Shown here: positions 1 to 64,000 of the stretch, one piece after another | Numbering within the stretch: the stretch's first letter is position 1 | How the letters are laid out: the number at the start of each line of letters is the position of its first letter | Assembly (NCBI GenBank): GCA_902785055.1 | Contig: CACZXG010000001.1 | Coordinates: 19,156-83,155 of the forward strand | Direction of reading: 5' to 3' | DNA length: 64,000 nucleotides | Source of the DNA: an uncultured Lachnospiraceae bacterium | Lineage (GTDB): Bacteria; Bacillota; Clostridia; Lachnospirales; Lachnospiraceae | Translations under genes and position numbers: made by a program | Notes under the pieces: model-generated | Told to the model about the DNA's origin: nothing | What the model saw: the letters and a program-made list of their open reading frames with translations, nothing else | Database searches by the model: none

Positions 1-927
1 GCAGATGTTGTAAATTACAGTGAGACCTACAAAATGTTCGGGATCACCAACCACATGTCCCCCGACGATCACTATCAGAACCTCAAGAGAGTGATCGCAT
101 CTATCGGCGGCAAGGCGCGCAGGATCACCGTGATCATGCCCTATCTCTATGAGAGCCGCCAGCACAAGCGCACCTCCAGAGAATCTCTCGACTGCGCCAT
201 CGCGCTTCAGGAATTGGTGCGCATGGGCGTAGACAACATTATCACCTTTGACGCAAATGATCCCCGCGTCATGAACGCGATCCCGCTTAACGGGTTTGAC
301 ACCGTTCAGCCCGCCTACCAGTTTATTAAAGGACTCCTGCGCAGTGTGGATGACCTTAAGGTCGACAAAGATCATATGCTCATCATCAGCCCGGACGAGG
401 GCGGCATGAAGCGCGCAGTTTACTATGCCAACGTACTGGGTCTGGATATGGGTATGTTCTACAAGCGCCGCGATTACTCCACTTTCGTAAACGGCGTAAA
501 CCCGGTTCTCGACCATGTATTCCTCGGCTCAAGCGTCGAAGGCAAGGATATGGTCGTCATCGATGATATGCTCTCCTCCGGCGACAGCATCCTTGAAGTG
601 GCCGGAGCCCTCAAGAAAAGAAAAGCCCGCAGAGTTTTCATCTGCGAGACCTTCGGACTCTTCACTGATGGAATCGAGAAATTTGATAAAGCCTATGCGG
701 AAGGCAAGTTCGACAAGATCATCACAACAAACCTGATCTACCAGAAACCCGAACTCAAGGAGCGCCCCTGGTACGTGTGCTGCGGCATGAGCAAATACCT
801 CGCTTATCTCATCGACACGCTCAACCACGACAGCTCCATCAGCGACCTGCTCGATCCCAGGGAAAAGATCCTGAAGATCGTCGAACGCTACAACAAGGCG
901 CAGGCAGAAGGCAAAAAATTCCAGTAA
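1..927 (+). CDS. prs: Ribose-phosphate pyrophosphokinase (5' truncated by window edge)
   Basis: Makes PRPP from ribose 5-phosphate and ATP for nucleotide, His and Trp synthesis in the cytosol. The reading frame is open from base 1, so the N-terminus lies outside the window; the first internal Met is at base 34. Visible signatures are the PRPP-binding loop VVIDDMLSSGDSI (around bases 550-595) and the upstream stretch ITVIMPYLYESRQHKRTSRE, which matches the catalytic flexible-loop region of PRPP synthetases. The divergent form (DDMLSSGDS instead of DDMIDTGGT) is like the longer clostridial variants. It ends just before a bidirectional terminator and converges on the dCMP deaminase gene. Function is confident; the exact N-terminus is unknown. 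Confidence 0.88.
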   Translation, partial: ADVVNYSETYKMFGITNHMSPDDHYQNLKRVIASIGGKARRITVIMPYLYESRQHKRTSRESLDCAIALQELVRMGVDNIITFDANDPRVMNAIPLNGFDTVQPAYQFIKGLLRSVDDLKVDKDHMLIISPDEGGMKRAVYYANVLGLDMGMFYKRRDYSTFVNGVNPVLDHVFLGSSVEGKDMVVIDDMLSSGDSILEVAGALKKRKARRVFICETFGLFTDGIEKFDKAYAEGKFDKIITTNLIYQKPELKERPWYVCCGMSKYLAYLIDTLNHDSSISDLLDPREKILKIVERYNKAQAEGKKFQ

Positions 928-957
928 GACTTTCAGCCTGCCCAGACATTAAAGACA

Positions 958-997
958 TCAAAAAAGAGGCACGCCGTAGTGGCCGCCTCTTTTTTGT
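958..997. terminator. Bidirectional intrinsic terminator between prs and the dCMP deaminase gene
   Basis: The stem pairs AGAGGC with GCCTCT, with a short inner GCC/GGC helix. An A-run precedes it and a T-run follows it, so it can end transcripts coming from either side. It lies between the stop codons of two converging genes. Confidence 0.75.
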
Positions 998-1008
998 TAT
1001 TTCACTTT

Positions 1009-1506
1009 TTATAAGTCCACTTCGACCTTTCTTCCGGTCCTCTGGTACTGATAGTACCGGACTCCCGCCGCGTCAAACATCCGCTTGCTTGCGATCGTCA
1101 TGTCGGAAGAAGCGTATTTGTCGCTGTCGTAAACCACTGTGCTGATCCCGCTCTGAATGATCGCTTTTGCGCACTCATTGCAGGGGAACAAAGATACGTA
1201 CAAAGTTGCTCCCTCCAGGCTCCCTCCCCGGTAATTGAGTATGGCGTTGAGTTCACTGTGTGTCACGAAGGGATACTTGGTATTGAGCGTATCGCCCTCC
1301 CTCGCCCAGGGGAAGTCATCATCCGAGCAGCCGATCGGAAACCCGTTATATCCCATGGAAAGGATCTTATGCGCTTTGCTCACAATACAGGAGCCGACCT
1401 GCGTATTGGGGTCCTTGGAACGGAGAGCCGAGAGCTGGGCCACTCCCATGAAATACTCGTCCCAGGTAATATAATCGCTTCGTTTGCCGGTCATTTTGAC
1501 AGCCAT
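1009..1506 (-). CDS. dCMP deaminase family protein (ComEB-like)
   Basis: Zinc-dependent deaminase of 165 aa, expected to convert dCMP to dUMP for thymidylate synthesis. The zinc site is complete: His83 with the proton-shuttle Glu85 in THSE, and Cys109/Cys112 in PCNEC. The family more often has HAE, and the Ser variant is also common in ComEB-type proteins. The start is supported by GGAGGAGAGC directly upstream of the ATG. It is the last gene of a minus-strand run (GH18 protein, Sua5, Upp, this gene) with short gaps, so it shares a nucleotide-metabolism context with upp. It could alternatively act on a related deoxycytidylate substrate. Confidence 0.88.
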   Translation of the reverse strand: MAVKMTGKRSDYITWDEYFMGVAQLSALRSKDPNTQVGSCIVSKAHKILSMGYNGFPIGCSDDDFPWAREGDTLNTKYPFVTHSELNAILNYRGGSLEGATLYVSLFPCNECAKAIIQSGISTVVYDSDKYASSDMTIASKRMFDAAGVRYYQYQRTGRKVEVDL

Positions 1507-1521
1507 GCTCTCCTCCTGAAA

Positions 1522-2151
1522 TTACTTTGTTCCGAAGATCCTGTCGCCCGCGTCGCCAAGGCCGGGAACGATATAGCCGTGATCGTTCAGGTGATCATCT
1601 ACAGCGCCGATGTAAAGATCTACGTCGGGATGTGCCTCTGTGAAGGCCTTGATTCCCTCAGGGGCAGCGATGATGCACAGGAAGTGAAGCTTTCTGCAGC
1701 CGTGTTTCTTGAGCATCTCAACAGCTTCCAGAGCGGAGCCGCCTGTAGCCAGCATGGGATCGACGACGAAGATCTCTCTCTCCGCGCAGTCAGCGGGGAG
1801 CTTGCAGTAGTATTCCACCGGCGCCAGTGTCTCGGGATCTCTGTAAAGTCCGATGTGGCCGACCTTCGCAGCGGGGATCATTGTCAGCATGCCGTCCACC
1901 ATTCCAAGGCCTGCTCTCAGGATCGGAACGACCGCAAGCTTCTTGCCCTTGATCTCCTGCACAGTTGTCTTGCAGATGGGTGTCTCGATCTCGACATCCT
2001 CGAGCTCCAGATTTCTTGTAGCTTCATAGCACTCGAGCATAGCGATCTCGCCGATGGTCTCACGGAACTCCTTGGTTCCGATTTCCTTGCGCCTGATCAG
2101 ACCAATCTTGTGCTTGATCAACGGGTGGTCCATAATTACTACATTTTTCAT
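1522..2151 (-). CDS. upp: Uracil phosphoribosyltransferase
   Basis: Pyrimidine salvage enzyme: uracil + PRPP gives UMP + PPi. It has the usual 209 aa length. The PRPP-binding loop [10 protein letters not shown] is at residues 131-140, and the C-terminal uracil-binding stretch [13 protein letters not shown] is intact. GGAGG sits six bases before the ATG. It lies 15 bases upstream of the dCMP deaminase gene and downstream of the Sua5 gene on the same strand. Its substrate PRPP is made by the converging neighbour prs. Confidence 0.97.
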
Positions 2152-2202
2152 TTTAGTCCTCCATCATATTGAGTGTATTAAAACCGCATCCCTGCCAAAA
2201 TA

Positions 2203-3279
2203 TCACTTGAAATGCAGTGTTTCTCCTTCGTCAGTCCGAACAACCCTGTGCCCGGCTGCCTTCATCAGGCGGTTCATGATCGCCTGCCCGAGTTCTCCGC
2301 CGCTGAAGGATTCCGAGTAGATGCGCTCAGCGCCATCGTCATCAAATTCCCTCAGGATACGAAACAGTTCCCTTGCAACGCTGTCCTCATCTCCGCGCGG
2401 TCCCGCGCTCTTGACGCAATCCGCGTCGTACAGGTCCCGCGTCTCATCCGTGCAGATGACTCCGGTCCTCAGGCCGTGCGCCCTGTTATAACCGGCCGCT
2501 CTGTTGATCTCCGATACTACTTTATCACGTTCTCCCTCAATAATCACCAGTTCGCCTTTAGGAGCGTAGTGCCGGTACTTCATTCCAGGCGCCTTGGGGG
2601 CGATCCCCGAATCCGGTGTGATCAGCGTCGAGTCAACTTCTACCCTTCCGAGTACTTCCTGCAGCATCTTTTTGTTAATAAATCCGGGCCGCAGTATCAC
2701 CGGCTCGTCCTCTGTGAGATCGATAATGGTGGATTCCAACCCGATCCCCACCTGTCCGCCGTCGATGATCATCTCCACTCTGCCGTCAAGATCCTCCAGA
2801 CAATATTTTGCCAAAGTCGGGCTGGGCCTTCCGGATCTGTTGGCGCTGGGAGCCGCGATATAGCCGCCCGCCGCGTCGATCAGGGCCTGGGCGATCTTAT
2901 TGCTCGGAAAGCGCACCGCGACTGTATCAAGGCCGCCCGTCGTTTCCTTCGGGACCAGGCTGCTCTTTCTGAAGATCATAGTCAGAGGGCCGGGCCAGAA
3001 AGCTTCCGCGAGTTTTTTCGCTTCAGGCGGTATCTCGCGGACGATGGGCTCTATATCTTCCAGTCTGCATATATGCACGATCAGGGGGTTGTCAGAAGGT
3101 CTTCCTTTCGCCTCATATATCTTCCGGGAGGACTCGGGATTGAGCGCGTCGCCGCCCAGCCCGTACACTGTCTCAGTCGGGAAAGCTACGAGTCCGCCTT
3201 CCTTTATGATCCGCCCGGCCCGTTTGATCACAGACAGGTCAGGCGCCTCCTCATTCATAACCACATACTCTGTTGTCAT
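2203..3279 (-). CDS. Threonylcarbamoyl-AMP synthase (Sua5/YwlC)
   Basis: Makes threonylcarbamoyl-AMP from Thr, bicarbonate and ATP, the first step of tRNA t6A37 modification. At 358 aa it is the long Sua5 form: an N-terminal YrdC fold (FPTETVYGLG near residue 35, KGRPSDNPLIVHI, APSANRSGRPSPT), a linker containing APKAPGMKYRHYAPKGEL, and the C-terminal Sua5 domain. AAAGGA precedes the ATG. The gene begins 16 bases after the stop of the GH18 gene, suggesting co-transcription although their functions look unrelated. Confidence 0.94.
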   Translation of the reverse strand: MTTEYVVMNEEAPDLSVIKRAGRIIKEGGLVAFPTETVYGLGGDALNPESSRKIYEAKGRPSDNPLIVHICRLEDIEPIVREIPPEAKKLAEAFWPGPLTMIFRKSSLVPKETTGGLDTVAVRFPSNKIAQALIDAAGGYIAAPSANRSGRPSPTLAKYCLEDLDGRVEMIIDGGQVGIGLESTIIDLTEDEPVILRPGFINKKMLQEVLGRVEVDSTLITPDSGIAPKAPGMKYRHYAPKGELVIIEGERDKVVSEINRAAGYNRAHGLRTGVICTDETRDLYDADCVKSAGPRGDEDSVARELFRILREFDDDGAERIYSESFSGGELGQAIMNRLMKAAGHRVVRTDEGETLHFK

Positions 3280-3295
3280 TGCTTCCTTTCCGGAC

Positions 3296-4987
3296 TCACT
3301 TATTCATGTAATCGGCGATGACTGTCCAGACATCCGCGCTTTCCATTCCGAGACACCACTCCGCAACGCCTGCGATGCCGTGCGCCTGCATAACTTCAAG
3401 CTTTTTCTCGATGGATTCCGCGTCCTCTATCCAGATCTGGTAGGTCGCGTCATCTTCGGAGACTTCGGCATAATTCTGTTCGGCCGCGGCGTTCCATTCC
3501 ACTTCCATATTGTGATTGGCAATGAAAATCTGCAGTTCGTTCATGCCGTAAGCCGTACTTGTCACACCATCCGCTGCGGTCTTCCAGATCCTGGAATAGA
3601 ACGGAATACCGTTGATCAGTTTCTCGGCGGGAACACACTTGAGGGCTTCCTCGATCCCGTAAGTCACATAGCCGATGGACGCAACGCTTCCGGGCTCCTG
3701 GCTGCCCGCATAGTGCTCGTCATATCCCATGATCACTACGTAGTCGGCGAAGACCCCCTGCTCGTCGAGGCGGTAATGGTTGTTGAAATTATAAGGCACG
3801 TAGTTATCCACAGACAGAACAAGTCCTGCTCCGCGGCAGGCGATAGAGAGTTCTCTCACAAATTCGATAAAGTCTTCACCGTACTTCTCCGAGATCCCCT
3901 CGATATCCACGTTGATGCCGTCGATCCCCATCTCAAGCGCTGTATCGACCACCTTGGAAATGACCGCGCTTCTCGCCTCGCCGGAGGCAAGGAACTTCTG
4001 CTGCACTCCTTCAGGACCGGTGAAATTATCCAGCACTGCCCACACTTTCATCCCTCTCTCGTGGGCGGCATCCACGTAAGCCTGGGTCGCGCGCACTTCT
4101 ACAGAACCGGTGTCATTAAGAACGACGAACCAGGTAGGCGCTACCACATTTACGGACTGCGTATTGGCGATCCTGCCTGCGAAAGTATCATTTCCCGCCG
4201 CTCCGGCGATATTGTGCCAGACCATGTTCACTTTGCCATCCAGCGCTGTGCGCTTGTACTCGGGCTCCTGATAATCCGTTACCGGCGTCATTGCCGCCGC
4301 AGTCGGCTCGGTCATCTTCCTGTTCTCAATATAGCCGATCATAGCATCAGGCGTCACGACCTTGCTCCAGTTGTCCATCCTCTCGATGACCGCCACTTTC
4401 GTTCCTTCCGTGACTTCTGAGACCACTTTACTCTTAACGCCGCCTGACGATCTGAGTTTCGTCGCCCTGGTCACTTCCGACTCCTGGCGCTCGTTCCAGA
4501 CGGTGTAGATACTCATGCGGTTGGGCTCCGTGAACGCTTCATAGGAAAAGTTGGTGAACTTTCGGACAAAATCCAGCGCGACATAAAGGGTATCCCCTTC
4601 CTTCACGCATACAGCATACTGCTCCTGCGTGGCAGCGCCGGAGGAATCTGTCCACGCATTTTCCCCCTCCTTCACCGTTATGCGCGTATCAGGAAGGCAG
4701 TAGAGGAGCTCTCCGTCCTCCTCCCCGTAGTAAAACCTGTCGTTGAGGAGCGTTTTCACTGTCTCATAGTCGAGATAATACTGCTCCCCGATTTTTTTTG
4801 CATGATATTCAGACCAGTTATCCTGCAATATCACCGGATAATCATCTTCGCCTTCGACTTCATAATATAGATTAAGGTCCACCTTCTCATCGGTGTAGGT
4901 ATACTTTACAAAATAGTTTTTGTAAAATACTACGCCAAGCACACCGATCAGGACCAGAATAATTAATGTTGGCAGCACTTTCTTCAT
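3296..4987 (-). CDS. Membrane-anchored GH18 (chitinase-like) protein with SH3b domain
   Basis: 563 aa. An N-terminal hydrophobic helix (residues 4-22) anchors or exports it. Residues about 40-165 resemble a copper-amine-oxidase-N-like beta domain, 180-235 form a bacterial SH3 domain, and about 255-560 are a GH18 barrel with the catalytic motif GINVDIEG near 355. Firmicute proteins of this build (YaaH/YdhD-like) cleave or bind peptidoglycan, often in spore cortex, so a cell-wall role is likely; a true chitinase is less likely. AAAGGAG precedes the ATG. It is the first gene of the minus-strand group ending with the dCMP deaminase gene. Its upstream region holds a long inverted repeat. Confidence 0.85.
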   Translation of the reverse strand: MKKVLPTLIILVLIGVLGVVFYKNYFVKYTYTDEKVDLNLYYEVEGEDDYPVILQDNWSEYHAKKIGEQYYLDYETVKTLLNDRFYYGEEDGELLYCLPDTRITVKEGENAWTDSSGAATQEQYAVCVKEGDTLYVALDFVRKFTNFSYEAFTEPNRMSIYTVWNERQESEVTRATKLRSSGGVKSKVVSEVTEGTKVAVIERMDNWSKVVTPDAMIGYIENRKMTEPTAAAMTPVTDYQEPEYKRTALDGKVNMVWHNIAGAAGNDTFAGRIANTQSVNVVAPTWFVVLNDTGSVEVRATQAYVDAAHERGMKVWAVLDNFTGPEGVQQKFLASGEARSAVISKVVDTALEMGIDGINVDIEGISEKYGEDFIEFVRELSIACRGAGLVLSVDNYVPYNFNNHYRLDEQGVFADYVVIMGYDEHYAGSQEPGSVASIGYVTYGIEEALKCVPAEKLINGIPFYSRIWKTAADGVTSTAYGMNELQIFIANHNMEVEWNAAAEQNYAEVSEDDATYQIWIEDAESIEKKLEVMQAHGIAGVAEWCLGMESADVWTVIADYMNK

Positions 4988-5071
4988 CTGTCACTCTCCT
5001 TTCGAATATACGTGCCTATTATAGCAGAGTATTCGAAATGTAACAAATGAATATATCCTTATATATACGAC

Positions 5072-5137
5072 GGAACGCTTCGAATACCGTCTGCCGCAAG
5101 CGGGTCCCGCAGCACTGCCTGATATACGAAGCGTTCC
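5072..5137. repeat. Perfect 11-bp inverted repeat upstream of the GH18 gene
   Basis: GGAACGCTTCG at 5072-5082 is the reverse complement of CGAAGCGTTCC at 5127-5137. The 44-bp centre contains the perfect palindrome GCGGGTCCCGC (5100-5110). There is no T-run, so it is not a standard terminator. It could be an operator pair or a transcribed structured leader for the GH18 operon. Confidence 0.55.
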
Positions 5138-5615
5138 CAGATATGACTCTATATGCTATAGATTTGGATTAAGATATAAGATCTCCGTGATCTTATAGTG
5201 AATTGCAGACGGACTGCAGAGACCTGAAGGATACAATTTGTCCCGTGAGAATTGTTCCGCGCATTCTGCATCCGCCCCGGGAAGCACAGAAACTGTACCT
5301 TAAATAAATGACATTTAAAAATCAGACGCAAATAATATCATGCTGAATTCTCTTTTTTGCCTGACCGGCAATAGATTTCAGATAATGGGAAAGTCCCATA
5401 TAAAAATGTGTTATTAGATATGAATATTAAGCAAAAGCTAAGTGCGGCATCACCTCCCGGCCGGTACAGATTGTTTCATCTGCTTCCGAAAGCCATTCTA
5501 GTACATCCTCATCCGGCCGCACAACACCCGCAGGCTCCTAAAAAACGAAAGTCGTCATTCTTGTGATTTTCGCACAACAGCCGGTTTCGACTGTCCGGTG
5601 CCGGGCAAATAATCA

Positions 5616-5642
5616 TTGACGCAGGTTCTGTTTATGCGTCAA
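5616..5642. promoter_or_regulatory. 8-bp inverted repeat upstream of mecA, possible operator
   Basis: TTGACGCA and TGCGTCAA are exact reverse complements separated by 11 bases. The left arm is also a -35-like TTGACG. It lies about 100 bases before the mecA start codon, so a repressor or activator site overlapping a promoter is plausible but unproven. Confidence 0.4.
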
Positions 5643-5739
5643 AATATTAATAAGCACAGGGAACTCTTATCCCTCTGTCCCAAGGCGCAGAGGTGCTGTC
5701 CCTTTAATCCCTTTCGTATTTGATGCAGAGGAGAAATCC

Positions 5740-6480
5740 ATGAAGATAGAGAAGATCAGCAACAGCCAGATCCGGTGCATCCTTACCGGCGAAGATCTGG
5801 CCTCAAGACAGCTCCGCCTGAGCGAGCTGGCGTACGGCTCCGAAAAAGCACGCGCGCTGTTCCGCGATATGATGGAACAAGCTGCGATCCAGTGCGGTTT
5901 CGACGCGGAGAATTATCCGCTAATGATCGAAGCCATTCCCCTGGGTTCCGACAGCATTGTCCTGATCGTCACCAAAGTCGACAATCCTGATGAACTGGAC
6001 ACCCGTTTTTCAAATTTTGCCCCTTCCGTGCAGAAGGACGCGCTTCCACCACAGGAGCCGCCCTCACCTTTGGCGCAGCTGCTAAGTTCGCTCAAGGAAA
6101 GCAGCGGCGGTGCGCCTGGACCGGCCGGGCCCTCCGGCGGCAGAACTCCGGACGAGACTATGAAAGAGCGCAGGGAGGCTCTTCTCACCTCGAGAGTGTA
6201 CTCATTCGAGACCATGGCTGACGTGATCCACGCGGCCAAGGTTCTTTCGTCTGCATACACCGGAGGCAGTTCTCTTTACCGCGACGAGAAGACCGGAACC
6301 CTTTATCTCCTTCTTAAAATGAGCGGGATCGAAGAGGTCGGCGCCATGCAGAGTACTCTGGCCGCCCTCTCCGAATACGGGCACCTGGAAAAGGCGAGCC
6401 CGGCCCGCCAGCAGTATCTGGTCACCCACTGCACTCCCGTTTGCAGCGCGAATGCTCTCGAGACCCTCAGCGGGCTGTGA
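5740..6480 (+). CDS. mecA: Adaptor protein MecA
   Basis: Adaptor that delivers substrates to the ClpC AAA+ unfoldase and can promote ClpC assembly. 246 aa, slightly longer than the Bacillus protein. The N-terminal substrate-binding domain (residues 1-85, starting MKIEKISNSQIRCILT) is followed by a Pro/Gly-rich linker (about 95-135) and the C-terminal ClpC-binding domain containing the SLYRDEKTGTLYLLL strand pair near residue 180. GAGGAG precedes the ATG. It is monocistronic, with a strong terminator just downstream. In non-competent clostridia it more likely serves general proteolysis than competence control. Confidence 0.9.
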   Translation: MKIEKISNSQIRCILTGEDLASRQLRLSELAYGSEKARALFRDMMEQAAIQCGFDAENYPLMIEAIPLGSDSIVLIVTKVDNPDELDTRFSNFAPSVQKDALPPQEPPSPLAQLLSSLKESSGGAPGPAGPSGGRTPDETMKERREALLTSRVYSFETMADVIHAAKVLSSAYTGGSSLYRDEKTGTLYLLLKMSGIEEVGAMQSTLAALSEYGHLEKASPARQQYLVTHCTPVCSANALETLSGL

Positions 6481-6512
6481 CAGTTTTATTTACGATTTCG
6501 TTTTCTGACCAG

Positions 6513-6540
6513 GACAGGTGCTTCGGCACCTGTCTTTTTT
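6513..6540 (+). terminator. Intrinsic terminator of mecA
   Basis: A perfect 9-bp stem GACAGGTGC/GCACCTGTC with a TTCG tetraloop is followed by six T residues. It starts 33 bases after the mecA stop. Confidence 0.95.
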
Positions 6541-6655
6541 CATTACAAACCATCATTTCACCGCATTCAATAAGCCTTCAAATTTCCTTTAAAATACAGT
6601 TTATTATATTAAATCCATTTAGACACTTATTAATTCTTTTGTGACATCATCTTCA

Positions 6656-6684
6656 TAACTACTGTGAAACTTCCACAATAGTTA
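6656..6684. promoter_or_regulatory. 11-bp inverted repeat upstream of the PFOR promoter, possible redox operator
   Basis: TAACTACTGTG and CACAATAGTTA form an inverted repeat with one mismatch and a 7-base spacer, about 65 bases upstream of the nifJ -35 box. The core CTGTGAA...TCCACAA resembles the Rex consensus TTGTGAA-N4-TTCACAA, but the spacing is one base short. Rex control is therefore only a possibility. Confidence 0.35.
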
Positions 6685-6750
6685 GGCTCTACTAACCCCG
6701 TTTTTCGTTATTATTACTGGTCTTTTTCCGGATACAATCCGAAAATGACA

Positions 6751-6779
6751 TTGTATTTTGTATAACCCGATGCTAGAAT
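6751..6779 (+). promoter_or_regulatory. Promoter of nifJ with extended -10
   Basis: TTGTAT (6751-6756), a 17-bp spacer, then TAGAAT (6774-6779) preceded by TG at 6771-6772, giving an extended -10. The expected transcript start is near 6786, leaving a leader of about 65 bases that contains a small AGCGG-TTTA-CCGCT hairpin (6815-6828) and GGAGG before the ATG. Confidence 0.7.
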
Positions 6780-6852
6780 TAAATTGCTAGATAAGCTGTG
6801 GGTTTTTACAACTTAGCGGTTTACCGCTGCAATATTTACAGGAGGAAAACAA

Positions 6853-9800
6853 ATGGCAAGAAAGTTTCTCACCATGGATGGTAACGAGGCTGCTGCACAC
6901 GCCGCGTATGCGTATACAGAGGTCGCTACCATCTATCCCATCACCCCTTCATCCGTAATGCCTGAGCATGTTGATGAGTGGGCTACAGCAGGACGCAAGA
7001 ACATTTTCGGTCAGCCCGTTCAGGTTACCGAGATGCAGTCCGAGGCTGGTGCTGCAGGTGCTGTGCACGGCGCGGTCGCTGCCGGTGCGATGACATCCAC
7101 CTTCACAGCTTCCCAGGGTCTTCTTCTGATGATCCCCAACCTTTACAAGATCGCCGGCGAAGGCCTTCCGGCAGTCATCAACGTAGCAGCTCGCTGCGTA
7201 TGTACACACGCTCTGAACATCTTCGGCGATCACTCCGACGTATACGCCGCAAGACAGACCGGCTGCGCTATGCTCTGTGAGTCCAGCGTACAGGAAGTCA
7301 TGGATCTGACTCCCGTCGCTTACTGCGCAGCAGTAAAGGGCAAACTGCCTTTCATCAACTTCTTTGATGGTTTCCGCACATCCCACGAGATCCAGAAGAT
7401 CCAGATCTGGGACTATGACGATCTCGATGACCTGATCGACCACGATGCGATCGCAGAGTTCCGCGCTAACTGCCTGAACCCTACGCATCCTTGTCAGATG
7501 GGCTGTGCTCAGAACCCTGACCTGTTCTTCCAGACCCGTGAGGCCTGCAACCCCGCTTACAACGCAATGCCCGCTGTTGTCCAGGAGTACATGGACAAGG
7601 TCAATGCTAAGCTCGGCACAGATTACAAGCTGTTCAACTACTACGGCGCAGCAGACGCTGAGAAGGTTATCGTCGCTATGGGCTCCGTCAACGAGACCAT
7701 TGAAGAGACTGTTGATCACCTCAACGCTGCCGGCCAGAAGGTTGGCGTTATCAAGGTTCGTCTGTACAGACCTTTCTGCACAGAGGCTTTCCTTGCAGCT
7801 ATCCCGAAGACTGTCAAGCAGATCTCTGTTCTTGACAGAACAAAAGAGCCCGGTTCCATCGGCGAGCCTCTGGCACTCGATGTTAAGGCTGCTATCGCAG
7901 GCACCGAGTTCAAGGATGTTCCCGTATTCTCCGGCCGTTACGGCCTTGGTTCCAAGGATACGACTCCCGCTCAGATCATCGCTGTTTACAACAACACCGA
8001 GAAGAAAGAATTCACCATCGGCATCACTGATGATGTGACAAACCTTTCCCTGGATCCCGGCAAGGAGATCGTTACAACTCCCGAGGGAACAATCTGCTGC
8101 AAGTTCTGGGGTCTTGGTGCTGACGGTACCGTCGGTGCTAACAAGAACTCCATCAAGATCATCGGCGACAACACCGACATGTATGCGCAGGCATATTTTG
8201 ACTATGACTCCAAGAAGTCCGGTGGTGTTACCATGTCCCACCTGAGATTTGGTAAGAAGCCCATTAAGTCCACTTACCTCATCCACCAGGCGAACTTCGT
8301 TGCATGCCACAACCCGGCATACATCCGCAAGTTCAACATGTCCCAGGAGCTGGTAGACGGCGGCACATTCCTGCTGAACTGCTCTTGGAACGCAGAAGAG
8401 CTCGAGACACACATTCCTCCGCAGGTCAAGAAGTTCATCTATGACCACAAGATCAACTTCTACACCATCGACGGCGTTAAGATCGGTATCGAGACCGGCA
8501 TGGGCCCGACACGTATCAACACCATCCTTCAGTCCGCATTCTTCAAGCTGGCCAACATCATCCCCGAAGAGGATGCAATCGCCTACATGAAGGCTGCCGC
8601 TGAGAAGACCTATGGCCGTAAGGGCCGCGACGTTGTCGAGAAGAACTGGGCAGCGATCGACGCAGGTGCCAAGAATGTTGTCAAGGTTGACGTACCCGAG
8701 TCCTGGGGCCAGGCAGAAGGCGAAGAGTATGATCTCGTTCACGCTACCGGCGCAAGACAGGATGTTGTTGATTTCGTAAACAACATTCAGGTCAAGGTCA
8801 ACGCTCAGGAAGGCAACACTGTTCCCGTTTCCGCAGCAGGCGTCTATGCAAATGGTGCTACACCTTCCGGCGCAGCTGCATATGAGAAGCGCGGTATCGC
8901 AGTCAACGTTCCCGTATGGGCTTCCGAGAACTGCATCCAGTGTACTTTCTGCTCCTATGTATGCCCTCACGCTGCAATCCGTCCTATGGCTCTGACCGAC
9001 GACGAGTGCGCTAAGCTTCCTGAAGACACAGTTACTATCCCGCTGATGGGTATGCCCGGATACAAGTTCGCGATCGTTGTATCTTCTCTCGACTGCACAG
9101 GCTGCGGCAGCTGCGCAAACGTCTGCCCCGGCAAGAAGGGCAACAAGGCTCTGAACATGATGAGACTCGAGGAAGGCATGAAGCAGCCTAACGAGCAGGC
9201 AGCTTTCAACGTAGCAGTAACATTCGAGCCCAAGCAGGATGTTATCGACAAGTTCAAAGAGACCACAGTTAAGGGCTCCCAGTTCAAGCAGCCCCTGCTT
9301 GAATTCTCCGGCGCTTGCGCAGGCTGCGGCGAGACTCCTTACGCTAAGCTGGTAACTCAGCTGTTCGGCGACAGAATGTACATCGCGAACGCAACAGGAT
9401 GCTCCTCCATTTGGGGTAACTCCTCTCCTTCCACTCCTTACACAGTAAACCACAAGGGTCACGGCCCGGCATGGTCCAACTCCCTGTTTGAGGATGCTGC
9501 TGAGTTCGGTTATGGTATGCTTCTTGCAAACCAGTCCCTGAGAGCAAACCTCAAGTCCAAGGTCGAGGCTATTGCTGAGACAGCAGGCGAGGAAGTTAAG
9601 GCAGCAGCTCAGAAGTGGATCGACACATTTGCAATCGGCGCAGAGAACGGCGCAGCAACAGACGCTCTGGTAGCAGCTCTTGCAGCAGACGGCTCCGATG
9701 CAGCTAAGGAAATCCTTGAGCAGAAGCAGTTCCTGGCTAAGAAGTCCCAGTGGGTATTCGGTGGTGACGGATGGGCTTACGATATCGGCTACGGCGGTGT

Positions 9801-10389
9801 TGACCACATCCTTGCTTCCGGTAAGGACATCAACGTATTCTGCTTCAACACTGAAGTTTACTCCAACACAGGCGGACAGGCTTCCAAGGCTACTCCTGTC
9901 GGTGCAGTTGCTCAGTTCGCAGCAGGTGGTAAAGAGACCAAGCAGAAGGATCTCGCAGCTATGGCTATGAGCTATGGTTACGTATATGTCGCTCAGATCT
10001 CCATGGGCGCTGACAGAAATCAGTGCATCAAGGCGATCTCTGAGGCTGAGGCATATCCCGGACCTTCACTGATCATCGCATACGCTCCTTGCATCAACCA
10101 TGGTATCCGTAAGGGTATGGCCAAGGTTCAGGATGAAGAGAAGCTCGCAGTTACGACCGGTTACTGGAATCTGTTCAGATTCAATCCTGCCGGCGGCGCT
10201 AAGAAGTTCTTCCTGGATTCCAAGCCCGCTACAGATCCTTACATGGACTTCCTCGGCGGAGAGGTTCGCTACACATCCCTGAAGCGTTCCAACCCTGCAA
10301 AGGCAGACGCTATGTATGCTGAGAACGAGGCTAATGCAAAGGCTAAATATGCATACCTCGAGAAACTCGGCGCTCTGTACAACGAGTGA
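6853..10389 (+). CDS. nifJ: Pyruvate:ferredoxin (flavodoxin) oxidoreductase
   Basis: Oxidatively decarboxylates pyruvate with CoA to acetyl-CoA and CO2, passing electrons to ferredoxin; central to anaerobic glycolytic fermentation. 1178 aa, the normal length of the fused single-chain enzyme. Domain I carries the substrate region, YPITPSSVMPEHVDEW. Two ferredoxin-type clusters lie near residues 693 (CIQCTFCSYVCP) and 747 (CTGCGSCANVCP). Proximal-cluster cysteines appear in CAGCGETPYAK (about 821) and NATGCSSIWG (about 845). The thiamine diphosphate motif GDGWAYDIGYGG is near 970. Codon use is strongly biased towards a small codon set, as expected for a very highly expressed gene. It is followed by a separately promoted ferredoxin gene. 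Confidence 0.98.
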   Translation: MARKFLTMDGNEAAAHAAYAYTEVATIYPITPSSVMPEHVDEWATAGRKNIFGQPVQVTEMQSEAGAAGAVHGAVAAGAMTSTFTASQGLLLMIPNLYKIAGEGLPAVINVAARCVCTHALNIFGDHSDVYAARQTGCAMLCESSVQEVMDLTPVAYCAAVKGKLPFINFFDGFRTSHEIQKIQIWDYDDLDDLIDHDAIAEFRANCLNPTHPCQMGCAQNPDLFFQTREACNPAYNAMPAVVQEYMDKVNAKLGTDYKLFNYYGAADAEKVIVAMGSVNETIEETVDHLNAAGQKVGVIKVRLYRPFCTEAFLAAIPKTVKQISVLDRTKEPGSIGEPLALDVKAAIAGTEFKDVPVFSGRYGLGSKDTTPAQIIAVYNNTEKKEFTIGITDDVTNLSLDPGKEIVTTPEGTICCKFWGLGADGTVGANKNSIKIIGDNTDMYAQAYFDYDSKKSGGVTMSHLRFGKKPIKSTYLIHQANFVACHNPAYIRKFNMSQELVDGGTFLLNCSWNAEELETHIPPQVKKFIYDHKINFYTIDGVKIGIETGMGPTRINTILQSAFFKLANIIPEEDAIAYMKAAAEKTYGRKGRDVVEKNWAAIDAGAKNVVKVDVPESWGQAEGEEYDLVHATGARQDVVDFVNNIQVKVNAQEGNTVPVSAAGVYANGATPSGAAAYEKRGIAVNVPVWASENCIQCTFCSYVCPHAAIRPMALTDDECAKLPEDTVTIPLMGMPGYKFAIVVSSLDCTGCGSCANVCPGKKGNKALNMMRLEEGMKQPNEQAAFNVAVTFEPKQDVIDKFKETTVKGSQFKQPLLEFSGACAGCGETPYAKLVTQLFGDRMYIANATGCSSIWGNSSPSTPYTVNHKGHGPAWSNSLFEDAAEFGYGMLLANQSLRANLKSKVEAIAETAGEEVKAAAQKWIDTFAIGAENGAATDALVAALAADGSDAAKEILEQKQFLAKKSQWVFGGDGWAYDIGYGGVDHILASGKDINVFCFNTEVYSNTGGQASKATPVGAVAQFAAGGKETKQKDLAAMAMSYGYVYVAQISMGADRNQCIKAISEAEAYPGPSLIIAYAPCINHGIRKGMAKVQDEEKLAVTTGYWNLFRFNPAGGAKKFFLDSKPATDPYMDFLGGEVRYTSLKRSNPAKADAMYAENEANAKAKYAYLEKLGALYNE

Positions 10390-10393
10390 TCCA

Positions 10394-10420
10394 AAGAGAC
10401 TGACATTTTGTCAATCTCTT
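10394..10420 (+). other. Hairpin immediately after nifJ, without a T-run
   Basis: AAGAGA-C-TGACA and TGTCA-A-TCTCTT pair around a TTT loop with one mismatch. No T-run follows, and its right arm overlaps the -35 of the ferredoxin promoter. It may stabilise the nifJ 3' end or act as a weak terminator. Confidence 0.5.
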
Positions 10421-10447
10421 GACGATACCTTTAAAAAAGGATAATAT
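10419..10447 (+). promoter_or_regulatory. Strong promoter of the ferredoxin gene
   Basis: TTGACG (10419-10424), an exact 17-bp spacer and TAATAT (10442-10447) form a near-consensus sigma-A promoter. The expected start is near 10454, only a few bases before a 14-bp hairpin. Confidence 0.8.
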
Positions 10448-10457
10448 ATGATTGTTT

Positions 10458-10490
10458 CAAGGCACAGATACTACCCGTATCTGTGCCTTG
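10458..10490 (+). other. 5'-terminal mRNA hairpin of the ferredoxin transcript
   Basis: A perfect 14-bp stem (10458-10471 with 10477-10490) closes a TACCC loop. It sits within about 4-5 bases of the predicted transcript start and has no T-run, so it is more like a 5' stability element than a terminator. Confidence 0.6.
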
Positions 10491-10548
10491 ACTGCAAAAT
10501 AAGCTATTTAGGCTTGGCTAACTACCATCAAGAAAGGAGACCACTATC

Positions 10549-10719
10549 ATGGCACGTGTTATTAGTGATGCTTGTATCAGCTGCGGTTCCTGCGCTGCTC
10601 AGTGTCCCGTTGAGGCTATCGCTCAGGGCGATACTCAGTACGAGATCGACGCAGACGCTTGCATCGATTGCGGCGCTTGCGAAGCTCAGTGCCCTGTTGG
10701 AGCTATTTCCGAGGGTTGA
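10549..10719 (+). CDS. 2[4Fe-4S] ferredoxin
   Basis: 56-aa soluble low-potential electron carrier. Both clusters are complete: Cys9, 12, 15 and Cys19-Pro, then Cys38, 41, 44 and Cys48-Pro. The internal duplication typical of clostridial ferredoxins is obvious (CISCGSCAAQCPVEAI and CIDCGACEAQCPVGAI). AAAGGAG lies upstream of the ATG. It directly follows nifJ but has its own near-consensus promoter, a 5' hairpin and a strong terminator, so it is probably a very abundant separate transcript. It is the expected electron acceptor of the adjacent PFOR and of IorAB. Confidence 0.97.
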   Translation: MARVISDACISCGSCAAQCPVEAIAQGDTQYEIDADACIDCGACEAQCPVGAISEG

Positions 10720-10740
10720 GTTCAATAAGACTTATAAAAA

Positions 10741-10770
10741 AGCCCGGGCGTTTGTCCCGGGCTTTTTTGT
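10741..10770. terminator. Bidirectional terminator between the ferredoxin and ACT-protein genes
   Basis: The stem AGCCCGGG/CCCGGGCT with loop CGTTTGT has A residues before it and T residues after it. The complementarity continues further out (AAGACTTATAAA with TTTATAAGTCTT), so both converging transcripts can end here. Confidence 0.93.
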
Positions 10771-10783
10771 ATGTTTATAAGTC

Positions 10784-11221
10784 TTATTTGAACAACTGCT
10801 CCATATCCTCATGGCAGATCGGCCTTATGCCATTCTCCGTGAGGACGCGGATCGCTTTATCGTTGTCCGCTACGCGGAATACCATGAAGGCGCTGTTCGC
10901 TTTTTTGGCGAGGAAAGCGTAAGAATATTCGAGATTGACCTTGTTGTCGCCCAGGATGTTCAGCATGTTGACCAGGGCGCCGGGCTTGTCCTCAATCTCA
11001 ACTGCAATGACTTTGGTGATGGAGCAGACATAGCCCTCATCCTTGAGGATCTGGATCGTGTCGAAAGGGTTGTCAACAATGACACGGACAATGCCGAAAT
11101 CTTCACTCTCCGCCAGGGAGAGGGCCCGCAAGTCAATGTTGCTCTTCTCCAGGATCTTGGTAAACTCCGCCAATGCGCCGGGTCTGTTCTCCAGAAATAC
11201 GGAAATCTGTTTGACTGTCAT
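10784..11221 (-). CDS. Tandem ACT-domain protein
   Basis: 145 aa made of two ACT domains (about 1-70 and 71-143), each starting with the usual beta strand and the ENRPGAL / EDKPGAL ligand loop. ACT pairs bind amino acids or related small ligands. Stand-alone versions of this length are commonly encoded beside phenylacetate-CoA ligase or indolepyruvate oxidoreductase genes in anaerobes, as here, so it is probably an aromatic-ligand sensor or regulator for that pathway. It follows paaK by 62 bases on the same strand and is the last gene of the licD-gdpP-rplI-dnaB-paaK run. The ligand is not known. Confidence 0.85.
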   Translation of the reverse strand: MTVKQISVFLENRPGALAEFTKILEKSNIDLRALSLAESEDFGIVRVIVDNPFDTIQILKDEGYVCSITKVIAVEIEDKPGALVNMLNILGDNKVNLEYSYAFLAKKANSAFMVFRVADNDKAIRVLTENGIRPICHEDMEQLFK

Positions 11222-11283
11222 TTGCTCCTCCTGTTCTCCCCTTTCAGAGGCTTTGTAGTGGTTATGCTGTTTGAAAATACATG

Positions 11284-12627
11284 TCAGTTTGCTGCGGGAT
11301 CGGTTGAAGCCGGATCCGCACTGTTGACATATAGATTTCTCTTGTCGATGACGCGCTTAGCCTTGCCTTCGCTCCTGGTGATGCTCTTAGGCGCTACGAG
11401 TTTGACAACGCAGTAAATGCCAAGCATTGCCTTGAGCGCGGAGACCAGCTGCTTTTCTCTTCCGGCCACTTCGGACAGGGAGTCGGAGAACATCTCCGGC
11501 GTCATCTCGACCTGCACCTCGATGCGGTCGCTGCTGCCCGTTCTCGTGACGATGATCTGGTAGTTGGCCGGATAACCGCAGTTCATGAGTACTGTTTCGA
11601 TCTGGGAAGGGAATACGTTGACACCCTTGACGATCAGCATGTCGTCGCTTCTGCCCATAGGTTTGGACATTCTCACGTGCGTTCTGCCGCAGGAGCAGGG
11701 CTCGTCGTAGAGAATACCGATATCCTTGGTCCTGTAGCGGATCAGAGGGAATGCCTCCTTGGTGATGCTGGTAAATACCAGTTCGCCCTTCTGGCCGTGA
11801 GGCACGGGCTCGCCCGTCTTGGGGTTGATCGTCTCTACGATGAAGTGGTCCTCGTTGACGTGCATTCCATTCTGCGCGCTGCATTCATATGCCACGCCGG
11901 GTCCGGAGATCTCTGTGAGCCCGTAGATATCATAGGCCTTGATGCCGAGACCCTTTTCGATGTCGCGGCGCATCTCTTCCGTCCAGGCTTCGGCGCCGAA
12001 AATGCCGGCCTTGAGCTTAATGCGGTTTTTCAGTCCTCTCTCATTAACGGATTCCGAAAGGTAAGCCGCATAGGAAGGCGTACAGCAGAGGATCGTAGTC
12101 CCCAGATCCGTCATAAACTGAAGCTGCCGGTCCGTATTGCCCGAAGACATAGGAAGTGTCAGGCTCCCCAGCTTGTGAGAGCCGCCGTGAAGACCTGCTC
12201 CGCCGGTAAACAGCCCATATCCGTAACAGACCTGCACCACATCATCCTTCGTCGCTCCTGCCGCAGCAAGAGCTCTTGCGCAGCATTCTTCCCAGAGGTC
12301 CACGTCGTTCTGCGTATAGAAAGCAACGACTCTTCTTCCTGTCGTTCCGCTGGTGGAGTGGATCCTGACACAGTCCGACAGCGGTGCCGCCATCAGTCCG
12401 TAGGGGTACTGGTCTCTGAGGTCATCTTTGCTGAGTGTTGGGAGGAGATGAAGATCCTCGATCCCGTGGATATGCTCCGGACGGACACCCAGCTCGTCCA
12501 TCTTCTTTTTGTAGTAAGGGACGTTGTTGTAAACTCTTTCGACCTGTCTGACCAGCCGTTCGTTCTGCCATGCTGTGATCTGTTCCCGGGAGGCGCATTC
12601 CACCTTCGGGTCAAAATAGTGCTCCAT
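11284..12627 (-). CDS. paaK: Phenylacetate-CoA ligase family protein
   Basis: Adenylate-forming ligase that activates phenylacetate or another aryl acid to its CoA thioester; 447 aa. Visible motifs are the P-loop HSTSGTTGRRVV (near residue 90), YDIYGLTEISGPG (near 227), IRYRTKDIG, and the C-terminal hinge with VNVFPSQIE. The frame is open upstream to 12726, but the start at 12627 (MEHYFDPKV) is chosen because the longer form would overlap dnaB and family proteins begin here; AGGAGG lies 13 bases upstream. Together with iorAB and the ACT protein it forms the set typical of anaerobic arylpyruvate/aryl-CoA metabolism. It could run either in amino acid fermentation or, with IorAB in reverse, in biosynthesis. 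Confidence 0.9.
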   Translation of the reverse strand: MEHYFDPKVECASREQITAWQNERLVRQVERVYNNVPYYKKKMDELGVRPEHIHGIEDLHLLPTLSKDDLRDQYPYGLMAAPLSDCVRIHSTSGTTGRRVVAFYTQNDVDLWEECCARALAAAGATKDDVVQVCYGYGLFTGGAGLHGGSHKLGSLTLPMSSGNTDRQLQFMTDLGTTILCCTPSYAAYLSESVNERGLKNRIKLKAGIFGAEAWTEEMRRDIEKGLGIKAYDIYGLTEISGPGVAYECSAQNGMHVNEDHFIVETINPKTGEPVPHGQKGELVFTSITKEAFPLIRYRTKDIGILYDEPCSCGRTHVRMSKPMGRSDDMLIVKGVNVFPSQIETVLMNCGYPANYQIIVTRTGSSDRIEVQVEMTPEMFSDSLSEVAGREKQLVSALKAMLGIYCVVKLVAPKSITRSEGKAKRVIDKRNLYVNSADPASTDPAAN

Positions 12628-12706
12628 GTTCTTTCGTTGTCCTCCTTCATTTACGTCCTGATGAGGGCGCGATGTCTGATCAAATCCGCTTCGCGCGGGC
12701 TGCCTG

Positions 12707-14041
12707 CTATCTGGCAAGATTTGCAAATTTCGTCAGCGCAGGCTGCCAGCTCAGTTCCACTGTGCCGATCGGGCCGTTACGCTGTTTGGCGATGATGATC
12801 TCGGCAATTCCTTTTTTCTCGGAATCCTGATTATAGTAATCGTCTCGATATATAAACATTACGACGTCGGCATCCTGCTCAATTGCTCCCGATTCTCTCA
12901 GGTCAGAGAGCATAGGCCTGTGGTTGGGCCTGGACTCCACTGCTCTCGAGAGCTGGGACAGAGATACGACCGGGACATTCAGTTCCCTGGCAATAGCCTT
13001 GAGGGATCTGGAGATCTCAGAGATCTCCTGCTGTCTCGACTCTCCGGACTTTCCGCTTCCGCTCATCAGCTGCAGATAGTCGATAATGATCATTTCCAGG
13101 CCGTATTCCAGCTTGTATTTGCGGCATTTGGACCTGAGCTCCGACGCTGTGATCGCCGGTGTATCGTCGATGATCAGTTTACTCTCGCCGATATTTCCCG
13201 CGCTCTCTACCAGATCCGCCCACTCGGCTTCCGTGAGGTCTCCGGTCCGGATCTTCTGAGCGTCGACATGGGATTCCATGGAGAAGAGACGGTTCGTCAA
13301 CTGCTCCTTGGACATTTCAAGGGAGAAAATAGCGACGCAGCGGTTCTCTTTGAGCGCCAGGTGCTGGGCAATATTGAGGACCAGCGCTGTTTTGCCCATT
13401 GACGGTCTTGCGGCGATCAGTATAAGATCCGAGTTCTGGAAGCCTGCCGTCCTGTTGTCCAGATCTGTAAAACCGGTGGAAAGACCTGTGACGTTTCCTT
13501 TGATATGGCTCGCGTACTCGATCTTCTCGATGGCATTGATCACGATCTGGCGGATCGGCACAAAGCCGTTGGAGTCCCTTCTCTGGGAGATCTCAAAGAT
13601 CCTCTTCTCCGCGTCGTTCATGATCACTTCCAGATCATCTTTCTGTGTATAACACGCTCCCGCGATCTCCTCATTAGCCCGGATCATCCTGCGCAGCAGC
13701 GATTTTTCCGAGACGATCTTCGCGTAGGACCTGATGTTGGCGGAGGTTGGCACCTGCTCGATCAGCTCGAGGATCACTCCGGTCCCGTAAACCTCCGGCG
13801 GAAGATTCTTCTCCCGCAGGCGGCTCTGCAGCGTCACAGGATCCACTGCGATTCCATTACGGTGCATCTCCAGAATGGCCGTGAAAAGCACGCCATACTG
13901 ACGGGCGTAGAAATCCTCCTCCCGGAGCATCTCCGAGGCGGCTTCGATCGCCTCAGCGTCCATCAGCATTGCGCCTATTACGGATTGCTCCGCCTCTATA
14001 CTGTGGGGCATCACCCTCCTGATCGCATCTTCTTCTGCCAT
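12707..14041 (-). CDS. dnaB: Replicative DNA helicase DnaB
   Basis: Hexameric helicase that unwinds DNA at replication forks. 444 aa, standard length. The N-terminal primase-interacting domain (residues 1-105, PHSIEAEQSVIGAML) is followed by a linker and a RecA-like core with Walker A ARPSMGKTAL at 211-220. Walker B is in MIIIDYLQLM, and a late VVSLSQLSRAVESR segment is present. It starts one base after rplI, the classic rplI-dnaB arrangement of Firmicutes. No intein is present. Confidence 0.98.
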   Translation of the reverse strand: MAEEDAIRRVMPHSIEAEQSVIGAMLMDAEAIEAASEMLREEDFYARQYGVLFTAILEMHRNGIAVDPVTLQSRLREKNLPPEVYGTGVILELIEQVPTSANIRSYAKIVSEKSLLRRMIRANEEIAGACYTQKDDLEVIMNDAEKRIFEISQRRDSNGFVPIRQIVINAIEKIEYASHIKGNVTGLSTGFTDLDNRTAGFQNSDLILIAARPSMGKTALVLNIAQHLALKENRCVAIFSLEMSKEQLTNRLFSMESHVDAQKIRTGDLTEAEWADLVESAGNIGESKLIIDDTPAITASELRSKCRKYKLEYGLEMIIIDYLQLMSGSGKSGESRQQEISEISRSLKAIARELNVPVVSLSQLSRAVESRPNHRPMLSDLRESGAIEQDADVVMFIYRDDYYNQDSEKKGIAEIIIAKQRNGPIGTVELSWQPALTKFANLAR

Positions 14042-14042
14042 A

Positions 14043-14489
14043 TTATGCTTCCTGTACGATTACATTGAGCTTTCCTGTTACCTGAGTGTGAAGCTTGATC
14101 GGGATCTCAAAGGTCCCGAAGGACTTGATGGGTTCCGCGACCTGGATCTTCTTCTTGTCCAGATCAAGACCGTGCTGCTCCTTGGCGGCTGCCGCGATCT
14201 CCTTGGCGGAAATGGAGCCGAATACCTTGCCGTTCTCTCCCGCCTTCATCTTGACCACGATTTTGCGGGACGCAAGGTCCTCAGCTGCTGCCTTGGCGTC
14301 GGCCAGTTTCTGGGCCGCTACCTTGTCCTCGTGTGCTTTCTGAAGCCTGAGTTCGTTTTTGTTTCTCTCCGTAGCCTCAACACCCAGTTTCTTGGGGAGC
14401 ACGTAGTTGCGTGCATATCCGTCGCTTACCTTTACGATCTCGCCCTTCTTGCCGAGTGACTTGACATCCTGTAATAAAATAACCTGCAT
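14043..14489 (-). CDS. rplI: 50S ribosomal protein L9
   Basis: Large-subunit protein that binds 23S rRNA. 148 aa with the signature MQVILLQDVKSLGKKGE...DGYARNYVLPK at the N-terminus, a long connecting helix and the C-terminal domain. GGAGG lies before the ATG. It sits between gdpP and dnaB, a conserved Firmicute order. Confidence 0.98.
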   Translation of the reverse strand: MQVILLQDVKSLGKKGEIVKVSDGYARNYVLPKKLGVEATERNKNELRLQKAHEDKVAAQKLADAKAAAEDLASRKIVVKMKAGENGKVFGSISAKEIAAAAKEQHGLDLDKKKIQVAEPIKSFGTFEIPIKLHTQVTGKLNVIVQEA

Positions 14490-14529
14490 GGTTTCCTCCT
14501 CATTCCGGAGCGGTCACACCCCTTAAAAA

Positions 14530-16575
14530 TCAAATATCTCCGGCTTCCGTCATCTGACTGATGGTAGCCTTCAAAAGCTCTATTGCCTGTTCGATCGTCA
14601 TATTTTCAAGCTGGCATCCCGCAATATTCAGGTGTCCGCCTCCGCCCATTCTCTCCATGATCAGCTGTACATTGACTTCATCGATAGAGCGGGCGCTGAC
14701 GAATATTTTGCCCTGGTAGCGGGTCATTACGAAGCTGGCCCTGACGCCCTTGATATCCAGAAGGTCGTTGGCAGCCTGAGCGCCCACCACGGTAGGGCTC
14801 TCCGCCTCTTCCGCGTCACATACTGAGATCGCGTATACATCCATATAGATCTGGGCGCGGGATACTGCGTCCGCCTTAGCTCTGTAAGACGCGACGTCAT
14901 CGCGGAACAGTTTGCGCACGCGGGTGACGTCCGCGCCGCAGCGGCGCAGGAAAGCTGCCGCCTCGAAAGTGCGCACGCCGGTCCTGTTGGTGAAATTATT
15001 GGTATCCACGACGATACCGCCATAGATCGCGTCAGCCTCCTCGGGTCTGACCTTGACATTCTCGCCCGTGTACTGCAGGATCTCGGATACCATCTCACAC
15101 GCGGAGGACGCATAGGGCTCCACATAGGAGAGCGTCGCGTTCTCGATCACTTCCGTGCCCTGCCTGTGGTGATCGAGCACCACGATGGATTTGCACTTCT
15201 TGAGAAGTTCCGGGCACTCCGTGAGGCTGGGCTTGTTGACGTCTACTACGACCAGCGCGGAGTTGTCTGTGACATATTCCAGAGCATGGACGCTGTCAAT
15301 GATCATCTCCTTGCTGTAATTCTCATTCTTTTCAAACAGTGAGAGCACCTGTCTCAGGGACACTGTCCTCTCATTGATGACGATATACGCCTTGCGGCTA
15401 AGCGTCAGCGCGATTCGGTAAATACCGAGGGCCGCACCGAAACTGTCGGGATCTCCGAGCCGGTGTCCCATGATAAAGACCGTATCTCTCGCGCCGATGA
15501 TCTCCTTGAGCGCCTGCGCCTTGACTCTCGCCTTGACGCGCGTGCTCTTCTCCACCTGTCTGCTCTTGCCGCCGTAGTAGGTGATATTGTCCGAATTCTT
15601 GACTACCGCCTGGTCGCCGCCGCGTCCAAGAGCCAGGTCGATCGCATTTCTCGCAAACTCGTAATTCTGCGTGAAGGACAGTCCGTCCAGACCGACGCCG
15701 ATACTGAGGGTGATCGCCATCTCATTGCCGATCTTGACAGTCTTGGCATCCTCGAGCAGGTCAAAGTGGTCCTCCTCGAGCTGTCTGAGCGCCTTCTTGC
15801 GCATGACGATCAGATACTTGTCCTTCTCCATCTTGCTGCAGATTCCGTCGATCGCGGCAAAATATTTCGTGACCTTACGGTCGATCAGCGCCACAAGAAG
15901 TGATTTTCTGACGTCCTCAAGCGTATCCACCGCTTCCTCATAGTTGTCGATATAGACAAATCCGACCACTACGCTCTGGTCATCCACTTCCTGAATCGCC
16001 AGGCGCGCGGCTGTATCATCGATCAGAAACAGCGAATAGAGCTCGCCTTTACTGGCCTTCTCATCCAGCATTGTGTTGGAGGGGATGAGATCCGCCATAT
16101 TCAATTTTTTGACCTGGGCCATGAAGCTGTAGCCTTCACGCTCCACCTGGATCCTGATCTCCTTGTCGTCCTTGGGGAGGCTCTCCCTTCGGATGGACGG
16201 GAAGATCGTGGTGATCGAGCGCCGGTAATCGGCGTCCTTCTGTACGGCGCTCGCGAAAGCGTCGTTCATCCACTCGATCTTGCCGGTCTCGTCCAGCAGC
16301 GCGTACGACACGTCAAAATTTCTCAGCAGCACTCCCTGCATCTGATCGTAGTTGGTGGCAAACTCTATCATTTCCCTGCGCAGGATCTCGCTGTTATTGA
16401 GGTACATATAGAGTGTGAAAATAAAGTAAATACCCAGATAAACAGTGAGGATCACTCCCACGGGCCAGTAAATGAAATAGATCAGCACAGTGATCACAGC
16501 GAGAAACAGCCCCAAAAGAAGCGGTATTCTGAAGAATACGCTCAGTTTCTTCTTACGTCTCTCCCCACTGCTCAT
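14530..16575 (-). CDS. gdpP: GdpP-type cyclic-di-AMP phosphodiesterase
   Basis: Membrane DHH-DHHA1 phosphodiesterase that degrades c-di-AMP, controlling osmotic and cell-wall homeostasis. 681 aa: two N-terminal transmembrane helices (about 15-55), a PAS-like sensor (about 80-175), a degenerate GGDEF domain (about 180-320), the DHH domain with GHRLGDPDSFGA near 368 and VVLDHHRQG near 462, and the DHHA1 motif GGGGHLNIAG near 641. The start has GGAGG nine bases upstream and overlaps the end of licD by 23 bases, indicating coupling. The gdpP-rplI-dnaB order is conserved in Firmicutes. Confidence 0.94.
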   Translation of the reverse strand: MSSGERRKKKLSVFFRIPLLLGLFLAVITVLIYFIYWPVGVILTVYLGIYFIFTLYMYLNNSEILRREMIEFATNYDQMQGVLLRNFDVSYALLDETGKIEWMNDAFASAVQKDADYRRSITTIFPSIRRESLPKDDKEIRIQVEREGYSFMAQVKKLNMADLIPSNTMLDEKASKGELYSLFLIDDTAARLAIQEVDDQSVVVGFVYIDNYEEAVDTLEDVRKSLLVALIDRKVTKYFAAIDGICSKMEKDKYLIVMRKKALRQLEEDHFDLLEDAKTVKIGNEMAITLSIGVGLDGLSFTQNYEFARNAIDLALGRGGDQAVVKNSDNITYYGGKSRQVEKSTRVKARVKAQALKEIIGARDTVFIMGHRLGDPDSFGAALGIYRIALTLSRKAYIVINERTVSLRQVLSLFEKNENYSKEMIIDSVHALEYVTDNSALVVVDVNKPSLTECPELLKKCKSIVVLDHHRQGTEVIENATLSYVEPYASSACEMVSEILQYTGENVKVRPEEADAIYGGIVVDTNNFTNRTGVRTFEAAAFLRRCGADVTRVRKLFRDDVASYRAKADAVSRAQIYMDVYAISVCDAEEAESPTVVGAQAANDLLDIKGVRASFVMTRYQGKIFVSARSIDEVNVQLIMERMGGGGHLNIAGCQLENMTIEQAIELLKATISQMTEAGDI

Positions 16576-17503
16576 TGATCATTCCCTCCGGATCTTCACG
16601 GTACTTGCGGATCCATTCCTTATACGGAGTATCGGGATCCAGGATCAGTTCCCCATGGTCGCTCGTTCCGATCACAAGTTTATTGTAATCCCCGTACTGG
16701 CGGCGGAGATGGATCTTATAGCCCGAAGGGACCGGCACCTTGAGCATCTCAAAATCCAAATACTCCGTGCCCTCAAATTCGGAGCGCAGGTCATACATCT
16801 TCATGCCATAGGGCTGATAACTGATTTTCGCAACATATTTGGTCGGAATGTCGTTGTATTTGCGGCACTCCTCATCAAACTTCCTGTAGGCGTCCTTGTA
16901 GGAATACACTTTACTCACAAGCGGCATGACCAAATGCGCCGCCTTGCGCAGCCTGGAAGCATTCTCGGGATCAAAGCCTTCCGTGGTCCTGTAAAGCTTC
17001 TTGGCCTGCTCCCTGTATTTATCAATATTGTCCATCTGCTTCTTCCAGAGTTTGCGGTTTCTCACCACATTGTCCAGAGGGAAAATATCGATAAAGATAC
17101 CCTGGTTAAAAGTAAACCCCTTCTTCACTTCGCTCAAAAGAACGCCGGTAGTATTGCTGTTTCGAAGCTGCGCGTGGCCTCTGAAGTAGCCCTCGTCCGT
17201 CTCTGCGGTCTGGAAGAAATAGGGCTCCTCAAATTCATCCGCATGGGCGCACAGAAGGTCGTACTGGTCTCTGAGCATCATGATATCGATGTCATCATCC
17301 CAGGGAATAAACCCCTTGTGCCTCTCCGCGCCGAGGATCGTACCGCCTGACGCATAGTATGTGATCCCGTATTTCCTGCAGACCTGATCCAACTGATAAA
17401 GAAGATCCAGTTCCACCGCCCAGACTTTCTTCATATGGGCGGAGACCAGGTACCCGCACCTTTCCTCTTCCTGATAAAAAGAATCCGCTATCTCCAGTTT
17501 CAT
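16553..17503 (-). CDS. LicD-family phosphotransferase
   Basis: 316-aa nucleotidyltransferase-fold protein. LicD proteins move phosphocholine (or a similar phospho-group) from CDP-choline to cell-surface glycans. Motifs are GGTILGAERHKGFIPWDD at 53-70, including the metal-binding acidic cluster WDDDIDIM at 68-75. There is no signal peptide, so it acts on cytoplasmic precursors. GAGGAG precedes the ATG. Its 3' end overlaps gdpP. A LicC-like cytidylyltransferase is encoded 4 kb away and a choline-binding-type surface protein further on, which supports a phosphocholine role, although the family also has other substrates. Confidence 0.85.
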   Translation of the reverse strand: MKLEIADSFYQEEERCGYLVSAHMKKVWAVELDLLYQLDQVCRKYGITYYASGGTILGAERHKGFIPWDDDIDIMMLRDQYDLLCAHADEFEEPYFFQTAETDEGYFRGHAQLRNSNTTGVLLSEVKKGFTFNQGIFIDIFPLDNVVRNRKLWKKQMDNIDKYREQAKKLYRTTEGFDPENASRLRKAAHLVMPLVSKVYSYKDAYRKFDEECRKYNDIPTKYVAKISYQPYGMKMYDLRSEFEGTEYLDFEMLKVPVPSGYKIHLRRQYGDYNKLVIGTSDHGELILDPDTPYKEWIRKYREDPEGMINEQWGET

Positions 17504-17603
17504 ACTTCTCCTCTCAGATATGATCCCGCCGCAGTCTGTCCGCAGCCTGTCAACGCTGTTACTCTAAATATACCACTAATCGCTTATGCGAAAAAGATAA
17601 AAG

Positions 17604-17637
17604 GGCCTTCTTCCCAAGTCTGTCAGGGAAGAAGGCC
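17604..17637 (-). terminator. Terminator of the rpsF-ssb-rpsR operon
   Basis: A perfect 12-bp stem (GGCCTTCTTCCC with GGGAAGAAGGCC, 10-base loop) is followed on the minus strand by CTTTTATCTTTTT. It starts 28 bases after the rpsR stop. Confidence 0.92.
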
Positions 17638-17665
17638 TCTGAATTCCACCTATGCTGCCCTAAGC

Positions 17666-17923
17666 TCAGCGCTCTGTATAGGGCATAAGAGCCAGATGAC
17701 GGGCTCTCTTGATCGTAGCGGTCAGCGCTCTCTGATGAGTTGCGCATGTGCCGGTGATCCGTCTGGGAAGGATCTTGCCGCTCTCAGACACATACTTGCG
17801 AAGCTTCGCAGTGTCCTTATAATCGATTGCGTTGTCCTTGCCGCAAAATACGCAGACTTTCTTTTTTCTATGGAAACTGCCTCTTTTTCTGAAAGGCGCG
17901 TCTTTTCTCTCGGTATAAGCCAT
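17666..17923 (-). CDS. rpsR: 30S ribosomal protein S18
   Basis: 85-aa small-subunit protein that pairs with S6 on the platform. Recognised from [17 protein letters not shown] and the C-terminal [15 protein letters not shown] followed by [12 protein letters not shown]. The order rpsF-ssb-rpsR is the classic bacterial operon and is complete here. GGAGG precedes the ATG. Confidence 0.98.
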
Positions 17924-17965
17924 ATTAACCTCCTGTATTATTTCAGCTACACAGCCGGTCTGGCA

Positions 17966-18508
17966 TCAGGCGAAAGGAAGTTCCTCGTCAATTCCATCGG
18001 GAATGTTCATGAATCCGTCAAGGCTGTCAGAAGATCCGGCGTCCTGGGCAGGAGCCTGTTCCGCTTTGCCGCCGTAATTACCGCCGCGGCTGCCGCCGCC
18101 GTTATTACTACCGCTATTGTAACCGCTGTTACCGCCATTGTAATTGCCGTTTCCGCCAAAATTGCCGTTACCGGACGCGTTCCTGCTCTCTGCGAACTCC
18201 TGGTCCTCAACTACCACTTCCGTGGTGTAGACCTTAACGCCGTCCCTGTTTGTGTAACTACCGGTCTGGATACGGCCGGTGACTGCCATCTTCGTTCCCT
18301 TCTTGAGATATTTCTCAACGAACTCTGCTGTCTTGCCGAAGCAGACGCAGGGAATGAAGTCTGCGTTGTTCCCGTCGTTATTAGCGTTGCGGCTGAATCT
18401 TCTGTCTACTGCCAGTGTGTATCTGGCAATGCACATAGGATTGTCGCCCTGTGTATATCTGATTTCAGGGTCTCTTGTCAGACGACCCATTAAGATTGCT
18501 TTGTTCAT
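17966..18508 (-). CDS. ssb: Single-stranded DNA-binding protein
   Basis: 180 aa. The N-terminal OB fold (residues 1-110, starting MNKAILMGRLTRDPEIRYTQ) is followed by a Gly/Asn-rich disordered linker (about 115-150) and an acidic tail ending DEELPFA, a variant of the usual DDIPF partner-binding tip. It protects ssDNA and recruits repair and replication proteins. It lies between rpsF and rpsR. Confidence 0.97.
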   Translation of the reverse strand: MNKAILMGRLTRDPEIRYTQGDNPMCIARYTLAVDRRFSRNANNDGNNADFIPCVCFGKTAEFVEKYLKKGTKMAVTGRIQTGSYTNRDGVKVYTTEVVVEDQEFAESRNASGNGNFGGNGNYNGGNSGYNSGSNNGGGSRGGNYGGKAEQAPAQDAGSSDSLDGFMNIPDGIDEELPFA

Positions 18509-18526
18509 TCTGACCTCTGCTTTCTG

Positions 18527-18817
18527 TTAAGCTTCGTCCTTCTTAACACACAGATATCTGATGACATTGTCCATAATGCGCATACGGCTCTCGATCTCGT
18601 GGATCGCGGAACCTTCAGCCTCAAAAGGAATGAAGTAGTAGTACGCTTCGTTCATCTTCTGAATCTCATAAGCGAGCTTCTTCTTTCCCCAGTCTTCGAT
18701 CTCACCGATCTCACCGCCGAAACGGGTGATCAGATCCTTGCATCTGTCGACTACGGCTGTCCTTGCTTCATCGTCAATCTGCGCATTGACAACAACGGCT
18801 AACTCGTATTTGCTCAT
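18527..18817 (-). CDS. rpsF: 30S ribosomal protein S6
   Basis: 96 aa, starting MSKYELAVVVNAQ and containing IEDWGKKKLAYEIQKMNEAY, typical of S6. The frame is open 38 codons further upstream, but the start at 18817 has AGGAGG at good distance and matches family length. It is the first gene of the rpsF-ssb-rpsR operon. Short hairpins occur in the upstream leader, and S6:S18 leader autoregulation is known in this family, but I could not establish the conserved motif here. Confidence 0.96.
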   Translation of the reverse strand: MSKYELAVVVNAQIDDEARTAVVDRCKDLITRFGGEIGEIEDWGKKKLAYEIQKMNEAYYYFIPFEAEGSAIHEIESRMRIMDNVIRYLCVKKDEA

Positions 18818-18914
18818 GTGTTCTTTACCTCCTTCTGGTCTCTGGCCCTCACTCGCATGTGAGAGCAAGGAAAATATAGCGGGACAAATCCCACGGAAAC
18901 TTAGTTTAACACAA

Positions 18915-18940
18915 GAAATCCGCTTGTGCAAGCGGATTTC
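18915..18940 (-). terminator. Hairpin terminator after iorB
   Basis: A perfect 12-bp stem (GAAATCCGCTTG with CAAGCGGATTTC) lies 15 bases after the iorB stop. On the minus strand it is followed by the moderately T-rich TTGTGTTAAAC, so termination may be incomplete. Confidence 0.7.
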
Positions 18941-18955
18941 TCATAAATGTTACAA

Positions 18956-19525
18956 TTATTTTTCATATCCGGCAAGGAATGCCTTCGTGTTGATCTCCAC
19001 TGTCTTGGGAGGTACTTTCTCCTCGATAACCTTCAGCCACTCTTCTCTTGTGAAGTCCATGTGGCGGGCCGCCATTCCGAGAACGACGTTGTTGAAGACG
19101 CGGGAGTTGCCGAGGCGGAGGGCTTCTGCCATGGCGTCGATCCTGTAGACCGTGTACTCCTTCTCCAGGTTTTCAATGATATTGTCGGGATATTTGGCAG
19201 CGCCCATCACTACGCTGATGGGATCGATGCGCCAGTCGTTGGCGATCAGTACGCCGTCGGGTTTGAGGAAGTGCGCGTAGCGCATTGCCTCGAGTCTCTC
19301 GAAAGCGATCAGGACATCTGCCTGTCCCTCCTCGACAATGGGTTCCGCAACTTTTTCGCCGTAGCGGACGAAGGTTACAACGCTTCCGCCGCGCTGTGCC
19401 ATGCCGTGAACTTCGGAGACTTTGACTTCATAGCCGGCGTTCTCCATTACGCCGCCGAGAATGCGGCTGGTGAGCAGGGTTCCCTGTCCGCCGACACCTA
19501 CGATCATGATATTTTTTGTTTCCAT
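18956..19525 (-). CDS. iorB: Indolepyruvate:ferredoxin oxidoreductase, beta subunit
   Basis: 189-aa gamma-type subunit of the 2-oxoacid:ferredoxin oxidoreductase family; it pairs with IorA to oxidise aryl-2-oxoacids such as indolepyruvate to aryl-acyl-CoA with ferredoxin as acceptor. The N-terminus contains IMIVGVGGQGTLLTSRILG, the CoA-binding-type glycine loop, and EVHGMAQRGGSV. The start at 19525 is chosen because GGAGGTGACACG lies just before it and it is 14 bases after the iorA stop; an upstream-extended frame would overlap iorA. Confidence 0.93.
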   Translation of the reverse strand: METKNIMIVGVGGQGTLLTSRILGGVMENAGYEVKVSEVHGMAQRGGSVVTFVRYGEKVAEPIVEEGQADVLIAFERLEAMRYAHFLKPDGVLIANDWRIDPISVVMGAAKYPDNIIENLEKEYTVYRIDAMAEALRLGNSRVFNNVVLGMAARHMDFTREEWLKVIEEKVPPKTVEINTKAFLAGYEK

Positions 19526-19539
19526 CGTGTCACCTCCTG

Positions 19540-21294
19540 TCAGGCCTTGACCTGCTTCAGAGCGCCGAATCTGCACAGGCTCATGCAGAGGCCGCATCCG
19601 TTGCACATCGTCTTATCGATCGAGATCGAGCCGTCCTCATTTTTGGTAAGAGCAGGGCAGCCGGGGCGCAGGCAGGCGCCGCAGTGCACGCATTTCTCCG
19701 GAACAGGCTCCACCTTATAGGGGTGTTTCTGATCCTTGAGGAGGGCGCAGGGTGCCTTGGAAATGATCACGGAGAGCTCGTCTTTATTGACCTCTTCTTT
19801 GACAACTCTTGTCATCTCGTCGATGTCATAAGGATTCACCTCATGAACATTGGTGATTCCGATGCCATTGCACAGTTTGACAAAATCCACAGCCGGTACG
19901 ATCTCGCCGGAGAGGGTCTTGCCTGTAGCGGGGTGATCCTGGTGACCGGTCATGCCCGTGGTGCGGTTATCGAGGATGATGACCGTTCCGTGGGACTGGT
20001 TGTAGAACATATTGATGAGGGAGTTGATACCCGTATGCATGAAGGTGGAATCTCCGATGACCGCCACCCAGTTTTTAATGTAGTCGTGACCCTTGGCCTT
20101 CTCCATTCCGTGCAGAGAGGAGATGCTCGATCCCATGCAGACTGTGGTGTCTACAACGGAGAGAGGTGCCAGCGCGCCCAGCGTGTAGCATCCGATATCG
20201 CCCGCCGCATGGATCTTGAGCTTGTTGAGCACATGGTATGTGGCGCGGTGAGGACAGCCGGGACAGAGGATCGGAGGTCTGGGCGGGATCTGCGGCTGCG
20301 CTTTGATGCCGAGGTCCATGCCGAGAACCTTTTCCCTGATCATATTGGCGCTGTATTCGCCCTGGATCGTGAAGCGCTCCTTGCCGATGCAGGGAATGCC
20401 CCAGGATCTTACCTGCTCTTCTACTACAGGCTCCAGCTCTTCGAAAATATAGAGCTCGTCCACCTTGGATGCGAAGTCCTCGATGAGCTTTTTCGGAAGC
20501 GGATGGCACATGCCAAGCTTAAGGATCGAAGCATTGGGGCACACTTCTTTGACATACTGGTATGCGATGCCCTCGGTGATAAAGCCGATCTTCCTGCCGT
20601 TCAGGGTCATATCGCCCATCTCTACGGTATTGAAAGGAGCGGTGTTCGCATATTCCGCGAGATCCTTCATACGCTGTTCGACTACCAGGTGGCGCTTTTT
20701 TGCCATTCCGGGCATCATGACGTTTTTCTGGATATTTCTCTCGTAGGGCTTGTCCTCGATCTCCTCGCGGTCGCAGAGCTCTACTTCGCACTGGGAATGA
20801 GCCAGGCGGGTCGTGGTCCTTACGATCACAGGCGTATCGAACTTCTCGCTGATCTCATAAGCGTATTTGATATAATCCTTGGCTTCCTGGGAATCAGCAG
20901 GCTCCATGCAGGGGATCGCCGCCGCGCGGCAGACCATTCTGGTGTCCTGCTCGTTCTGGGAGCTGTACAATCCGGGGTCATCCGCCACGACTGCCACCAT
21001 GCCGCCATTGCATCCGATATAGGAGAAGGAATACATGGGATCCGCCGCCACATTGAGACCTACCATCTTCATGGTGCAGAAAGACCTGACGCCGCTGATG
21101 GAAGCGCCGATCGCGACCTCCGCTGCTACTTTCTCATTGGGAGCCCACTCCGCGTAAACTTCGGGATACTTCACCAGTTCTTCACTGATCTCCGTGCTGG
21201 GCGTTCCGGGATATGCGGAAGAGACCTTGCAGCCGGCTTCCCATACGCCTCTGGCAATCGCCGCATTGCCGAGCATCATTTTCTTCTCACTCAT
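19540..21294 (-). CDS. iorA: Indolepyruvate:ferredoxin oxidoreductase, alpha subunit
   Basis: 584-aa thiamine diphosphate subunit. It begins MSEKKMMLGNAAIARG with YPGTPSTEI, has the ThDP-binding region GDIGCYTLGALAP and GDSTFMHTGINSL, and ends in a 2[4Fe-4S] ferredoxin domain (CVHCGACLRPGCPA and CNGCGLCMSLCRFGAL). The frame is open to 21360, but the chosen start has AGAGG upstream and avoids overlap with the licC-like gene. IorAB links arylpyruvates, CoA and ferredoxin; with PaaK and the ACT protein nearby it can serve aromatic amino acid catabolism or, in reverse, synthesis. Confidence 0.95.
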   Translation of the reverse strand: MSEKKMMLGNAAIARGVWEAGCKVSSAYPGTPSTEISEELVKYPEVYAEWAPNEKVAAEVAIGASISGVRSFCTMKMVGLNVAADPMYSFSYIGCNGGMVAVVADDPGLYSSQNEQDTRMVCRAAAIPCMEPADSQEAKDYIKYAYEISEKFDTPVIVRTTTRLAHSQCEVELCDREEIEDKPYERNIQKNVMMPGMAKKRHLVVEQRMKDLAEYANTAPFNTVEMGDMTLNGRKIGFITEGIAYQYVKEVCPNASILKLGMCHPLPKKLIEDFASKVDELYIFEELEPVVEEQVRSWGIPCIGKERFTIQGEYSANMIREKVLGMDLGIKAQPQIPPRPPILCPGCPHRATYHVLNKLKIHAAGDIGCYTLGALAPLSVVDTTVCMGSSISSLHGMEKAKGHDYIKNWVAVIGDSTFMHTGINSLINMFYNQSHGTVIILDNRTTGMTGHQDHPATGKTLSGEIVPAVDFVKLCNGIGITNVHEVNPYDIDEMTRVVKEEVNKDELSVIISKAPCALLKDQKHPYKVEPVPEKCVHCGACLRPGCPALTKNEDGSISIDKTMCNGCGLCMSLCRFGALKQVKA

Positions 21295-21313
21295 TTTCGT
21301 TACCTCTCTGTTT

Positions 21314-22051
21314 TTATTCGCCGAATCTGGCTCTCGCTCTCGCGAGGTCATCGGCGTCATCTACTTCGCACCACATATCCTCGGGCACTTCCACGATCCT
21401 GAAATCGCACTCGCGATAATACATCAGGCTTCCGAGGACTTTCTCGTAGTAGCTGTTCTCTCCCATGGATTCCACATACCAGCGGATCAGGGGCATGTAC
21501 TTGTTCTTCACGAAATCCTTCTCAAACTTGTACATATTGACTGTCTTGCGGGTCGGCGCGTAATCGAAATCCGCATCCTGCCACTTGCCCAGGATCAGTT
21601 CCAGCGCCTTGTCTCCGTCGACCCTGATCACGGATCCGTCCATAGTCGCAGGATTGAAAGGGCTCACCAGAATGGAGCACTCTCCCCTGCCTTCAAGCAG
21701 TCTCTCGATCATCTCCTTATGATAGTAGATATCACACTCAAGCATGATCATGTCGTCGTCGCAGAAGTCCGCCGCCTTGTACAGGGAGACCACGTTGTTG
21801 GTCTCAAGATATCTTGCGTTTTCAAAATAGCGTACCGGCACGCCGTTCCATTCATTTCCGATCTTTTCCCTGATATAGTCAGCCATGTGGCCGACTACGA
21901 TTCCGATCTCCGTGATGCCGCAGGCCGTGACATTGTTGAGCGCATTGCATAAAAGGGGCGTTCCGTTTACTTCCACCATTGATTTGGGGATCGTATTTGT
22001 AATAGGGCGAAGCCTCTTGCCGAATCCTGCTGCCAGTATAAGTGCCTTCAT
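21314..22051 (-). CDS. LicC-like nucleotidyltransferase (choline-phosphate cytidylyltransferase type)
   Basis: 245 aa, Rossmann-like nucleotidyltransferase. The NTP-binding motif LAAGFGKRLRPITNTIPKS is at residues 6-24 and the metal-binding ECDIYY is near 106. Such short NTP transferases include LicC (CTP + phosphocholine to CDP-choline) and aminoethylphosphonate cytidylyltransferases; the motif spacing fits both. It is the first gene of the licC-like-iorA-iorB run (19-base gap), an unexpected partner for IorAB. A LicD protein elsewhere in the window supports the phosphocholine reading. Confidence 0.75.
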   Translation of the reverse strand: MKALILAAGFGKRLRPITNTIPKSMVEVNGTPLLCNALNNVTACGITEIGIVVGHMADYIREKIGNEWNGVPVRYFENARYLETNNVVSLYKAADFCDDDMIMLECDIYYHKEMIERLLEGRGECSILVSPFNPATMDGSVIRVDGDKALELILGKWQDADFDYAPTRKTVNMYKFEKDFVKNKYMPLIRWYVESMGENSYYEKVLGSLMYYRECDFRIVEVPEDMWCEVDDADDLARARARFGE

Positions 22052-22091
22052 ATTAAAAACCTCCTTGAGCGAATTTGTTTATATCCGCTCT

Positions 22092-22100
22092 ATTTTAACA
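22092..22100 (-). promoter_or_regulatory. Extended -10 promoter of the licC-like/iorAB operon
   Basis: On the minus strand the sequence TGTTAAAAT provides TG-N-TAAAAT, an extended -10, about 40 bases before the start codon. The -35 region is poor, as is usual for extended -10 promoters. Confidence 0.5.
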
Positions 22101-22151
22101 TATTTACAGACTCTCCACCACTGCAGGCTCCGCTCCCGCTTCTGTATAAAA

Positions 22152-22186
22152 GCCTCCCCAAAGCCGCTTCGGACTTTGCGGGAGGC
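22152..22186 (-). terminator. Terminator of ilvE
   Basis: GCCTCCC pairs with GGGAGGC, with an inner CAAAG/CTTTG helix. On the minus strand it is followed by TTTTAT. It lies about 50 bases after the ilvE stop. Confidence 0.88.
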
Positions 22187-22235
22187 ACTCGCAAACACTT
22201 TCAGATTCGCGCTGTTCTTTTAGTGACAACTTCCG

Positions 22236-23270
22236 TCAGTCGATCCTTACGATCCATCCTTCCGGAGCTTCGATTCTTCCCATCTGAATGCCGGTCAGGG
22301 TATCATACAGTTTCTGCATGACGGGGCCCATCTTCTCCATACCGTTGGAGAACTCGATCTCCTTGCCGTGGTCGTTGATCTTGCCGATTGGGGAAATGAC
22401 TGCTGCTGTGCCGCAGAGTCCGCACTCCTTGAACTCGCCCTTCTCGACCTCAGAGAGCAGAACCTCTCTCTCCACGACCTTCATGCCCAGATAGTTCTCA
22501 GCCACATAGTGGATGGAGCGGCGGGTGATGGAAGGAAGAATACTGCCGGACGCGGGGATGACCAGAGTGTTGTCCTGATCAACCAGAAGGATGTTGGCGC
22601 CGCCGGTCTCTTCGAGTTTGGTCCTTGTCGCGGGATCCAGATAGATGTTCTCCGCGAATCCTTCCTTGTGAGCGTCTACGATCGCGTGAAGGCTCATCGC
22701 GTAGTTGAGGCCTGCCTTGATGTGGCCGGTTCCTCTCGGGGCCGCGCGGTCAAAGTCACTGACGCGGACAACGATGGGCTTGGCGCCGCCCTTGAAGTAA
22801 GGGCCTACGGGAGTTGTAAAAATACGGAACATATAATCGTCAGCAGGCTTAACACCGATGACGGGGCTGATGCCGAACATATAAGGACGGATGTAAAGCG
22901 TAGCACCCGTTCCATAGGGCGGTACCCACGCCTCATTGGCTCTTACGGTTTCCTTAACAGCCTCGACAAATCTGTCTACAGGGAAAGGGGGCATCTCCAG
23001 ACGCAGAGCGGAGTCATACATTCTCTGTGCGTTGAGATCGGGGCGGAAGCAAACGATGTGGCCGTCTTCCGTCTCATAGGCCTTGAGTCCCTCAAAGACT
23101 GACTGGGAATACTGCAGAACGCCGGCATCCTCGCTCATGACGATCTTGTCGTCAGAGATCAGGGCGCCGTCATCCCATTTGCCGTCCTGATACATGGATA
23201 CGTATCTCTTGTCTGTCACATGATAGCTGAATCCCAGGTTACCCCAATCAATGTCTTTCTTTGCAACCAT
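22236..23270 (-). CDS. ilvE: Branched-chain amino acid aminotransferase
   Basis: PLP-dependent fold-type IV aminotransferase, 344 aa, interconverting Leu/Ile/Val and their 2-oxo acids with glutamate/2-oxoglutarate. Motifs are SVFEGLKAYETEDG near 57-70, the probable PLP lysine Lys185 in TGHIKAGLNYAMS, and the C-terminal IYLDPATRTKLEETGG. It is most like the eukaryotic-type bacterial BCATs. GGAGGAG precedes the ATG. The 5' region is long (about 145 bases to degV) and very AT-rich; no T-box sequence is visible. Confidence 0.93.
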   Translation of the reverse strand: MVAKKDIDWGNLGFSYHVTDKRYVSMYQDGKWDDGALISDDKIVMSEDAGVLQYSQSVFEGLKAYETEDGHIVCFRPDLNAQRMYDSALRLEMPPFPVDRFVEAVKETVRANEAWVPPYGTGATLYIRPYMFGISPVIGVKPADDYMFRIFTTPVGPYFKGGAKPIVVRVSDFDRAAPRGTGHIKAGLNYAMSLHAIVDAHKEGFAENIYLDPATRTKLEETGGANILLVDQDNTLVIPASGSILPSITRRSIHYVAENYLGMKVVEREVLLSEVEKGEFKECGLCGTAAVISPIGKINDHGKEIEFSNGMEKMGPVMQKLYDTLTGIQMGRIEAPEGWIVRID

Positions 23271-23416
23271 TACTGTCTCCTCCTGATCACTTATATAACT
23301 TTATATAATTCATCACTTTAATGTGGTGCATTCCCGAACAATTATATTACTCTGTTTCTGATTTTTCCAGTGCAATTATGAAATTTTCTTACTATCGCTG
23401 TTGAATTTTTTTCATA

Positions 23417-24271
23417 TTACGGATCAAGCAGCGCGCACAGGCCTACCAGACCGGGGCCCGTATTGATCGCCAGAGTAGCATTGATCTGCTTGACAAAGAG
23501 GATTTCCTTGCTGGTCAGCTGTGTCTCCACCAGTTCCAGCATCCTTCCCGCCTCCTCATTGGCATCGCCGTGGCCGACGATAATCCAGCAGTGATGGCCT
23601 TTGCAGAACTGAAGCATCTCGTTAAGCAGCTTCCTCTTTCCCTGCTTGGCTCCGCGGATCAGCCCCACCGTATAGTAAATACCTTCCTCATTGCACGAAA
23701 TGATCGGCTTTAAGCTGAGCACTTCGCCTACTACGGAGGTCACCTTTCCAATGCGGCCGCCTTTTTTGAGATACTTGAGCGTGTCCATATAGAACATGAC
23801 TTTGGAGTCGTAGACCTTGTTCTGAAGGCCTGTCTTCACTTCCTCAAAGGACCAGCCGTTTTCCAGCTTCGTCGCCGCCCAGATCGCCCAGATTCCCGAC
23901 GCCACAGAGATGTTCTTTGTGTCGAAGACGAAGATCTCCATCTCATCCTGCTGCTCCGCGGCGAGACGGATCGTGTTGAAAGTTCCGCTCAGGCCGCTGG
24001 AAATTGTGACTGCTATGATCTTCTCATAGCCCGCTTCGCGGATCTCGTCAAATATATCCTGCACCTCCGCCAGCGACGGCGTCGAAGTGCTGGGATATTC
24101 GTCAGGAAAGCGGCGGTAAACCATCATGGGATCGATGTTCACTCCGTCCTCATAGTCCTTCTCCGGGTACATAACACGAAGCGGAAGCATGAAGATGTTA
24201 TACTTCTCTCTGAAATTCTGCGGAACATCGCAGCCTGAGTCAGTTAATACAGCAACTTTATCCTTATTCAT
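23417..24271 (-). CDS. DegV family fatty-acid-binding protein
   Basis: 284 aa. DegV/FakB proteins bind a fatty acid so that FakA can phosphorylate it for phospholipid synthesis. The characteristic motifs are VAVLTDSGCDVP at the N-terminus, TSTPSLAEV near 62, ISSGLSGTFNT, and a GRIGKVTSVVGEVLSLKPI segment. No FakA gene is in the window. It has its own consensus promoter and is monocistronic. Confidence 0.9.
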   Translation of the reverse strand: MNKDKVAVLTDSGCDVPQNFREKYNIFMLPLRVMYPEKDYEDGVNIDPMMVYRRFPDEYPSTSTPSLAEVQDIFDEIREAGYEKIIAVTISSGLSGTFNTIRLAAEQQDEMEIFVFDTKNISVASGIWAIWAATKLENGWSFEEVKTGLQNKVYDSKVMFYMDTLKYLKKGGRIGKVTSVVGEVLSLKPIISCNEEGIYYTVGLIRGAKQGKRKLLNEMLQFCKGHHCWIIVGHGDANEEAGRMLELVETQLTSKEILFVKQINATLAINTGPGLVGLCALLDP

Positions 24272-24341
24272 AAGCCCTCCCTGCAGCGTTCTCCTGTCCG
24301 GACTTCTGCGAGCCGAAAGTTACCTGATGATCTATTTTAAT

Positions 24342-24370
24342 AGAATAGTCTTTTTATCATTTTCAGTCAA
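24342..24370 (-). promoter_or_regulatory. Promoter of the degV gene
   Basis: On the minus strand TTGACT (24370-24365), a 17-bp spacer and TATTCT (24347-24342) form a good sigma-A promoter about 70 bases before the start codon. Confidence 0.7.
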
Positions 24371-24443
24371 GAATACTGCTTTTTTACGTTAATTCTCTTC
24401 CGCGGATCCCGCCGCCCGATCGCGGGTGTTCTATTTTTCGCGA

Positions 24444-24472
24444 TTGACCGCTATAATCATAATATGTATAAA
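24444..24472 (+). promoter_or_regulatory. Promoter of the serine hydrolase gene
   Basis: TTGACC (24444-24449), a 17-bp spacer and TATAAA (24467-24472). The start codon follows about 26 bases after the expected transcript start. Confidence 0.75.
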
Positions 24473-24504
24473 TCTTTGGTCACAGCTTGAAAGGAGTTAC
24501 TCTG

Positions 24505-26526
24505 ATGCGAAAACTTAAGACATCTCTTCTGTGTTCCCTCCTTGGAGCGGCTGTCACTCTTACAATGCTTTCCGGATGCGCCGCCGGAAGCAGTGTTCCC
24601 GCAGCCTCTGCCGCCGATAAGAAGGAATCCTTCCCCGTCACAAAGGCTGAAGCCGTTCCGGAGCACAGCTGGCAGTACGCGGTCTCCTTTCCCGACTGGA
24701 AGGGCAAACCGGACAACAGCCTTGCCATGAACAGCATGGTGAGCTTTGAGGGAAGGCACGGACAGGGAAAACTGTACATCGCTCCTTCAGACGGAATTGC
24801 CTCGTTCAGCGTTTATATAAATGACCATCCAGTGGACACTTCGGAAATGGAATCCGGAGCTGTCTATGAGATCGACTTTTCCGGCGCTGCCATTGACGGC
24901 GTCAACACGATCCAGGTCACTGATATCCTTCCCGCCGAAGACGCGCAGAAAGTCGGCGTCTATATCCCGTACCCGACGGTCCTGGAGGGCACCCTTGAGG
25001 AAGCAGGGATCTCGGAGCAGTCTGTCAGCCTCATATCCGACCTGATCGAATCAGATATAGAACATGGCTTTACCAGCGCTCAGCTGTCAATTATCCGGCA
25101 TGGCCGCCTGGTGTACGAAAACGCATGGGGAAGCCTTAATTCCTATAACCCGGATGGAACTCCGATCCCCGAAGAAGAGCGTAAGCCGGCGACTACGGAA
25201 ACTCTTTACGATCTCGCCTCCGTCACCAAGATGTTCGGCGTCAATTACGCTCTGCAGAAACTGGTCACAGACGGAAAGCTGGACCTCGACTCCCACGTAT
25301 GCGATTATCTCGGTCCGCAGTTCTATGAGGATACGATCGAGATCATCTATACGGATGGTGAAAATCCCGATATGGAAGTGCAGAAGGAGTGGAAGAAGTC
25401 CCTGACTCTCCGGGATCTCCTTCGCCATCAGGGCGGTTTCCCGGCGGACCCGCGCTATTTTAACCCTCATCTCAACACGGAGAAGCAGGAATTCGACCCC
25501 AGTGGCACCAATAAACTGTTTGTCGGAAACGGCGGCGACGAAGAGACCAAAAAAGCGACAGTCGAGGGGATCTGCATGACTCCCCTGATGTATGAGCCCG
25601 GCACGAAAACGGTCTATTCCGATGTCGACTACATGGTCCTTGGCTTTGTGATCGAGCAGGTCACCGGCACTGACCTTGACACTTACATCAAGTCCGCCTT
25701 CCTGGAGCCGATGGGGCTGACACATATCACTTATGCGCCGCTGGACCACGGATTTACTCCGGATGACTGCGCGGCCACTGAGCTTAACGGAAACACCAGA
25801 GACGGCGTGGTTGAATTCCCCGGAATCCGCACGGAAACTCTGCAGGGAACCGTGCACGATGAGAAGGCCTATTACAGCATGGGCGGCGTGTCCGGTCACG
25901 CAGGTCTGTTCGCGAACGCTACCGATCTGGCCAAACTCGCGTCCGTCATGCTGACCGGCGGATATGGTGACAACCGGTTCTTCTCCCGGGCGGTCATGGA
26001 CGCTTTCACAGGTGCCAAAAAAGAGAACGCCGCGAACTGGGGTCTCGGCTGGTGGAGACAGGGAGAACATCAGAGAGACTGGTACTTCGGCACGCAGGCT
26101 TCCTCCGACACGATCGGGCACCAGGGATGGACCGGTACACTGATCATGATCGATCCGTCCAGGGATCTGGTTGTCGCCTACCTTACCAATAAGCTGAACA
26201 CACCTGTCACCGACAACAAGAGCGACCCCAACAAGTTCAACGGCAACTGGTACACCGCCTCCACGCTGGGTTTTGTTCCCCAGATCCTCTCTGTCGGAAT
26301 GGACAGCGGAAGGGATGTCTCCGGACAGCTCCTCTCCCTTGTCTTCTCCATGACAGAGGACACCCTGAAATTCATTCCCGCCGGAGCATCGGCAGATCAT
26401 CCTTCTGTCAGGAGCGCCGAAAGCCTGATCTCCGTCTATAAGGCTATGGGACAGAAGTCCGGCAGCTCTGACATCGAAGAGAAAGCGGCTGTCCTTCAGG
26501 AGAAACTTGACTCCCTCGTCAAATAG
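24505..26526 (+). CDS. Lipoprotein serine hydrolase (beta-lactamase/PBP-like family)
   Basis: 673 aa. A signal peptide ends in the lipobox LSGC, so it is anchored outside the membrane. Residues about 40-170 form a beta-rich N-terminal module; the rest is a class C beta-lactamase/EstB-like domain with the catalytic SVTK at 239-242, YSDVDY near 371 (the Tyr-X-Asn position, here with Asp) and GHQGWTG near 539 in place of KTG. Such proteins are D-amino-acid peptidases, esterases or penicillin-binding-like enzymes; the substrate cannot be set here. Start 24505 is chosen because AAAGGAG lies eight bases upstream; an in-frame TTG at 24487 would lie before that site. It is followed by the RlmI-like gene after 51 bases. 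Confidence 0.88.
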   Translation: MRKLKTSLLCSLLGAAVTLTMLSGCAAGSSVPAASAADKKESFPVTKAEAVPEHSWQYAVSFPDWKGKPDNSLAMNSMVSFEGRHGQGKLYIAPSDGIASFSVYINDHPVDTSEMESGAVYEIDFSGAAIDGVNTIQVTDILPAEDAQKVGVYIPYPTVLEGTLEEAGISEQSVSLISDLIESDIEHGFTSAQLSIIRHGRLVYENAWGSLNSYNPDGTPIPEEERKPATTETLYDLASVTKMFGVNYALQKLVTDGKLDLDSHVCDYLGPQFYEDTIEIIYTDGENPDMEVQKEWKKSLTLRDLLRHQGGFPADPRYFNPHLNTEKQEFDPSGTNKLFVGNGGDEETKKATVEGICMTPLMYEPGTKTVYSDVDYMVLGFVIEQVTGTDLDTYIKSAFLEPMGLTHITYAPLDHGFTPDDCAATELNGNTRDGVVEFPGIRTETLQGTVHDEKAYYSMGGVSGHAGLFANATDLAKLASVMLTGGYGDNRFFSRAVMDAFTGAKKENAANWGLGWWRQGEHQRDWYFGTQASSDTIGHQGWTGTLIMIDPSRDLVVAYLTNKLNTPVTDNKSDPNKFNGNWYTASTLGFVPQILSVGMDSGRDVSGQLLSLVFSMTEDTLKFIPAGASADHPSVRSAESLISVYKAMGQKSGSSDIEEKAAVLQEKLDSLVK

Positions 26527-26577
26527 TCCGATAATGATTCCCGCTGACTATAAGACATTCACGAAGGAAAGGGTATT

Positions 26578-27828
26578 ATGCTATCTTTTGACGCAAATAA
26601 TTACGATATAAACAGCCAGAAGGACCTGTCCGTCGGTGCGGCGGCCGTCCTGAAAAAAAGAGAAGGCCGAACCATCAAGGCGGGCGGTCTGTGGGTCTAT
26701 GACAATGAGATCGCTCAGTTCCGCGGAGAGTTCGAGGACGGGGATATCATATCCGTAGAAGATTTCGACGGATACTTTATGGGCTACGGTTTCGTCAACC
26801 GCAAGTCTAAGATCACAGTCCGCCTCCTCTCCCGCCGTCGCGAAAATCCTGTCACTCCGGCCTTTCTGACGCAGAGGGTCCGCAGCGCATGGGAGTACAG
26901 AAAGAAGGTCATCGACACCTCCAGCTGCCGTCTTCTCTTCGGAGAAGCGGATTTCCTGCCGGGCCTGACTGTCGACAAATATGAGGATATCCTCGTTGTC
27001 GAGTCCCTGGCTCTCGGCATCGACCGCCTCAAGGGATATCTGCTGGCAGCGCTGGTGAGTGTTCTCGCCGAAGACGGCATTACCGTGCGCGGCATCTACG
27101 AGCGCAGCGACGCCAAGGTCCGCGAGTTGGAGGGCATGCCCAGGGAGAAAGGGTTCCTTACAGCTCCCTTCGATACCAAAATAGAGATCACCGAAAACGG
27201 TGTCCGCTACATCGTGGATGTTGAAAACGGTCAGAAGACCGGTTTCTTCCTGGACCAGAAGGACAATCGGCGCGCGATCCACCGCCTCTGCGGCGGTGCG
27301 AAGGTACTGGACTGCTTCACACACACCGGCTCTTTCGCCTTGAATGCTGCTATTGCAGGCGCCGCGTCCGTCATCGCTGTTGATGCCTCCGATCTCGCCG
27401 TGGAACAGGCGCAGGAAAACGCGCGCCTCAACGGCGTCGAAGACCGGGTCTCATTCCTGTGCCGCGACGTATTTGCACTGCTGCCCGAGCTGATCGAAAA
27501 GGGTGAGGAGTACGATGTGGTCATTTTGGATCCTCCGGCCTTCACCAAGTCCCGCAATTCCATCAAAGCAGCAGCGCGTGGATACCGCGAGATCAATCTC
27601 CGTGGCATGAAACTGGTGAAGAACGGCGGTTATCTCGTCACCTGCTCCTGCTCCCACTTCATGGATCCCGAGCTGTTCAAAAAAACGATCGGTGAGGCCG
27701 CAAGAGACGCGCATCGCCGGCTCCGTCAGGTGGAATTCCGTACCCAGGCGCCCGACCACCCGATCCTGTGGTCGTCGGATGAGTCCTATTATTTAAAGTT
27801 TTACATTTTCCAAGTCGTGGAAGAGTGA
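26578..27828 (+). CDS. Class I rRNA methyltransferase, RlmI-like
   Basis: 416 aa. An N-terminal PUA domain (about 15-95, with AGGLWVYDNEI), an EEHUB-like middle domain and a Rossmann methyltransferase domain: SAM-binding VLDCFTHTGSFALNAA near 243, the catalytic-loop ILDPPAFTKSRN near 316 and CSCSHFM near 355. RlmI methylates C5 of a 23S rRNA cytosine; clostridial homologues are usually annotated this way without direct proof. The gene follows the serine hydrolase in a likely operon and is followed by an unusual noncoding hairpin array. Confidence 0.9.
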   Translation: MLSFDANNYDINSQKDLSVGAAAVLKKREGRTIKAGGLWVYDNEIAQFRGEFEDGDIISVEDFDGYFMGYGFVNRKSKITVRLLSRRRENPVTPAFLTQRVRSAWEYRKKVIDTSSCRLLFGEADFLPGLTVDKYEDILVVESLALGIDRLKGYLLAALVSVLAEDGITVRGIYERSDAKVRELEGMPREKGFLTAPFDTKIEITENGVRYIVDVENGQKTGFFLDQKDNRRAIHRLCGGAKVLDCFTHTGSFALNAAIAGAASVIAVDASDLAVEQAQENARLNGVEDRVSFLCRDVFALLPELIEKGEEYDVVILDPPAFTKSRNSIKAAARGYREINLRGMKLVKNGGYLVTCSCSHFMDPELFKKTIGEAARDAHRRLRQVEFRTQAPDHPILWSSDESYYLKFYIFQVVEE

Positions 27829-27833
27829 AGGCT

Positions 27834-28161
27834 CCACCAAATCTATAGCAGAGGCCTTTCCTAGCGGTATCCTACGGCTTAGTGGTTCCACCAAGTCTAT
27901 GGCAGGGGCCTTTCCTGGTGGATTGGCAGCTCCACTATATTTATAACAGATGTCTTTCTCGGTGGTCTCTTCTGGCTTAGAGGTTCCACCAAGTCTATGG
28001 CAGGGGCCTTTCCTGGTGGAATGAAAACTCCACTAAATCTACGATAGAGGCCTTTCCTAGTGGTGTCTTCCCACTTAGAGACTCCACCAAAACCATGGCA
28101 GAGGCCTTTCCTGGCGAATTGGATACTCCACTAAATCTAGAACAAATCTCTTTCTCGGTGG
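27834..28161. repeat. Array of seven 34-bp hairpin units with alternating 54/44-bp spacing
   Basis: Units start at 27834, 27888, 27932, 27986, 28030, 28084 and 28128, so the period alternates exactly 54, 44, 54, 44, 54, 44 (a 98-bp higher-order repeat). Each unit begins CCACYA, has a conserved core near GGCCTTTCCT and ends near TGGTGG, able to fold with a 6-bp stem. The unit at 28030 has CCACTA with TAGTGG where those at 27888 and 27986 have CCACCA with TGGTGG, a compensatory change supporting RNA or cruciform pairing. A degenerate eighth unit start lies at 28182. The 44- and 98-bp steps are not multiples of three, so this is not coding. Function unknown. Confidence 0.9.
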
Positions 28162-28189
28162 TGTCTATCGGTTTAAACACTCCTACAAA

Positions 28190-28258
28190 AAGGGGCGTGT
28201 CGCATAAGCGCAGGATTATCAAAATTGATCCTTAGCCCTTATTGCGACAGCCCCTTAA
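28190..28258. terminator. Long imperfect hairpin, bidirectional terminator between the rlmI-like and metallo-hydrolase genes
   Basis: AAGGGGC/GCCCCTT, TGTCGCA/TGCGACA, TAAG/CTTA and AGGAT/ATCCT pair in order to make a stem of roughly 28 bp, with A residues before and T-rich sequence after. It ends the array and separates converging genes. Its left arm is repeated near 61421. Confidence 0.75.
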
Positions 28259-28283
28259 TTTATTGGCTACATTTATCAGTTTC

Positions 28284-29432
28284 TTACTTATACACCGCAG
28301 GAAGAAGTCCCCTCTTCCCGGCTGCGGCAGCTCCCGCCGCCCGCATCTTTTCCGTATCCTTAGGCTCCTGACGGTTGTTGAACTGCTGATACGTCATGGA
28401 AAGTCCGATCCCGCCTTCTCCCCTGTAGAGCACGATCTTCGGAGTCCGGTTTCTCTGTGCCCGCACTGTGATCACGCCGTCCCTTGCCTTGAATGTGACG
28501 TTTCCGTTATATCTGGAACTGTACACGTTGGCAAACTTCATCAGATTCCTCACGGGAGTCTCCACCCAGCCGTTTGCGAAGCTGTCGGGAGCGTCGTCCG
28601 TACTGTTAAAGAATCCGAAAGACGGGTTCACTGCCTTCATAAATTCATAGCTGTTGCCGGTATCTCCGCCGTGATGGCTCATCTTGTACAGATCCGCCGA
28701 GACATCGATTCCCTCCTCGAGAATCTTCTTTTCAACCTCTGCCCCAGTGTCGCCGCAGGTCAGATACCTGATCCCGCCGCCCGTGATCCTCGCCACAAGG
28801 GAATTGTTGTTGAGATACTCGCGGTCGTGGTCGTCGCTCTCGTAGGTGGTGCCGTACAGGATCTCCACCTTCGCGTCTCCGATCCGGAAGCTGTCCCCCG
28901 GATGAAGCACGATGAGCGGGATCCCTTTCTCCATTGCCAGCTCCCTGATCGCTATATCCATACTGTGGAACCACCCGAGCAGGTCGGCGTAGTCGTTGTC
29001 CGTCGCCCAGAGATACGCATCATCCGGCATATAGACCGCTTTAACCTTGAAGCGGTCGTCCCACATGATATTTCTCATATTGCCGAAATGATCCGCGTGA
29101 AAATGGGAGAGATAGAGGGAAAACTCCGTATACCCGTTGTCCAGCAGGTACTCCTTGAGAGTGTCTTCGCAGTCAGGCATGAAGGTGTCCATAAGCATGC
29201 ACTCTCCCTTGCTCTCGATCATCGTGCCGTCTCCCCAGCCTTCCCAGCCGAAGTCGATGGCAGTGATCTTGAGGGGGATAGAGGGGTCCGGCTCTGCGGA
29301 TTGCTGCGCCGCCGGGGTCTGCTGCACAGCGTTACCGCTCTCTGACGCCCGAACCGGCCTGACCGCCGCCGCGGCAAAAGCGATTGCGAGCAAAAGTGAG
29401 CCGATCCGAATCCTGGTTGTTACTCTTCTCAT
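28284..29432 (-). CDS. Exported metallo-beta-lactamase-fold hydrolase (ComEC-C-like)
   Basis: 382 aa with an N-terminal signal peptide (hydrophobic 9-25, processing near ARAS-type residues 28-31). The metal-binding motif SHFHADHFG is at 109-117, followed by TCGDTG and KMSHHGGDTG ligands, as in MBL-fold proteins related to the C-terminal domain of ComEC. The substrate is unknown; nuclease or phosphodiesterase activity outside the membrane is plausible. Its ATG overlaps the stop of the upstream CmpB-family gene by four bases (ATGA), so the two are translationally coupled and may act together. Confidence 0.85.
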   Translation of the reverse strand: MRRVTTRIRIGSLLLAIAFAAAAVRPVRASESGNAVQQTPAAQQSAEPDPSIPLKITAIDFGWEGWGDGTMIESKGECMLMDTFMPDCEDTLKEYLLDNGYTEFSLYLSHFHADHFGNMRNIMWDDRFKVKAVYMPDDAYLWATDNDYADLLGWFHSMDIAIRELAMEKGIPLIVLHPGDSFRIGDAKVEILYGTTYESDDHDREYLNNNSLVARITGGGIRYLTCGDTGAEVEKKILEEGIDVSADLYKMSHHGGDTGNSYEFMKAVNPSFGFFNSTDDAPDSFANGWVETPVRNLMKFANVYSSRYNGNVTFKARDGVITVRAQRNRTPKIVLYRGEGGIGLSMTYQQFNNRQEPKDTEKMRAAGAAAAGKRGLLPAVYK

Positions 29433-30580
29433 TCTATAGTCTCCCCTTCTTCCGCGTCTTTCTTTAGTTTATCAAGCAGCTCCCTGTATTTTCTGTGCCG
29501 CATCTGCGGAAAAGCTCTGAGGAGTCTTCCTGCGCCAAAATAGCGCGTCCCCCGAACCATCCTCGACAGCGCAGCTTTCTTGCGGTTGTACTGATTTTTG
29601 AGGCTCTCCAGTCCTTTCTCCCCGGAACTCTGTACGGCGCTTATACCGTCCATTGCCCCGTTCTTCACGGCGCTCAGGCTGTCAACTGCCCCCTCTTTCA
29701 CAGCACTCAGACCATCAACCGCCCCGGCTTTTACCGCACTCAGGCTATCAACCGCCCCGGCCTTTACCGCGCTCAGGCTGTCGACTGCTCCCGTCGCGAC
29801 AGCGCTCAGACTATCGACTGCCTCGGCCTTTACCGCGCTCAAACTGTCGACTGCCCCGGCCTTTACCGCGCTCAGACTGTCGATCGCCTCAGCCTTCGCA
29901 AGCGCTGCCTGGACCTTGGCCTCTCCTATGTACTGGGCTGTTCCCAGCGCGCTCCGGCCGATCCCGTCGCTCAGCGTGTTGCTGACGACGCGCATTCTCT
30001 TCTGCATCTCATCCAGTTCCGCGAGTCGCTTGTTGAGGCCGACCATGATCATGACCGAGAGCATGGTATCTGAGGCATAGACTATATACAGGAAGTACAT
30101 CAGCGGCCATCCCACAGTCTCCGGCATGATCCTGTCGAACGTCGCCGCGATCAGGGGATGCAGCACCTCCACTACGAGCACGATGCCGATCCCCCAGAGC
30201 AGACTGAACTGCAGGCAGATGTAACCGTGAAAATTGAAGGGTTTATCGGAATAATCCCACCAGCTGGCGTGGAACAGTCTGTCCAGCGCCCAGCCTCCAA
30301 ACAGCTCGATCATGGTCGTAAGCGCCATGCCGCACAGAAATATCAGAAGCAGATTTGTGTAAGAAGAGCCGGTGCCAAAACGCGAAAGGCCGGTATTGAT
30401 CGTCCCGAAAACGGCGAGAATGCCAAATCCGTAGATCGGGCACACCGGTCCGTTTAGAAATCCTCTGTTAACGACCCTTCCTTTACAGACGGCCGCATAT
30501 GCAACCTCCGTGCACCATCCCAAAAAAGAATATATAAGAAAATATTGAAATATGTGGTAATAACTAATTCCTGCTATCAC
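29429..30580 (-). CDS. CmpB-family membrane protein with eight 11-residue repeats
   Basis: 383 aa. The N-terminal half has about five membrane segments with the family motif NRGFLNGPVCPIYGFG (often annotated ABC_trans_CmpB or putative ABC transporter type IV). The cytoplasmic tail contains eight tandem 11-residue units (consensus AVDSLSAVKAG) encoded by 29624-29887, then a basic end. I place the start at GTG 30580 because GGAGG lies about six bases upstream; an in-frame TTG at 30646 lacks a ribosome site. The molecular function of this family is not established. A paralogue lacking the repeats is encoded at 59710-60630. Confidence 0.8.
   Translation of the reverse strand: MIAGISYYHIFQYFLIYSFLGWCTEVAYAAVCKGRVVNRGFLNGPVCPIYGFGILAVFGTINTGLSRFGTGSSYTNLLLIFLCGMALTTMIELFGGWALDRLFHASWWDYSDKPFNFHGYICLQFSLLWGIGIVLVVEVLHPLIAATFDRIMPETVGWPLMYFLYIVYASDTMLSVMIMVGLNKRLAELDEMQKRMRVVSNTLSDGIGRSALGTAQYIGEAKVQAALAKAEAIDSLSAVKAGAVDSLSAVKAEAVDSLSAVATGAVDSLSAVKAGAVDSLSAVKAGAVDGLSAVKEGAVDSLSAVKNGAMDGISAVQSSGEKGLESLKNQYNRKKAALSRMVRGTRYFGAGRLLRAFPQMRHRKYRELLDKLKKDAEEGETIE
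29624..29887 (-). repeat. Eight 33-bp tandem repeats encoding hendecads
   Basis: Each unit encodes an 11-residue block, from AIDSLSAVKAG to AMDGISAVQSS. Copies differ by few bases, which indicates tandem duplication. The 11-residue period predicts an amphipathic or right-handed coiled-coil helix. Confidence 0.9.
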
Positions 30581-30656
30581 TGTAACTCCTCCCGTGTCCT
30601 TATTACCCCACAAACAATTTACCACATCTTTCACATTTTCTGCCAATAATTATCCA

Positions 30657-30665
30657 TGGTATAAT
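30657..30665 (+). promoter_or_regulatory. Extended -10 promoter of the first Fe-S/FAD oxidoreductase gene
   Basis: TG-G-TATAAT (30657-30665) is a perfect extended -10; the -35 region is poor. The start codon lies about 36 bases after the expected transcript start, with AAGGAGG well placed. Confidence 0.6.
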
Positions 30666-30707
30666 TAAGAATACAGTATCCATTCAGTCAGTATAAGGAG
30701 GTTTGCG

Positions 30708-33551
30708 ATGCCCAAAGAGGTAAACCCGAGAATACATGTCAATGAAAGAGACTATCCCATACAGGACCATCACTGCGACGATCCCGTCAAAAAAAAGATG
30801 GTGATGAAGCTCGCCAGGATGATCACCGACAACATTCCCAGAAAGCTTCCCGGCGCCATGCACGAGAACCACATGGATTTCTGGATTCTCGACCGGCTGC
30901 TGACAAAGCGCGAAGTGGCTTTTATGCTCAGTTTCAAGAAGCGCCGTGTAGGTCTTACTACGGCTGAACTTGCCAAGCGCAATCATATCAGCGAGGAGAA
31001 AGCTCAGAAGATCATCGACCACCTGCTGTGGATCGGTATTTTGGAGCAGAACCGGGACAACGAAGATCATCACATCCAATACTGTGTGCCCAAATGGGTC
31101 GTGGGCTCCGGCGAATACATGGTCGAGCACAAGACGCTCCCTGACCTGCATCCGGAAGTGGCGACCATGTTCAACCTCGCTCCCCAGGAGCCGCTGGAAC
31201 TGGCTGCTAAGCTCGTGCCTCCCGGAGGCGCAGGGATCGGCATGCACGTCATTCCGGTGGAAAAGGCCATCGGCACTTCTTCCACCTCCGTCAGCGTGGA
31301 GCACCTCTCCCACTGGCTTGACAAATATGACACGTTCTGTACAATGGTATGCGCTTGTCGCAAAGCTCAGCGCATCCGCGGCGAAGGCGTAGGCGATATT
31401 GAGGGCCACATGTGCATCGGCGTAGGCGATATAGCGGAGTTTCTCGTCACTTCCGGCAAGGACGCCAAATACGTCACCCGCGAAGAGGTGAAGGAGATCC
31501 TGGAGCGCGCCGAGCGCAAGGGTTATGTCCATCAGATCACCAATCTGGACGGCCCGAACCGCATAGTCGGTATCTGCAACTGCTCACCGGGCAGCTGCTA
31601 CGGCCTGCGCACTTCCCAGCTCTTCAACACGCCCAATATGTCCCGCAGCGCATACCGCGCCCATGTGGATGCGTCCAAATGTGTCGCATGCGGCAAGTGC
31701 GTGGAAGTATGTCCCGCAGGAGCAGCGAAGCTGGGCCAGAAGCTCTGCAAGGCTGACGGCAGCAAGGTTGTCTACCCTATGCATGAACTTCCCGATGACC
31801 ACATCTGGGGCGAAGACAAGTGGGATCCCGATTACCGCGACCACAACAAGATCAACTGCTACGACACGGGCACATCCCCCTGCAAGACGGCATGTCCGGC
31901 GCACCTGGCAGTCCAGGGATATATAAAGATGGCTGCAGAGGGCCGCTATCAGGAGGCTCTTAAGCTCATCCGCCAGGATAATCCTTTCCCGGCAGTCTGC
32001 GGAGCGATCTGCAACCGCCGCTGCGAGGACCGCTGCACACGCGGGCTTATAGACGCTCCGGTCGCCATCGATGAGATCAAGAAGTTCCTTGCTCTTCGCG
32101 AGCTGGAACTTTTAAAAGAGGACTCTTCGGACGCGCTCGCGCAGTACCTGCCCGTCTGTGAGAACGGCGAAGGCAATCAGTGGGATGACTATCCCATTGC
32201 TGTCATCGGGGCAGGCCCGGCAGGCCTCAGTGCCGCTTATTACCTGCGCACTGAAGGATATCCTGTCACGGTCTTCGAGCGCGAGAACCGTCCCGGCGGA
32301 ATGCTCATGAACGGCATTCCCTCCTTCCGCCTCGAGAAAGACGTCGTGGAAGCTGAGATCGAGATCATTAAGCGCATGGGCGCCAAAATAGAGTGCGGCG
32401 TAGAAGTCGGCAAAGACGTGACGATTCAGGAGCTGCGTGACCGCGGTTTCAAGGCCTTCTACATTGCCATCGGCCTTCAGGGCGGCAGGCTTGCCGGCGT
32501 GCCCGGCGAATCCGCGGAAGGCGTGATCACAGGCGTCGAGTTCCTGCGCCGTGTTAATCAGGATAATTCCGTGCGGCTTAACGGCGATGTCGTAGTGGTC
32601 GGCGGCGGCAATGTGGCCGCTGATGTTGCCCGCACAGCTCTTCGTGTGACAGACGGCAAGGTGACTATGCTCTGTCTCGAGTCCAGGGAAGAAATGCCCG
32701 CTGCCAAGGATGAGATCGCGGAAGTGGAGGAAGAAGGCATCTCCATCATGAACGGATGGGGACCTAAGGAAGTGCTCTCCGAGAACGGCAAAGTCACGGC
32801 GATCGTCTTCAAAAAGTGCGTCCGTGTCTTCGATGAGAAGCATCGCTTCGCTCCCGTCTACGACGAGAACGAGACGATCACCATCCCCTGCGGCAATATT
32901 TTGATGGCGATCGGCCAGTCCGCCGACTGGGGCGACCTGCTCGAGGGGACGAATGTGCAGCTTCGCGGAAACGGCACAGTGATCGCGAATCCCACGACAT
33001 TCCAGACAAGCGAGCCCGATATCTTCGTCGGCGGCGATATTTACCACGGCGCGAAATTCGCTATCGATGCGATCGCGGACGGCAAAGAGGGCATGGTATC
33101 CATCAACCGCTTTGTCCACCCCGGACAGTCCCTGACCATCGGCCGCGACCTGCGCGAGTTCATCGAACTCGACCGCACCGACATCCGCGTCGAGTCCTAC
33201 GACAACGCCGGCAGACAGGCTCCCGGCCTCGCGCCCGGGAAAGCCGCGGAAACCTTCCGCGACCTCAGGCTTCCTCTCACCGAGGAGCAGGTCAAGGCGG
33301 AGGCGAACCGCTGCCTGAAGTGCGGCGCGACTGTCGTCGACCTCAACCAGTGCATAGGCTGCGGCCTTTGCACCACGCGCTGCGAATTTGACGCGATCCA
33401 TCTCAGCAGGGATATCCCTCACGCCGCAGACATGCACACCGCGGAAGAGATGAAGAAATGCGTCGCGCCTTACGCGTTAAAGAGAGGATTCAAGATCCTC
33501 AAGACCAAGGTGACCGGAAAATCCGATTACCCGACCGAACAGACAAACTGA
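30708..33551 (+). CDS. Multidomain Fe-S/FAD NAD(P)-dependent oxidoreductase, copy 1
   Basis: 947 aa, cytosolic. Layout: a winged-helix-like N-terminal segment (about 70-130, LTTAELAKRNHISEEKAQKI), a cysteine-rich region (CACRKAQR near 215, ICNCSPGSC near 288), a 4Fe-4S ferredoxin motif CVACGKCVEVCP (324), a GltD-type Fer4_20 region (CKTACPAHLAVQGY, CGAICNRRCEDRC), an FAD/NAD(P) module (IAVIGAGPAGLSAAYYL near 497, VVVVGGGNVAADVA near 627, VGGDIYHGAKFAIDAIADGK), and a C-terminal cluster CIGCGLCTTRCEF near 881. The core is that of glutamate synthase small-subunit-like electron transferases; the N-terminal 300 residues are unusual. It probably moves electrons between NAD(P)H and ferredoxin-type partners. 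A paralogue with the same domain order is at 41176-43980. Confidence 0.85.
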   Translation: MPKEVNPRIHVNERDYPIQDHHCDDPVKKKMVMKLARMITDNIPRKLPGAMHENHMDFWILDRLLTKREVAFMLSFKKRRVGLTTAELAKRNHISEEKAQKIIDHLLWIGILEQNRDNEDHHIQYCVPKWVVGSGEYMVEHKTLPDLHPEVATMFNLAPQEPLELAAKLVPPGGAGIGMHVIPVEKAIGTSSTSVSVEHLSHWLDKYDTFCTMVCACRKAQRIRGEGVGDIEGHMCIGVGDIAEFLVTSGKDAKYVTREEVKEILERAERKGYVHQITNLDGPNRIVGICNCSPGSCYGLRTSQLFNTPNMSRSAYRAHVDASKCVACGKCVEVCPAGAAKLGQKLCKADGSKVVYPMHELPDDHIWGEDKWDPDYRDHNKINCYDTGTSPCKTACPAHLAVQGYIKMAAEGRYQEALKLIRQDNPFPAVCGAICNRRCEDRCTRGLIDAPVAIDEIKKFLALRELELLKEDSSDALAQYLPVCENGEGNQWDDYPIAVIGAGPAGLSAAYYLRTEGYPVTVFERENRPGGMLMNGIPSFRLEKDVVEAEIEIIKRMGAKIECGVEVGKDVTIQELRDRGFKAFYIAIGLQGGRLAGVPGESAEGVITGVEFLRRVNQDNSVRLNGDVVVVGGGNVAADVARTALRVTDGKVTMLCLESREEMPAAKDEIAEVEEEGISIMNGWGPKEVLSENGKVTAIVFKKCVRVFDEKHRFAPVYDENETITIPCGNILMAIGQSADWGDLLEGTNVQLRGNGTVIANPTTFQTSEPDIFVGGDIYHGAKFAIDAIADGKEGMVSINRFVHPGQSLTIGRDLREFIELDRTDIRVESYDNAGRQAPGLAPGKAAETFRDLRLPLTEEQVKAEANRCLKCGATVVDLNQCIGCGLCTTRCEFDAIHLSRDIPHAADMHTAEEMKKCVAPYALKRGFKILKTKVTGKSDYPTEQTN

Positions 33552-33583
33552 TAAACAATACAAAAGGCTGCCTGACGCATTTA

Positions 33584-33618
33584 AAAAATGGGCTGTTGCA
33601 TTGCAACAGCCCATTTTT
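33584..33618. terminator. Bidirectional terminator
   Basis: A perfect 17-bp inverted repeat (33584-33600 with 33602-33618) with A5 and T5 flanks lies between the Fe-S/FAD gene and the converging reductase gene. Confidence 0.93.
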
Positions 33619-33630
33619 AATGCAATTCTT

Positions 33631-34821
33631 TTACAGAATCGGTATTTTGATCTTCATATCCGACAGCGGATACGCCGCGCAGGCGTGGACATAATTAAAG
33701 TCCTTATCCGCTTCTCTTCTTCCGTCTCCCTCCGGGCAGACGAAATAGTCGCCGGACAGCACCTTGGTCCTGCAGAATCCGCACTCGCCGCTGCGGCAGC
33801 CGGTCTCGATCCTGATGCCGGCGCGCTCGAGCGCCACGACTATGCTTTCGCAGGCTTTTGCCGGGATCTTTACTTCGCTGATGCCGCGCACCACGGTAAG
33901 CTCAAAGGTCTCATCACGCAGACCACGGGGATAGCCCTCGTAAACAGCGATATCCTTCACCTGTCCGAACACCTCGAAGCGAACGCGTCTCGCGGGAACG
34001 TCAAGTTTGGCAACTTCGCCGTGCAGGAACTTGTACATCACCTGCGGTCCGCAGATAAAGTACGTAGTATCTTCCGCAGAGTATTTTTTGATAAGCTCTG
34101 CCGTAAGGAACCCTTTCTCGCCGGTCCAGCCGGGCTCATCGCCGGAGAGCACATGGACGATCCTGAGCTTGTCGCATACGCCATCCAGCGCCTCCAGCTC
34201 TTCCTTCATGACGATATCGTCTGAAGAAACCGAACCGTAGAGGATCGTCAGGTCGATGTCCAAAGTGCCGTTCACCACTTCCCTGGCCATAGAAGCGAAG
34301 GGTGTGATCCCAACACCGCCCGCCAGCGCGACAACATGATAAGCGTCGCGCAGAGGCTCATAGTAGAACTGGCCCAGCCCCATAGTTCCGGTCAAAACAT
34401 CGCCGACCTTCAGCTCGTCATTGATATAATCGCAGATGAATCCGTCGCCCTTGGATCTTCTCACCGTAATCTCCACAAAGGGATGATCCGCTCTGGCCTC
34501 GAAGGGCGCGGAAGAAATAGAATAAGGCCTCGAGATCAGGCTCTCCCCAATCTTAAAGTCCAGCACGATGTACTGTCCTGCATAGAAGAAAGGGAGTTTT
34601 CTGCCGTCCGTCCTCTCGAAACGGATCGTCTTAGCCGTCTTGCAGGCAGGCGTGATCTTCGTGACCACGAGCTCGATCGGTCCGGGATGCCATGCGCGGG
34701 ACACCTCGCCGATAGGATCCACGCTCTCAAGCGCGGGAGACGCCGAAGCAAACGTTTCCAGTCTCTTCTTCGTGACGCGGGAGGCTCCGCCGACGTCTTT
34801 AATGAAATTCTTTACCTTCAT
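33631..34821 (-). CDS. FAD/NAD(P) ferredoxin reductase with C-terminal [2Fe-2S] domain
   Basis: 396 aa. After an N-terminal extension of about 50 residues, an FNR-like FAD domain (RPYSISSAPFEA) and a nucleotide-binding domain (ALAGGVGITPFAS, FICGPQVMY) are followed by a plant-type [2Fe-2S] ferredoxin domain with CRSGECGFC and a later cysteine in VHACAAYP. This is the build of electron-supplying reductases for oxygenases, desaturases or hybrid-cluster proteins. Its ATG overlaps the stop of the upstream CrtI-like gene by four bases, implying it feeds electrons to one of the two flavoproteins in the same operon. Confidence 0.88.
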   Translation of the reverse strand: MKVKNFIKDVGGASRVTKKRLETFASASPALESVDPIGEVSRAWHPGPIELVVTKITPACKTAKTIRFERTDGRKLPFFYAGQYIVLDFKIGESLISRPYSISSAPFEARADHPFVEITVRRSKGDGFICDYINDELKVGDVLTGTMGLGQFYYEPLRDAYHVVALAGGVGITPFASMAREVVNGTLDIDLTILYGSVSSDDIVMKEELEALDGVCDKLRIVHVLSGDEPGWTGEKGFLTAELIKKYSAEDTTYFICGPQVMYKFLHGEVAKLDVPARRVRFEVFGQVKDIAVYEGYPRGLRDETFELTVVRGISEVKIPAKACESIVVALERAGIRIETGCRSGECGFCRTKVLSGDYFVCPEGDGRREADKDFNYVHACAAYPLSDMKIKIPIL

Positions 34822-36350
34822 CTCTTCGCCTCCTTTGCCGCAATATCGTCCAGAACATTCTTCGCTGCCTTGCGGCCGTTGGTCACAGCCGGTCCCATTC
34901 CGTCGCCGGAAATGGCGTGTGCGCCCGCAAATTCAAGGCCTTCGATGAAGCGCTCTGCTTCCGCTGTCTGCAGTCTTGCTACGATGTGGTCTTCCATAGT
35001 ATGAGCATAGCCATAGATGCAGCCATTCCAGGCGCCGGTATAATGTGCGATGGTCATAGGCGTCTCGATGACACACTCCAGCACGTGGTCGAGGAGATTC
35101 ACGCCAAAATATTCCGACATGTCATCGATCAGCTGCCTGGCCACTTCGTGCTTGACGCGGTCATAGTCCTCCGCCTTAACGGTCTTCCAGCCGTCCACGC
35201 GGGGCAGCACTGTCACACTGAAGGAGCAGGTTCCCTCCGGAGTTACTCCCGGATTACCGTAGTTGTGGCAGATGCAGGTCAGATATCTGTAAGGGCCAAG
35301 GCCTGCCAGATTATCATAGAGCACATCCGTGTCCATGGTATCGCCGCGGAAAATGCTGTAATCCTTTATATTCAGCTCTTCTGCCGGCTTGTCCAGGATC
35401 AGAATCACCGAGAATGCAGTCAGCGACAGGCGCCGGCCGTTGACCATCTTGGTGGCCTCTGCAGGCACCTCGGTAAGGGGCTCGATCATGCTGGTATAGA
35501 CCTTGTTGGGGTAAGCCGAGGAGATCACATAGTCCGCATAGATCTCGTCGCCGCGGGCAGTGCGCACACCGTAAGCCTTCCCTTTTTTGACCAGGATCTT
35601 GTCCACCTGCTGGCGGTACTCGATCTGCACACCCATCTCTTCGGCGCGCTCCGCCATCTTAAGGCTCATCTCGTGACTGAGCTTTTTGGGGATCATGGAG
35701 CCGTAGCCCACGTAGTCCGCCATCAGCACGGAGTAGATCGTGAAGGGCAGGTCTGAGAAGCCGCTTCCGACATAGATCCAGTAAGGTGCCAGCAGATCCA
35801 GGGCCTTCTGGGGCAGGTCAAAAGTATCCAGCACTTCCTTCGTGGAATAGCCGGCCGTCTTGACGAAAGCCTCGTGCTTAAGGAGCATCTGGGGCTTGCT
35901 CATGGGATGAATGGACAGCTCGTTGACACTGTTAAAAACGGTGTCGCAAAGCTTTAAGAGCTTCAATACTTTGTCATAGGTGCCCGGCACCTGCTCGTCG
36001 ATTTCGCGGGAGAAGCGCTCCAGGCCCGGGTGCAGTGTCACTTCCAGTCCGGGAAGGCTCGCGTGGTAGCACTCGGGAACAGGGAGCCAGTCTATATCGA
36101 CGCCCATATCGTCGAAGAACTTGCCGACTTTGAGGCGGTTCTCCTTAGGACCTATAGACATCATCTCGTGCAGCGCCGCTTCGATCTCAATGCCGCCGCG
36201 CACAAAGCTCGTGGCAATACCGCCGGGCAGGTTGTGGCGCTCGAGGACGAGCACGTCCAGTCCCTTATCCGCCAGCATAAGCGCTGAGGAGAGGCCCGCC
36301 AGGGCCCCTCCGATCACGATCACGTCATAATGATCTTTGTAAAATTTCAT
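34818..36350 (-). CDS. CrtI/phytoene desaturase-like FAD oxidoreductase
   Basis: 510 aa. The N-terminal dinucleotide-binding motif is VIVIGGALAGLSSALMLADK with LERHNLPGGIATSF, and the C-terminus has the flavin-binding GLEFAGAHAISGDGMGPAVTNGR. This fits the phytoene desaturase/retinol saturase/amine oxidase superfamily, whose members saturate, desaturate or isomerise C=C bonds in lipophilic substrates. No other carotenoid gene is present, so a carotenoid role is doubtful. It sits between a second flavoprotein (24-base gap) and the reductase (4-base overlap). GAGGAG precedes the ATG. The substrate is unknown. Confidence 0.82.
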   Translation of the reverse strand: MKFYKDHYDVIVIGGALAGLSSALMLADKGLDVLVLERHNLPGGIATSFVRGGIEIEAALHEMMSIGPKENRLKVGKFFDDMGVDIDWLPVPECYHASLPGLEVTLHPGLERFSREIDEQVPGTYDKVLKLLKLCDTVFNSVNELSIHPMSKPQMLLKHEAFVKTAGYSTKEVLDTFDLPQKALDLLAPYWIYVGSGFSDLPFTIYSVLMADYVGYGSMIPKKLSHEMSLKMAERAEEMGVQIEYRQQVDKILVKKGKAYGVRTARGDEIYADYVISSAYPNKVYTSMIEPLTEVPAEATKMVNGRRLSLTAFSVILILDKPAEELNIKDYSIFRGDTMDTDVLYDNLAGLGPYRYLTCICHNYGNPGVTPEGTCSFSVTVLPRVDGWKTVKAEDYDRVKHEVARQLIDDMSEYFGVNLLDHVLECVIETPMTIAHYTGAWNGCIYGYAHTMEDHIVARLQTAEAERFIEGLEFAGAHAISGDGMGPAVTNGRKAAKNVLDDIAAKEAKR

Positions 36351-36374
36351 GCCGCTCTCCTCTGGAATTCTAAT

Positions 36375-37769
36375 TTAGAAGAATCTCTCCACCAGCTCGC
36401 GGGAATACTCGCAGGTCTCGTCCATATCGCCAAAGCTCATGATCTCGCCCGCATAGTAGGTGTCGTACTTGCCCTGCATAGCCTCAACCTTGTCATACCA
36501 GCCGTCCTTGTACGCATTTGTAAAGACGTGCGGGAAGTAGTAGACGCTCCACTCGTTTACGACGTTGGAAGCGGGATTGCCCATGATCTCCAGATCCTTG
36601 AGGACTCTTGCTCTGCACTTCTCGTAAGGGACTTCTTCCATCTTCTTATGCTTGCGCAGCGCGTAGGTCGTGATGACCTGGTCCACAGTGTCTCTCCAGC
36701 GGCGATAGTAAACCATCAGGTGACCCAGTCTCTTCGGGATCATGTTGTCGAATACATAATAGGAGATCTCGGGGTGATCTTCCGGCTTGGTCTCGACAGC
36801 CAGTACGTCATAGCGCTCGTACTCGATCTGGCAGAAGAGCTTCTTCTCGTCTTCGCGCGCGTCAAAATAGTCCACCATGCCGATAAGTCCGTCGTCCCTG
36901 TTCTCTTTCATAGGAACATACAGAGGAGAAGTCACGATGATCTTGTCATACTCTTCCACTTCGCCGTTCACGGTCACATAGACCTTGCCGTCTTTTCTCT
37001 CGACCTTGTCGATCTTGCTGTTCAGGCGGGCCGGATTCTTAAGGTGCTCGTTGAGGGACTCCCAGATGAACTGGGTGCCTTCCTTCCATGTCCAGAGGTT
37101 GATCTTGACGAAGTTCATGCAGGTCTGGAAATCCAGATACTTCAGAACGTATGCCGCAGGGATCTCGTCAAAATATCCATAGCCGAAGGATGTAAAGGGG
37201 CCGATCCAGATATCCTGGATAAGCTCGACGCCGTTGATCTCACAGAATTTCTTGAAGGGAAGCGCCAGATCCTTGAGGTTGGGGTTCACGCCGCTGACAG
37301 GCTCTCTTTTGGCACTGGCTGCGGAGAAGCCTTCATAGCGTCCTTCCGCTACGCCGCGGTGGCCGTTGATGTCATAGCCCTTGTACTTGGTCTCCAGGAG
37401 CTCGCCGAACTTCTTGAGCTGTTTCTTCATCTTAAGTAGACGCGGGATCTTAGTGATGTTCTTCTTGGGCTCGAAGGGCTCGATGACCTGTCCGAGTCTG
37501 TTCTTGTAGTTGCGGTTGAGCTGAGGGCCGTCGTGAGTGATACCGCAGAATTCCTCTACGTCATGCACAGCGTAATAAGACGGAACGCCCATGATCGCGC
37601 CCATCTCATAGCGGCGGCCGTTGTAGTGGGGAGACCAGCATTTGCCGCCCACCCTGTCGTTCTTCTCCAGGATCGTGTAGTTCTCGTAACCCTTCTGCTC
37701 CAGATACATGCCCGCAGAAAGTCCCGCCGGACCTCCGCCGATAATACAGATCTTGATGTTCTTGTCCAT
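36375..37769 (-). CDS. FAD-dependent oxidoreductase (flavin amine oxidase-like)
   Basis: 464 aa, first gene of the minus-strand three-gene operon. The dinucleotide fold motif is ICIIGGGPAGLSAGMYLEQK, followed by ILEKNDRVGGKCWSPHYNG, as in flavin-containing amine oxidases and plant-type FAD oxidases that act on large hydrophobic substrates. The C-terminal FAD motif is less obvious: YYAGEIMSFGDMDETCEYSRE. AAAGG precedes the ATG. With the CrtI-like neighbour and the [2Fe-2S] reductase it suggests a sequential redox modification of one substrate. Confidence 0.78.
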   Translation of the reverse strand: MDKNIKICIIGGGPAGLSAGMYLEQKGYENYTILEKNDRVGGKCWSPHYNGRRYEMGAIMGVPSYYAVHDVEEFCGITHDGPQLNRNYKNRLGQVIEPFEPKKNITKIPRLLKMKKQLKKFGELLETKYKGYDINGHRGVAEGRYEGFSAASAKREPVSGVNPNLKDLALPFKKFCEINGVELIQDIWIGPFTSFGYGYFDEIPAAYVLKYLDFQTCMNFVKINLWTWKEGTQFIWESLNEHLKNPARLNSKIDKVERKDGKVYVTVNGEVEEYDKIIVTSPLYVPMKENRDDGLIGMVDYFDAREDEKKLFCQIEYERYDVLAVETKPEDHPEISYYVFDNMIPKRLGHLMVYYRRWRDTVDQVITTYALRKHKKMEEVPYEKCRARVLKDLEIMGNPASNVVNEWSVYYFPHVFTNAYKDGWYDKVEAMQGKYDTYYAGEIMSFGDMDETCEYSRELVERFF

Positions 37770-37898
37770 TTTGCTCTACCTTTCATTATTAAACTGGTTT
37801 TTCTGCTTCCCAAGCAGTTGTATTATTACTAGTATACCGCCAAATTGTTAAATATTCATTAACATTTAGTGCATTTTCGCACATCCTTTGTTAAAGAA

Positions 37899-37907
37899 TG
37901 CTATACT
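37899..37907 (+). promoter_or_regulatory. Extended -10 promoter giving a near-leaderless transcript of the acyl-activating enzyme gene
   Basis: TG-C-TATACT ends at 37907, and the start codon is at 37914. The expected transcript start therefore coincides with the ATG. No Shine-Dalgarno sequence lies between them. Confidence 0.55.
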
Positions 37908-37913
37908 TTACCT

Positions 37914-39350
37914 ATGAAGACTAAAGCATTTCCCCCAAAATATAATAGTTTCACAGAGGTACTCAGATCCTTCTCGCAAATTGACCCTGACAGGCCGCTT
38001 CTTATTTATGAAGAAGGCGGTGCGCCTGTCAAAAAGAGCAGAGCCGATTTCGCGGCATCTGTGCTTGCGCGCGCCGAAGAGATGCGCTCTTTTGGCATGA
38101 CTTGTCTCGGCGTCCTGTGCGACGGCTCCCTCGACTGTGTCGAGACGATCTTCGCTTCCGCGGTCGCAGGACTGCAGACCGTTCTTTTGGATGAGAACGC
38201 CGCCGACACTCTTTTGCAGGAGCAGATCCGGCAGACGGACATCGATATTCTCTGGAGCAGCGACCCGGATCTGGTTGAAGAGCTGACCCCTTATCTCACT
38301 GACGGGATCACGCCGCGGACAGAGAGCAGAGACTCTTCTGTCGAGGGCAGCGACATTCTCTTCTTTACTTCCGGAACCACAGCGAGCAGCAAGGCTGTCG
38401 TCCTGACAGACCGGAGTCTTTTGGCCGCCGCTTATAACGGAAGCTGCATGCTGCCTCTCTCTTCGGACGATACACTGCTGTGCATGCTTCCCCTGAACCA
38501 TGTGTTCGGCTTCGTATGCGGCCTCTTGTGGGGAATGGAATGCGGCGCGGCAGTAGCTCTTGGACGGGGCGCAAGGTACTATACCATGGACTTCGAATTC
38601 TACAAGCCGACTGTCCTCTCTGCTGTTCCGCTCCTTCTGAGTTTCCTCGTACAGCACAAGCTGATGAACAGCGAGCTCCGTCTCGTTCTTGTGGGAGCCG
38701 GAGACTGCTCTCCCCAGCTTTTAAGCAGCGCGGTACAGCAGGGCGTGCAGGTCAGTTTTGGATACGGGCTGACAGAGACGAGTTCCGGAGTAGCGATCAG
38801 TGTGCCGGGCAGTCCCTCTTTTGACCCATTTGCATTGGCGGTCTGCCCCGAAGACACTGTGGCGCTGGCATCAGACGGAGAGATCCTCATCTCGTCGCCG
38901 AGCTGCATGATGAAGGGCTACTACAAGCATCCGGAAGACACCGCAGCAGTCCTGAAGGGAAATCTCCTCTTCACCGGCGATATCGGGAAATGGGATGAGA
39001 ACGGCAGACTCCATGTCATCGGCAGGAAAAAGGAGATCCTTGTACTCGCCGACGGCACTAAGATCTTTCTCCCCGAGTATGAAGCGCGCATTATGGCCGC
39101 TCTTCCCGGGCGCGATTTCACAGTTCTTGAGAGGGACGGGAAGCCGGTCCTTCTGCTCGTCGACAAGGAGTCGTCCACATGGCCGGAAGAGATGCGGGAA
39201 CTGTCGCGCTCCATGGTACAGGAAGAACTGCGCGGCGCCATGTCACAGCTTCCGCGCGGACAGCAGCTCAGTGAGATCCTGTTCACGGACAAGCCGCTGC
39301 CCCGCACCGCGACAGGCAAGGTCAAGCGCTGGGAAATCACTAGTCCGTAA
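37914..39350 (+). CDS. Acyl-activating enzyme (AMP-dependent synthetase/ligase)
   Basis: 478 aa, ANL superfamily. Motifs: P-loop FFTSGTTASSKAVVLT near 148, the acyl/aryl-binding FGYGLTETSSG near 282, the adenine-ribose motif FTGDIGKWDENGRL near 352, the hinge RKKEILVLADG and the C-terminal catalytic lysine in ATGKVKRW near 467. It activates a carboxylic acid as acyl-AMP and loads it on CoA or, given the next gene, on an acyl carrier protein. The start at 37914 is chosen by family fit; the frame is open to 37869, but that part overlaps the promoter. There is no ribosome-binding site, so leaderless translation is likely. It is divergent from the flavoprotein operon. Confidence 0.85.
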   Translation: MKTKAFPPKYNSFTEVLRSFSQIDPDRPLLIYEEGGAPVKKSRADFAASVLARAEEMRSFGMTCLGVLCDGSLDCVETIFASAVAGLQTVLLDENAADTLLQEQIRQTDIDILWSSDPDLVEELTPYLTDGITPRTESRDSSVEGSDILFFTSGTTASSKAVVLTDRSLLAAAYNGSCMLPLSSDDTLLCMLPLNHVFGFVCGLLWGMECGAAVALGRGARYYTMDFEFYKPTVLSAVPLLLSFLVQHKLMNSELRLVLVGAGDCSPQLLSSAVQQGVQVSFGYGLTETSSGVAISVPGSPSFDPFALAVCPEDTVALASDGEILISSPSCMMKGYYKHPEDTAAVLKGNLLFTGDIGKWDENGRLHVIGRKKEILVLADGTKIFLPEYEARIMAALPGRDFTVLERDGKPVLLLVDKESSTWPEEMRELSRSMVQEELRGAMSQLPRGQQLSEILFTDKPLPRTATGKVKRWEITSP

Positions 39351-39398
39351 CCCGGGCCATGAACACATGCCGGGAATCACACTGTTTACCGCTTACGA

Positions 39399-39427
39399 GT
39401 GACAGAATCTCCAATTGCAGATATAAT
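39399..39427 (+). promoter_or_regulatory. Promoter upstream of the acyl carrier protein gene
   Basis: GTGACA (39399-39404), a 17-bp spacer and TATAAT (39422-39427). It lies within the 136-bp gap after the acyl-activating enzyme gene, so the ACP and thioesterase genes can be expressed separately. Confidence 0.65.
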
Positions 39428-39486
39428 GGTTATACCATCAGCACAACCGTTACCCATCGACCGACAACTGAAAGGACACCAGTGCC

Positions 39487-39741
39487 ATGGAGCGAAGCAA
39501 AATTGTTGAAACCTGCAGAGAAGTAATCTATGAGTGCGTTCCCGATATGGAAGGGCAGCCGCTCTACGAGGATACCGTCATCAATACAGACACAGCCATC
39601 GACTCCATGGGCTTTACCATGATCATCTGCCGGCTTGAGGCGAGATTCGATGTCAAGATCCCGCAGAGACAGTGGTCTAAAATGTCCACCTTCGGCGATG
39701 TGGTGAATGCTTTCGACAAGCGGATCAACCGGAGGTTCTGA
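39487..39741 (+). CDS. Acyl carrier protein
   Basis: 84-aa four-helix carrier. The phosphopantetheine attachment site is Ser40 in AIDSMGFTMI, a variant of the usual DSL motif. The preceding TDTAI and following helix (CRLEARFDVKIPQ) fit the ACP fold. It is too divergent to be the housekeeping fatty-acid-synthase ACP and lies between an acyl-activating enzyme and an acyl-ACP thioesterase, so it is probably a dedicated pathway carrier. AAAGGA lies about ten bases before the ATG. Confidence 0.88.
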   Translation: MERSKIVETCREVIYECVPDMEGQPLYEDTVINTDTAIDSMGFTMIICRLEARFDVKIPQRQWSKMSTFGDVVNAFDKRINRRF

Positions 39742-39743
39742 TT

Positions 39744-40454
39744 ATGAAGATATACAGACAGGATTTCCAGATTCTCTCCTCTGATGTGGATATGTCCCGC
39801 AAACTGCGCCTGTCCTCGCTGTTCACGCGTCTTCAGGAGGCGGCGATCGCGCACACGATCGATCTGGGGGTGACCCGGGACAAGACGCTGGATCAGGGAC
39901 TTCTGTGGGCTGTTACGCAGTACCGCGCAGTCTTTCACCGGCTTCCTGAATATGACGAGAAGGTCACTCTTCTCTCCTGGCCGGGCAAGACGATGCATCT
40001 GTATTTTCCCAGATATTTCCGCATCGTAGACACTAACGGAATCGTGCTTTTTGAGGCAGTATCCCTCTGGGTCCTGATCGATCAGGCGACCCGCGGGATC
40101 ATCTTCCCCGAAAGTCATGACATCTTCATAAAAGAGACTGTGACAGGAAACGAACTTCCCCTTCCCGGGAGGATCCGCCGTCAGGAGACCGATCATTCTT
40201 TCCCCTATACAGTTCCCTACAGTTTCGTCGATCTCAACGGCCATATGAATAACGCCAGGTACTACGACATTGCAGTAGATAATATGCCTTCTGAGATGCG
40301 CAGCCGCAGGCTCCGGGAACTCTCCTCCGAGCACATCGGAGAAGCACAACTGGGCGATGTTATGAAGATCGGGTGCGCCGCGTCGGAAGACTCTTTCTAC
40401 ATCTGCGGTGAGAAGGAGAAGCCGGTGTTCAGGATCAAAATGTTGTTTGAATAA
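39744..40454 (+). CDS. Acyl-ACP thioesterase (FatA/FatB-like)
   Basis: 236 aa in two hot-dog domains; hydrolyses acyl-ACP to release a free fatty acid. The second domain has the family catalytic motif VDLNGHMNNARYYD, with Asp163, Asn165 and His167. The first domain contains a long substrate-channel helix around RLQEAAIAHTIDLG. It starts two bases after the ACP stop, a tight operon pair. Together with the acyl-activating enzyme this makes a loading and unloading system for one ACP. Confidence 0.9.
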   Translation: MKIYRQDFQILSSDVDMSRKLRLSSLFTRLQEAAIAHTIDLGVTRDKTLDQGLLWAVTQYRAVFHRLPEYDEKVTLLSWPGKTMHLYFPRYFRIVDTNGIVLFEAVSLWVLIDQATRGIIFPESHDIFIKETVTGNELPLPGRIRRQETDHSFPYTVPYSFVDLNGHMNNARYYDIAVDNMPSEMRSRRLRELSSEHIGEAQLGDVMKIGCAASEDSFYICGEKEKPVFRIKMLFE

Positions 40455-40459
40455 TGATA

Positions 40460-40488
40460 AAAACCGGGCTCTTTGGAGTCCGGTTTTT
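40460..40488. terminator. Terminator after the thioesterase gene (works both ways)
   Basis: AAAACCGG pairs with CCGGTTTT, with an inner CTC-TTTG-GAG helix. A-run and T-run flanks suit both the thioesterase transcript and the hypA transcript arriving from the other side. Confidence 0.85.
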
Positions 40489-40632
40489 TGTTGCAATATT
40501 AAGTTACGGAGGCATCTGTTTCCGGGTTTCGGTACAGCAGCATCGATTGTGAGAATTTGCGTCCATGAGAATTGCCAAATTAAGTTAAATTCTTGGAAAT
40601 CTTGATTTTGGTGGGACGAGAATGTGCTCTGA
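40489..40632. other. AT-rich intergenic stretch, no gene seen
   Basis: No ribosome site or plausible frame on either strand. It contains loosely repeated GAGAAT-containing words but no clear hairpin. It separates the thioesterase terminator from a possible 41-aa minus-strand ORF. Confidence 0.5.
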
Positions 40633-40758
40633 CTAAGCTTCTGTACCTAATTCTTTGCCTGCAGCTCTGCAGATTGAATGAGGCACATCATTTTCCTCCT
40701 CTTCCGTGGACGATATTTTTCTAAAAATGTCCTTCTGTGCCGAAAGTCTTTCTCTCAT
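40633..40758 (-). CDS. Possible 41-aa ORF downstream of hypA
   Basis: A short minus-strand frame beginning MRERLSAQKDIFRKIS, with AAGGGG upstream of the ATG. It lies 34 bases after the hypA stop on the same strand. It is Lys/Glu-rich with one Cys and no membrane segment. I do not recognise it; it may be a real small protein, a degenerate gene end or chance. Confidence 0.3.
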   Translation of the reverse strand: MRERLSAQKDIFRKISSTEEEENDVPHSICRAAGKELGTEA

Positions 40759-40792
40759 AAGGTATTCCCCTTCAGCTTTTACCAAGCTCACC

Positions 40793-41146
40793 TCATTCCG
40801 CGCTCTCCGCCTCGATCTCCTTGATCACACATTGATTTCCGTCTACCAGCCAGGTCTCGCCGCTGTGGCAGTACGGGCATTCCTTGCCGTACTTCACAGT
40901 TTCATAAGTTTTCCCGCAATTTCCGCAGAAGGTCACCGCCGGGATCGTCACAAGTTTCAGTTCGGACTCCGCCAAGACCGGGTGTTTGACCTTGAAATAA
41001 TTCCAGCAGTCCACAAACAGATCTGTCATAATGCCCGAGACCTCTCCCACTTCCAAAGTCACAGAGCCGATCTTCGTGAGGTTCTGCTCCTTCGCCGTCT
41101 CGTCCAGCATATTCGCCATGTGAAGAATGATTCCCATCTCGTGCAT
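40793..41146 (-). CDS. hypA: HypA-like nickel metallochaperone
   Basis: 117 aa. HypA delivers nickel to [NiFe]-hydrogenase or urease. The nickel-binding N-terminus MHE is intact, and the structural zinc site is Cys74/77 and Cys90/93 in CGNCGKTYETVKYGKECPYC. No hydrogenase or other hyp gene is in the window. It starts 29 bases after the stop of the large Fe-S/FAD oxidoreductase gene, so the two are probably co-transcribed. Its job here may be in another metalloenzyme or a hydrogenase encoded elsewhere. Confidence 0.87.
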   Translation of the reverse strand: MHEMGIILHMANMLDETAKEQNLTKIGSVTLEVGEVSGIMTDLFVDCWNYFKVKHPVLAESELKLVTIPAVTFCGNCGKTYETVKYGKECPYCHSGETWLVDGNQCVIKEIEAESAE

Positions 41147-41175
41147 ATCTGTTAACTCCCCTGCCTGGCCGGACT

Positions 41176-43980
41176 TCAGCGTTTCTTTTTCGCTTTGCCT
41201 CCCAGCGCTTTCTTTTTGATGATCTTCATTTCCCTGGCCGCGGCATATTTTGCCACCACAGGAAGCTTGTCCTCACAGCGCACCATATTGGACGCTTCCG
41301 GAATGTCTCTGGAAAGATGGATCGCGTCGAACTCGCAGCGCGTCGTGCACAGGCCGCAGCCGATGCAGCGGTTGAGGTCGACCACCGTAGCGCCGCATCC
41401 AAGGCACCTGGACGCCTCCTTCCTGATCTGCTCCTCCGTGAAGGGCAGGCGCAGGTCATCAAAGGTTCCAACCGGATTGCCGGGCTTTCTGCCGGGCACC
41501 TGGCGCTTCGCGTTGTCAAAAGATTCAATAACGATATTATTCTTATCAAGCTCGATGAATTCGCGCAGGTCTCGGGCAATGGTCTGGGACTGTCCGGGAT
41601 GCACGTAGCGGTGCATGCTCTCGCTGGCCAGCTTGCCGTCCGCGATCGCGTCAATAGCAAAGCGCGCGCCGTGCGCAATGTCGCCGCCGACAAAGATGCC
41701 TGGCTCACCGGTCTCAAAGGTCACCGGATCGTGCTTGACTGTACCGTTCAGGTGGCGCTCCACCTTGGTTCCCTCAAGAAGGCTTCCCCACTGCGCGGAC
41801 TGTCCGATCGCCTCGAGGACATTACTGCACTCGATAGTGATCGTGCTGTCCTCCATGAACTTAGGTTCAAAGATATGAAGCTTATTGAAGACGGATATGC
41901 ACTTTCTGAAAACAATGCCCTTTACCTTGCCGTCTTCGGTCAGGATCTCCCTGGGTCCCCAGCCGTACATCACATTGATTCCTTCCGCGATGGCCTCTTC
42001 CACCTCGTCGCGGGCTGCCGGCATCTCTTTTTCACTCTCGAGACAGAGCATAGTGACTTTGCCGTCTGTGGCGCGGGCTGCCGAGCGGGCAACGTCCACT
42101 GCCACATTTCCGCCGCCGACAACGACCACGTCGCCATGGAGCCTTATCGTGTGATCCTGGTTAATGCGGGACAGGAAGCTGACGCCGGACTCTACGCCCT
42201 GCGCGTCCTCTCCGGGAATGCCGGTCTTTCTGCCGCCCTGCAGGCCGATGGCCAGATAGAACGCCTTATAACCCTCTCTCTTAAGATCCTGGATCGTGAT
42301 ATCCCTGCCGACTTCCACGCCGCACTTAAACTCTACGCCCATCTCGCGAAGGACATCGATCTCTGCCTCAATGACATCCTTTTCAAGGCGGAAGGACGGA
42401 ATACCGTTCATCAGCATGCCGCCGGGACGGCTCTCCTTCTCAAATACAGTGACGTCGTAACCGCGGGTCCTCAGATAATAAGCTGCCGACATGCCGGCAG
42501 GGCCTGCGCCGATGACCGCCATCTTGTAGTCGGGTCCCCACATGCCGCCGTCGTCCTTCTCACAGATCGGGATGAAACGCTTTTCGGCGTGCAGCTCCTG
42601 ATCGGCAATGAATTTTTTGATCTCATCGATAGCGATAGGATCATCCACAGTGCCTCTCGTGCAGGCGTCCTCGCAGCGCCTGTTGCAGATCGCGCCGCAG
42701 ACCGCCGGGAAGGGGTTATCCTGCTTGATGAGCTTGAGGGCATCCATGAAACGGCCCTCTCCCGCCATTTTCACATAGCCCTGCACTGCCAGGTGCGCGG
42801 GACATGCCGTCTTGCAAGGCGCCGTGCCTGTATCATAGCAGTTGATCTTGGCATCTTCGCGGTAGTTAACATTCCAGTGGTCCGCGCTCCATGCCGTCTC
42901 ATCGGGCAAAAGAGTGAGGGGATACTGGACTTCTCCCTGCTTCGTGCACAGTTTCTGGCCGAGCTTGGCCGCACCGACGGGACATACCTCCACGCACTTG
43001 CCGCAGGCGACACATTTGAGTTTATCCACATGAGCGCGGTAAGCGCTTCTGGACATATTGGGCGTGTTGTAAAGCTGGCTGGTTCTGAGGGCATTGCAGA
43101 CGCCGGCAGCGCAGTTGCAGATCGCCACTATTTTGTCACTGCCGTCGATATTCGTGATCTGATGCACAAAGCCATGGCGCTCCGCTCTCTCCAGGATCTC
43201 CAGTGCTTCTTCATAGGAGATGTAGCGGCCCATGCCTCTGTCCACGCAGTACTCCGCCATATCGCCCATACCCATGCAGAACTCTCCGTTGATCTGTCCG
43301 GAGCCCTCTCCGCGCATGGTCTGCTGCTTGCGGCAGGTACATTGTCCGACGGAATACTTGTCATACTTGCTGAGCCAGTGGGAGATGTGCTCAACGCTGG
43401 CGGACATGTTCTCGCTTTCAATGGCCTTCTCTACGGGAATGACGTGCATGCCTACGCCGGCGCCTCCCGGAGGGATCATGGGAGTCACATTCTCCAAAGG
43501 CATCTGGGTCATCAGGTTGAAGAAAGTCGCAAGTTTGGGATGCTGCGCCGTCAGTTCGTCGTTCATCATCATGAACTCCGCGGAGCCGGGCACGAAGATC
43601 GGCACATTGTACTGTTTGTGGTGATCCGCGTTCTCGCGGTTCATCTCGATCAGGCCTACCCAGACAAGATGATCCACCATTTTCTTTGTGTCCTCGTAAG
43701 ACATCTTGTTCATCTTCGCGAGATCTTCAATGTCGTAGGGCACGCGGGTTTTCTTAAAGCTCAGGAGGAACTTCGCCTCCTCCTTGGTCAGGACCTCGTC
43801 AAGAGCCCAGTACTCAGGATCGTCTGTCTTCATTGTCCTCGAATACTTGACGAGATACCGGTCCGTGATCATTGTCCCAAGCTGCAGGATCAGTTTCTCT
43901 TTCTCCTTGTCAGGCGCAACATAGTTCGGGTCCTGTCTGAAGTCCCCGCTGTTGACCATGCGGTTTTTCTGGTCTTTCAT
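41176..43980 (-). CDS. Multidomain Fe-S/FAD NAD(P)-dependent oxidoreductase, copy 2
   Basis: 934 aa with the same domain order as the 947-aa protein at 30708: winged-helix-like segment (YDIEDLAKMNKMSYEDTKK), cysteine-rich region (CTCRKQQT, ICNCAAGVC), ferredoxin motif CVACGKCVEVCP, GltD-like Fer4_20 region (CKTACPAHLAVQGY, CGAICNRRCEDAC), FAD/NAD(P) module (MAVIGAGPAGMSAAYYL, VVVVGGGNVAVDVA) and the C-terminal cluster CIGCGLCTTRCEF. I prefer the start at 43980 (MKDQKNRM), which has GGAGG 11 bases upstream; an in-frame ATG at 44007 has none. It ends Lys/Arg-rich. It heads a transcript with hypA. Confidence 0.85.
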   Translation of the reverse strand: MKDQKNRMVNSGDFRQDPNYVAPDKEKEKLILQLGTMITDRYLVKYSRTMKTDDPEYWALDEVLTKEEAKFLLSFKKTRVPYDIEDLAKMNKMSYEDTKKMVDHLVWVGLIEMNRENADHHKQYNVPIFVPGSAEFMMMNDELTAQHPKLATFFNLMTQMPLENVTPMIPPGGAGVGMHVIPVEKAIESENMSASVEHISHWLSKYDKYSVGQCTCRKQQTMRGEGSGQINGEFCMGMGDMAEYCVDRGMGRYISYEEALEILERAERHGFVHQITNIDGSDKIVAICNCAAGVCNALRTSQLYNTPNMSRSAYRAHVDKLKCVACGKCVEVCPVGAAKLGQKLCTKQGEVQYPLTLLPDETAWSADHWNVNYREDAKINCYDTGTAPCKTACPAHLAVQGYVKMAGEGRFMDALKLIKQDNPFPAVCGAICNRRCEDACTRGTVDDPIAIDEIKKFIADQELHAEKRFIPICEKDDGGMWGPDYKMAVIGAGPAGMSAAYYLRTRGYDVTVFEKESRPGGMLMNGIPSFRLEKDVIEAEIDVLREMGVEFKCGVEVGRDITIQDLKREGYKAFYLAIGLQGGRKTGIPGEDAQGVESGVSFLSRINQDHTIRLHGDVVVVGGGNVAVDVARSAARATDGKVTMLCLESEKEMPAARDEVEEAIAEGINVMYGWGPREILTEDGKVKGIVFRKCISVFNKLHIFEPKFMEDSTITIECSNVLEAIGQSAQWGSLLEGTKVERHLNGTVKHDPVTFETGEPGIFVGGDIAHGARFAIDAIADGKLASESMHRYVHPGQSQTIARDLREFIELDKNNIVIESFDNAKRQVPGRKPGNPVGTFDDLRLPFTEEQIRKEASRCLGCGATVVDLNRCIGCGLCTTRCEFDAIHLSRDIPEASNMVRCEDKLPVVAKYAAAREMKIIKKKALGGKAKKKR

Positions 43981-44068
43981 AAGTGTAAAATCCTCCGGTT
44001 TGTACATATATTTTCGATTCTGCTATTCCCTTGATCATGTCCAAGTATCTTATCCATGACTATCTTTA

Positions 44069-44077
44069 ATTATATCA
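44069..44077 (-). promoter_or_regulatory. Extended -10 promoter of the copy-2 oxidoreductase gene
   Basis: On the minus strand TG-A-TATAAT is a perfect extended -10, placed about 85 bases before the chosen start codon. The -35 region is weak. Confidence 0.6.
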
Positions 44078-44100
44078 TATCGGCCCTTTGGAATGTGAAA

Positions 44101-44147
44101 AGGGGCCGTGAAGACCCGTGTTTTCACACAAACTCTTCACAGCCCCT
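44101..44147 (-). terminator. Terminator of the giant surface protein gene
   Basis: On the minus strand AGGGGC-T-GTGAAGA pairs with TCTTCAC-G-GCCCCT and is followed by TTTTC. It begins about 64 bases after the stop codon. Confidence 0.8.
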
Positions 44148-44210
44148 GTGTCTCGTTCATTCCCGTTCCGCTTTGATCAGCCCACTCCGGGCCTAAGTCT
44201 CAAGCGAGCG

Positions 44211-47200
44211 TCAGTTGACGGAGATCGTTTCCGTATAGCCCGGAATCCAGCGCCCGTCGCTTCCTACATAATACTTGTGATTATCAACCCACTGGTTTAT
44301 AGCCATCACTCCGCTTTCTGTCATGTAGTAGTTGCCGATCCACTTGCTGCAGGCTGCCGCACCGCCGGCTTCAAAGTAGTACCAGTCATCACCGGCCTTC
44401 TGCCATCCCGTCTGCATCACTCCGCCTGCAGCGAAGTAAAACTTGTTCTGTCCGATCTGCTGCAGTCCGGTCAGCATCCTGCCTTCATTGTCAAAGTAAT
44501 ACCACTTATCACTGATCTTCTGCCAGCCTTTGACCATCGCTCCGCCGCCGGCAAAGTAATACCAGTCTCCATCAATCTTCTGCCAGCCGGTCTGCATCGC
44601 TCCGCCTGCTGCGAAGTAATACTTGTTCTGTCCGATCTGCTGCAGTCCGGTCTGCATCCATCCTTCATTGCCGAAGTAATACCACTTATCACCGATCTTC
44701 TGCCAGTCTTTGGCCATCGCTCCGCTGCCGGCAAAGTAATACCAGTCTCCATCAATCTTCTGCCAGCCGGTCTGCATCGCTCCGCTTGCTGCGAAGTAAT
44801 ACTCCTTGTTGTTGATCTCCTGAAATCCGGTAAGCATCCAGCCTTCATTGTCGAAGTAATACCACTTATCACCGATCTTCTGCCAGTCTTTGACCATCGC
44901 TCCGCCGCCGCTAAAGTAATACCAGTCTCCGTCGATCTTCTTCCAGCCCGTCTGCATCACTCCGTTCTCATCGAAGTAGTAACGCGTGCCGCTAATGTCT
45001 TGCCAGCCGGTAAGCATCTTGCCGCTGTCATCGAAGTAGTACCACTTTCCGCCGATCTTCTGCCAGCTCGTCACTCTGTAGCCGGAAGCGTTGAAATAAT
45101 AGGTATCGCCGAAAATGGTCTCAAAGCCGTTTTTGGGATAAGTGCCGTCCGGCCACCGATACCAATAGCCGCTGCTGTTATGCTGCCAGCTGCCGTGCGA
45201 GCGAGGATCGATGATCTCAATATTCACAGGTTTGCCGGTTCTGTAACTATAGCTGTCATCTTCGACCTGCAGGACAATTCCGAAGCTTCCGGGCTGCGCC
45301 GACGTATCAACAGACAGTATTCCATAACCGCCCCAGGACTCTTCTTTAAGGCTCACACCCTCGGTCTCATCGAGGATCCTGTCAATGAAGAATTCATTGG
45401 CTGTCAGCGTCACGCCTTCCGGGTGACGCATGGAGTATAACTTAAACTGCGCGCCAAGCCCCTTATAGATCTCCTGCGCCGTATAATCTTTTCCGGGTAT
45501 CACTTCAAAGACCGCGCCTTCCGGCACTTCTATTTCCACAAAGAATGCGCTGACCTCGATCACGCCATCCCGCCATTGTCCGTCTACCTCATTGCCATCT
45601 TTGTCATAAATAGAAATAAGGAAACTATAATCTGTGGTTCCGGTCTTAAGCGGTGTGATCGTGCCTGTGTTTTTATCGATATCAACCACGTCTCTGTTGT
45701 AGTGCTCATAGCGGATCTCATAGTGATAGCCTTCTTCATCCGGCAGAACGGATTCTGTCGGCAGTTCACCGGCTTCAAAGAAGACGCGGGTTACCTCCGC
45801 CTGCAGCTGCTCGGTCTCACCCATAAGCATCTTGATATGTTCCGCGTTCTCTCCGCCGGAAGTCATCAGTTCCGCCCAAAAGACGGTATCTACGATCTCG
45901 ATCTCTACCGTTAACGGGCTGTATCCCTGAGGTCCGCCGGTAAAGGTGACCGTAACGGGAATCGCATGATCTGCCAGCTGAAGGGACTGAATCGTCCAGC
46001 GTGTCCCGCTGCGTTCCGCGGAAAGATACTGCTGATCCTCTGCTCCAACGGATATATCTGTGATCACGATATCATAAAATGTTCCGGTCTCGTAATAAGC
46101 GTTCACCCCTGTATCGTTGAGAGAATCCTCTACATAGAGCTGTACTTCGCCGTCGTCAAAGAACATGTCTTTTCCCAAAGGAATAGTGCTGCCAAGACCG
46201 ACAATTTCAACGAAGGGCTTTACCAGCGCGACCTGGAAGATCTCATCACAGATTATGACGTCATTGAGCTCGGAGTGAATCCTTAAGAATACTCTCGGAA
46301 CTTCGCCTTCCTCAATCGCTGCCGCAAGATGCTCCCTCAGATCTTTAAGCGCAGTGCCCTGGGCGTGAAGGCCGTTCTGTTCATCGAACACACCTGCTGC
46401 TGCCGGGTCATACTGCGGGATCGGCGTCATTTCCGCGTTCTCCCTGTCCCAAATGCCGATTTCCACCGTTGTCTCAACTGCGTATCCCTGATTTTGCAGC
46501 GCGTCCAGCTTCTCGCGGTCCGGCCTGATCGAAACCTCTTCATCATTGTAGTACCATGTGAAGTGGTCGTCTCCGCGGTCATTGTTCGCGATAAAGCCTT
46601 TACTATACTCCTGCTCGTAAATCTTATAGTCTCTCCAGGCTTCCTGGCGATTATCTTCCTCATCCTCCCATTCGGCCCTGATAAAGAGATTAACGTCCCA
46701 GGAAACCGTTTTTCTTATTGTAAAAGGAGCATCCTGTGCCGTGACCCGGTCGCCGGGGTGTACTTCCTCGCCGTTTGCTTTTTCGACATAGAAGTGTCCG
46801 GGATCCCACTCTCCGCTTCCGGCGTGCCACTCCATTGTATAGACGACGTCTTCCGGATTTCCTATAGGTGACGGCTCCATACCCGTCTTAGTGCGCACGA
46901 TTCCCGGAACAAAGGTGATCTCGCCTCCGGGAGGAAATTCCTCATTCCAGTCAAGTTCCGTCTCCTGGTCTTCCTCATAGAGTTCCAGTGCGAAAGTCAT
47001 AGGATCGACAAAGATCGTCCTGTCTGCATATGCGTAGGAATCCCCGGTCTCGGGATCATACAGTTCCGCTGACACCCAAATATCGATAGCACCGTCAAAA
47101 TTCTCTGCGGTAATTGTAATCGACCTGTCCTGAGGATTCTCTGTGTAATCCCAGAGTTCTCCGCGGGCAGATGCCGCGTCGAAGTCCCAATCGTACTCCC

Positions 47201-50075
47201 TCTCGAGAAGATCATCGTCAACATGTGTGCATTCAACATAGTAAATAACTTCATAGCCTGAAGTATCTATGTTGTAGCGCTCTCCTGTCTGCCAGTCATA
47301 TCCTTCCCCGTAAATCTCAGGGAACAGCGTAATCTCTCCGCCGGTCAGCAGCTTATCGCTTCCGGTCGAAGTGCGCAGATTGAAATCGTAGCGCCAGCCT
47401 CCGACAAAGAGCGTATAATCGCGCTCTACGGTAATGGGTTTCGCTCCCCCGCTGCCGCCGACTTCATAGACAGCGTGCACGTCCACCATACCGTTTCGAA
47501 CTGCCTCTAAGCGCCAGTGGTCCCCTTCATCAGTCACTGTGAACGGATCACGGGGATCTTCTTCGCTCTCATCAGGATTAAATGTCAGCTCAGTGATCGT
47601 ATAAGTAGTTTCACTGCCGTCCGGATACGCGTTATTTTGAACAAAGGCACCGCCTTGCCTGAATATATCCCTGTCTTCGCCAATGAACAGGGGTCTCTCA
47701 TCAATTTCATCCCAGATCTCCACGCGGGGCTCGCAAATGTCAAAATCTCTCCACTCGTCATTCACTTCCTCGCCGCCGATCCGGAGCGAGATCCTTGTAT
47801 CAATATGTTCGATTCCGTAATCATACAGTGTCTCGCCGTCAAAGGTTATCTCATGCGTCTCACTGTTGTAGTTCCAGCCGTCTCCCTCAGAGATGGGATA
47901 GTCAAAACCGCTGTATTCGTCATATTCTCCCTGGCCTACTTCAGGTACAAGTTCGAAATCCAAGCCGTCGAGCTCAGACAGGTCGAACCCGAATGTCCTG
48001 GGTCCGTCCGAATAGATCGTATCGTTTCCTTCGATGTCATAATGGAAATTATAGTCTTTGCGGTTAAACCAATACTCTCTGTCCGCAGCCCGTTCGCCCT
48101 CATCATAAGCCACGATCCGGAAAGAACAGTCATAAGCGCGCCGCCTTGTGACCGTAAATGTTCCGTCCCCGTTATCCTTGATCTCATAAGCGTCTTCATC
48201 ATATATCTCCGGCTCAAATTCAATCTGGTCACCGGTCAAAACATCGTATTCCTCACCACTTGCTCCGGGATATTCGCGAAGCTCAGGTGCGAGCGTAAAT
48301 GATTCTCCTACACCCAGATCGCCGTCGATTCTTGTCGGCCACAGCTCCAGATACTGATTATCCATGCGGAGCCAGTAATTGTTCTCCGCGACCTCTTCTC
48401 CCTCGTCGCTGATGGTAACAGTGATGTTAACATCAATTCCTTCATTCCACTCTTCGGGAACATCTTCAAAGCTGACGACCGCTTTCCTGGGATCGGCCGC
48501 ATCAGGAGTGACTGTGATCACATCGCTCAGTTCCTCCCTGGCGTCATCCTGATGGATCCACAGACTCCAGTCATAAGTAATATCTTCCAGCTCTTCCTCT
48601 GAAGCGCTATGGTAATGATCGTTGGCAGGGTCATACGTCTCAAGGGAAGCCTGCGCGGACATCGGCACAGTTCCTCCTTTGAGGACCATCTTGGAGCCGC
48701 TGTCGGTCCAGACATCTACGTCGTAAACTTCTCCGCCTACATAGAGATAAAAGACTTCCGTCTTGCCTTCGGTTTCGTCCCAATCTGTGTAGGTCACGGT
48801 CACTTTGCTCACACCCATGTTCTGAGCGCGAAGCCGCCAGCCGTCATACTCTTGCGACTCAATTATGACAACGTCTTGTCCTTCCTCGTCCTCCACCTCG
48901 ACATTGGTAACTGTCCTTTCAAAGTGAATTCCATTCGGGTATATCGAGTTTTCAATATAGACCCGCTGACGGGTGCTGATCCACTGATCCCATCCGGGCA
49001 AAAGACTTCTGTCATAAAAATCAAACTGGTCCTCGACGAAGGACTCCCTTACGTCGATCTCCCGTTCTCCAAAAACGCTGAGTGGATACCCTTTAACCTT
49101 TGCACCTATACGCACTTTTACACGGCTTATTCCCAACTCCTTCAGTTGTGCCCCGTCGATATAGAGATTGCTAAAGTTCTGGTCAATCCAACAGGCTTCC
49201 GACGCATCCTCTCCATTGGGGCCTTCAGCTTCAAGCGTCAGTATATAATCTTCCTCAATTTCTGCGTCAACACTACATTTCCAAATATAATCACCTGTAC
49301 TGTCATCGAACAGCGGGTTCTCATTATAATCCTTGATTTCAATATGACAATTACGGTCATTAAAATGATAGTGCTGGTCCCCCGACCACTCTTCCCCATC
49401 TTTTATGACGGTCGCGTGAAGAGTGAAGTCCGTTTCTAGGTCACTTATGCGGGTCAGTGAATAAGATCCGTCTGCGTTTTTCCATATCGATACGCAATCT
49501 TCGTCATATTCCCAATCACATTCGATGACCGGATTTTGTATCTCGACGAACTCCCCGTTTTCATCATAGTATCCCGCATAAGGCGTGAATTCTTTCCTAT
49601 CAGCAATCCACGTATCCGGATGAAATTCCCAGGGATAAATCACCAGGTCGAGTTCCTCCAGCCCATAAGCAGCATCAGATACGGCCTCCTGGGCAGGGAC
49701 CTCCCCTTCGATCACGATCTCTTCTTCCGCGGCTTCTTCTGCAGCAGCCTCCGGCTCCGTTTCCACAACTTCTGTGCCGGCCGCATTCTCCTGTTTCGCG
49801 TCAGCGGATACCTCTTCTTTGCCCTCCTCTGTCTCCGGAGCAGGATCCTCAGTGTTCTCCTGAGGCTGAACGGAAATCTCTTCCTCCTCTTCCGGAGCGG
49901 GATCCTCCGGCTCTGCATCCTGTTCCTCGATCTCCTCTTGAGCCTGGTCAGGCTCTTCCACTGTGACTTCCGCAGCGGTGCCGTCTGCCGCGGAATTCTC
50001 AGCGGCAAGCACTGCGCCGTTCTGCGAAAAGACAAGCACGCCTGCAAGTACGATAGCAAGTAATCTTCTCTTCAT
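44211..50075 (-). CDS. Giant secreted cell-wall protein with C-terminal choline-binding-type repeats
   Basis: 1954 aa. A signal peptide (residues 1-27, MKRRLLAIVLAGVLVFSQNG) is followed by a very acidic Glu/Pro-rich stretch to about 130. About 1500 residues then form repeated beta-sandwich-like modules rich in Trp, Tyr, Asp and Glu, which I cannot assign to a known enzyme. From about residue 1627 there are about 15 cell-wall-binding repeats of 20 residues (GWQKIDGDWYYFAGSGAM type), which in relatives bind choline or glucans. There is no LPXTG sorting motif, so attachment is non-covalent through these repeats. The start has AAGGGGAG just upstream; the frame is open 28 codons further. It is a likely adhesin or surface-layer component. 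Confidence 0.87.
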   Translation of the reverse strand: MKRRLLAIVLAGVLVFSQNGAVLAAENSAADGTAAEVTVEEPDQAQEEIEEQDAEPEDPAPEEEEEISVQPQENTEDPAPETEEGKEEVSADAKQENAAGTEVVETEPEAAAEEAAEEEIVIEGEVPAQEAVSDAAYGLEELDLVIYPWEFHPDTWIADRKEFTPYAGYYDENGEFVEIQNPVIECDWEYDEDCVSIWKNADGSYSLTRISDLETDFTLHATVIKDGEEWSGDQHYHFNDRNCHIEIKDYNENPLFDDSTGDYIWKCSVDAEIEEDYILTLEAEGPNGEDASEACWIDQNFSNLYIDGAQLKELGISRVKVRIGAKVKGYPLSVFGEREIDVRESFVEDQFDFYDRSLLPGWDQWISTRQRVYIENSIYPNGIHFERTVTNVEVEDEEGQDVVIIESQEYDGWRLRAQNMGVSKVTVTYTDWDETEGKTEVFYLYVGGEVYDVDVWTDSGSKMVLKGGTVPMSAQASLETYDPANDHYHSASEEELEDITYDWSLWIHQDDAREELSDVITVTPDAADPRKAVVSFEDVPEEWNEGIDVNITVTISDEGEEVAENNYWLRMDNQYLELWPTRIDGDLGVGESFTLAPELREYPGASGEEYDVLTGDQIEFEPEIYDEDAYEIKDNGDGTFTVTRRRAYDCSFRIVAYDEGERAADREYWFNRKDYNFHYDIEGNDTIYSDGPRTFGFDLSELDGLDFELVPEVGQGEYDEYSGFDYPISEGDGWNYNSETHEITFDGETLYDYGIEHIDTRISLRIGGEEVNDEWRDFDICEPRVEIWDEIDERPLFIGEDRDIFRQGGAFVQNNAYPDGSETTYTITELTFNPDESEEDPRDPFTVTDEGDHWRLEAVRNGMVDVHAVYEVGGSGGAKPITVERDYTLFVGGWRYDFNLRTSTGSDKLLTGGEITLFPEIYGEGYDWQTGERYNIDTSGYEVIYYVECTHVDDDLLEREYDWDFDAASARGELWDYTENPQDRSITITAENFDGAIDIWVSAELYDPETGDSYAYADRTIFVDPMTFALELYEEDQETELDWNEEFPPGGEITFVPGIVRTKTGMEPSPIGNPEDVVYTMEWHAGSGEWDPGHFYVEKANGEEVHPGDRVTAQDAPFTIRKTVSWDVNLFIRAEWEDEEDNRQEAWRDYKIYEQEYSKGFIANNDRGDDHFTWYYNDEEVSIRPDREKLDALQNQGYAVETTVEIGIWDRENAEMTPIPQYDPAAAGVFDEQNGLHAQGTALKDLREHLAAAIEEGEVPRVFLRIHSELNDVIICDEIFQVALVKPFVEIVGLGSTIPLGKDMFFDDGEVQLYVEDSLNDTGVNAYYETGTFYDIVITDISVGAEDQQYLSAERSGTRWTIQSLQLADHAIPVTVTFTGGPQGYSPLTVEIEIVDTVFWAELMTSGGENAEHIKMLMGETEQLQAEVTRVFFEAGELPTESVLPDEEGYHYEIRYEHYNRDVVDIDKNTGTITPLKTGTTDYSFLISIYDKDGNEVDGQWRDGVIEVSAFFVEIEVPEGAVFEVIPGKDYTAQEIYKGLGAQFKLYSMRHPEGVTLTANEFFIDRILDETEGVSLKEESWGGYGILSVDTSAQPGSFGIVLQVEDDSYSYRTGKPVNIEIIDPRSHGSWQHNSSGYWYRWPDGTYPKNGFETIFGDTYYFNASGYRVTSWQKIGGKWYYFDDSGKMLTGWQDISGTRYYFDENGVMQTGWKKIDGDWYYFSGGGAMVKDWQKIGDKWYYFDNEGWMLTGFQEINNKEYYFAASGAMQTGWQKIDGDWYYFAGSGAMAKDWQKIGDKWYYFGNEGWMQTGLQQIGQNKYYFAAGGAMQTGWQKIDGDWYYFAGGGAMVKGWQKISDKWYYFDNEGRMLTGLQQIGQNKFYFAAGGVMQTGWQKAGDDWYYFEAGGAAACSKWIGNYYMTESGVMAINQWVDNHKYYVGSDGRWIPGYTETISVN
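44350..45195 (-). repeat. 60-bp cell-wall-binding repeats with a 180-bp higher-order period
   Basis: About 15 units of 60 bp. Three consecutive blocks of three units, each 180 bp, are nearly identical at DNA level (for example, matching stretches start at 44401, 44581 and 44761). This points to recent duplication or recombination. Confidence 0.85.
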
Positions 50076-50248
50076 AGCACTCCCCTTACCGAAACGCCTT
50101 CCTTTTTTGCAACAGATCCTTCCGCGGCGTTTCCTGCGGAAGGATCCGTTTGGGCACAACTATTAGATAATTTGTCGGTTTTATCTGACAGTATACTATT
50201 ATTTTCCTCAATTTTAAACAAAAAAGCAACTGATTTCGCACACAAAAA

Positions 50249-50266
50249 AGGCGGTCTTTCGACCGC
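50249..50266 (-). terminator. Terminator of the PfkB kinase gene
   Basis: GGCGGTC and GACCGCC pair around a tetraloop. On the minus strand they are followed by six T residues. It lies 17 bases after the stop codon. Confidence 0.93.
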
Positions 50267-50283
50267 CTCTCGACTCATTTTTA

Positions 50284-51210
50284 TTATATTTTCACATCCA
50301 ATCCAAACTCCTCGGGGCGGAATCTGGGACAGACATTTTCCCGCGAAGCTATGACCGAAGCGGCAAGTCTCGTCCCGATCCTGCAGGATTCTCCCACGGT
50401 TTTTCCGTAGGTCAGGCCGATCGCGACACCCGCGAAAAAGGCATCCCCGGCGCCGGTCGTGTCGACGACGTCTACCCGGAGTGCCGGGCAGACCCCCGAC
50501 TCCCCTTTGTCATCCGCATAGGCTGCGCCCTGCTCTCCCATTGTCACAATGATCCTGGGAATCCCGGACTGACGCACTTTCCGAGTCAGGATCTCCCTCA
50601 TCCGATCGGGCGATACCCCGGTATAGTCCTCTGTAAAAAGCATTCCGGCTTCCTGCTCGTTGCAGACCAGCACCGCCGTCTGCTGCAGGAGGTCACGCCG
50701 CTTCATAGCGATCGCCATATTGGAGATTACCGTGTAAACTGCCTTCCCGTGCTTTTTTGCAAGATCCAGAACCTTCTTGAGGATCGGCACTTCCACATCA
50801 AATTCGATAACGATACTGTCTGCGGATGCAAAGATCTCATCGCCGTGCTCATCAAGCACATCCTCAATAGCAGAGAGATCCGGCCTTCTCGAAATAGACG
50901 CAATCACGTCCCCGTCATTGTCGAACACGGCGAGCCAGGTCCCGAGCCCCTCCGGACTGCGGGCGATATAGCGGATGTCCACCTTGTGACGGATCAGGTT
51001 TCTCACGACGTCGTCGCTGATGCCGGTGTCATCCACAACGCTCAGAAACGTCGGTCTCAGCTCCACATTGGCTATATCTTCCACGACATTGCGCCCGACG
51101 CCGCCGTGTACCTGCACGACCCTTCCTACATTCCTTCCGCCCGGGATATACTGCGCCAGCGGATATCCCTTCACGTCTACAAATGATGCCCCGATCACTA
51201 CTATTCCCAT
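50284..51210 (-). CDS. PfkB-family carbohydrate or (pseudo)nucleoside kinase
   Basis: 308 aa ribokinase-fold kinase. The N-terminal sugar-binding GGVGRNVVEDIAN and the C-terminal anion-hole and base motif DTTGAGDAFFAG (near 249) are intact. The GGVGRN start is reminiscent of pseudouridine kinases, but ribokinase or another nucleoside kinase cannot be excluded. It is divergent from a BMP-type nucleoside ABC transporter operon, which favours a nucleoside or ribose substrate. The start at 51210 has GAGGGG six bases upstream; the open frame extends 19 codons further without a ribosome site. Confidence 0.82.
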   Translation of the reverse strand: MGIVVIGASFVDVKGYPLAQYIPGGRNVGRVVQVHGGVGRNVVEDIANVELRPTFLSVVDDTGISDDVVRNLIRHKVDIRYIARSPEGLGTWLAVFDNDGDVIASISRRPDLSAIEDVLDEHGDEIFASADSIVIEFDVEVPILKKVLDLAKKHGKAVYTVISNMAIAMKRRDLLQQTAVLVCNEQEAGMLFTEDYTGVSPDRMREILTRKVRQSGIPRIIVTMGEQGAAYADDKGESGVCPALRVDVVDTTGAGDAFFAGVAIGLTYGKTVGESCRIGTRLAASVIASRENVCPRFRPEEFGLDVKI

Positions 51211-51346
51211 GTCTGTCCCCTCAAACGTTCCCGGTCGCGATGCTGAAATATGTCGGTTGTTCAGCACCCCGGGGTGCTGACAATATTTAAATAAAGTATA
51301 TCAAATTCCCCGCCTATGTTGTACAGAACTCATCTTTTCTTCTGTA

Positions 51347-51375
51347 TCGACATTTGTACCATTTCAAACTATAAT
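51347..51375 (+). promoter_or_regulatory. Promoter of the BMP transporter operon
   Basis: TCGACA (51347-51352), a 17-bp spacer and consensus TATAAT (51370-51375). The leader is about 48 bases and has no room for a purine riboswitch. Confidence 0.8.
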
Positions 51376-51429
51376 GAATTAGTAGCTTTTTTAAGTTCGT
51401 ATCCATAACGGATAAAGGAGGATAAGTTA

Positions 51430-52503
51430 ATGAAAAAGAGATTGTTAGCTGTTCTTGTGGCAGCAGTAACAGCAGTATCGCTCCTGGCATGCGGCGGCGG
51501 ATCAAGCAGTTCCGGCGGATCAGGCAGTGCAGATGCAGGCTCAGGTGATGCCGCGGCCAGCGACATGAAGGTCGCTATGGTAACCGACTACGGCGATATC
51601 ACCGACCAGTCTTTCAACCAGACCACCTATGAAGCCTGCAAGGCTTTCACAGAGGCTAATAAAATTGACTTCACATACTACAAGCCCGAGGGTGACTCCA
51701 CTGCAGAGCGTGAAGCAATGATCGATAAGGCTGTTGCAGACGGCTACAACGTTCTGGTCCTTCCCGGCTACGCTTTCGCAGAGGCGATCGTAGCAGCTGC
51801 TGAGACCTACCCTGAAGTCAAGTTCGTGGCTCTGGACGTCTCCGAGTATGATCTCTGCACCGCAGCAGGCACAGATACTTATTCACAGGAAAATGTTTAC
51901 AGCGCAGTTTACCAGGAAGAGATCTCCGGTTATATGGCAGGCTACGCGGCAGTCAAGATGGGCTACAAGAAGCTCGGCTTCCTCGGCGGAATGGCTGTTC
52001 CCGCAGTTATCCGTTACGGCTACGGCTTCGTGGCAGGCGCCAACGACGCAGCTAAGGAAATGGGTCTGACAGACGTAGCGATCAACTATGCATACTCCGC
52101 AGCAGAAGCTGCCGGCAAGGAAGGCGGCAAGTTCATCGGCGTCGACGTTGACCAGAAGGCTCTGGTAGACGGACAGTACGGCGAAGGCATGACCATCACC
52201 AGCGCTATGAAGGGTCTTGGCGCAACCGTCAATACTCTGCTCGCAGCTATCAAGGATGGCAAGTGGGATGAGTACAAGGGCCAGATCCAGTCTCTGGGCA
52301 TGGTCTCCGGCGACGATCCGACTCTCAACTATGTACAGCTTCCTATGGATACCACCGTTTGGAACGACGGCTTCACACAGGATGACTACAAGGCACTCGT
52401 GAAGTCCCTGGCGGACGGCAGCGTTAAGGTTACAGTTGACGCAGCTGCAGCAGAGCCCACAGCTGACACTGTTGCTATCACATTCCTTGGCAACATCAAG
52501 TAA
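51430..52503 (+). CDS. BMP-family substrate-binding lipoprotein of a nucleoside ABC transporter
   Basis: 357 aa. Signal peptide with lipobox LLACGG, lipid-anchored Cys21, then a Gly/Ser-rich linker to about 45 and the BMP (PnrA/Med-like) domain: MVTDYGDITDQSFNQTTYEACK and later GVDVDQKAL. These proteins bind purine nucleosides outside the membrane. AAAGGAGG precedes the ATG. Codon use is strongly biased (highly expressed). A terminator hairpin separates it from the ATPase gene, so it is probably made in excess over the membrane parts. Confidence 0.92.
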   Translation: MKKRLLAVLVAAVTAVSLLACGGGSSSSGGSGSADAGSGDAAASDMKVAMVTDYGDITDQSFNQTTYEACKAFTEANKIDFTYYKPEGDSTAEREAMIDKAVADGYNVLVLPGYAFAEAIVAAAETYPEVKFVALDVSEYDLCTAAGTDTYSQENVYSAVYQEEISGYMAGYAAVKMGYKKLGFLGGMAVPAVIRYGYGFVAGANDAAKEMGLTDVAINYAYSAAEAAGKEGGKFIGVDVDQKALVDGQYGEGMTITSAMKGLGATVNTLLAAIKDGKWDEYKGQIQSLGMVSGDDPTLNYVQLPMDTTVWNDGFTQDDYKALVKSLADGSVKVTVDAAAAEPTADTVAITFLGNIK

Positions 52504-52561
52504 TAAAGACTCCGTTCAGCGGACAGGCGATTCTTTCCGGGAAAGACGCACAATCATTTCA

Positions 52562-52595
52562 GGGAACAGCATCAAATGCTGTTCCCTTTCTTTTT
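52562..52595 (+). terminator. Intra-operon terminator after the BMP lipoprotein gene
   Basis: A perfect 11-bp stem GGGAACAGCAT/ATGCTGTTCCC with a CAA loop is followed by TTTCTTTTT. It lies between the binding-protein gene and the ATPase gene on the same strand, so it can set a high ratio of the binding protein. Confidence 0.9.
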
Positions 52596-52698
52596 GTAAC
52601 TTGTTAAAATAGAGTTGCAGTATTATGCGAGACACATAATAGCTACGAAATTCATCGTTACGGGAGCAGCAGCTCCCGAGAGGAAGGGGGAATCCATC

Positions 52699-54234
52699 TT
52701 GTCTGAATACGCAATTGAGATGCTGAACATCACAAAGCGATTTCCCGGAATCATTGCGAATGACAATATCACTCTGCAATTGAGGAAGGGCGAGATCCAC
52801 GCGCTGCTTGGGGAAAACGGCGCAGGAAAGTCCACGCTGATGTCTGTGCTGTTCGGCATGTACCAGCCCGAAGAAGGCATCATCAAGAAGGACGGCAAAG
52901 AGGTGAAGATCAACAATCCCAACGACGCTAATGCTCTGGGAATCGGAATGGTCCACCAGCATTTCATGCTCGTGCAGTGCTTCACCGTTCTCGACAACAT
53001 CATCCTCGGCGCTGAGACCACCAAATACAGCGTCCTGCAGAAGGATGAAGCTCGCAAGAAAGTGACTGAACTGTCTGAGAAATACGGCCTCAAGGTCGAC
53101 CTCGATGCCAAAATAGAGGATATCACTGTCGGTATGCAGCAGCGCACAGAGATCCTCAAGATGCTCTACAGAGACAACGAGATCCTCATCTTCGACGAGC
53201 CCACCGCCGTGCTGACCCCCGCCGAGATCGACGATCTCATGGTGATCATGAAGAACCTTGCGGCAGAAGGCAAGTCTATCCTGTTCATCTCCCACAAGCT
53301 CAATGAGATCATGACTGTCGCGGACCGCTGCTCCGTTCTTCGCCGAGGCAAATATATCGGCACAGTCGATATCAAGAACACCACTCAGGAAGAACTGAGC
53401 CGCATGATGGTAGGCCGTGATGTCAGCCTTAAGGTTGACAAGACTCCCGCGCATCCCGGCGAAGTAGTCCTTCAGGTGGAGAACATGTCCGTCGCCTCCA
53501 AGAGAGGCTCCAAGATGGCTGTCAACAACGTCACCTTCAACGTTCGCGCGGGCGAGATCGTCTGTATCGCAGGTATCGATGGCAACGGACAGTCCGAACT
53601 CGTCTACGGACTCTCCGGCCTTGAACCTCTGGCCGGCGGCAAGATCACCCTCAAGGGCAAGGACATCACGAATTCGTCCATCCGCGAGCGCTCGATCAGC
53701 GGACTGAGCCACATTCCGGAGGACCGACACAAACACGGCCTGGTCCTGGATTATTCCCTGGAATACAACATGATCCTGCAGAGATACTTCTCCCCTGATT
53801 TCAGCAACGGCACCGGCTTCCTGAAACGGCCCGAGATCAGATCTTTCTCCGAGAAACTGATCGACCAGTTCGACGTGCGAAGCGGCGAAGGCCCGGTCAC
53901 GATCGTCCGCTCCATGTCCGGCGGCAACCAGCAGAAGGCGATCATCGCCCGTGAGCTGGAGAAGAACCCCGAGCTTCTGATCGCGGTCCAGCCTACCCGC
54001 GGACTTGATGTAGGCGCTATCGAATACATCCACAGGCAGCTGATCGCTCAGAGAGACGCCGGCAAGGCTGTCCTTCTGGTCTCCCTCGAACTCGAAGAAG
54101 TCCTGGGCGTTCCGGACCGCATCCTTGTAATGTACGAAGGTGAGATCGTCGGCGAATTCGATCCGAAGAAGACCACCCGTGAAGAGCTCGGTCTGTACAT
54201 GGCAGGCGCAAGGAAGGAGGGACACACGGCATGA
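52699..54234 (+). CDS. Nucleoside ABC transporter ATP-binding protein (NupO/YufO-like)
   Basis: 511 aa with two fused ABC domains. First: Walker A GENGAGKSTLMS near 38, then a variant signature TVGMQQRTEI. Second: GIDGNGQSELVYG near 293 (a degenerate P-loop) and signature MSGGNQQKAIIARELE. Such double ATPases drive ribose- or nucleoside-type importers. The start is placed at TTG 52699, eight bases after GGGGG; the frame is open to 52615 but that region contains a hairpin and no better site. It overlaps the permease gene by four bases (ATGA). Confidence 0.92.
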   Translation: MSEYAIEMLNITKRFPGIIANDNITLQLRKGEIHALLGENGAGKSTLMSVLFGMYQPEEGIIKKDGKEVKINNPNDANALGIGMVHQHFMLVQCFTVLDNIILGAETTKYSVLQKDEARKKVTELSEKYGLKVDLDAKIEDITVGMQQRTEILKMLYRDNEILIFDEPTAVLTPAEIDDLMVIMKNLAAEGKSILFISHKLNEIMTVADRCSVLRRGKYIGTVDIKNTTQEELSRMMVGRDVSLKVDKTPAHPGEVVLQVENMSVASKRGSKMAVNNVTFNVRAGEIVCIAGIDGNGQSELVYGLSGLEPLAGGKITLKGKDITNSSIRERSISGLSHIPEDRHKHGLVLDYSLEYNMILQRYFSPDFSNGTGFLKRPEIRSFSEKLIDQFDVRSGEGPVTIVRSMSGGNQQKAIIARELEKNPELLIAVQPTRGLDVGAIEYIHRQLIAQRDAGKAVLLVSLELEEVLGVPDRILVMYEGEIVGEFDPKKTTREELGLYMAGARKEGHTA

Positions 54235-55403
54235 AAAAGAATAATAAATCACTTCTGAGCAATCCCGGATTCCAGACGCTCCTCGCTTCACTTGTCTGCA
54301 TCGTTGTGGGACTCCTGGCCGGTTACATCGTATTGCTCATCATCAATCCCGCTAAGGCAACGGAAGGAATTGTCACGATCCTCAAGAACTTCCTTACCTA
54401 TGGAAGCGGCAAGGCGGCCATGAAATATTTTGGCAACACCCTTGTCAAAACAGCGCCGCTCCTCATGTGCGCCCTCTCCGTACAGTTCTGCTATTCCGCA
54501 GGCCTGTTCAATATCGGCGCGGCCGGCCAATATGTGGCAGGCGCAGGTCTCTGCCTCTACGCAGCTCTTGTGCTCAAGATGCCCTGGCCGGTATGCCTGA
54601 TCCTTTCCATGATCGCAGGTGCGGCCTTCGGCGCGGTAGTCGGTGTCCTCAAGGCATACAGAAACGTCAATGAGGTCATCTCCGGCATCATGCTGAACTG
54701 GATCGGCCTCTATACAGTCAATATGGCGCTCACCCCGGTCAAGGAGACCGCGAGCCCTTACACACAGGCTGTAGCGACGGTCAACCCCTCCGCACTCCTT
54801 CCCACGATGGGGCTCGGAGCGATTTTCGGAAACAACAAATATGTCACGATCGCGATTCCGCTGGCCGTCCTGATCGCAGTACTGATCTGGGTCGTCCTCA
54901 ACAAGACTGTATTCGGCTATGAGCTCAGAGCTACCGGTCTCAACAAAGAAGCCGCCAAATACAGCGGAATGAAAGAAAAGACCAACACTATTCTGACGCT
55001 GGCCATCGGCGGCGCGCTGGCAGGTTTAGGAGCTTCTTTCCTGTTCCTGTCCGGTTTCGAGCAGTGGAGCGTCACGCAGTCCTCCGTTCCCACCATGGGC
55101 TTCAACGGCATCGCGGCGACCTTCCTCGGAGGCCTGCACCCGATCGGAACCATCTTCTCCTCGTACTTCATCCAGCACATTACGAGCGGCGGTTCCTATC
55201 TGGACAAGGCAGTTTTCCCGGCGCAGATCTCTGACCTGATCTCCGCGATCATCATCTATCTGTGCGGCTTCGTTGGTTTCTTCCGCTATTTCTTTAATAC
55301 GCAGCTTGCCAAGCGCAGTAAAGACACGGCAAACAGCAACGATGTTCCGATTAATACGGCTGCTCCCGCAGACGATGACAAGAAAGGAGGCGCTGAGAAA
55401 TGA
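54231..55403 (+). CDS. Nucleoside ABC transporter permease (NupP-like)
   Basis: 390 aa, BPD_transp_2 family, with about nine to ten membrane helices. The conserved cytoplasmic loop ELRATGLNKEAAKYSGM contacts the ATPase. ATGA overlaps join it to the ATPase gene before it and the second permease gene after it. The C-terminal 30 residues are polar and cytoplasmic. Confidence 0.92.
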   Translation: MKKNNKSLLSNPGFQTLLASLVCIVVGLLAGYIVLLIINPAKATEGIVTILKNFLTYGSGKAAMKYFGNTLVKTAPLLMCALSVQFCYSAGLFNIGAAGQYVAGAGLCLYAALVLKMPWPVCLILSMIAGAAFGAVVGVLKAYRNVNEVISGIMLNWIGLYTVNMALTPVKETASPYTQAVATVNPSALLPTMGLGAIFGNNKYVTIAIPLAVLIAVLIWVVLNKTVFGYELRATGLNKEAAKYSGMKEKTNTILTLAIGGALAGLGASFLFLSGFEQWSVTQSSVPTMGFNGIAATFLGGLHPIGTIFSSYFIQHITSGGSYLDKAVFPAQISDLISAIIIYLCGFVGFFRYFFNTQLAKRSKDTANSNDVPINTAAPADDDKKGGAEK

Positions 55404-56341
55404 TCCTGCTCATTCAGTACACACTGTTATTTGCGTCCGTTCTTATGCTGGTCGCACTCGGCGGCTGTTTCTCCGAGCACTCCGGCGTTATCAACCTCGG
55501 ACTTGAAGGCATCATGGTAATGGGTGCCCTGGGCGGCGCGCTTGTCATGAAATATCTTCCCGCAGGCACTTCCGCTTTCGTCATTGTCCTGCTGGTGATC
55601 CTGGCCTCCATGCTCATGGGACTGATCTATTCCTCTCTCCTGGGCGTTGCAGGCGTCAACTTCAGCGCAGACCAGACCCTGGTAGGCACTGCTATGAACA
55701 TGCTGGCAGCTGCTCTTGCAACTGTCATCGTAAAGTCCATCAACGTCGCGGAAAATCCTGACAACGTCTCCTCAACGGTCCAGTACGTACAGGCCAAAAA
55801 AGCGCTGATCGTCAATGTCGGCGGCTTCCAGTTCAACTGGTTCATGCTGGTCGCTGTGATCCTGCTCTTCGCATCTCACTTCATCCTCTATAAGACGCGC
55901 TTCGGACTGCGCCTTATGGCTTGCGGCGAGCACCCCGCAGCAGCCGACTCCGTCGGTATCAACGTTAAAATGATGCGCTGGGCGGGCGTCCTGATCTCAG
56001 GCCTCCTCGGCGGCCTTGGCGGCATCGTCTACATCACTGCAGGCGTTTCCGAGTGGAAGTTTGAGACCGGCGTCGCAGGCTTCGGCTTCCTGGCTCTGGC
56101 CGTTATGATCTTCGGTCAGTGGAAACCCGTCAACATCGCGGGAGCAGCGCTTCTGTTCGGATTCTTCCGTGCGCTGTCCAACGTCTACAGCGGCTTCCCC
56201 TTCCTGGCAGCCCTCAAGATCCCCGGATCCATCTACAACATGATGCCCTACCTGATCTCTCTGATCGTACTGGCGCTCACGTCCAAGAACTCCCGGGCTC
56301 CGAAAGCGGAAGGTATTCCGTACGACAAGAGCAGAAGGTGA
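55400..56341 (+). CDS. Nucleoside ABC transporter permease (NupQ-like)
   Basis: 313 aa, second BPD_transp_2 permease. It has VNLGLEG-like INLGLEGIMVMGALG near 30-45, typical of this subunit, and the coupling loop LRLMACGEHPAAADSVGI. It completes the BMP-ATPase-permease-permease importer. The four-base overlap with the previous gene indicates coupling. Confidence 0.92.
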   Translation: MILLIQYTLLFASVLMLVALGGCFSEHSGVINLGLEGIMVMGALGGALVMKYLPAGTSAFVIVLLVILASMLMGLIYSSLLGVAGVNFSADQTLVGTAMNMLAAALATVIVKSINVAENPDNVSSTVQYVQAKKALIVNVGGFQFNWFMLVAVILLFASHFILYKTRFGLRLMACGEHPAAADSVGINVKMMRWAGVLISGLLGGLGGIVYITAGVSEWKFETGVAGFGFLALAVMIFGQWKPVNIAGAALLFGFFRALSNVYSGFPFLAALKIPGSIYNMMPYLISLIVLALTSKNSRAPKAEGIPYDKSRR

Positions 56342-56380
56342 TCTGCCCTTTCCAAAATCTCCCGGTTTTACTAAAAGACA

Positions 56381-56419
56381 AAAAAGAGACCTGAACTCAA
56401 TCCGTTCAGGTCTCTTTTT
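56381..56419 (+). terminator. Terminator of the BMP transporter operon
   Basis: AAAAAGAGACCTGAAC and GTTCAGGTCTCTTTTT form a perfect stem with a 7-base loop and T-run, 40 bases after the last stop. Confidence 0.95.
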
Positions 56420-56555
56420 ATGCTTTCCTTCTCTATTTTGAAAAGTTCTCTATTTTGCCATTGTTTTCACAGGGAGGTTACATCAGCGGTGCAGCCAGTC
56501 TTAAAAGCGTGCCGTCAGCACGTTCCCATCCACTTTACTATATTTTGATATATTT

Positions 56556-56584
56556 TTGTGTTAATTGTGAAGTTGTTGTAAAAT
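56556..56584 (+). promoter_or_regulatory. Promoter of the PH-like/zinc-ribbon gene
   Basis: TTGTGT (56556-56561), a 17-bp spacer and TAAAAT (56579-56584). The leader that follows contains a terminator-like hairpin. Confidence 0.5.
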
Positions 56585-56601
56585 GAGGTTGTTCCACTAT
56601 T

Positions 56602-56627
56602 GATCTCAGAACAAACTGAGATCTTTT
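56602..56627 (+). other. Terminator-like hairpin in the leader of the zinc-ribbon gene
   Basis: GATCTCAG and CTGAGATC pair around a 6-base loop and are followed by TTTT. It lies between promoter and start codon, so it may attenuate transcription or stabilise the mRNA. Confidence 0.5.
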
Positions 56628-56654
56628 ACTATACTCTTTTATTGGAGACAAAAA

Positions 56655-57227
56655 ATGGCAGAAGAATTCAAACTCAGTCCCGAGGAAGCTGTGATCCTGC
56701 GCACCGGAAAGATCGGCTACGGCGGAGGCTTTAAGCTCCCTTCCATGTTCAACAGCAATGAACTGATCCTCACAAACAAGAATCTCATCCTTCTTAGGAA
56801 GAATATGTTCGGGCAGACAGAAGATACCCTCTACTTCCCTCTTTCTAAGATCCTGATGGCGAACGGCAGGCCCCAGGTCAAAAAGAGCAATCCTTCCCAC
56901 ATGGAGTACGCGCTCGATGTCTATTTTGAAACCGGCATGGAGAGCTTCCGCTTCGAGTGGGAAAGCGATATCGACGAGTGGGTAGAAAATATCGTTTCTG
57001 TCGTCACCGGAGTGCCTGTTCAGAAAAAGTCCGATTTAGAAATGATGCAGGACGCCCTCGCCTTCGCCGAGTCCATGACAGATTCCGTCGAGAAGATCCA
57101 GAGCGTATTCGGCATCAAGTCGACGAGACAGGTCTCCTGCAAGTGCCCTTCCTGCGGCGCTTCCCTCTCCGGAACCAAGGGAGAGACCATTCAGTGCCCT
57201 TATTGCGGGACGACTTATACCTTCTGA
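56655..57227 (+). CDS. PH-like domain and zinc-ribbon protein of unknown function
   Basis: 190 aa. Residues about 5-110 look like a bacterial PH/GRAM-type beta domain (NELILTNKNLILLRKNMFG, YFPLSKILM). The C-terminal 30 residues form a zinc ribbon with CPSCGASLSG and CPYCGTTYTF. No membrane segment. Such small proteins are often regulators or membrane-stress factors, but I can assign no role. GGAG lies about ten bases before the ATG. It has its own promoter and converges on the histidine phosphatase gene. Confidence 0.75.
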   Translation: MAEEFKLSPEEAVILRTGKIGYGGGFKLPSMFNSNELILTNKNLILLRKNMFGQTEDTLYFPLSKILMANGRPQVKKSNPSHMEYALDVYFETGMESFRFEWESDIDEWVENIVSVVTGVPVQKKSDLEMMQDALAFAESMTDSVEKIQSVFGIKSTRQVSCKCPSCGASLSGTKGETIQCPYCGTTYTF

Positions 57228-57284
57228 CTTTCAGCAGGTTTCAAAATAGTGTCAGCCCCACTTTGCGGAAGTTGGCCAGGCGAC

Positions 57285-57869
57285 TCACTTCTTGTCCAGA
57301 CTGTAGGATTTTAAAAAAGTGTGATGCCCGTCCTTGTACTCATAGACCCGGATCTCGCAGTTCTTCATGCGCTCCCAGTGAAGTCCGTCCGGCGCCTCGT
57401 CGAGATAGCCGCACAGCGCGCGCATGATGCCTCCATGGCAGGCTACGAGCACATTCTCGTAATCCTTGGTCTCGAGCTCCCTGAGGAAAGAAGACGCCCT
57501 CTCCTTCATCGAATCAATGGTCTCCACTGTGGGCGGCGCGGGAAAGATCCTGGGCATCGTCCAGTAAGCGGTCATGGGAAGCCCTAATGCGTAGTATCTG
57601 CGCTTCTCATATCTGCCGAAATCGGTCTCGATGATCCTCGGATCCACGATGATCTCGGACGGATCTACATCTCCGATAATGGAACCGGTGAGAATCGCGC
57701 GCTGAAGGGGGCTGGCGTAAACAGCGTCAAAGTGAACATCGCCGATATTCTTGCGGGACTGCTTAGCCTGCGCGATCCCCTTCTCATTGAGCGGGGCGTC
57801 AGTGCGTCCCTGCATCAGCTTCTTCCTGTTGAGCTCAGTCTGCCCGTGGCGTGCGATCCAGATTCTCAT
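57285..57869 (-). CDS. Histidine phosphatase family protein
   Basis: 194 aa, phosphoglycerate-mutase-like. The catalytic His8 is in ARHGQTELNRK, the second His in VACHGGIMRAL, and the acid-donor Glu in PTVETIDSMKERA. The family removes phosphate from diverse small molecules (for example alpha-ribazole phosphate, sugar phosphates). The start at 57869 is chosen because AAAGGA lies nine bases upstream; an in-frame TTG at 57887 does not have one. Confidence 0.87.
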   Translation of the reverse strand: MRIWIARHGQTELNRKKLMQGRTDAPLNEKGIAQAKQSRKNIGDVHFDAVYASPLQRAILTGSIIGDVDPSEIIVDPRIIETDFGRYEKRRYYALGLPMTAYWTMPRIFPAPPTVETIDSMKERASSFLRELETKDYENVLVACHGGIMRALCGYLDEAPDGLHWERMKNCEIRVYEYKDGHHTFLKSYSLDKK

Positions 57870-57960
57870 GCTATGAATTCCTTTCAATAATAACAGGGAG
57901 GATGCATCTGTCCGCAGCTCCCGTTTTTCTGCTCCAATACGCTTCCATTATATGATGCCA

Positions 57961-57992
57961 AAGAGCACCTGACAAATACTTCAGGTGCTCTT
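57961..57992. terminator. Hairpin upstream of tRNA-Pro, weak terminator
   Basis: AAGAGCACCTGA and TCAGGTGCTCTT form a perfect 12-bp stem with an 8-base loop. T-runs are short on both sides, so termination would be weak; it isolates the tRNA promoter from upstream sequence. Confidence 0.5.
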
Positions 57993-58015
57993 CTGTGGCG
58001 GAAACAAATTAATAC

Positions 58016-58044
58016 TTGACTTTGTTCTGTGGATTGGGTATGAT
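58016..58044 (+). promoter_or_regulatory. Promoter of the tRNA-Pro gene
   Basis: TTGACT (58016-58021), a 17-bp spacer and TATGAT (58039-58044), ending 15 bases before the tRNA. Confidence 0.75.
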
Positions 58045-58059
58045 AAATCTTGCTTATTT

Positions 58060-58133
58060 CGAGGCGTGGCTCAGTTTGGTAGAGCGCTGCGTTCGGGACG
58101 CAGAGGTCGTGGGTTCGAATCCCGTCGCCTCGA
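58060..58133 (+). tRNA. tRNA-Pro (anticodon CGG)
   Basis: A 74-nt cloverleaf. Acceptor CGAGGCG/CGCCTCG with discriminator A; D-arm GCTC/GAGC; anticodon stem CTGCG/CGCAG around the loop TTCGGGA, giving CGG; variable loop AGGTC; T-arm with TTCGAAT. CCA is not encoded. It reads CCG codons. Confidence 0.96.
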
Positions 58134-58148
58134 TTACTTGGCAGGGGC

Positions 58149-58191
58149 AACCGGAAATGCTGATTTTATCGGCGTTTCCGGTTCTTTTTTT
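58149..58191 (+). terminator. Terminator of tRNA-Pro
   Basis: AACCGGAAATGC pairs with GCGTTTCCGGTT (one mismatch), followed by CTTTTTTT. It lies 16 bases after the tRNA. Confidence 0.88.
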
Positions 58192-58198
58192 GCGCGAA

Positions 58199-58345
58199 GC
58201 AATGAGCCATGCGTGGACAGGATGACATACGGCTGCCGGGAGCTTGCTCACGGGCAGACGTATGGCAGACTGGACACATACGGCGAATGCCGCGGCAGTC
58301 ACGAGCTGCGGAGCAGCGAAGAGACCTGCCGGCATGGCTCATTGC
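58199..58345. repeat. 147-bp element bounded by a perfect 14-bp inverted repeat, with internal hairpins
   Basis: GCAATGAGCCATGC (58199-58212) and GCATGGCTCATTGC (58332-58345) are exact reverse complements. Inside are a 39-nt hairpin (58226-58264: CATACG/CGTATG, CTGCC/GGCAG, GAGC/GCTC) and a second hairpin (CCGCGGC with GCTGCGG). This gives a three-way-junction shape. It has no coding potential that I trust. It could be a structured RNA or a small non-autonomous mobile element next to the tRNA. Confidence 0.7.
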
Positions 58346-58462
58346 GTCAGAAGAGTAAGCCTTGCGTCGATTTATCAGAAATACAACTGCGATCGACCGG
58401 TTTATGATTCTGTACTTACCTGCTTTCCGGAGCTTTCATCGCTTTCTGCTACTTTTAAAACT

Positions 58463-58707
58463 TGCACTTACATCTATTCATGAGATTTAAGTGCAGATTT
58501 ATGGCCTTATATTTTGCACTTTCATTTTTCCGGAGAGCAATAAGTGCATCTGGTAATTCTTGTTTTTGCAATCACCTTTTCTTCGGAAAAATAAGTACAG
58601 TAGTCCAAAGCATTGTTTTGCGATGAGAAAATCGAAGAAATTATCATTGCAAATATTTCAAATCTCCACCTGCACTTACACATAGACGCAAAAGTGTAAG
58701 TGCAGGT
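58463..58707. repeat. Three successive hairpins sharing a TGCACTTA stem
   Basis: Hairpin 1: TGCACTTA/TAAGTGCA (58463-58470, 58488-58495). Hairpin 2: TGCACTT/AAGTGCA (58515-58521, 58542-58548). Hairpin 3: a 14-bp perfect stem ACCTGCACTTACAC/GTGTAAGTGCAGGT (58668-58681, 58694-58707). The region is AT-rich and has no supported gene. Confidence 0.7.
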
Positions 58708-58822
58708 TAAAAAATTGTTAATAGCACTGTCGGGCACTCGGGAAAAGGTAAGTGTATTGGACAGAAGCTGGTTTTTGCGATCAGGATGTGCTCCTTGTTG
58801 TCAAGTTTAATCTGATTATCAT

Positions 58823-58876
58823 AAAAGAGGTCGCCGCCCCTGCTGATTAATCAGCAATGATGCGACGACCTCTTTT
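58823..58876. terminator. Terminator of the GNAT gene (A and T flanks on both sides)
   Basis: AAAAGAGGTCG pairs with CGACCTCTTTT, and inside is the perfect palindrome GCTGATTAATCAGC. It lies 27 bases after the GNAT stop on the minus strand. Confidence 0.88.
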
Positions 58877-58902
58877 TGTCGCAGCTTGCCGCAATTTTAT
58901 GT

Positions 58903-59439
58903 TTATCTCATCTTCTTTTCAAACCGGAACATCCCGCCCATTCCATCCATATTTTCCTCCTCTGCGGCATCCGGGTCATGGGGATCACGATGTTTTGTAT
59001 TAAAGAATTCAACGATATGAAAGCCGCATTTATTAACATAAAAATGTATGTTTCTTGTTTCAAAATATGGCGTGCATGTCTCCCAGACGCGTGTTTGCGG
59101 ATAAATCCGCTCTACCTCTTTCCAGGCGGCGTAACCGATTCCCTTGCTGTGAGCGGTTGGATTTACAAACAGCAGATCCAGATGGTTGTGCTGCGTCTTT
59201 TCATCTATATTCACTACAAGGCCGCCGACTGCCTTCCCGTTCTCCAGGATCCGATAAGCCGTGCCATTGTCTATACTGCTCTCAATGGTCTTTCGTGAAA
59301 TGATCTCTCCGTCTTCTTCAAAATGTTCATCCCTTACCCCGAATTCCTCAATCGCTCCGTATTTGAAGGCGATCTGATTGTCAAGAATGAATTGCTCCCG
59401 GTCATCATCCGTGAGTTTTGTAAGTGTAACAAAAGCCAT
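58903..59439 (-). CDS. GNAT family N-acetyltransferase
   Basis: 178 aa. The GNAT core is visible: LDLLFVNPTAHSKGIGYAAW, with the acetyl-CoA pyrophosphate-binding segment HSKGIGYAAW, and the late strand FYVNKCGFHIVEFFN. The C-terminus is Asp/Met-rich (EENMDGMGGMFRFEK). The substrate is unknown; small-molecule acetylation or detoxification is usual. AAAGGAG precedes the ATG. Confidence 0.88.
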   Translation of the reverse strand: MAFVTLTKLTDDDREQFILDNQIAFKYGAIEEFGVRDEHFEEDGEIISRKTIESSIDNGTAYRILENGKAVGGLVVNIDEKTQHNHLDLLFVNPTAHSKGIGYAAWKEVERIYPQTRVWETCTPYFETRNIHFYVNKCGFHIVEFFNTKHRDPHDPDAAEEENMDGMGGMFRFEKKMR

Positions 59440-59494
59440 AATCTGCTCCTTTCTGCAAATGTGTGCAACGCTGATCTCAAAGAGACTTTCCTCT

Positions 59495-59547
59495 GAAACA
59501 AAAAGAGCTCGAAAACAAAAGGCTTCTTAAGCCATTTGTTCCGAGCT
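59495..59547 (-). terminator. Terminator of the second CmpB-family gene
   Basis: GAGCTCG/CGAGCTC, AACAAA/TTTGTT and GGCTT/AAGCC pair in order. On the minus strand the stem is followed by TTTTTGTTT. Confidence 0.8.
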
Positions 59548-59709
59548 CACTCGACATCTTATCTGACAGGCGGCCTGCAAAGCTATAGCTCTGCGATCCC
59601 CTACGCTACGGCGTACTGTCCTCCGATGACTGATATAGTATTTTCATTGATATTATAATCGGAATACTACTCCCTGTAAATCGGTCAGTTTATTCCGTTT
59701 TTTCCTGTT

Positions 59710-60630
59710 TTAATTTTCCTTTTCCCCATTGATCTCTTCAGAAAGCAGTTTCCAAAGCTCCCCGTATCTCGTGTGCCTGGAATCCGGGAACGCCCGCAGA
59801 AGACGTCTTGGCCCGAACACTCTCCCGGAAGTGAGCTGTTTGTGGAGTGTTTCTTCCAGCTTTCTGCGATATTCGTCTCTTTCCTTCCTCCGCTCCTGTA
59901 CACGGTCCTGGAGTTCTCTTCTGCCTTCCTCCGCGATATCCCGAAGCTCTGCCCTTGCAAGCGCCGCCTGCACCTTATTCTCGTCCACCTTCTGCTGTGT
60001 CTGCAGAGCACTTTCTCCCAGCATCTCGCTCACCGAATCGCTGACAGACCGCATAGATGCGCGAAGTTCGTCGAGCTGCGCCAGCCTCTTATTAAGTCCA
60101 ACCATGATCGAGACCGTAACAGTCAGATCTGCGCCAAAGACCAGATAAAAAACAACCAGTATCAGCCATCCCGCCCGCATCGGGATCATGTCCACAGTCA
60201 GCCTCTGTGTGATCGGATGGATGAAATCGATCATGATAATCGTTCCTGTTCCCCACAACAGACTCATCTGCAGGCAAACATAGCCCCCGATATTGAACGG
60301 CCTGTCCGAGTAGTCCCACCAGCGCGCGTGGAAAAGATGGAACAAGCTCCATCCCGCTATCAGTTCAACCAAAGATGCCAGCACCATTCCCGCCAGGAAC
60401 AGCGGAACAAAGCGGATCTCCCCCATGCTCTCTATTGGCAGTAAATCTGCGACCCTGCAGATTGCGAGCATTCCAAACCCGTATACCGGACAGACCGGTC
60501 CGTTCAGAAAGCCCCTGTTAACGGCTTTCCCGCTCTTCACTGTACAGTAGACCACTTCCACACACCATCCCATAACTGCGTAAACGGCAAAATACCACAG
60601 AATTCTGTAGATTTCAGAGACAGCTGTCAT
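59710..60630 (-). CDS. CmpB-family membrane protein, paralogue without repeats
   Basis: 306 aa with about five membrane helices and the family motif NRGFLNGPVCPVYGFG near 35-50. The membrane part is clearly similar to that of the protein at 29429-30580 (YSDRPFNIGGYVCLQMSLLWG versus the corresponding YSDKPFNFHGYICLQFSLLWG segment). The cytoplasmic tail is a charged predicted coiled coil (REERRKE-type, about 230-280) instead of the 11-residue repeats. Both end in a similar basic block (GRVFGPRRLLRAFPDSRH). Function is not established. AAAGGA precedes the ATG. Confidence 0.8.
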   Translation of the reverse strand: MTAVSEIYRILWYFAVYAVMGWCVEVVYCTVKSGKAVNRGFLNGPVCPVYGFGMLAICRVADLLPIESMGEIRFVPLFLAGMVLASLVELIAGWSLFHLFHARWWDYSDRPFNIGGYVCLQMSLLWGTGTIIMIDFIHPITQRLTVDMIPMRAGWLILVVFYLVFGADLTVTVSIMVGLNKRLAQLDELRASMRSVSDSVSEMLGESALQTQQKVDENKVQAALARAELRDIAEEGRRELQDRVQERRKERDEYRRKLEETLHKQLTSGRVFGPRRLLRAFPDSRHTRYGELWKLLSEEINGEKEN

Positions 60631-60838
60631 ACCTATCCTTTCCTCCCGCGCATTACATCGGCGCCTTAATCATTAACACCTATAATTTATAATATTTAGA
60701 AGATGTTTTACACTTCCATATTTGTAAACTGCAGAGCGAAAATACCTCCGGGATAGTTTGTCTCTTTGGGGGGCTCACGAGTGCGAAAGGCATTTTCCCT
60801 GCCCGGTCGATTATTCCTTCTGTTCTATGTTATTATTT

Positions 60839-60958
60839 ATGAGTAATAATCTCGTAAATCCCGAACAATCACTGCCGGAGGACGTAGTGCTCATATCGCT
60901 CAATTATGACGTGACCAAGGAGTCTGAGACAACCGCGGGTAAGGAGGCCCCTCCATGA
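60839..60958 (+). CDS. Possible small ORF coupled to the phosphatase gene
   Basis: 39 codons from MSNNLVNPEQ, ending in an ATGA overlap with the phosphatase start. No clear ribosome-binding site is present, and in-frame alternatives start at 60758 and 60827. The overlap suggests translation through it, but it may be chance. I do not recognise the peptide. Confidence 0.3.
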   Translation: MSNNLVNPEQSLPEDVVLISLNYDVTKESETTAGKEAPP

Positions 60959-61416
60959 CCATTGAGATCTGCAGCCGGGACAGAGCCCTCGAAGAAGTGA
61001 CACACATGCAAACAGGAGAACTTGTCTCGGTCATATCAATCGTATCATCGGATGAGAAAGAGGTGGAATTCGACTGTAAAGAGAGCCTCTGCGGAGTTCT
61101 TCACCTGAAGTTCAACGATCTGGAAAAAGAGTATGATGAAGAAGGACTTCCTTACGGGCGCCCTCTGCCGAAGTTGAAGGATTTAGCCGGCCTTAAAGAG
61201 TTTGTCTCACAGCCGGGTTGTGACAGACTGATCGTGCACTGCTATGAAGGAACTTCGAGATCGGCGGCCGTTGCCTCCGCAATCTGGAAATTCAGGGGCG
61301 GTTCAGACACTGTTTTGACACACCGGAGATTTGCTCCTAACAGACTGGTATATATACTTGCCTGCAAAGAGCTCGGAGTGACGCCCGGACGCCACCCCGT
61401 TCCGGCTGTCCGGTAA
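60955..61416 (+). CDS. Cys-based protein phosphatase (dual-specificity/tyrosine phosphatase-like)
   Basis: 153 aa. The P-loop is complete: HCYEGTSRSAA at 95-105 with nucleophile Cys96 and Arg102. The general-acid Asp is probably in FNDLEKEYDEEG near 54. The protein is shorter than many DSPs but similar to small bacterial ones. AAGGAGG lies seven bases before the ATG. It could act on phospho-Tyr or on other phosphorylated molecules. Confidence 0.83.
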   Translation: MTIEICSRDRALEEVTHMQTGELVSVISIVSSDEKEVEFDCKESLCGVLHLKFNDLEKEYDEEGLPYGRPLPKLKDLAGLKEFVSQPGCDRLIVHCYEGTSRSAAVASAIWKFRGGSDTVLTHRRFAPNRLVYILACKELGVTPGRHPVPAVR

Positions 61417-61420
61417 TCAC

Positions 61421-61490
61421 AAAAAGGGGCTGTCGCATTAAGCGAAGGATTACTGCATCCGTTTTTTGATGCAGCACTCTCTTTTTATTT
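61421..61490 (+). terminator. Terminator of the phosphatase gene with a repeated left arm
   Basis: CTGCATC (61453-61459) pairs with GATGCAG (61468-61474), followed by a T-rich run. The preceding 30 bases (AAAAAGGGGCTGTCGCATTA onwards) match the left arm of the long hairpin at 28190. Confidence 0.8.
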
Positions 61491-61588
61491 TTACAAATTC
61501 CGGCAATGCACTCTGCACTCCTTGCTTTTATCTAATCCCCCAAACACTTCGAAGAAGCCAGGAAGGCGGCATGCAGTTCACGCCGCCG

Positions 61589-61621
61589 GCAACCTTCTGG
61601 CAGCCTTCTAGCAACCTTCTA
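61589..61621. repeat. Three 11-bp tandem repeats at the end of the HAD gene
   Basis: GCAACCTTCTG, GCAGCCTTCTA and GCAACCTTCTA follow each other without gaps and span the stop codon of the HAD-family gene. A GGCGGC/GCCGCC hairpin (61565-61587) lies just beyond. Confidence 0.7.
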
Positions 61622-62450
61622 TCAGCCCCAGCTTCATAAATGCTTTATACAGTCCGTCCTCATCGACGCCGTCCGTTACATAATCCGCTGCGGCCTTAGC
61701 TTCTTCGCCGCCGCTTCCCATGCATACGCTATAGGCGCAACATTCGAACATGGGAATATCCACTTTCGCGTCCCCAAACGCAATTGTGTCCTTTTGCTCC
61801 GCACCAAGGTAATTCAACAGGCATTCTACTGCGTGTGCCTTGGTAATTCCCTTGACGCCCAGATCGCCGAAGAGCGCAAGCTCACCTGCTCCGCCCCACG
61901 TTCCGTTCTGCAGGTCCGTAAACTCTCTTTTCGCATCCTCGAAGTCCTGATAGCTTCTCAGAATATAACTGATCTTGTTGACATCGTCCCTGTACAGCTC
62001 CCCTCCGAAGATCATGTCCGGAAAGACGTCGCGCACGCGCAAATGCTGTGCGTCTGCTTTACCTTTGCGGTTGGAATACAGCCGGATAACGGGTTCTCCG
62101 GCCTCTTCGAAGTTCTCGCTGGCAAACAAGCCATTATTGCTCTCCAGATAGAATTCCAATCCCCGCGCATGCAGCCAATCCACGACATGGGTGCACTGTT
62201 CCTTCGTGATCACCTGGTGCATCACGATTGTGCCATGGTCCTCCACATAACTGCCGTTTCCGCCAATCATGCCGTCCAGCCCAATCTCCCAGAGGTTGGG
62301 ATAGACTTCCGCCTTACTGCGGCCGGTACAGATATAGACTTTATGCCCGTTCGCGCGGGCTCTTCTTATGGCGTCTGTTGCTGACTCCGGCAGCCGATTC
62401 TCATAGTTGACGAGCGTGCCGTCTACGTCGATCAATAGTATTTTTTCCAT
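61608..62450 (-). CDS. Cof-type HAD-IIB family phosphatase
   Basis: 280 aa. HAD motif I is IDVDGTLVNYENR (Asp8 and Asp10), motif II Ser/Thr in YICTGRSKAEV, and motif III/IV in TIAFGDAKVDIPMFE. The C2B cap lies between. Family members dephosphorylate sugar phosphates, flavins and similar metabolites. The start is at 62450, with GGGAG five bases upstream; an in-frame TTG at 62462 lies too near that site. Confidence 0.9.
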   Translation of the reverse strand: MEKILLIDVDGTLVNYENRLPESATDAIRRARANGHKVYICTGRSKAEVYPNLWEIGLDGMIGGNGSYVEDHGTIVMHQVITKEQCTHVVDWLHARGLEFYLESNNGLFASENFEEAGEPVIRLYSNRKGKADAQHLRVRDVFPDMIFGGELYRDDVNKISYILRSYQDFEDAKREFTDLQNGTWGGAGELALFGDLGVKGITKAHAVECLLNYLGAEQKDTIAFGDAKVDIPMFECCAYSVCMGSGGEEAKAAADYVTDGVDEDGLYKAFMKLGLIEGC

Positions 62451-62464
62451 TGTTTCTCCCAAAA

Positions 62465-62496
62465 AGAAGCGCCTCCCGCAACCGGAAGGCGCTTCT
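62465..62496 (-). terminator. Terminator of the ABM-domain gene
   Basis: AGAAGCGCC pairs with GGCGCTTCT; on the minus strand it is followed by TTTTT. It lies between the ABM gene and the downstream HAD gene, so part of the transcripts may stop here. Confidence 0.88.
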
Positions 62497-62504
62497 GCAA
62501 TCCA

Positions 62505-62837
62505 TTAATTTCTGATAAAGCTGCTGTCATGCGCCGAGAATCCTGCGTCGTCAGAGATGTATCTCTCTGCCGTCATGTGCAGGTCGTACTTCTCACGCAG
62601 TGACGCAATTGTCTGCATCATGGGGGAAGCGTGATGCTTGTCGATTGCTTCCTGATCCTTCCACGCATCGATCAGAAGTACCGTCTCCGGATCGTTCATG
62701 GGGATGTAATACTCATAGCGAAGATTTCCATCCTCTGCGCGGATCAGATCCGCTGTTCCACTGTGCTCCATCTCCTGCGCAAACTTCGCTGCATTTCCAT
62801 TTACGCCTGTGTAACGAAGATTCACTACTATACTCAT
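62505..62837 (-). CDS. ABM-domain protein (putative quinol monooxygenase)
   Basis: 110 aa, dimeric ferredoxin-like alpha+beta barrel of the antibiotic-biosynthesis-monooxygenase family. Typical elements are LRYEYYIPMNDPETVLLID, the WKDQEAIDKHHASP helix and the final strand. The YgiN-like branch oxidises quinols, though many members have unknown roles. GGAGG precedes the ATG. It lies downstream of the GH1 gene on the same strand. Confidence 0.82.
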   Translation of the reverse strand: MSIVVNLRYTGVNGNAAKFAQEMEHSGTADLIRAEDGNLRYEYYIPMNDPETVLLIDAWKDQEAIDKHHASPMMQTIASLREKYDLHMTAERYISDDAGFSAHDSSFIRN

Positions 62838-62873
62838 GATGCCTCCTCTTCATGCGCCGAGTCGGCGCCTATT

Positions 62874-64000
<1,127 letters not shown>

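Follow-up and report, generated by a model that had tools for sequence, protein, structure and literature searches.

Dispersed arrays of inverted half-site dyads in a Lachnospiraceae subclade and their resemblance to REP/BIME repeats

Iterons, parS-like clusters and res sub-sites are built of repeated dyads that lie at a regular distance and carry conserved half-sites. The mycobacterial MIRU are tandem intergenic units of about 53 bp whose copy number varies. REP elements, which include the GTAG and CGTC super-families, are described as lineage-specific intergenic palindromes of 20-40 bp that lie between convergent or co-directional genes (PMC3733652, PMC8266576). Here, we describe a regular array of short dyads in a window of 64,000 nucleotides, by which we mean the whole stretch of DNA analysed, from an uncultured Lachnospiraceae bacterium (genome G000). 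A literature search that covered few subscription papers returned, in the text available, no description of such arrays in Lachnospiraceae. Judging from sequence, we give an even chance to a reading in which the arrays would be a dispersed non-coding repeat of the REP/BIME type, with half-sites read by a putative DNA-binding protein and copy number changing by tandem duplication.

Architecture of the window array and its units

The array, at 27834-28161, lies between two convergent genes. The stop codon of an rlmI-like gene, at 27828, ends 6 bp before the first unit, and the 3' end of the opposing gene lies at 28284. The features of this region are listed below, with (.) for those given without a strand.

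26578..27828 (+), rlmI-like methyltransferase gene, matching PUA_3 and Methyltrans_SAM
27834..27867 (.), unit 1, arms CCACCA/TAGCGG, mismatched
27888..27921 (.), unit 2, arms CCACCA/TGGTGG
27932..27965 (.), unit 3, arms CCACTA/CGGTGG, CTTTCTCGGTGG variant
27986..28019 (.), unit 4, same sequence as unit 2
28030..28063 (.), unit 5, arms CCACTA/TAGTGG
28084..28117 (.), unit 6, arms CCACCA/TGGCGA
28128..28161 (.), unit 7, CTTTCTCGGTGG variant
28182..28187 (.), degenerate left half-site CCTACA, +54 from unit 7, seen by eye
28190..28256 (.), long imperfect palindrome AAGGGGC..GCCCCTT, 3' of the array, seen by eye
28284..29432 (-), convergent gene of 382 aa, without a Pfam match

An earlier note, made from the letters of this DNA, had placed seven 34-bp units at alternating distances, and the starts are exactly as it gave them, with spacings of 54, 44, 54, 44, 54 and 44 bp, linkers of 20 and 10 bp, and the CTTTCTCGGTGG variant common to units 3 and 7. 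Tandem Repeats Finder gives the array a score of 369, with a period of 98 and 3.4 copies. The extent drawn in that note holds for the seven units, but the true edge is slightly wider and takes in the degenerate half-site at 28182-28187; in genome G046 (L011/L156) CCAACA occupies, by eye, the place of this trailing CCTACA. The array is noncoding, as had been proposed, in that no frame is open throughout (the longest runs to 77/113 codons), and it is likewise no CRISPR, since its units vary and its linkers are alike between copies. The palindrome at 28190-28256 is perhaps a terminator of the flanking genes, separate from the dyad repeat; it is absent from the output of a terminator scan, whose sole match lies at 27916-27937, inside the array, the number of matches being about equal to that in shuffled sequence.

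The product of the convergent gene resembles by eye, from a motif, a metallo-beta-lactamase-fold protein. Two other tandem repeats lie in the window. One, of 33/99 bp at 29633-29883, is inside a CmpB-type membrane protein gene (29429-30646, minus strand) and encodes an 11-residue AVDSLSAVKAG-like repeat; the other, of 60/180 bp at 44358-45067, has a reverse complement that resembles by eye a GWQKIGDNWYYF cell-wall-binding repeat.

Over 65 units from ten arrays, in a scan that permitted 31-35 bp, unit length is 33 bp in 41, 34 bp in 22 and 32 bp in 2. The left arm and the reversed right arm share one consensus, about GGYTCCACYARGAAT, and stand 27-28 bp apart; the flanks of both follow a single symmetric consensus, GG[CT]T. 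Successive half-sites along an array point in opposite directions, at intervals of 27-28 and mostly 25-26 bp. Some arrays (G007 and contig C33 of G000) also contain half-sites of a second class, TCCGACGAAA, among those of the first. Between arrays, identity is 0.76 in the half-sites, a value partly built in by the picking of units by motif, 0.35 in the loop and 0.38 beside the unit. The loop core (GGCCTTTCCT type) that had been called conserved is common to the window units and the G046 unit, but it varies between arrays.

This anatomy suggests a mechanism. The element would be a 33-34 bp dyad of two inverted half-sites of about 10-15 bp (GGYTCCACYARGAAT, or TCCGACGAAA in some arrays) about 27-28 bp apart, and each dyad would be a double-stranded DNA site for a putative dimeric, sequence-specific DNA-binding protein, so that an array would form a ladder of such sites at gene ends. 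Tandem duplication would raise the number of copies locally, and copies would also spread from one intergenic region to another. As a guess, occupancy by the putative protein could act as a roadblock or as insulation between convergent genes, or could organise supercoils or the nucleoid. No DNA-binding protein gene was noted that recurs beside the arrays. Helical phasing of the sites was considered and set aside: steps of 10 bp (44/54 in the window, linkers of 4/14 in G007) hint at it, but not all linkers conform, those of G007 measuring 4, 12, 14, 19, 20, 23 and 24 bp and the whole set including 4/14, 10/20, 29-31 and 41 bp but also 12, 19, 23, 24 and 27 bp. The linkers are not strictly helical, and this counts against a ladder of binding sites.

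Distribution of the repeat family

A DNA search with the whole array matched, among 99 genomes including its own, the own genome only, and models of the unit were therefore needed. Model R1 was built from 13 units (seven from the window, five from L002 and one from the G046 locus L011), R2 from 34 units of G025, and R3 from 28 units of the G007/C33 type, in which TCCGACGAAA half-sites are mixed with the first class. Arrays lie on four contigs of G000, namely C1 (the window), C48 (L002), C33 (L196) and C56 (L211), and also in G025, G007 and G046 of the same subclade. The C48 array, found by a DNA search of the own genome, has seven dyads at 54 bp; its orientation, judged by the asymmetric interior, is opposite to that of the window array, and a different palindrome (GACCTCTGGGGT..ACCCCAGAGGTC) lies on both sides of it. 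R1 recovers 14 strong units in G000, all on C1 and C48, with three more matches at E 0.4-0.7, and R3 adds 9 other unit places. G025 is array-rich, with 52 distinct unit places on 9 contigs, found by R1 and then R2, at a spacing of mostly 52-54 bp.

In wider searches R2, at E<=0.01, matched 5 of 62 genus genomes and brought G007 and contig C33 to light; R3 matched 3 of 295 genomes, the own included: G000 (where it also found C56), G007 and G046. A pattern of two tandem dyads matched 2 of the 62 genus genomes (G000 and G025), and a slightly different dyad pattern matched a single one of 397 family genomes, the own, in a sample to which G025 did not belong. One isolated unit occurs in G036 and a single similar palindrome in G054. 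Weak R1 matches (E 0.0018 to 0.1) fell in G055, G058, G059, G011, G053 and G056, on C239 of G007 and on C36 of G046; the two that were read by eye, L141 (C36 of G046) and L158 (G055), resemble coding sequence and were rejected, and L159 (G058) was scanned by motif alone.

The four array-bearing genomes lie within a 12-genome subclade defined by RlmI identity of at least 90%, a comparison in which G036 gave no RlmI match. In the other 8 of the 12 the models found no array, G054 having its single palindrome and G055 its weak coding-like match. Most genus genomes are incomplete (completeness is 87% for G000, 67% for G025 and 71% for G007, with arrays at contig ends), stricter filters applied in searches over more than 40 genomes, and R1-R3, built from the arrays themselves, are blind to other half-sites, so absence elsewhere carries little weight. 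Distant blastn of phages and plasmids matched nothing, and the viral pattern CTWTGGCAGGGGCCTTTCCTGG gave 0 matches. A viral pattern of 18 fixed bases returned 30 stretches with one match each, and a looser motif chains two units in one of the 30 (L256).

Arrays stand mostly at gene 3' ends. At 11 array loci the flanking genes, in orientations assigned by eye from ORF lists of mostly unverified gene calls, are convergent in 4, co-directional in 6 and divergent in 1. A PD-(D/E)XK nuclease-like family, recognised by eye, is encoded at L196 632-1558 and L216 1016-2092, both on the minus strand, and its genes end a few bases from an array in G000 (C33; 308 aa) and in G007 (C26). The family has no Pfam or NCBIfam match and no significant PDB match. 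It was rejected as a partner of the arrays: it is present in 33 of 62 genus genomes and at 8 places in G000, and with so widespread a family the shared descent of one locus suffices to explain the adjacency. A composite of about 200 bp, with several half-sites and a central TTTCGTACGAA palindrome, lies at about 2385-2565 of L196 and about 2620-2810 of L211; it is found on two G000 contigs and in G046, as a dispersed miniature element would be.

Arm pairing, reading frames and half-site change

The arms of a unit can pair, and the units might accordingly form an array of structured RNA hairpins, in a 3' UTR or a non-coding RNA, that is processed or bound by protein. We judge this very unlikely. 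A compensatory change had been claimed for the arms, on the strength of a CCACTA/TAGTGG copy among CCACCA/TGGTGG ones. Only 3 of the 7 window units (27888, 27986 and 28030) have fully paired 6-bp arms, those at 27834, 27932, 28084 and 28128 being mismatched; CCACTA stands opposite TAGTGG once and CGGTGG twice, CCACCA opposite TAGCGG once and TGGCGA once. The lone CCACTA/TAGTGG unit gives no evidence for a helix. Arms whose pairing is kept should match their own partner better than the arms of other units, and they do not: across 56 distinct units from ten arrays, matches within units number 399 against 398.2 +- 5.6 after shuffling within arrays (5,000 shuffles, p 0.48). G025 behaves alike, with 9.42 of 14 positions paired within units, 9.34 with neighbouring units and 9.41 with other units, and its 34 units are 76.5% paired against 75.6 when shuffled, while 94 of 500 shuffles reach their covariation score. 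The claim of a compensatory change thus fails. A set of 13 units, A1, taken from both G000 arrays and, for one unit, from G046, gives a borderline result in two of five covariation measures, which favours the RNA: 29 of 500 shuffles reach the covariation score, and 8 cells are changed on both sides against 4.3 expected (39 of 500), with the percentage paired not raised (76.9 against 77.1).

The folds of these arrays speak to the same question. The window array has a z of -2.3 on the minus strand but only -1.0 on the plus strand, and the fold of the L101 array is far stronger than that of shuffled sequence (z -7.5), as expected for any array of palindromes. Arm mismatches on the minus strand of the window comprise 15 G-T and 2 A-C, as an RNA hairpin would show, and those on the plus strand of L002, which has the same relative orientation, 6 G-T and 1 A-C. 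This bias in G000 may keep an RNA from the window minus strand alive; by eye it mostly traces to positions common to copies, and it may represent few events. The G025 arms, on the other hand, divide 32 to 33 with no strand bias, and covariation was found neither over the 56 units nor over the 34 of G025. Rfam gave no match to the window array even at E<=1, and no promoter-like site was found at 27700-28400. Moreover, arms of two classes (TCCGACGAAA and TTGGTGG) face each other within one unit in the arrays of G007 and C33. A structured RNA array or a processed tandem non-coding RNA, both offered in the earlier note, thus finds little support. A likeness of TGGTGGAACCGC to a T-box, seen by eye, was dropped, Rfam being negative for the window. 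The option that fits best among those put forward is a multi-site protein-binding array, with paired half-sites at a fixed distance, no covariation beyond shuffles and slower change in the half-sites.

A remnant of an 18-residue coding repeat is a barely credible source of the array. One frame of the L002 array stays open for 122/122 codons; however, the only near-fully open arrays among 19 stretches are this one, L194 (94/95) and L192 (51/53), a 54-bp period by itself keeps an open frame open, and periods of 53, 98 and 86 bp do not divide by three. A contig of the IMG/VR viral collection (L256/L262) does carry, at about 1420-1650 of L256, a 54-bp coding repeat of 18 residues (TTKLTINTLSGGDVRSYD) with CCACCA and TGGTGG at the same spacing, but it came from a search for that very spacing, and we therefore take it as chance.

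Half-site change can be followed at one comparable array. The C56 array of G000, which lies between sirohaem-synthase-like and BioY-family genes, has its orthologue on C139 of G046, where the flanks read alike. Half-sites differ at 2 of 122 positions and other positions at 21 of 189 (p=0.0014), in a test that comprises one orthologous pair and 23 substitutions, the motifs that mark half-sites having been picked once the sequences had been seen. The paralogous C56 and C33 arrays differ at 10 of 122 half-site positions and 44 of 189 others (p=0.0006), and C33 against the G046 array shows the same trend (12/122 and 42/189). Four ways of marking the half-sites (from the first, the second, either or both sequences) leave the species comparison unchanged; the C33 comparisons under other markings give 7/103 against 47/208 and 8/103 against 46/208, and the trend is kept.

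Copy number, by contrast, turns over. The rlmI locus holds seven units in G000 and one unit with a trailing half-site in G046, and R1, R2 and R3 find no unit there in G033, G003, G013, G054, G045, G055, G024 or G025; the RlmI proteins of G033, G003 and G013 are 97-98% identical, yet their loci are unit-free. This comparison leaves out G022 and G007, whose contigs end within or next to rlmI. L150 repeats a block of units at a distance of exactly 315 bp, and local growth by tandem duplication is visible there.

A neutral, decaying tandem repeat without function would also vary in number, as the rlmI locus does (7, 1 and 0 copies), would be missing from most of the genus, as the arrays are in our searches, and might lie at contig ends like repeats that break assembly, as several G025 arrays do. 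We nevertheless hold it to be improbable: the half-sites at the C56 array change at a rate several times below that of the other positions, both between species and between paralogues, and the same half-sites recur at a fixed distance in 4 genomes. That copies come and go as half-sites are kept at the one comparable array fits selected binding sites, unlike simple decay.

A bolder version of the binding-site reading seems to us doubtful but possible. The arrays would be a fast-evolving, selected ladder of binding dyads for a putative chromosomal protein of one Lachnospiraceae subclade, with half-sites kept and with copy number, linkers and even the four central bases of the half-site class (ACCA, GACG) turning over between species; site and protein would co-evolve as a system for marking the ends of genes, with no dedicated transposase. 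If the constraint on half-sites holds at more loci, it would point to a sequence-specific architecture layer between genes of these gut and rumen Lachnospiraceae, and the rapid turnover would, if real, let protein and sites be watched changing together.

Relation to REP elements and other dyad arrays

The units might be REP/BIME elements that a RAYT (Y1) transposase mobilises as single-stranded hairpins, a reading that we regard as unlikely. Their size, palindromy, clustering and intergenic and 3'-end placement match those of described REPs (PMC3733652). Long RAYT-like Y1 proteins, judged so by length and score (open frames roughly 240-330 aa long, E about 1e-11 to 1e-16), are present in all 4 unit-bearing genomes searched (G000, G025, G046 and G036) and in 1 of 10 others, G054, the bearer of the single similar palindrome; the array-rich G007 was left out of this search, and in incomplete genomes further Y1 genes may be missing. 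The co-occurrence may reflect the subclade alone. Against mobilisation, R1, R2 and R3 detect no unit (E<=0.1) at any of 14 loci around Y1 genes, the Y1 flanks mostly carrying other palindromes (ACCCCAGAGGTC type and others) by eye, and the element is symmetric and lacks any GTAG or CGTC tag beyond its stem.

In this genus, palindromes of the GACCTCTGGGGT/ACCCCAGAGGTC type or others flank many of the RAYT-like Y1 genes. Palindromes of these kinds lie at about 1221-1276 and 1722-1766 of L002, in L170-L183, at about 2965-3020 of L211 and at about 2440-2465 of L213; by exact match the GACCTCTGGGGT/ACCCCAGAGGTC type has no copy in the window. Like the dyads, they are intergenic in the same genomes, and they adjoin several dyad arrays (that of C48 is flanked), but they differ in sequence, and they flank Y1 genes whereas the CCACCA units do not.

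Compared with iterons, parS-like clusters and res sub-sites, the arrays are alike in their regularly spaced dyads, a likeness of description only, but they differ in being many scattered intergenic copies, next to which we noticed no gene for replication, partition or a recombinase. Mycobacterial MIRU are similar in period, intergenic position and variable copy number, again by description. The closest comparison is with REP/BIME repeats. The earlier note had held the array to be no simple REP, which is right in that it lacks the tag and a flanking transposase but not in that it behaves like a REP/BIME repeat. With described families (PMC3733652, PMC8266576, PMC6006769) it shares palindrome size, intergenic placement, dimers and clusters, and restriction to a lineage. 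The dyads of 33-34 bp are within REP size and have many intergenic copies. In a BIME two palindromes in inverse orientation are repeated in tandem; the arrays here are regular and tandem, with a near-symmetric unit that makes orientation hard to assign. The units differ in being symmetric and tandem at a fixed period. No unpaired GTAG or CGTC tag was found at a unit end, CGTC occurring inside the second-class arm, and no REPtron, in which the element flanks a RAYT gene, was found at the 14 Y1 loci of these incomplete genomes; with both tag and transposase wanting, we do not file the element as a REP of a known super-family. We place the arrays with the REP-like kind, as a variant outside the known super-families, and they would, if this reading is true, separate REP-like placement from mobilisation by RAYT.
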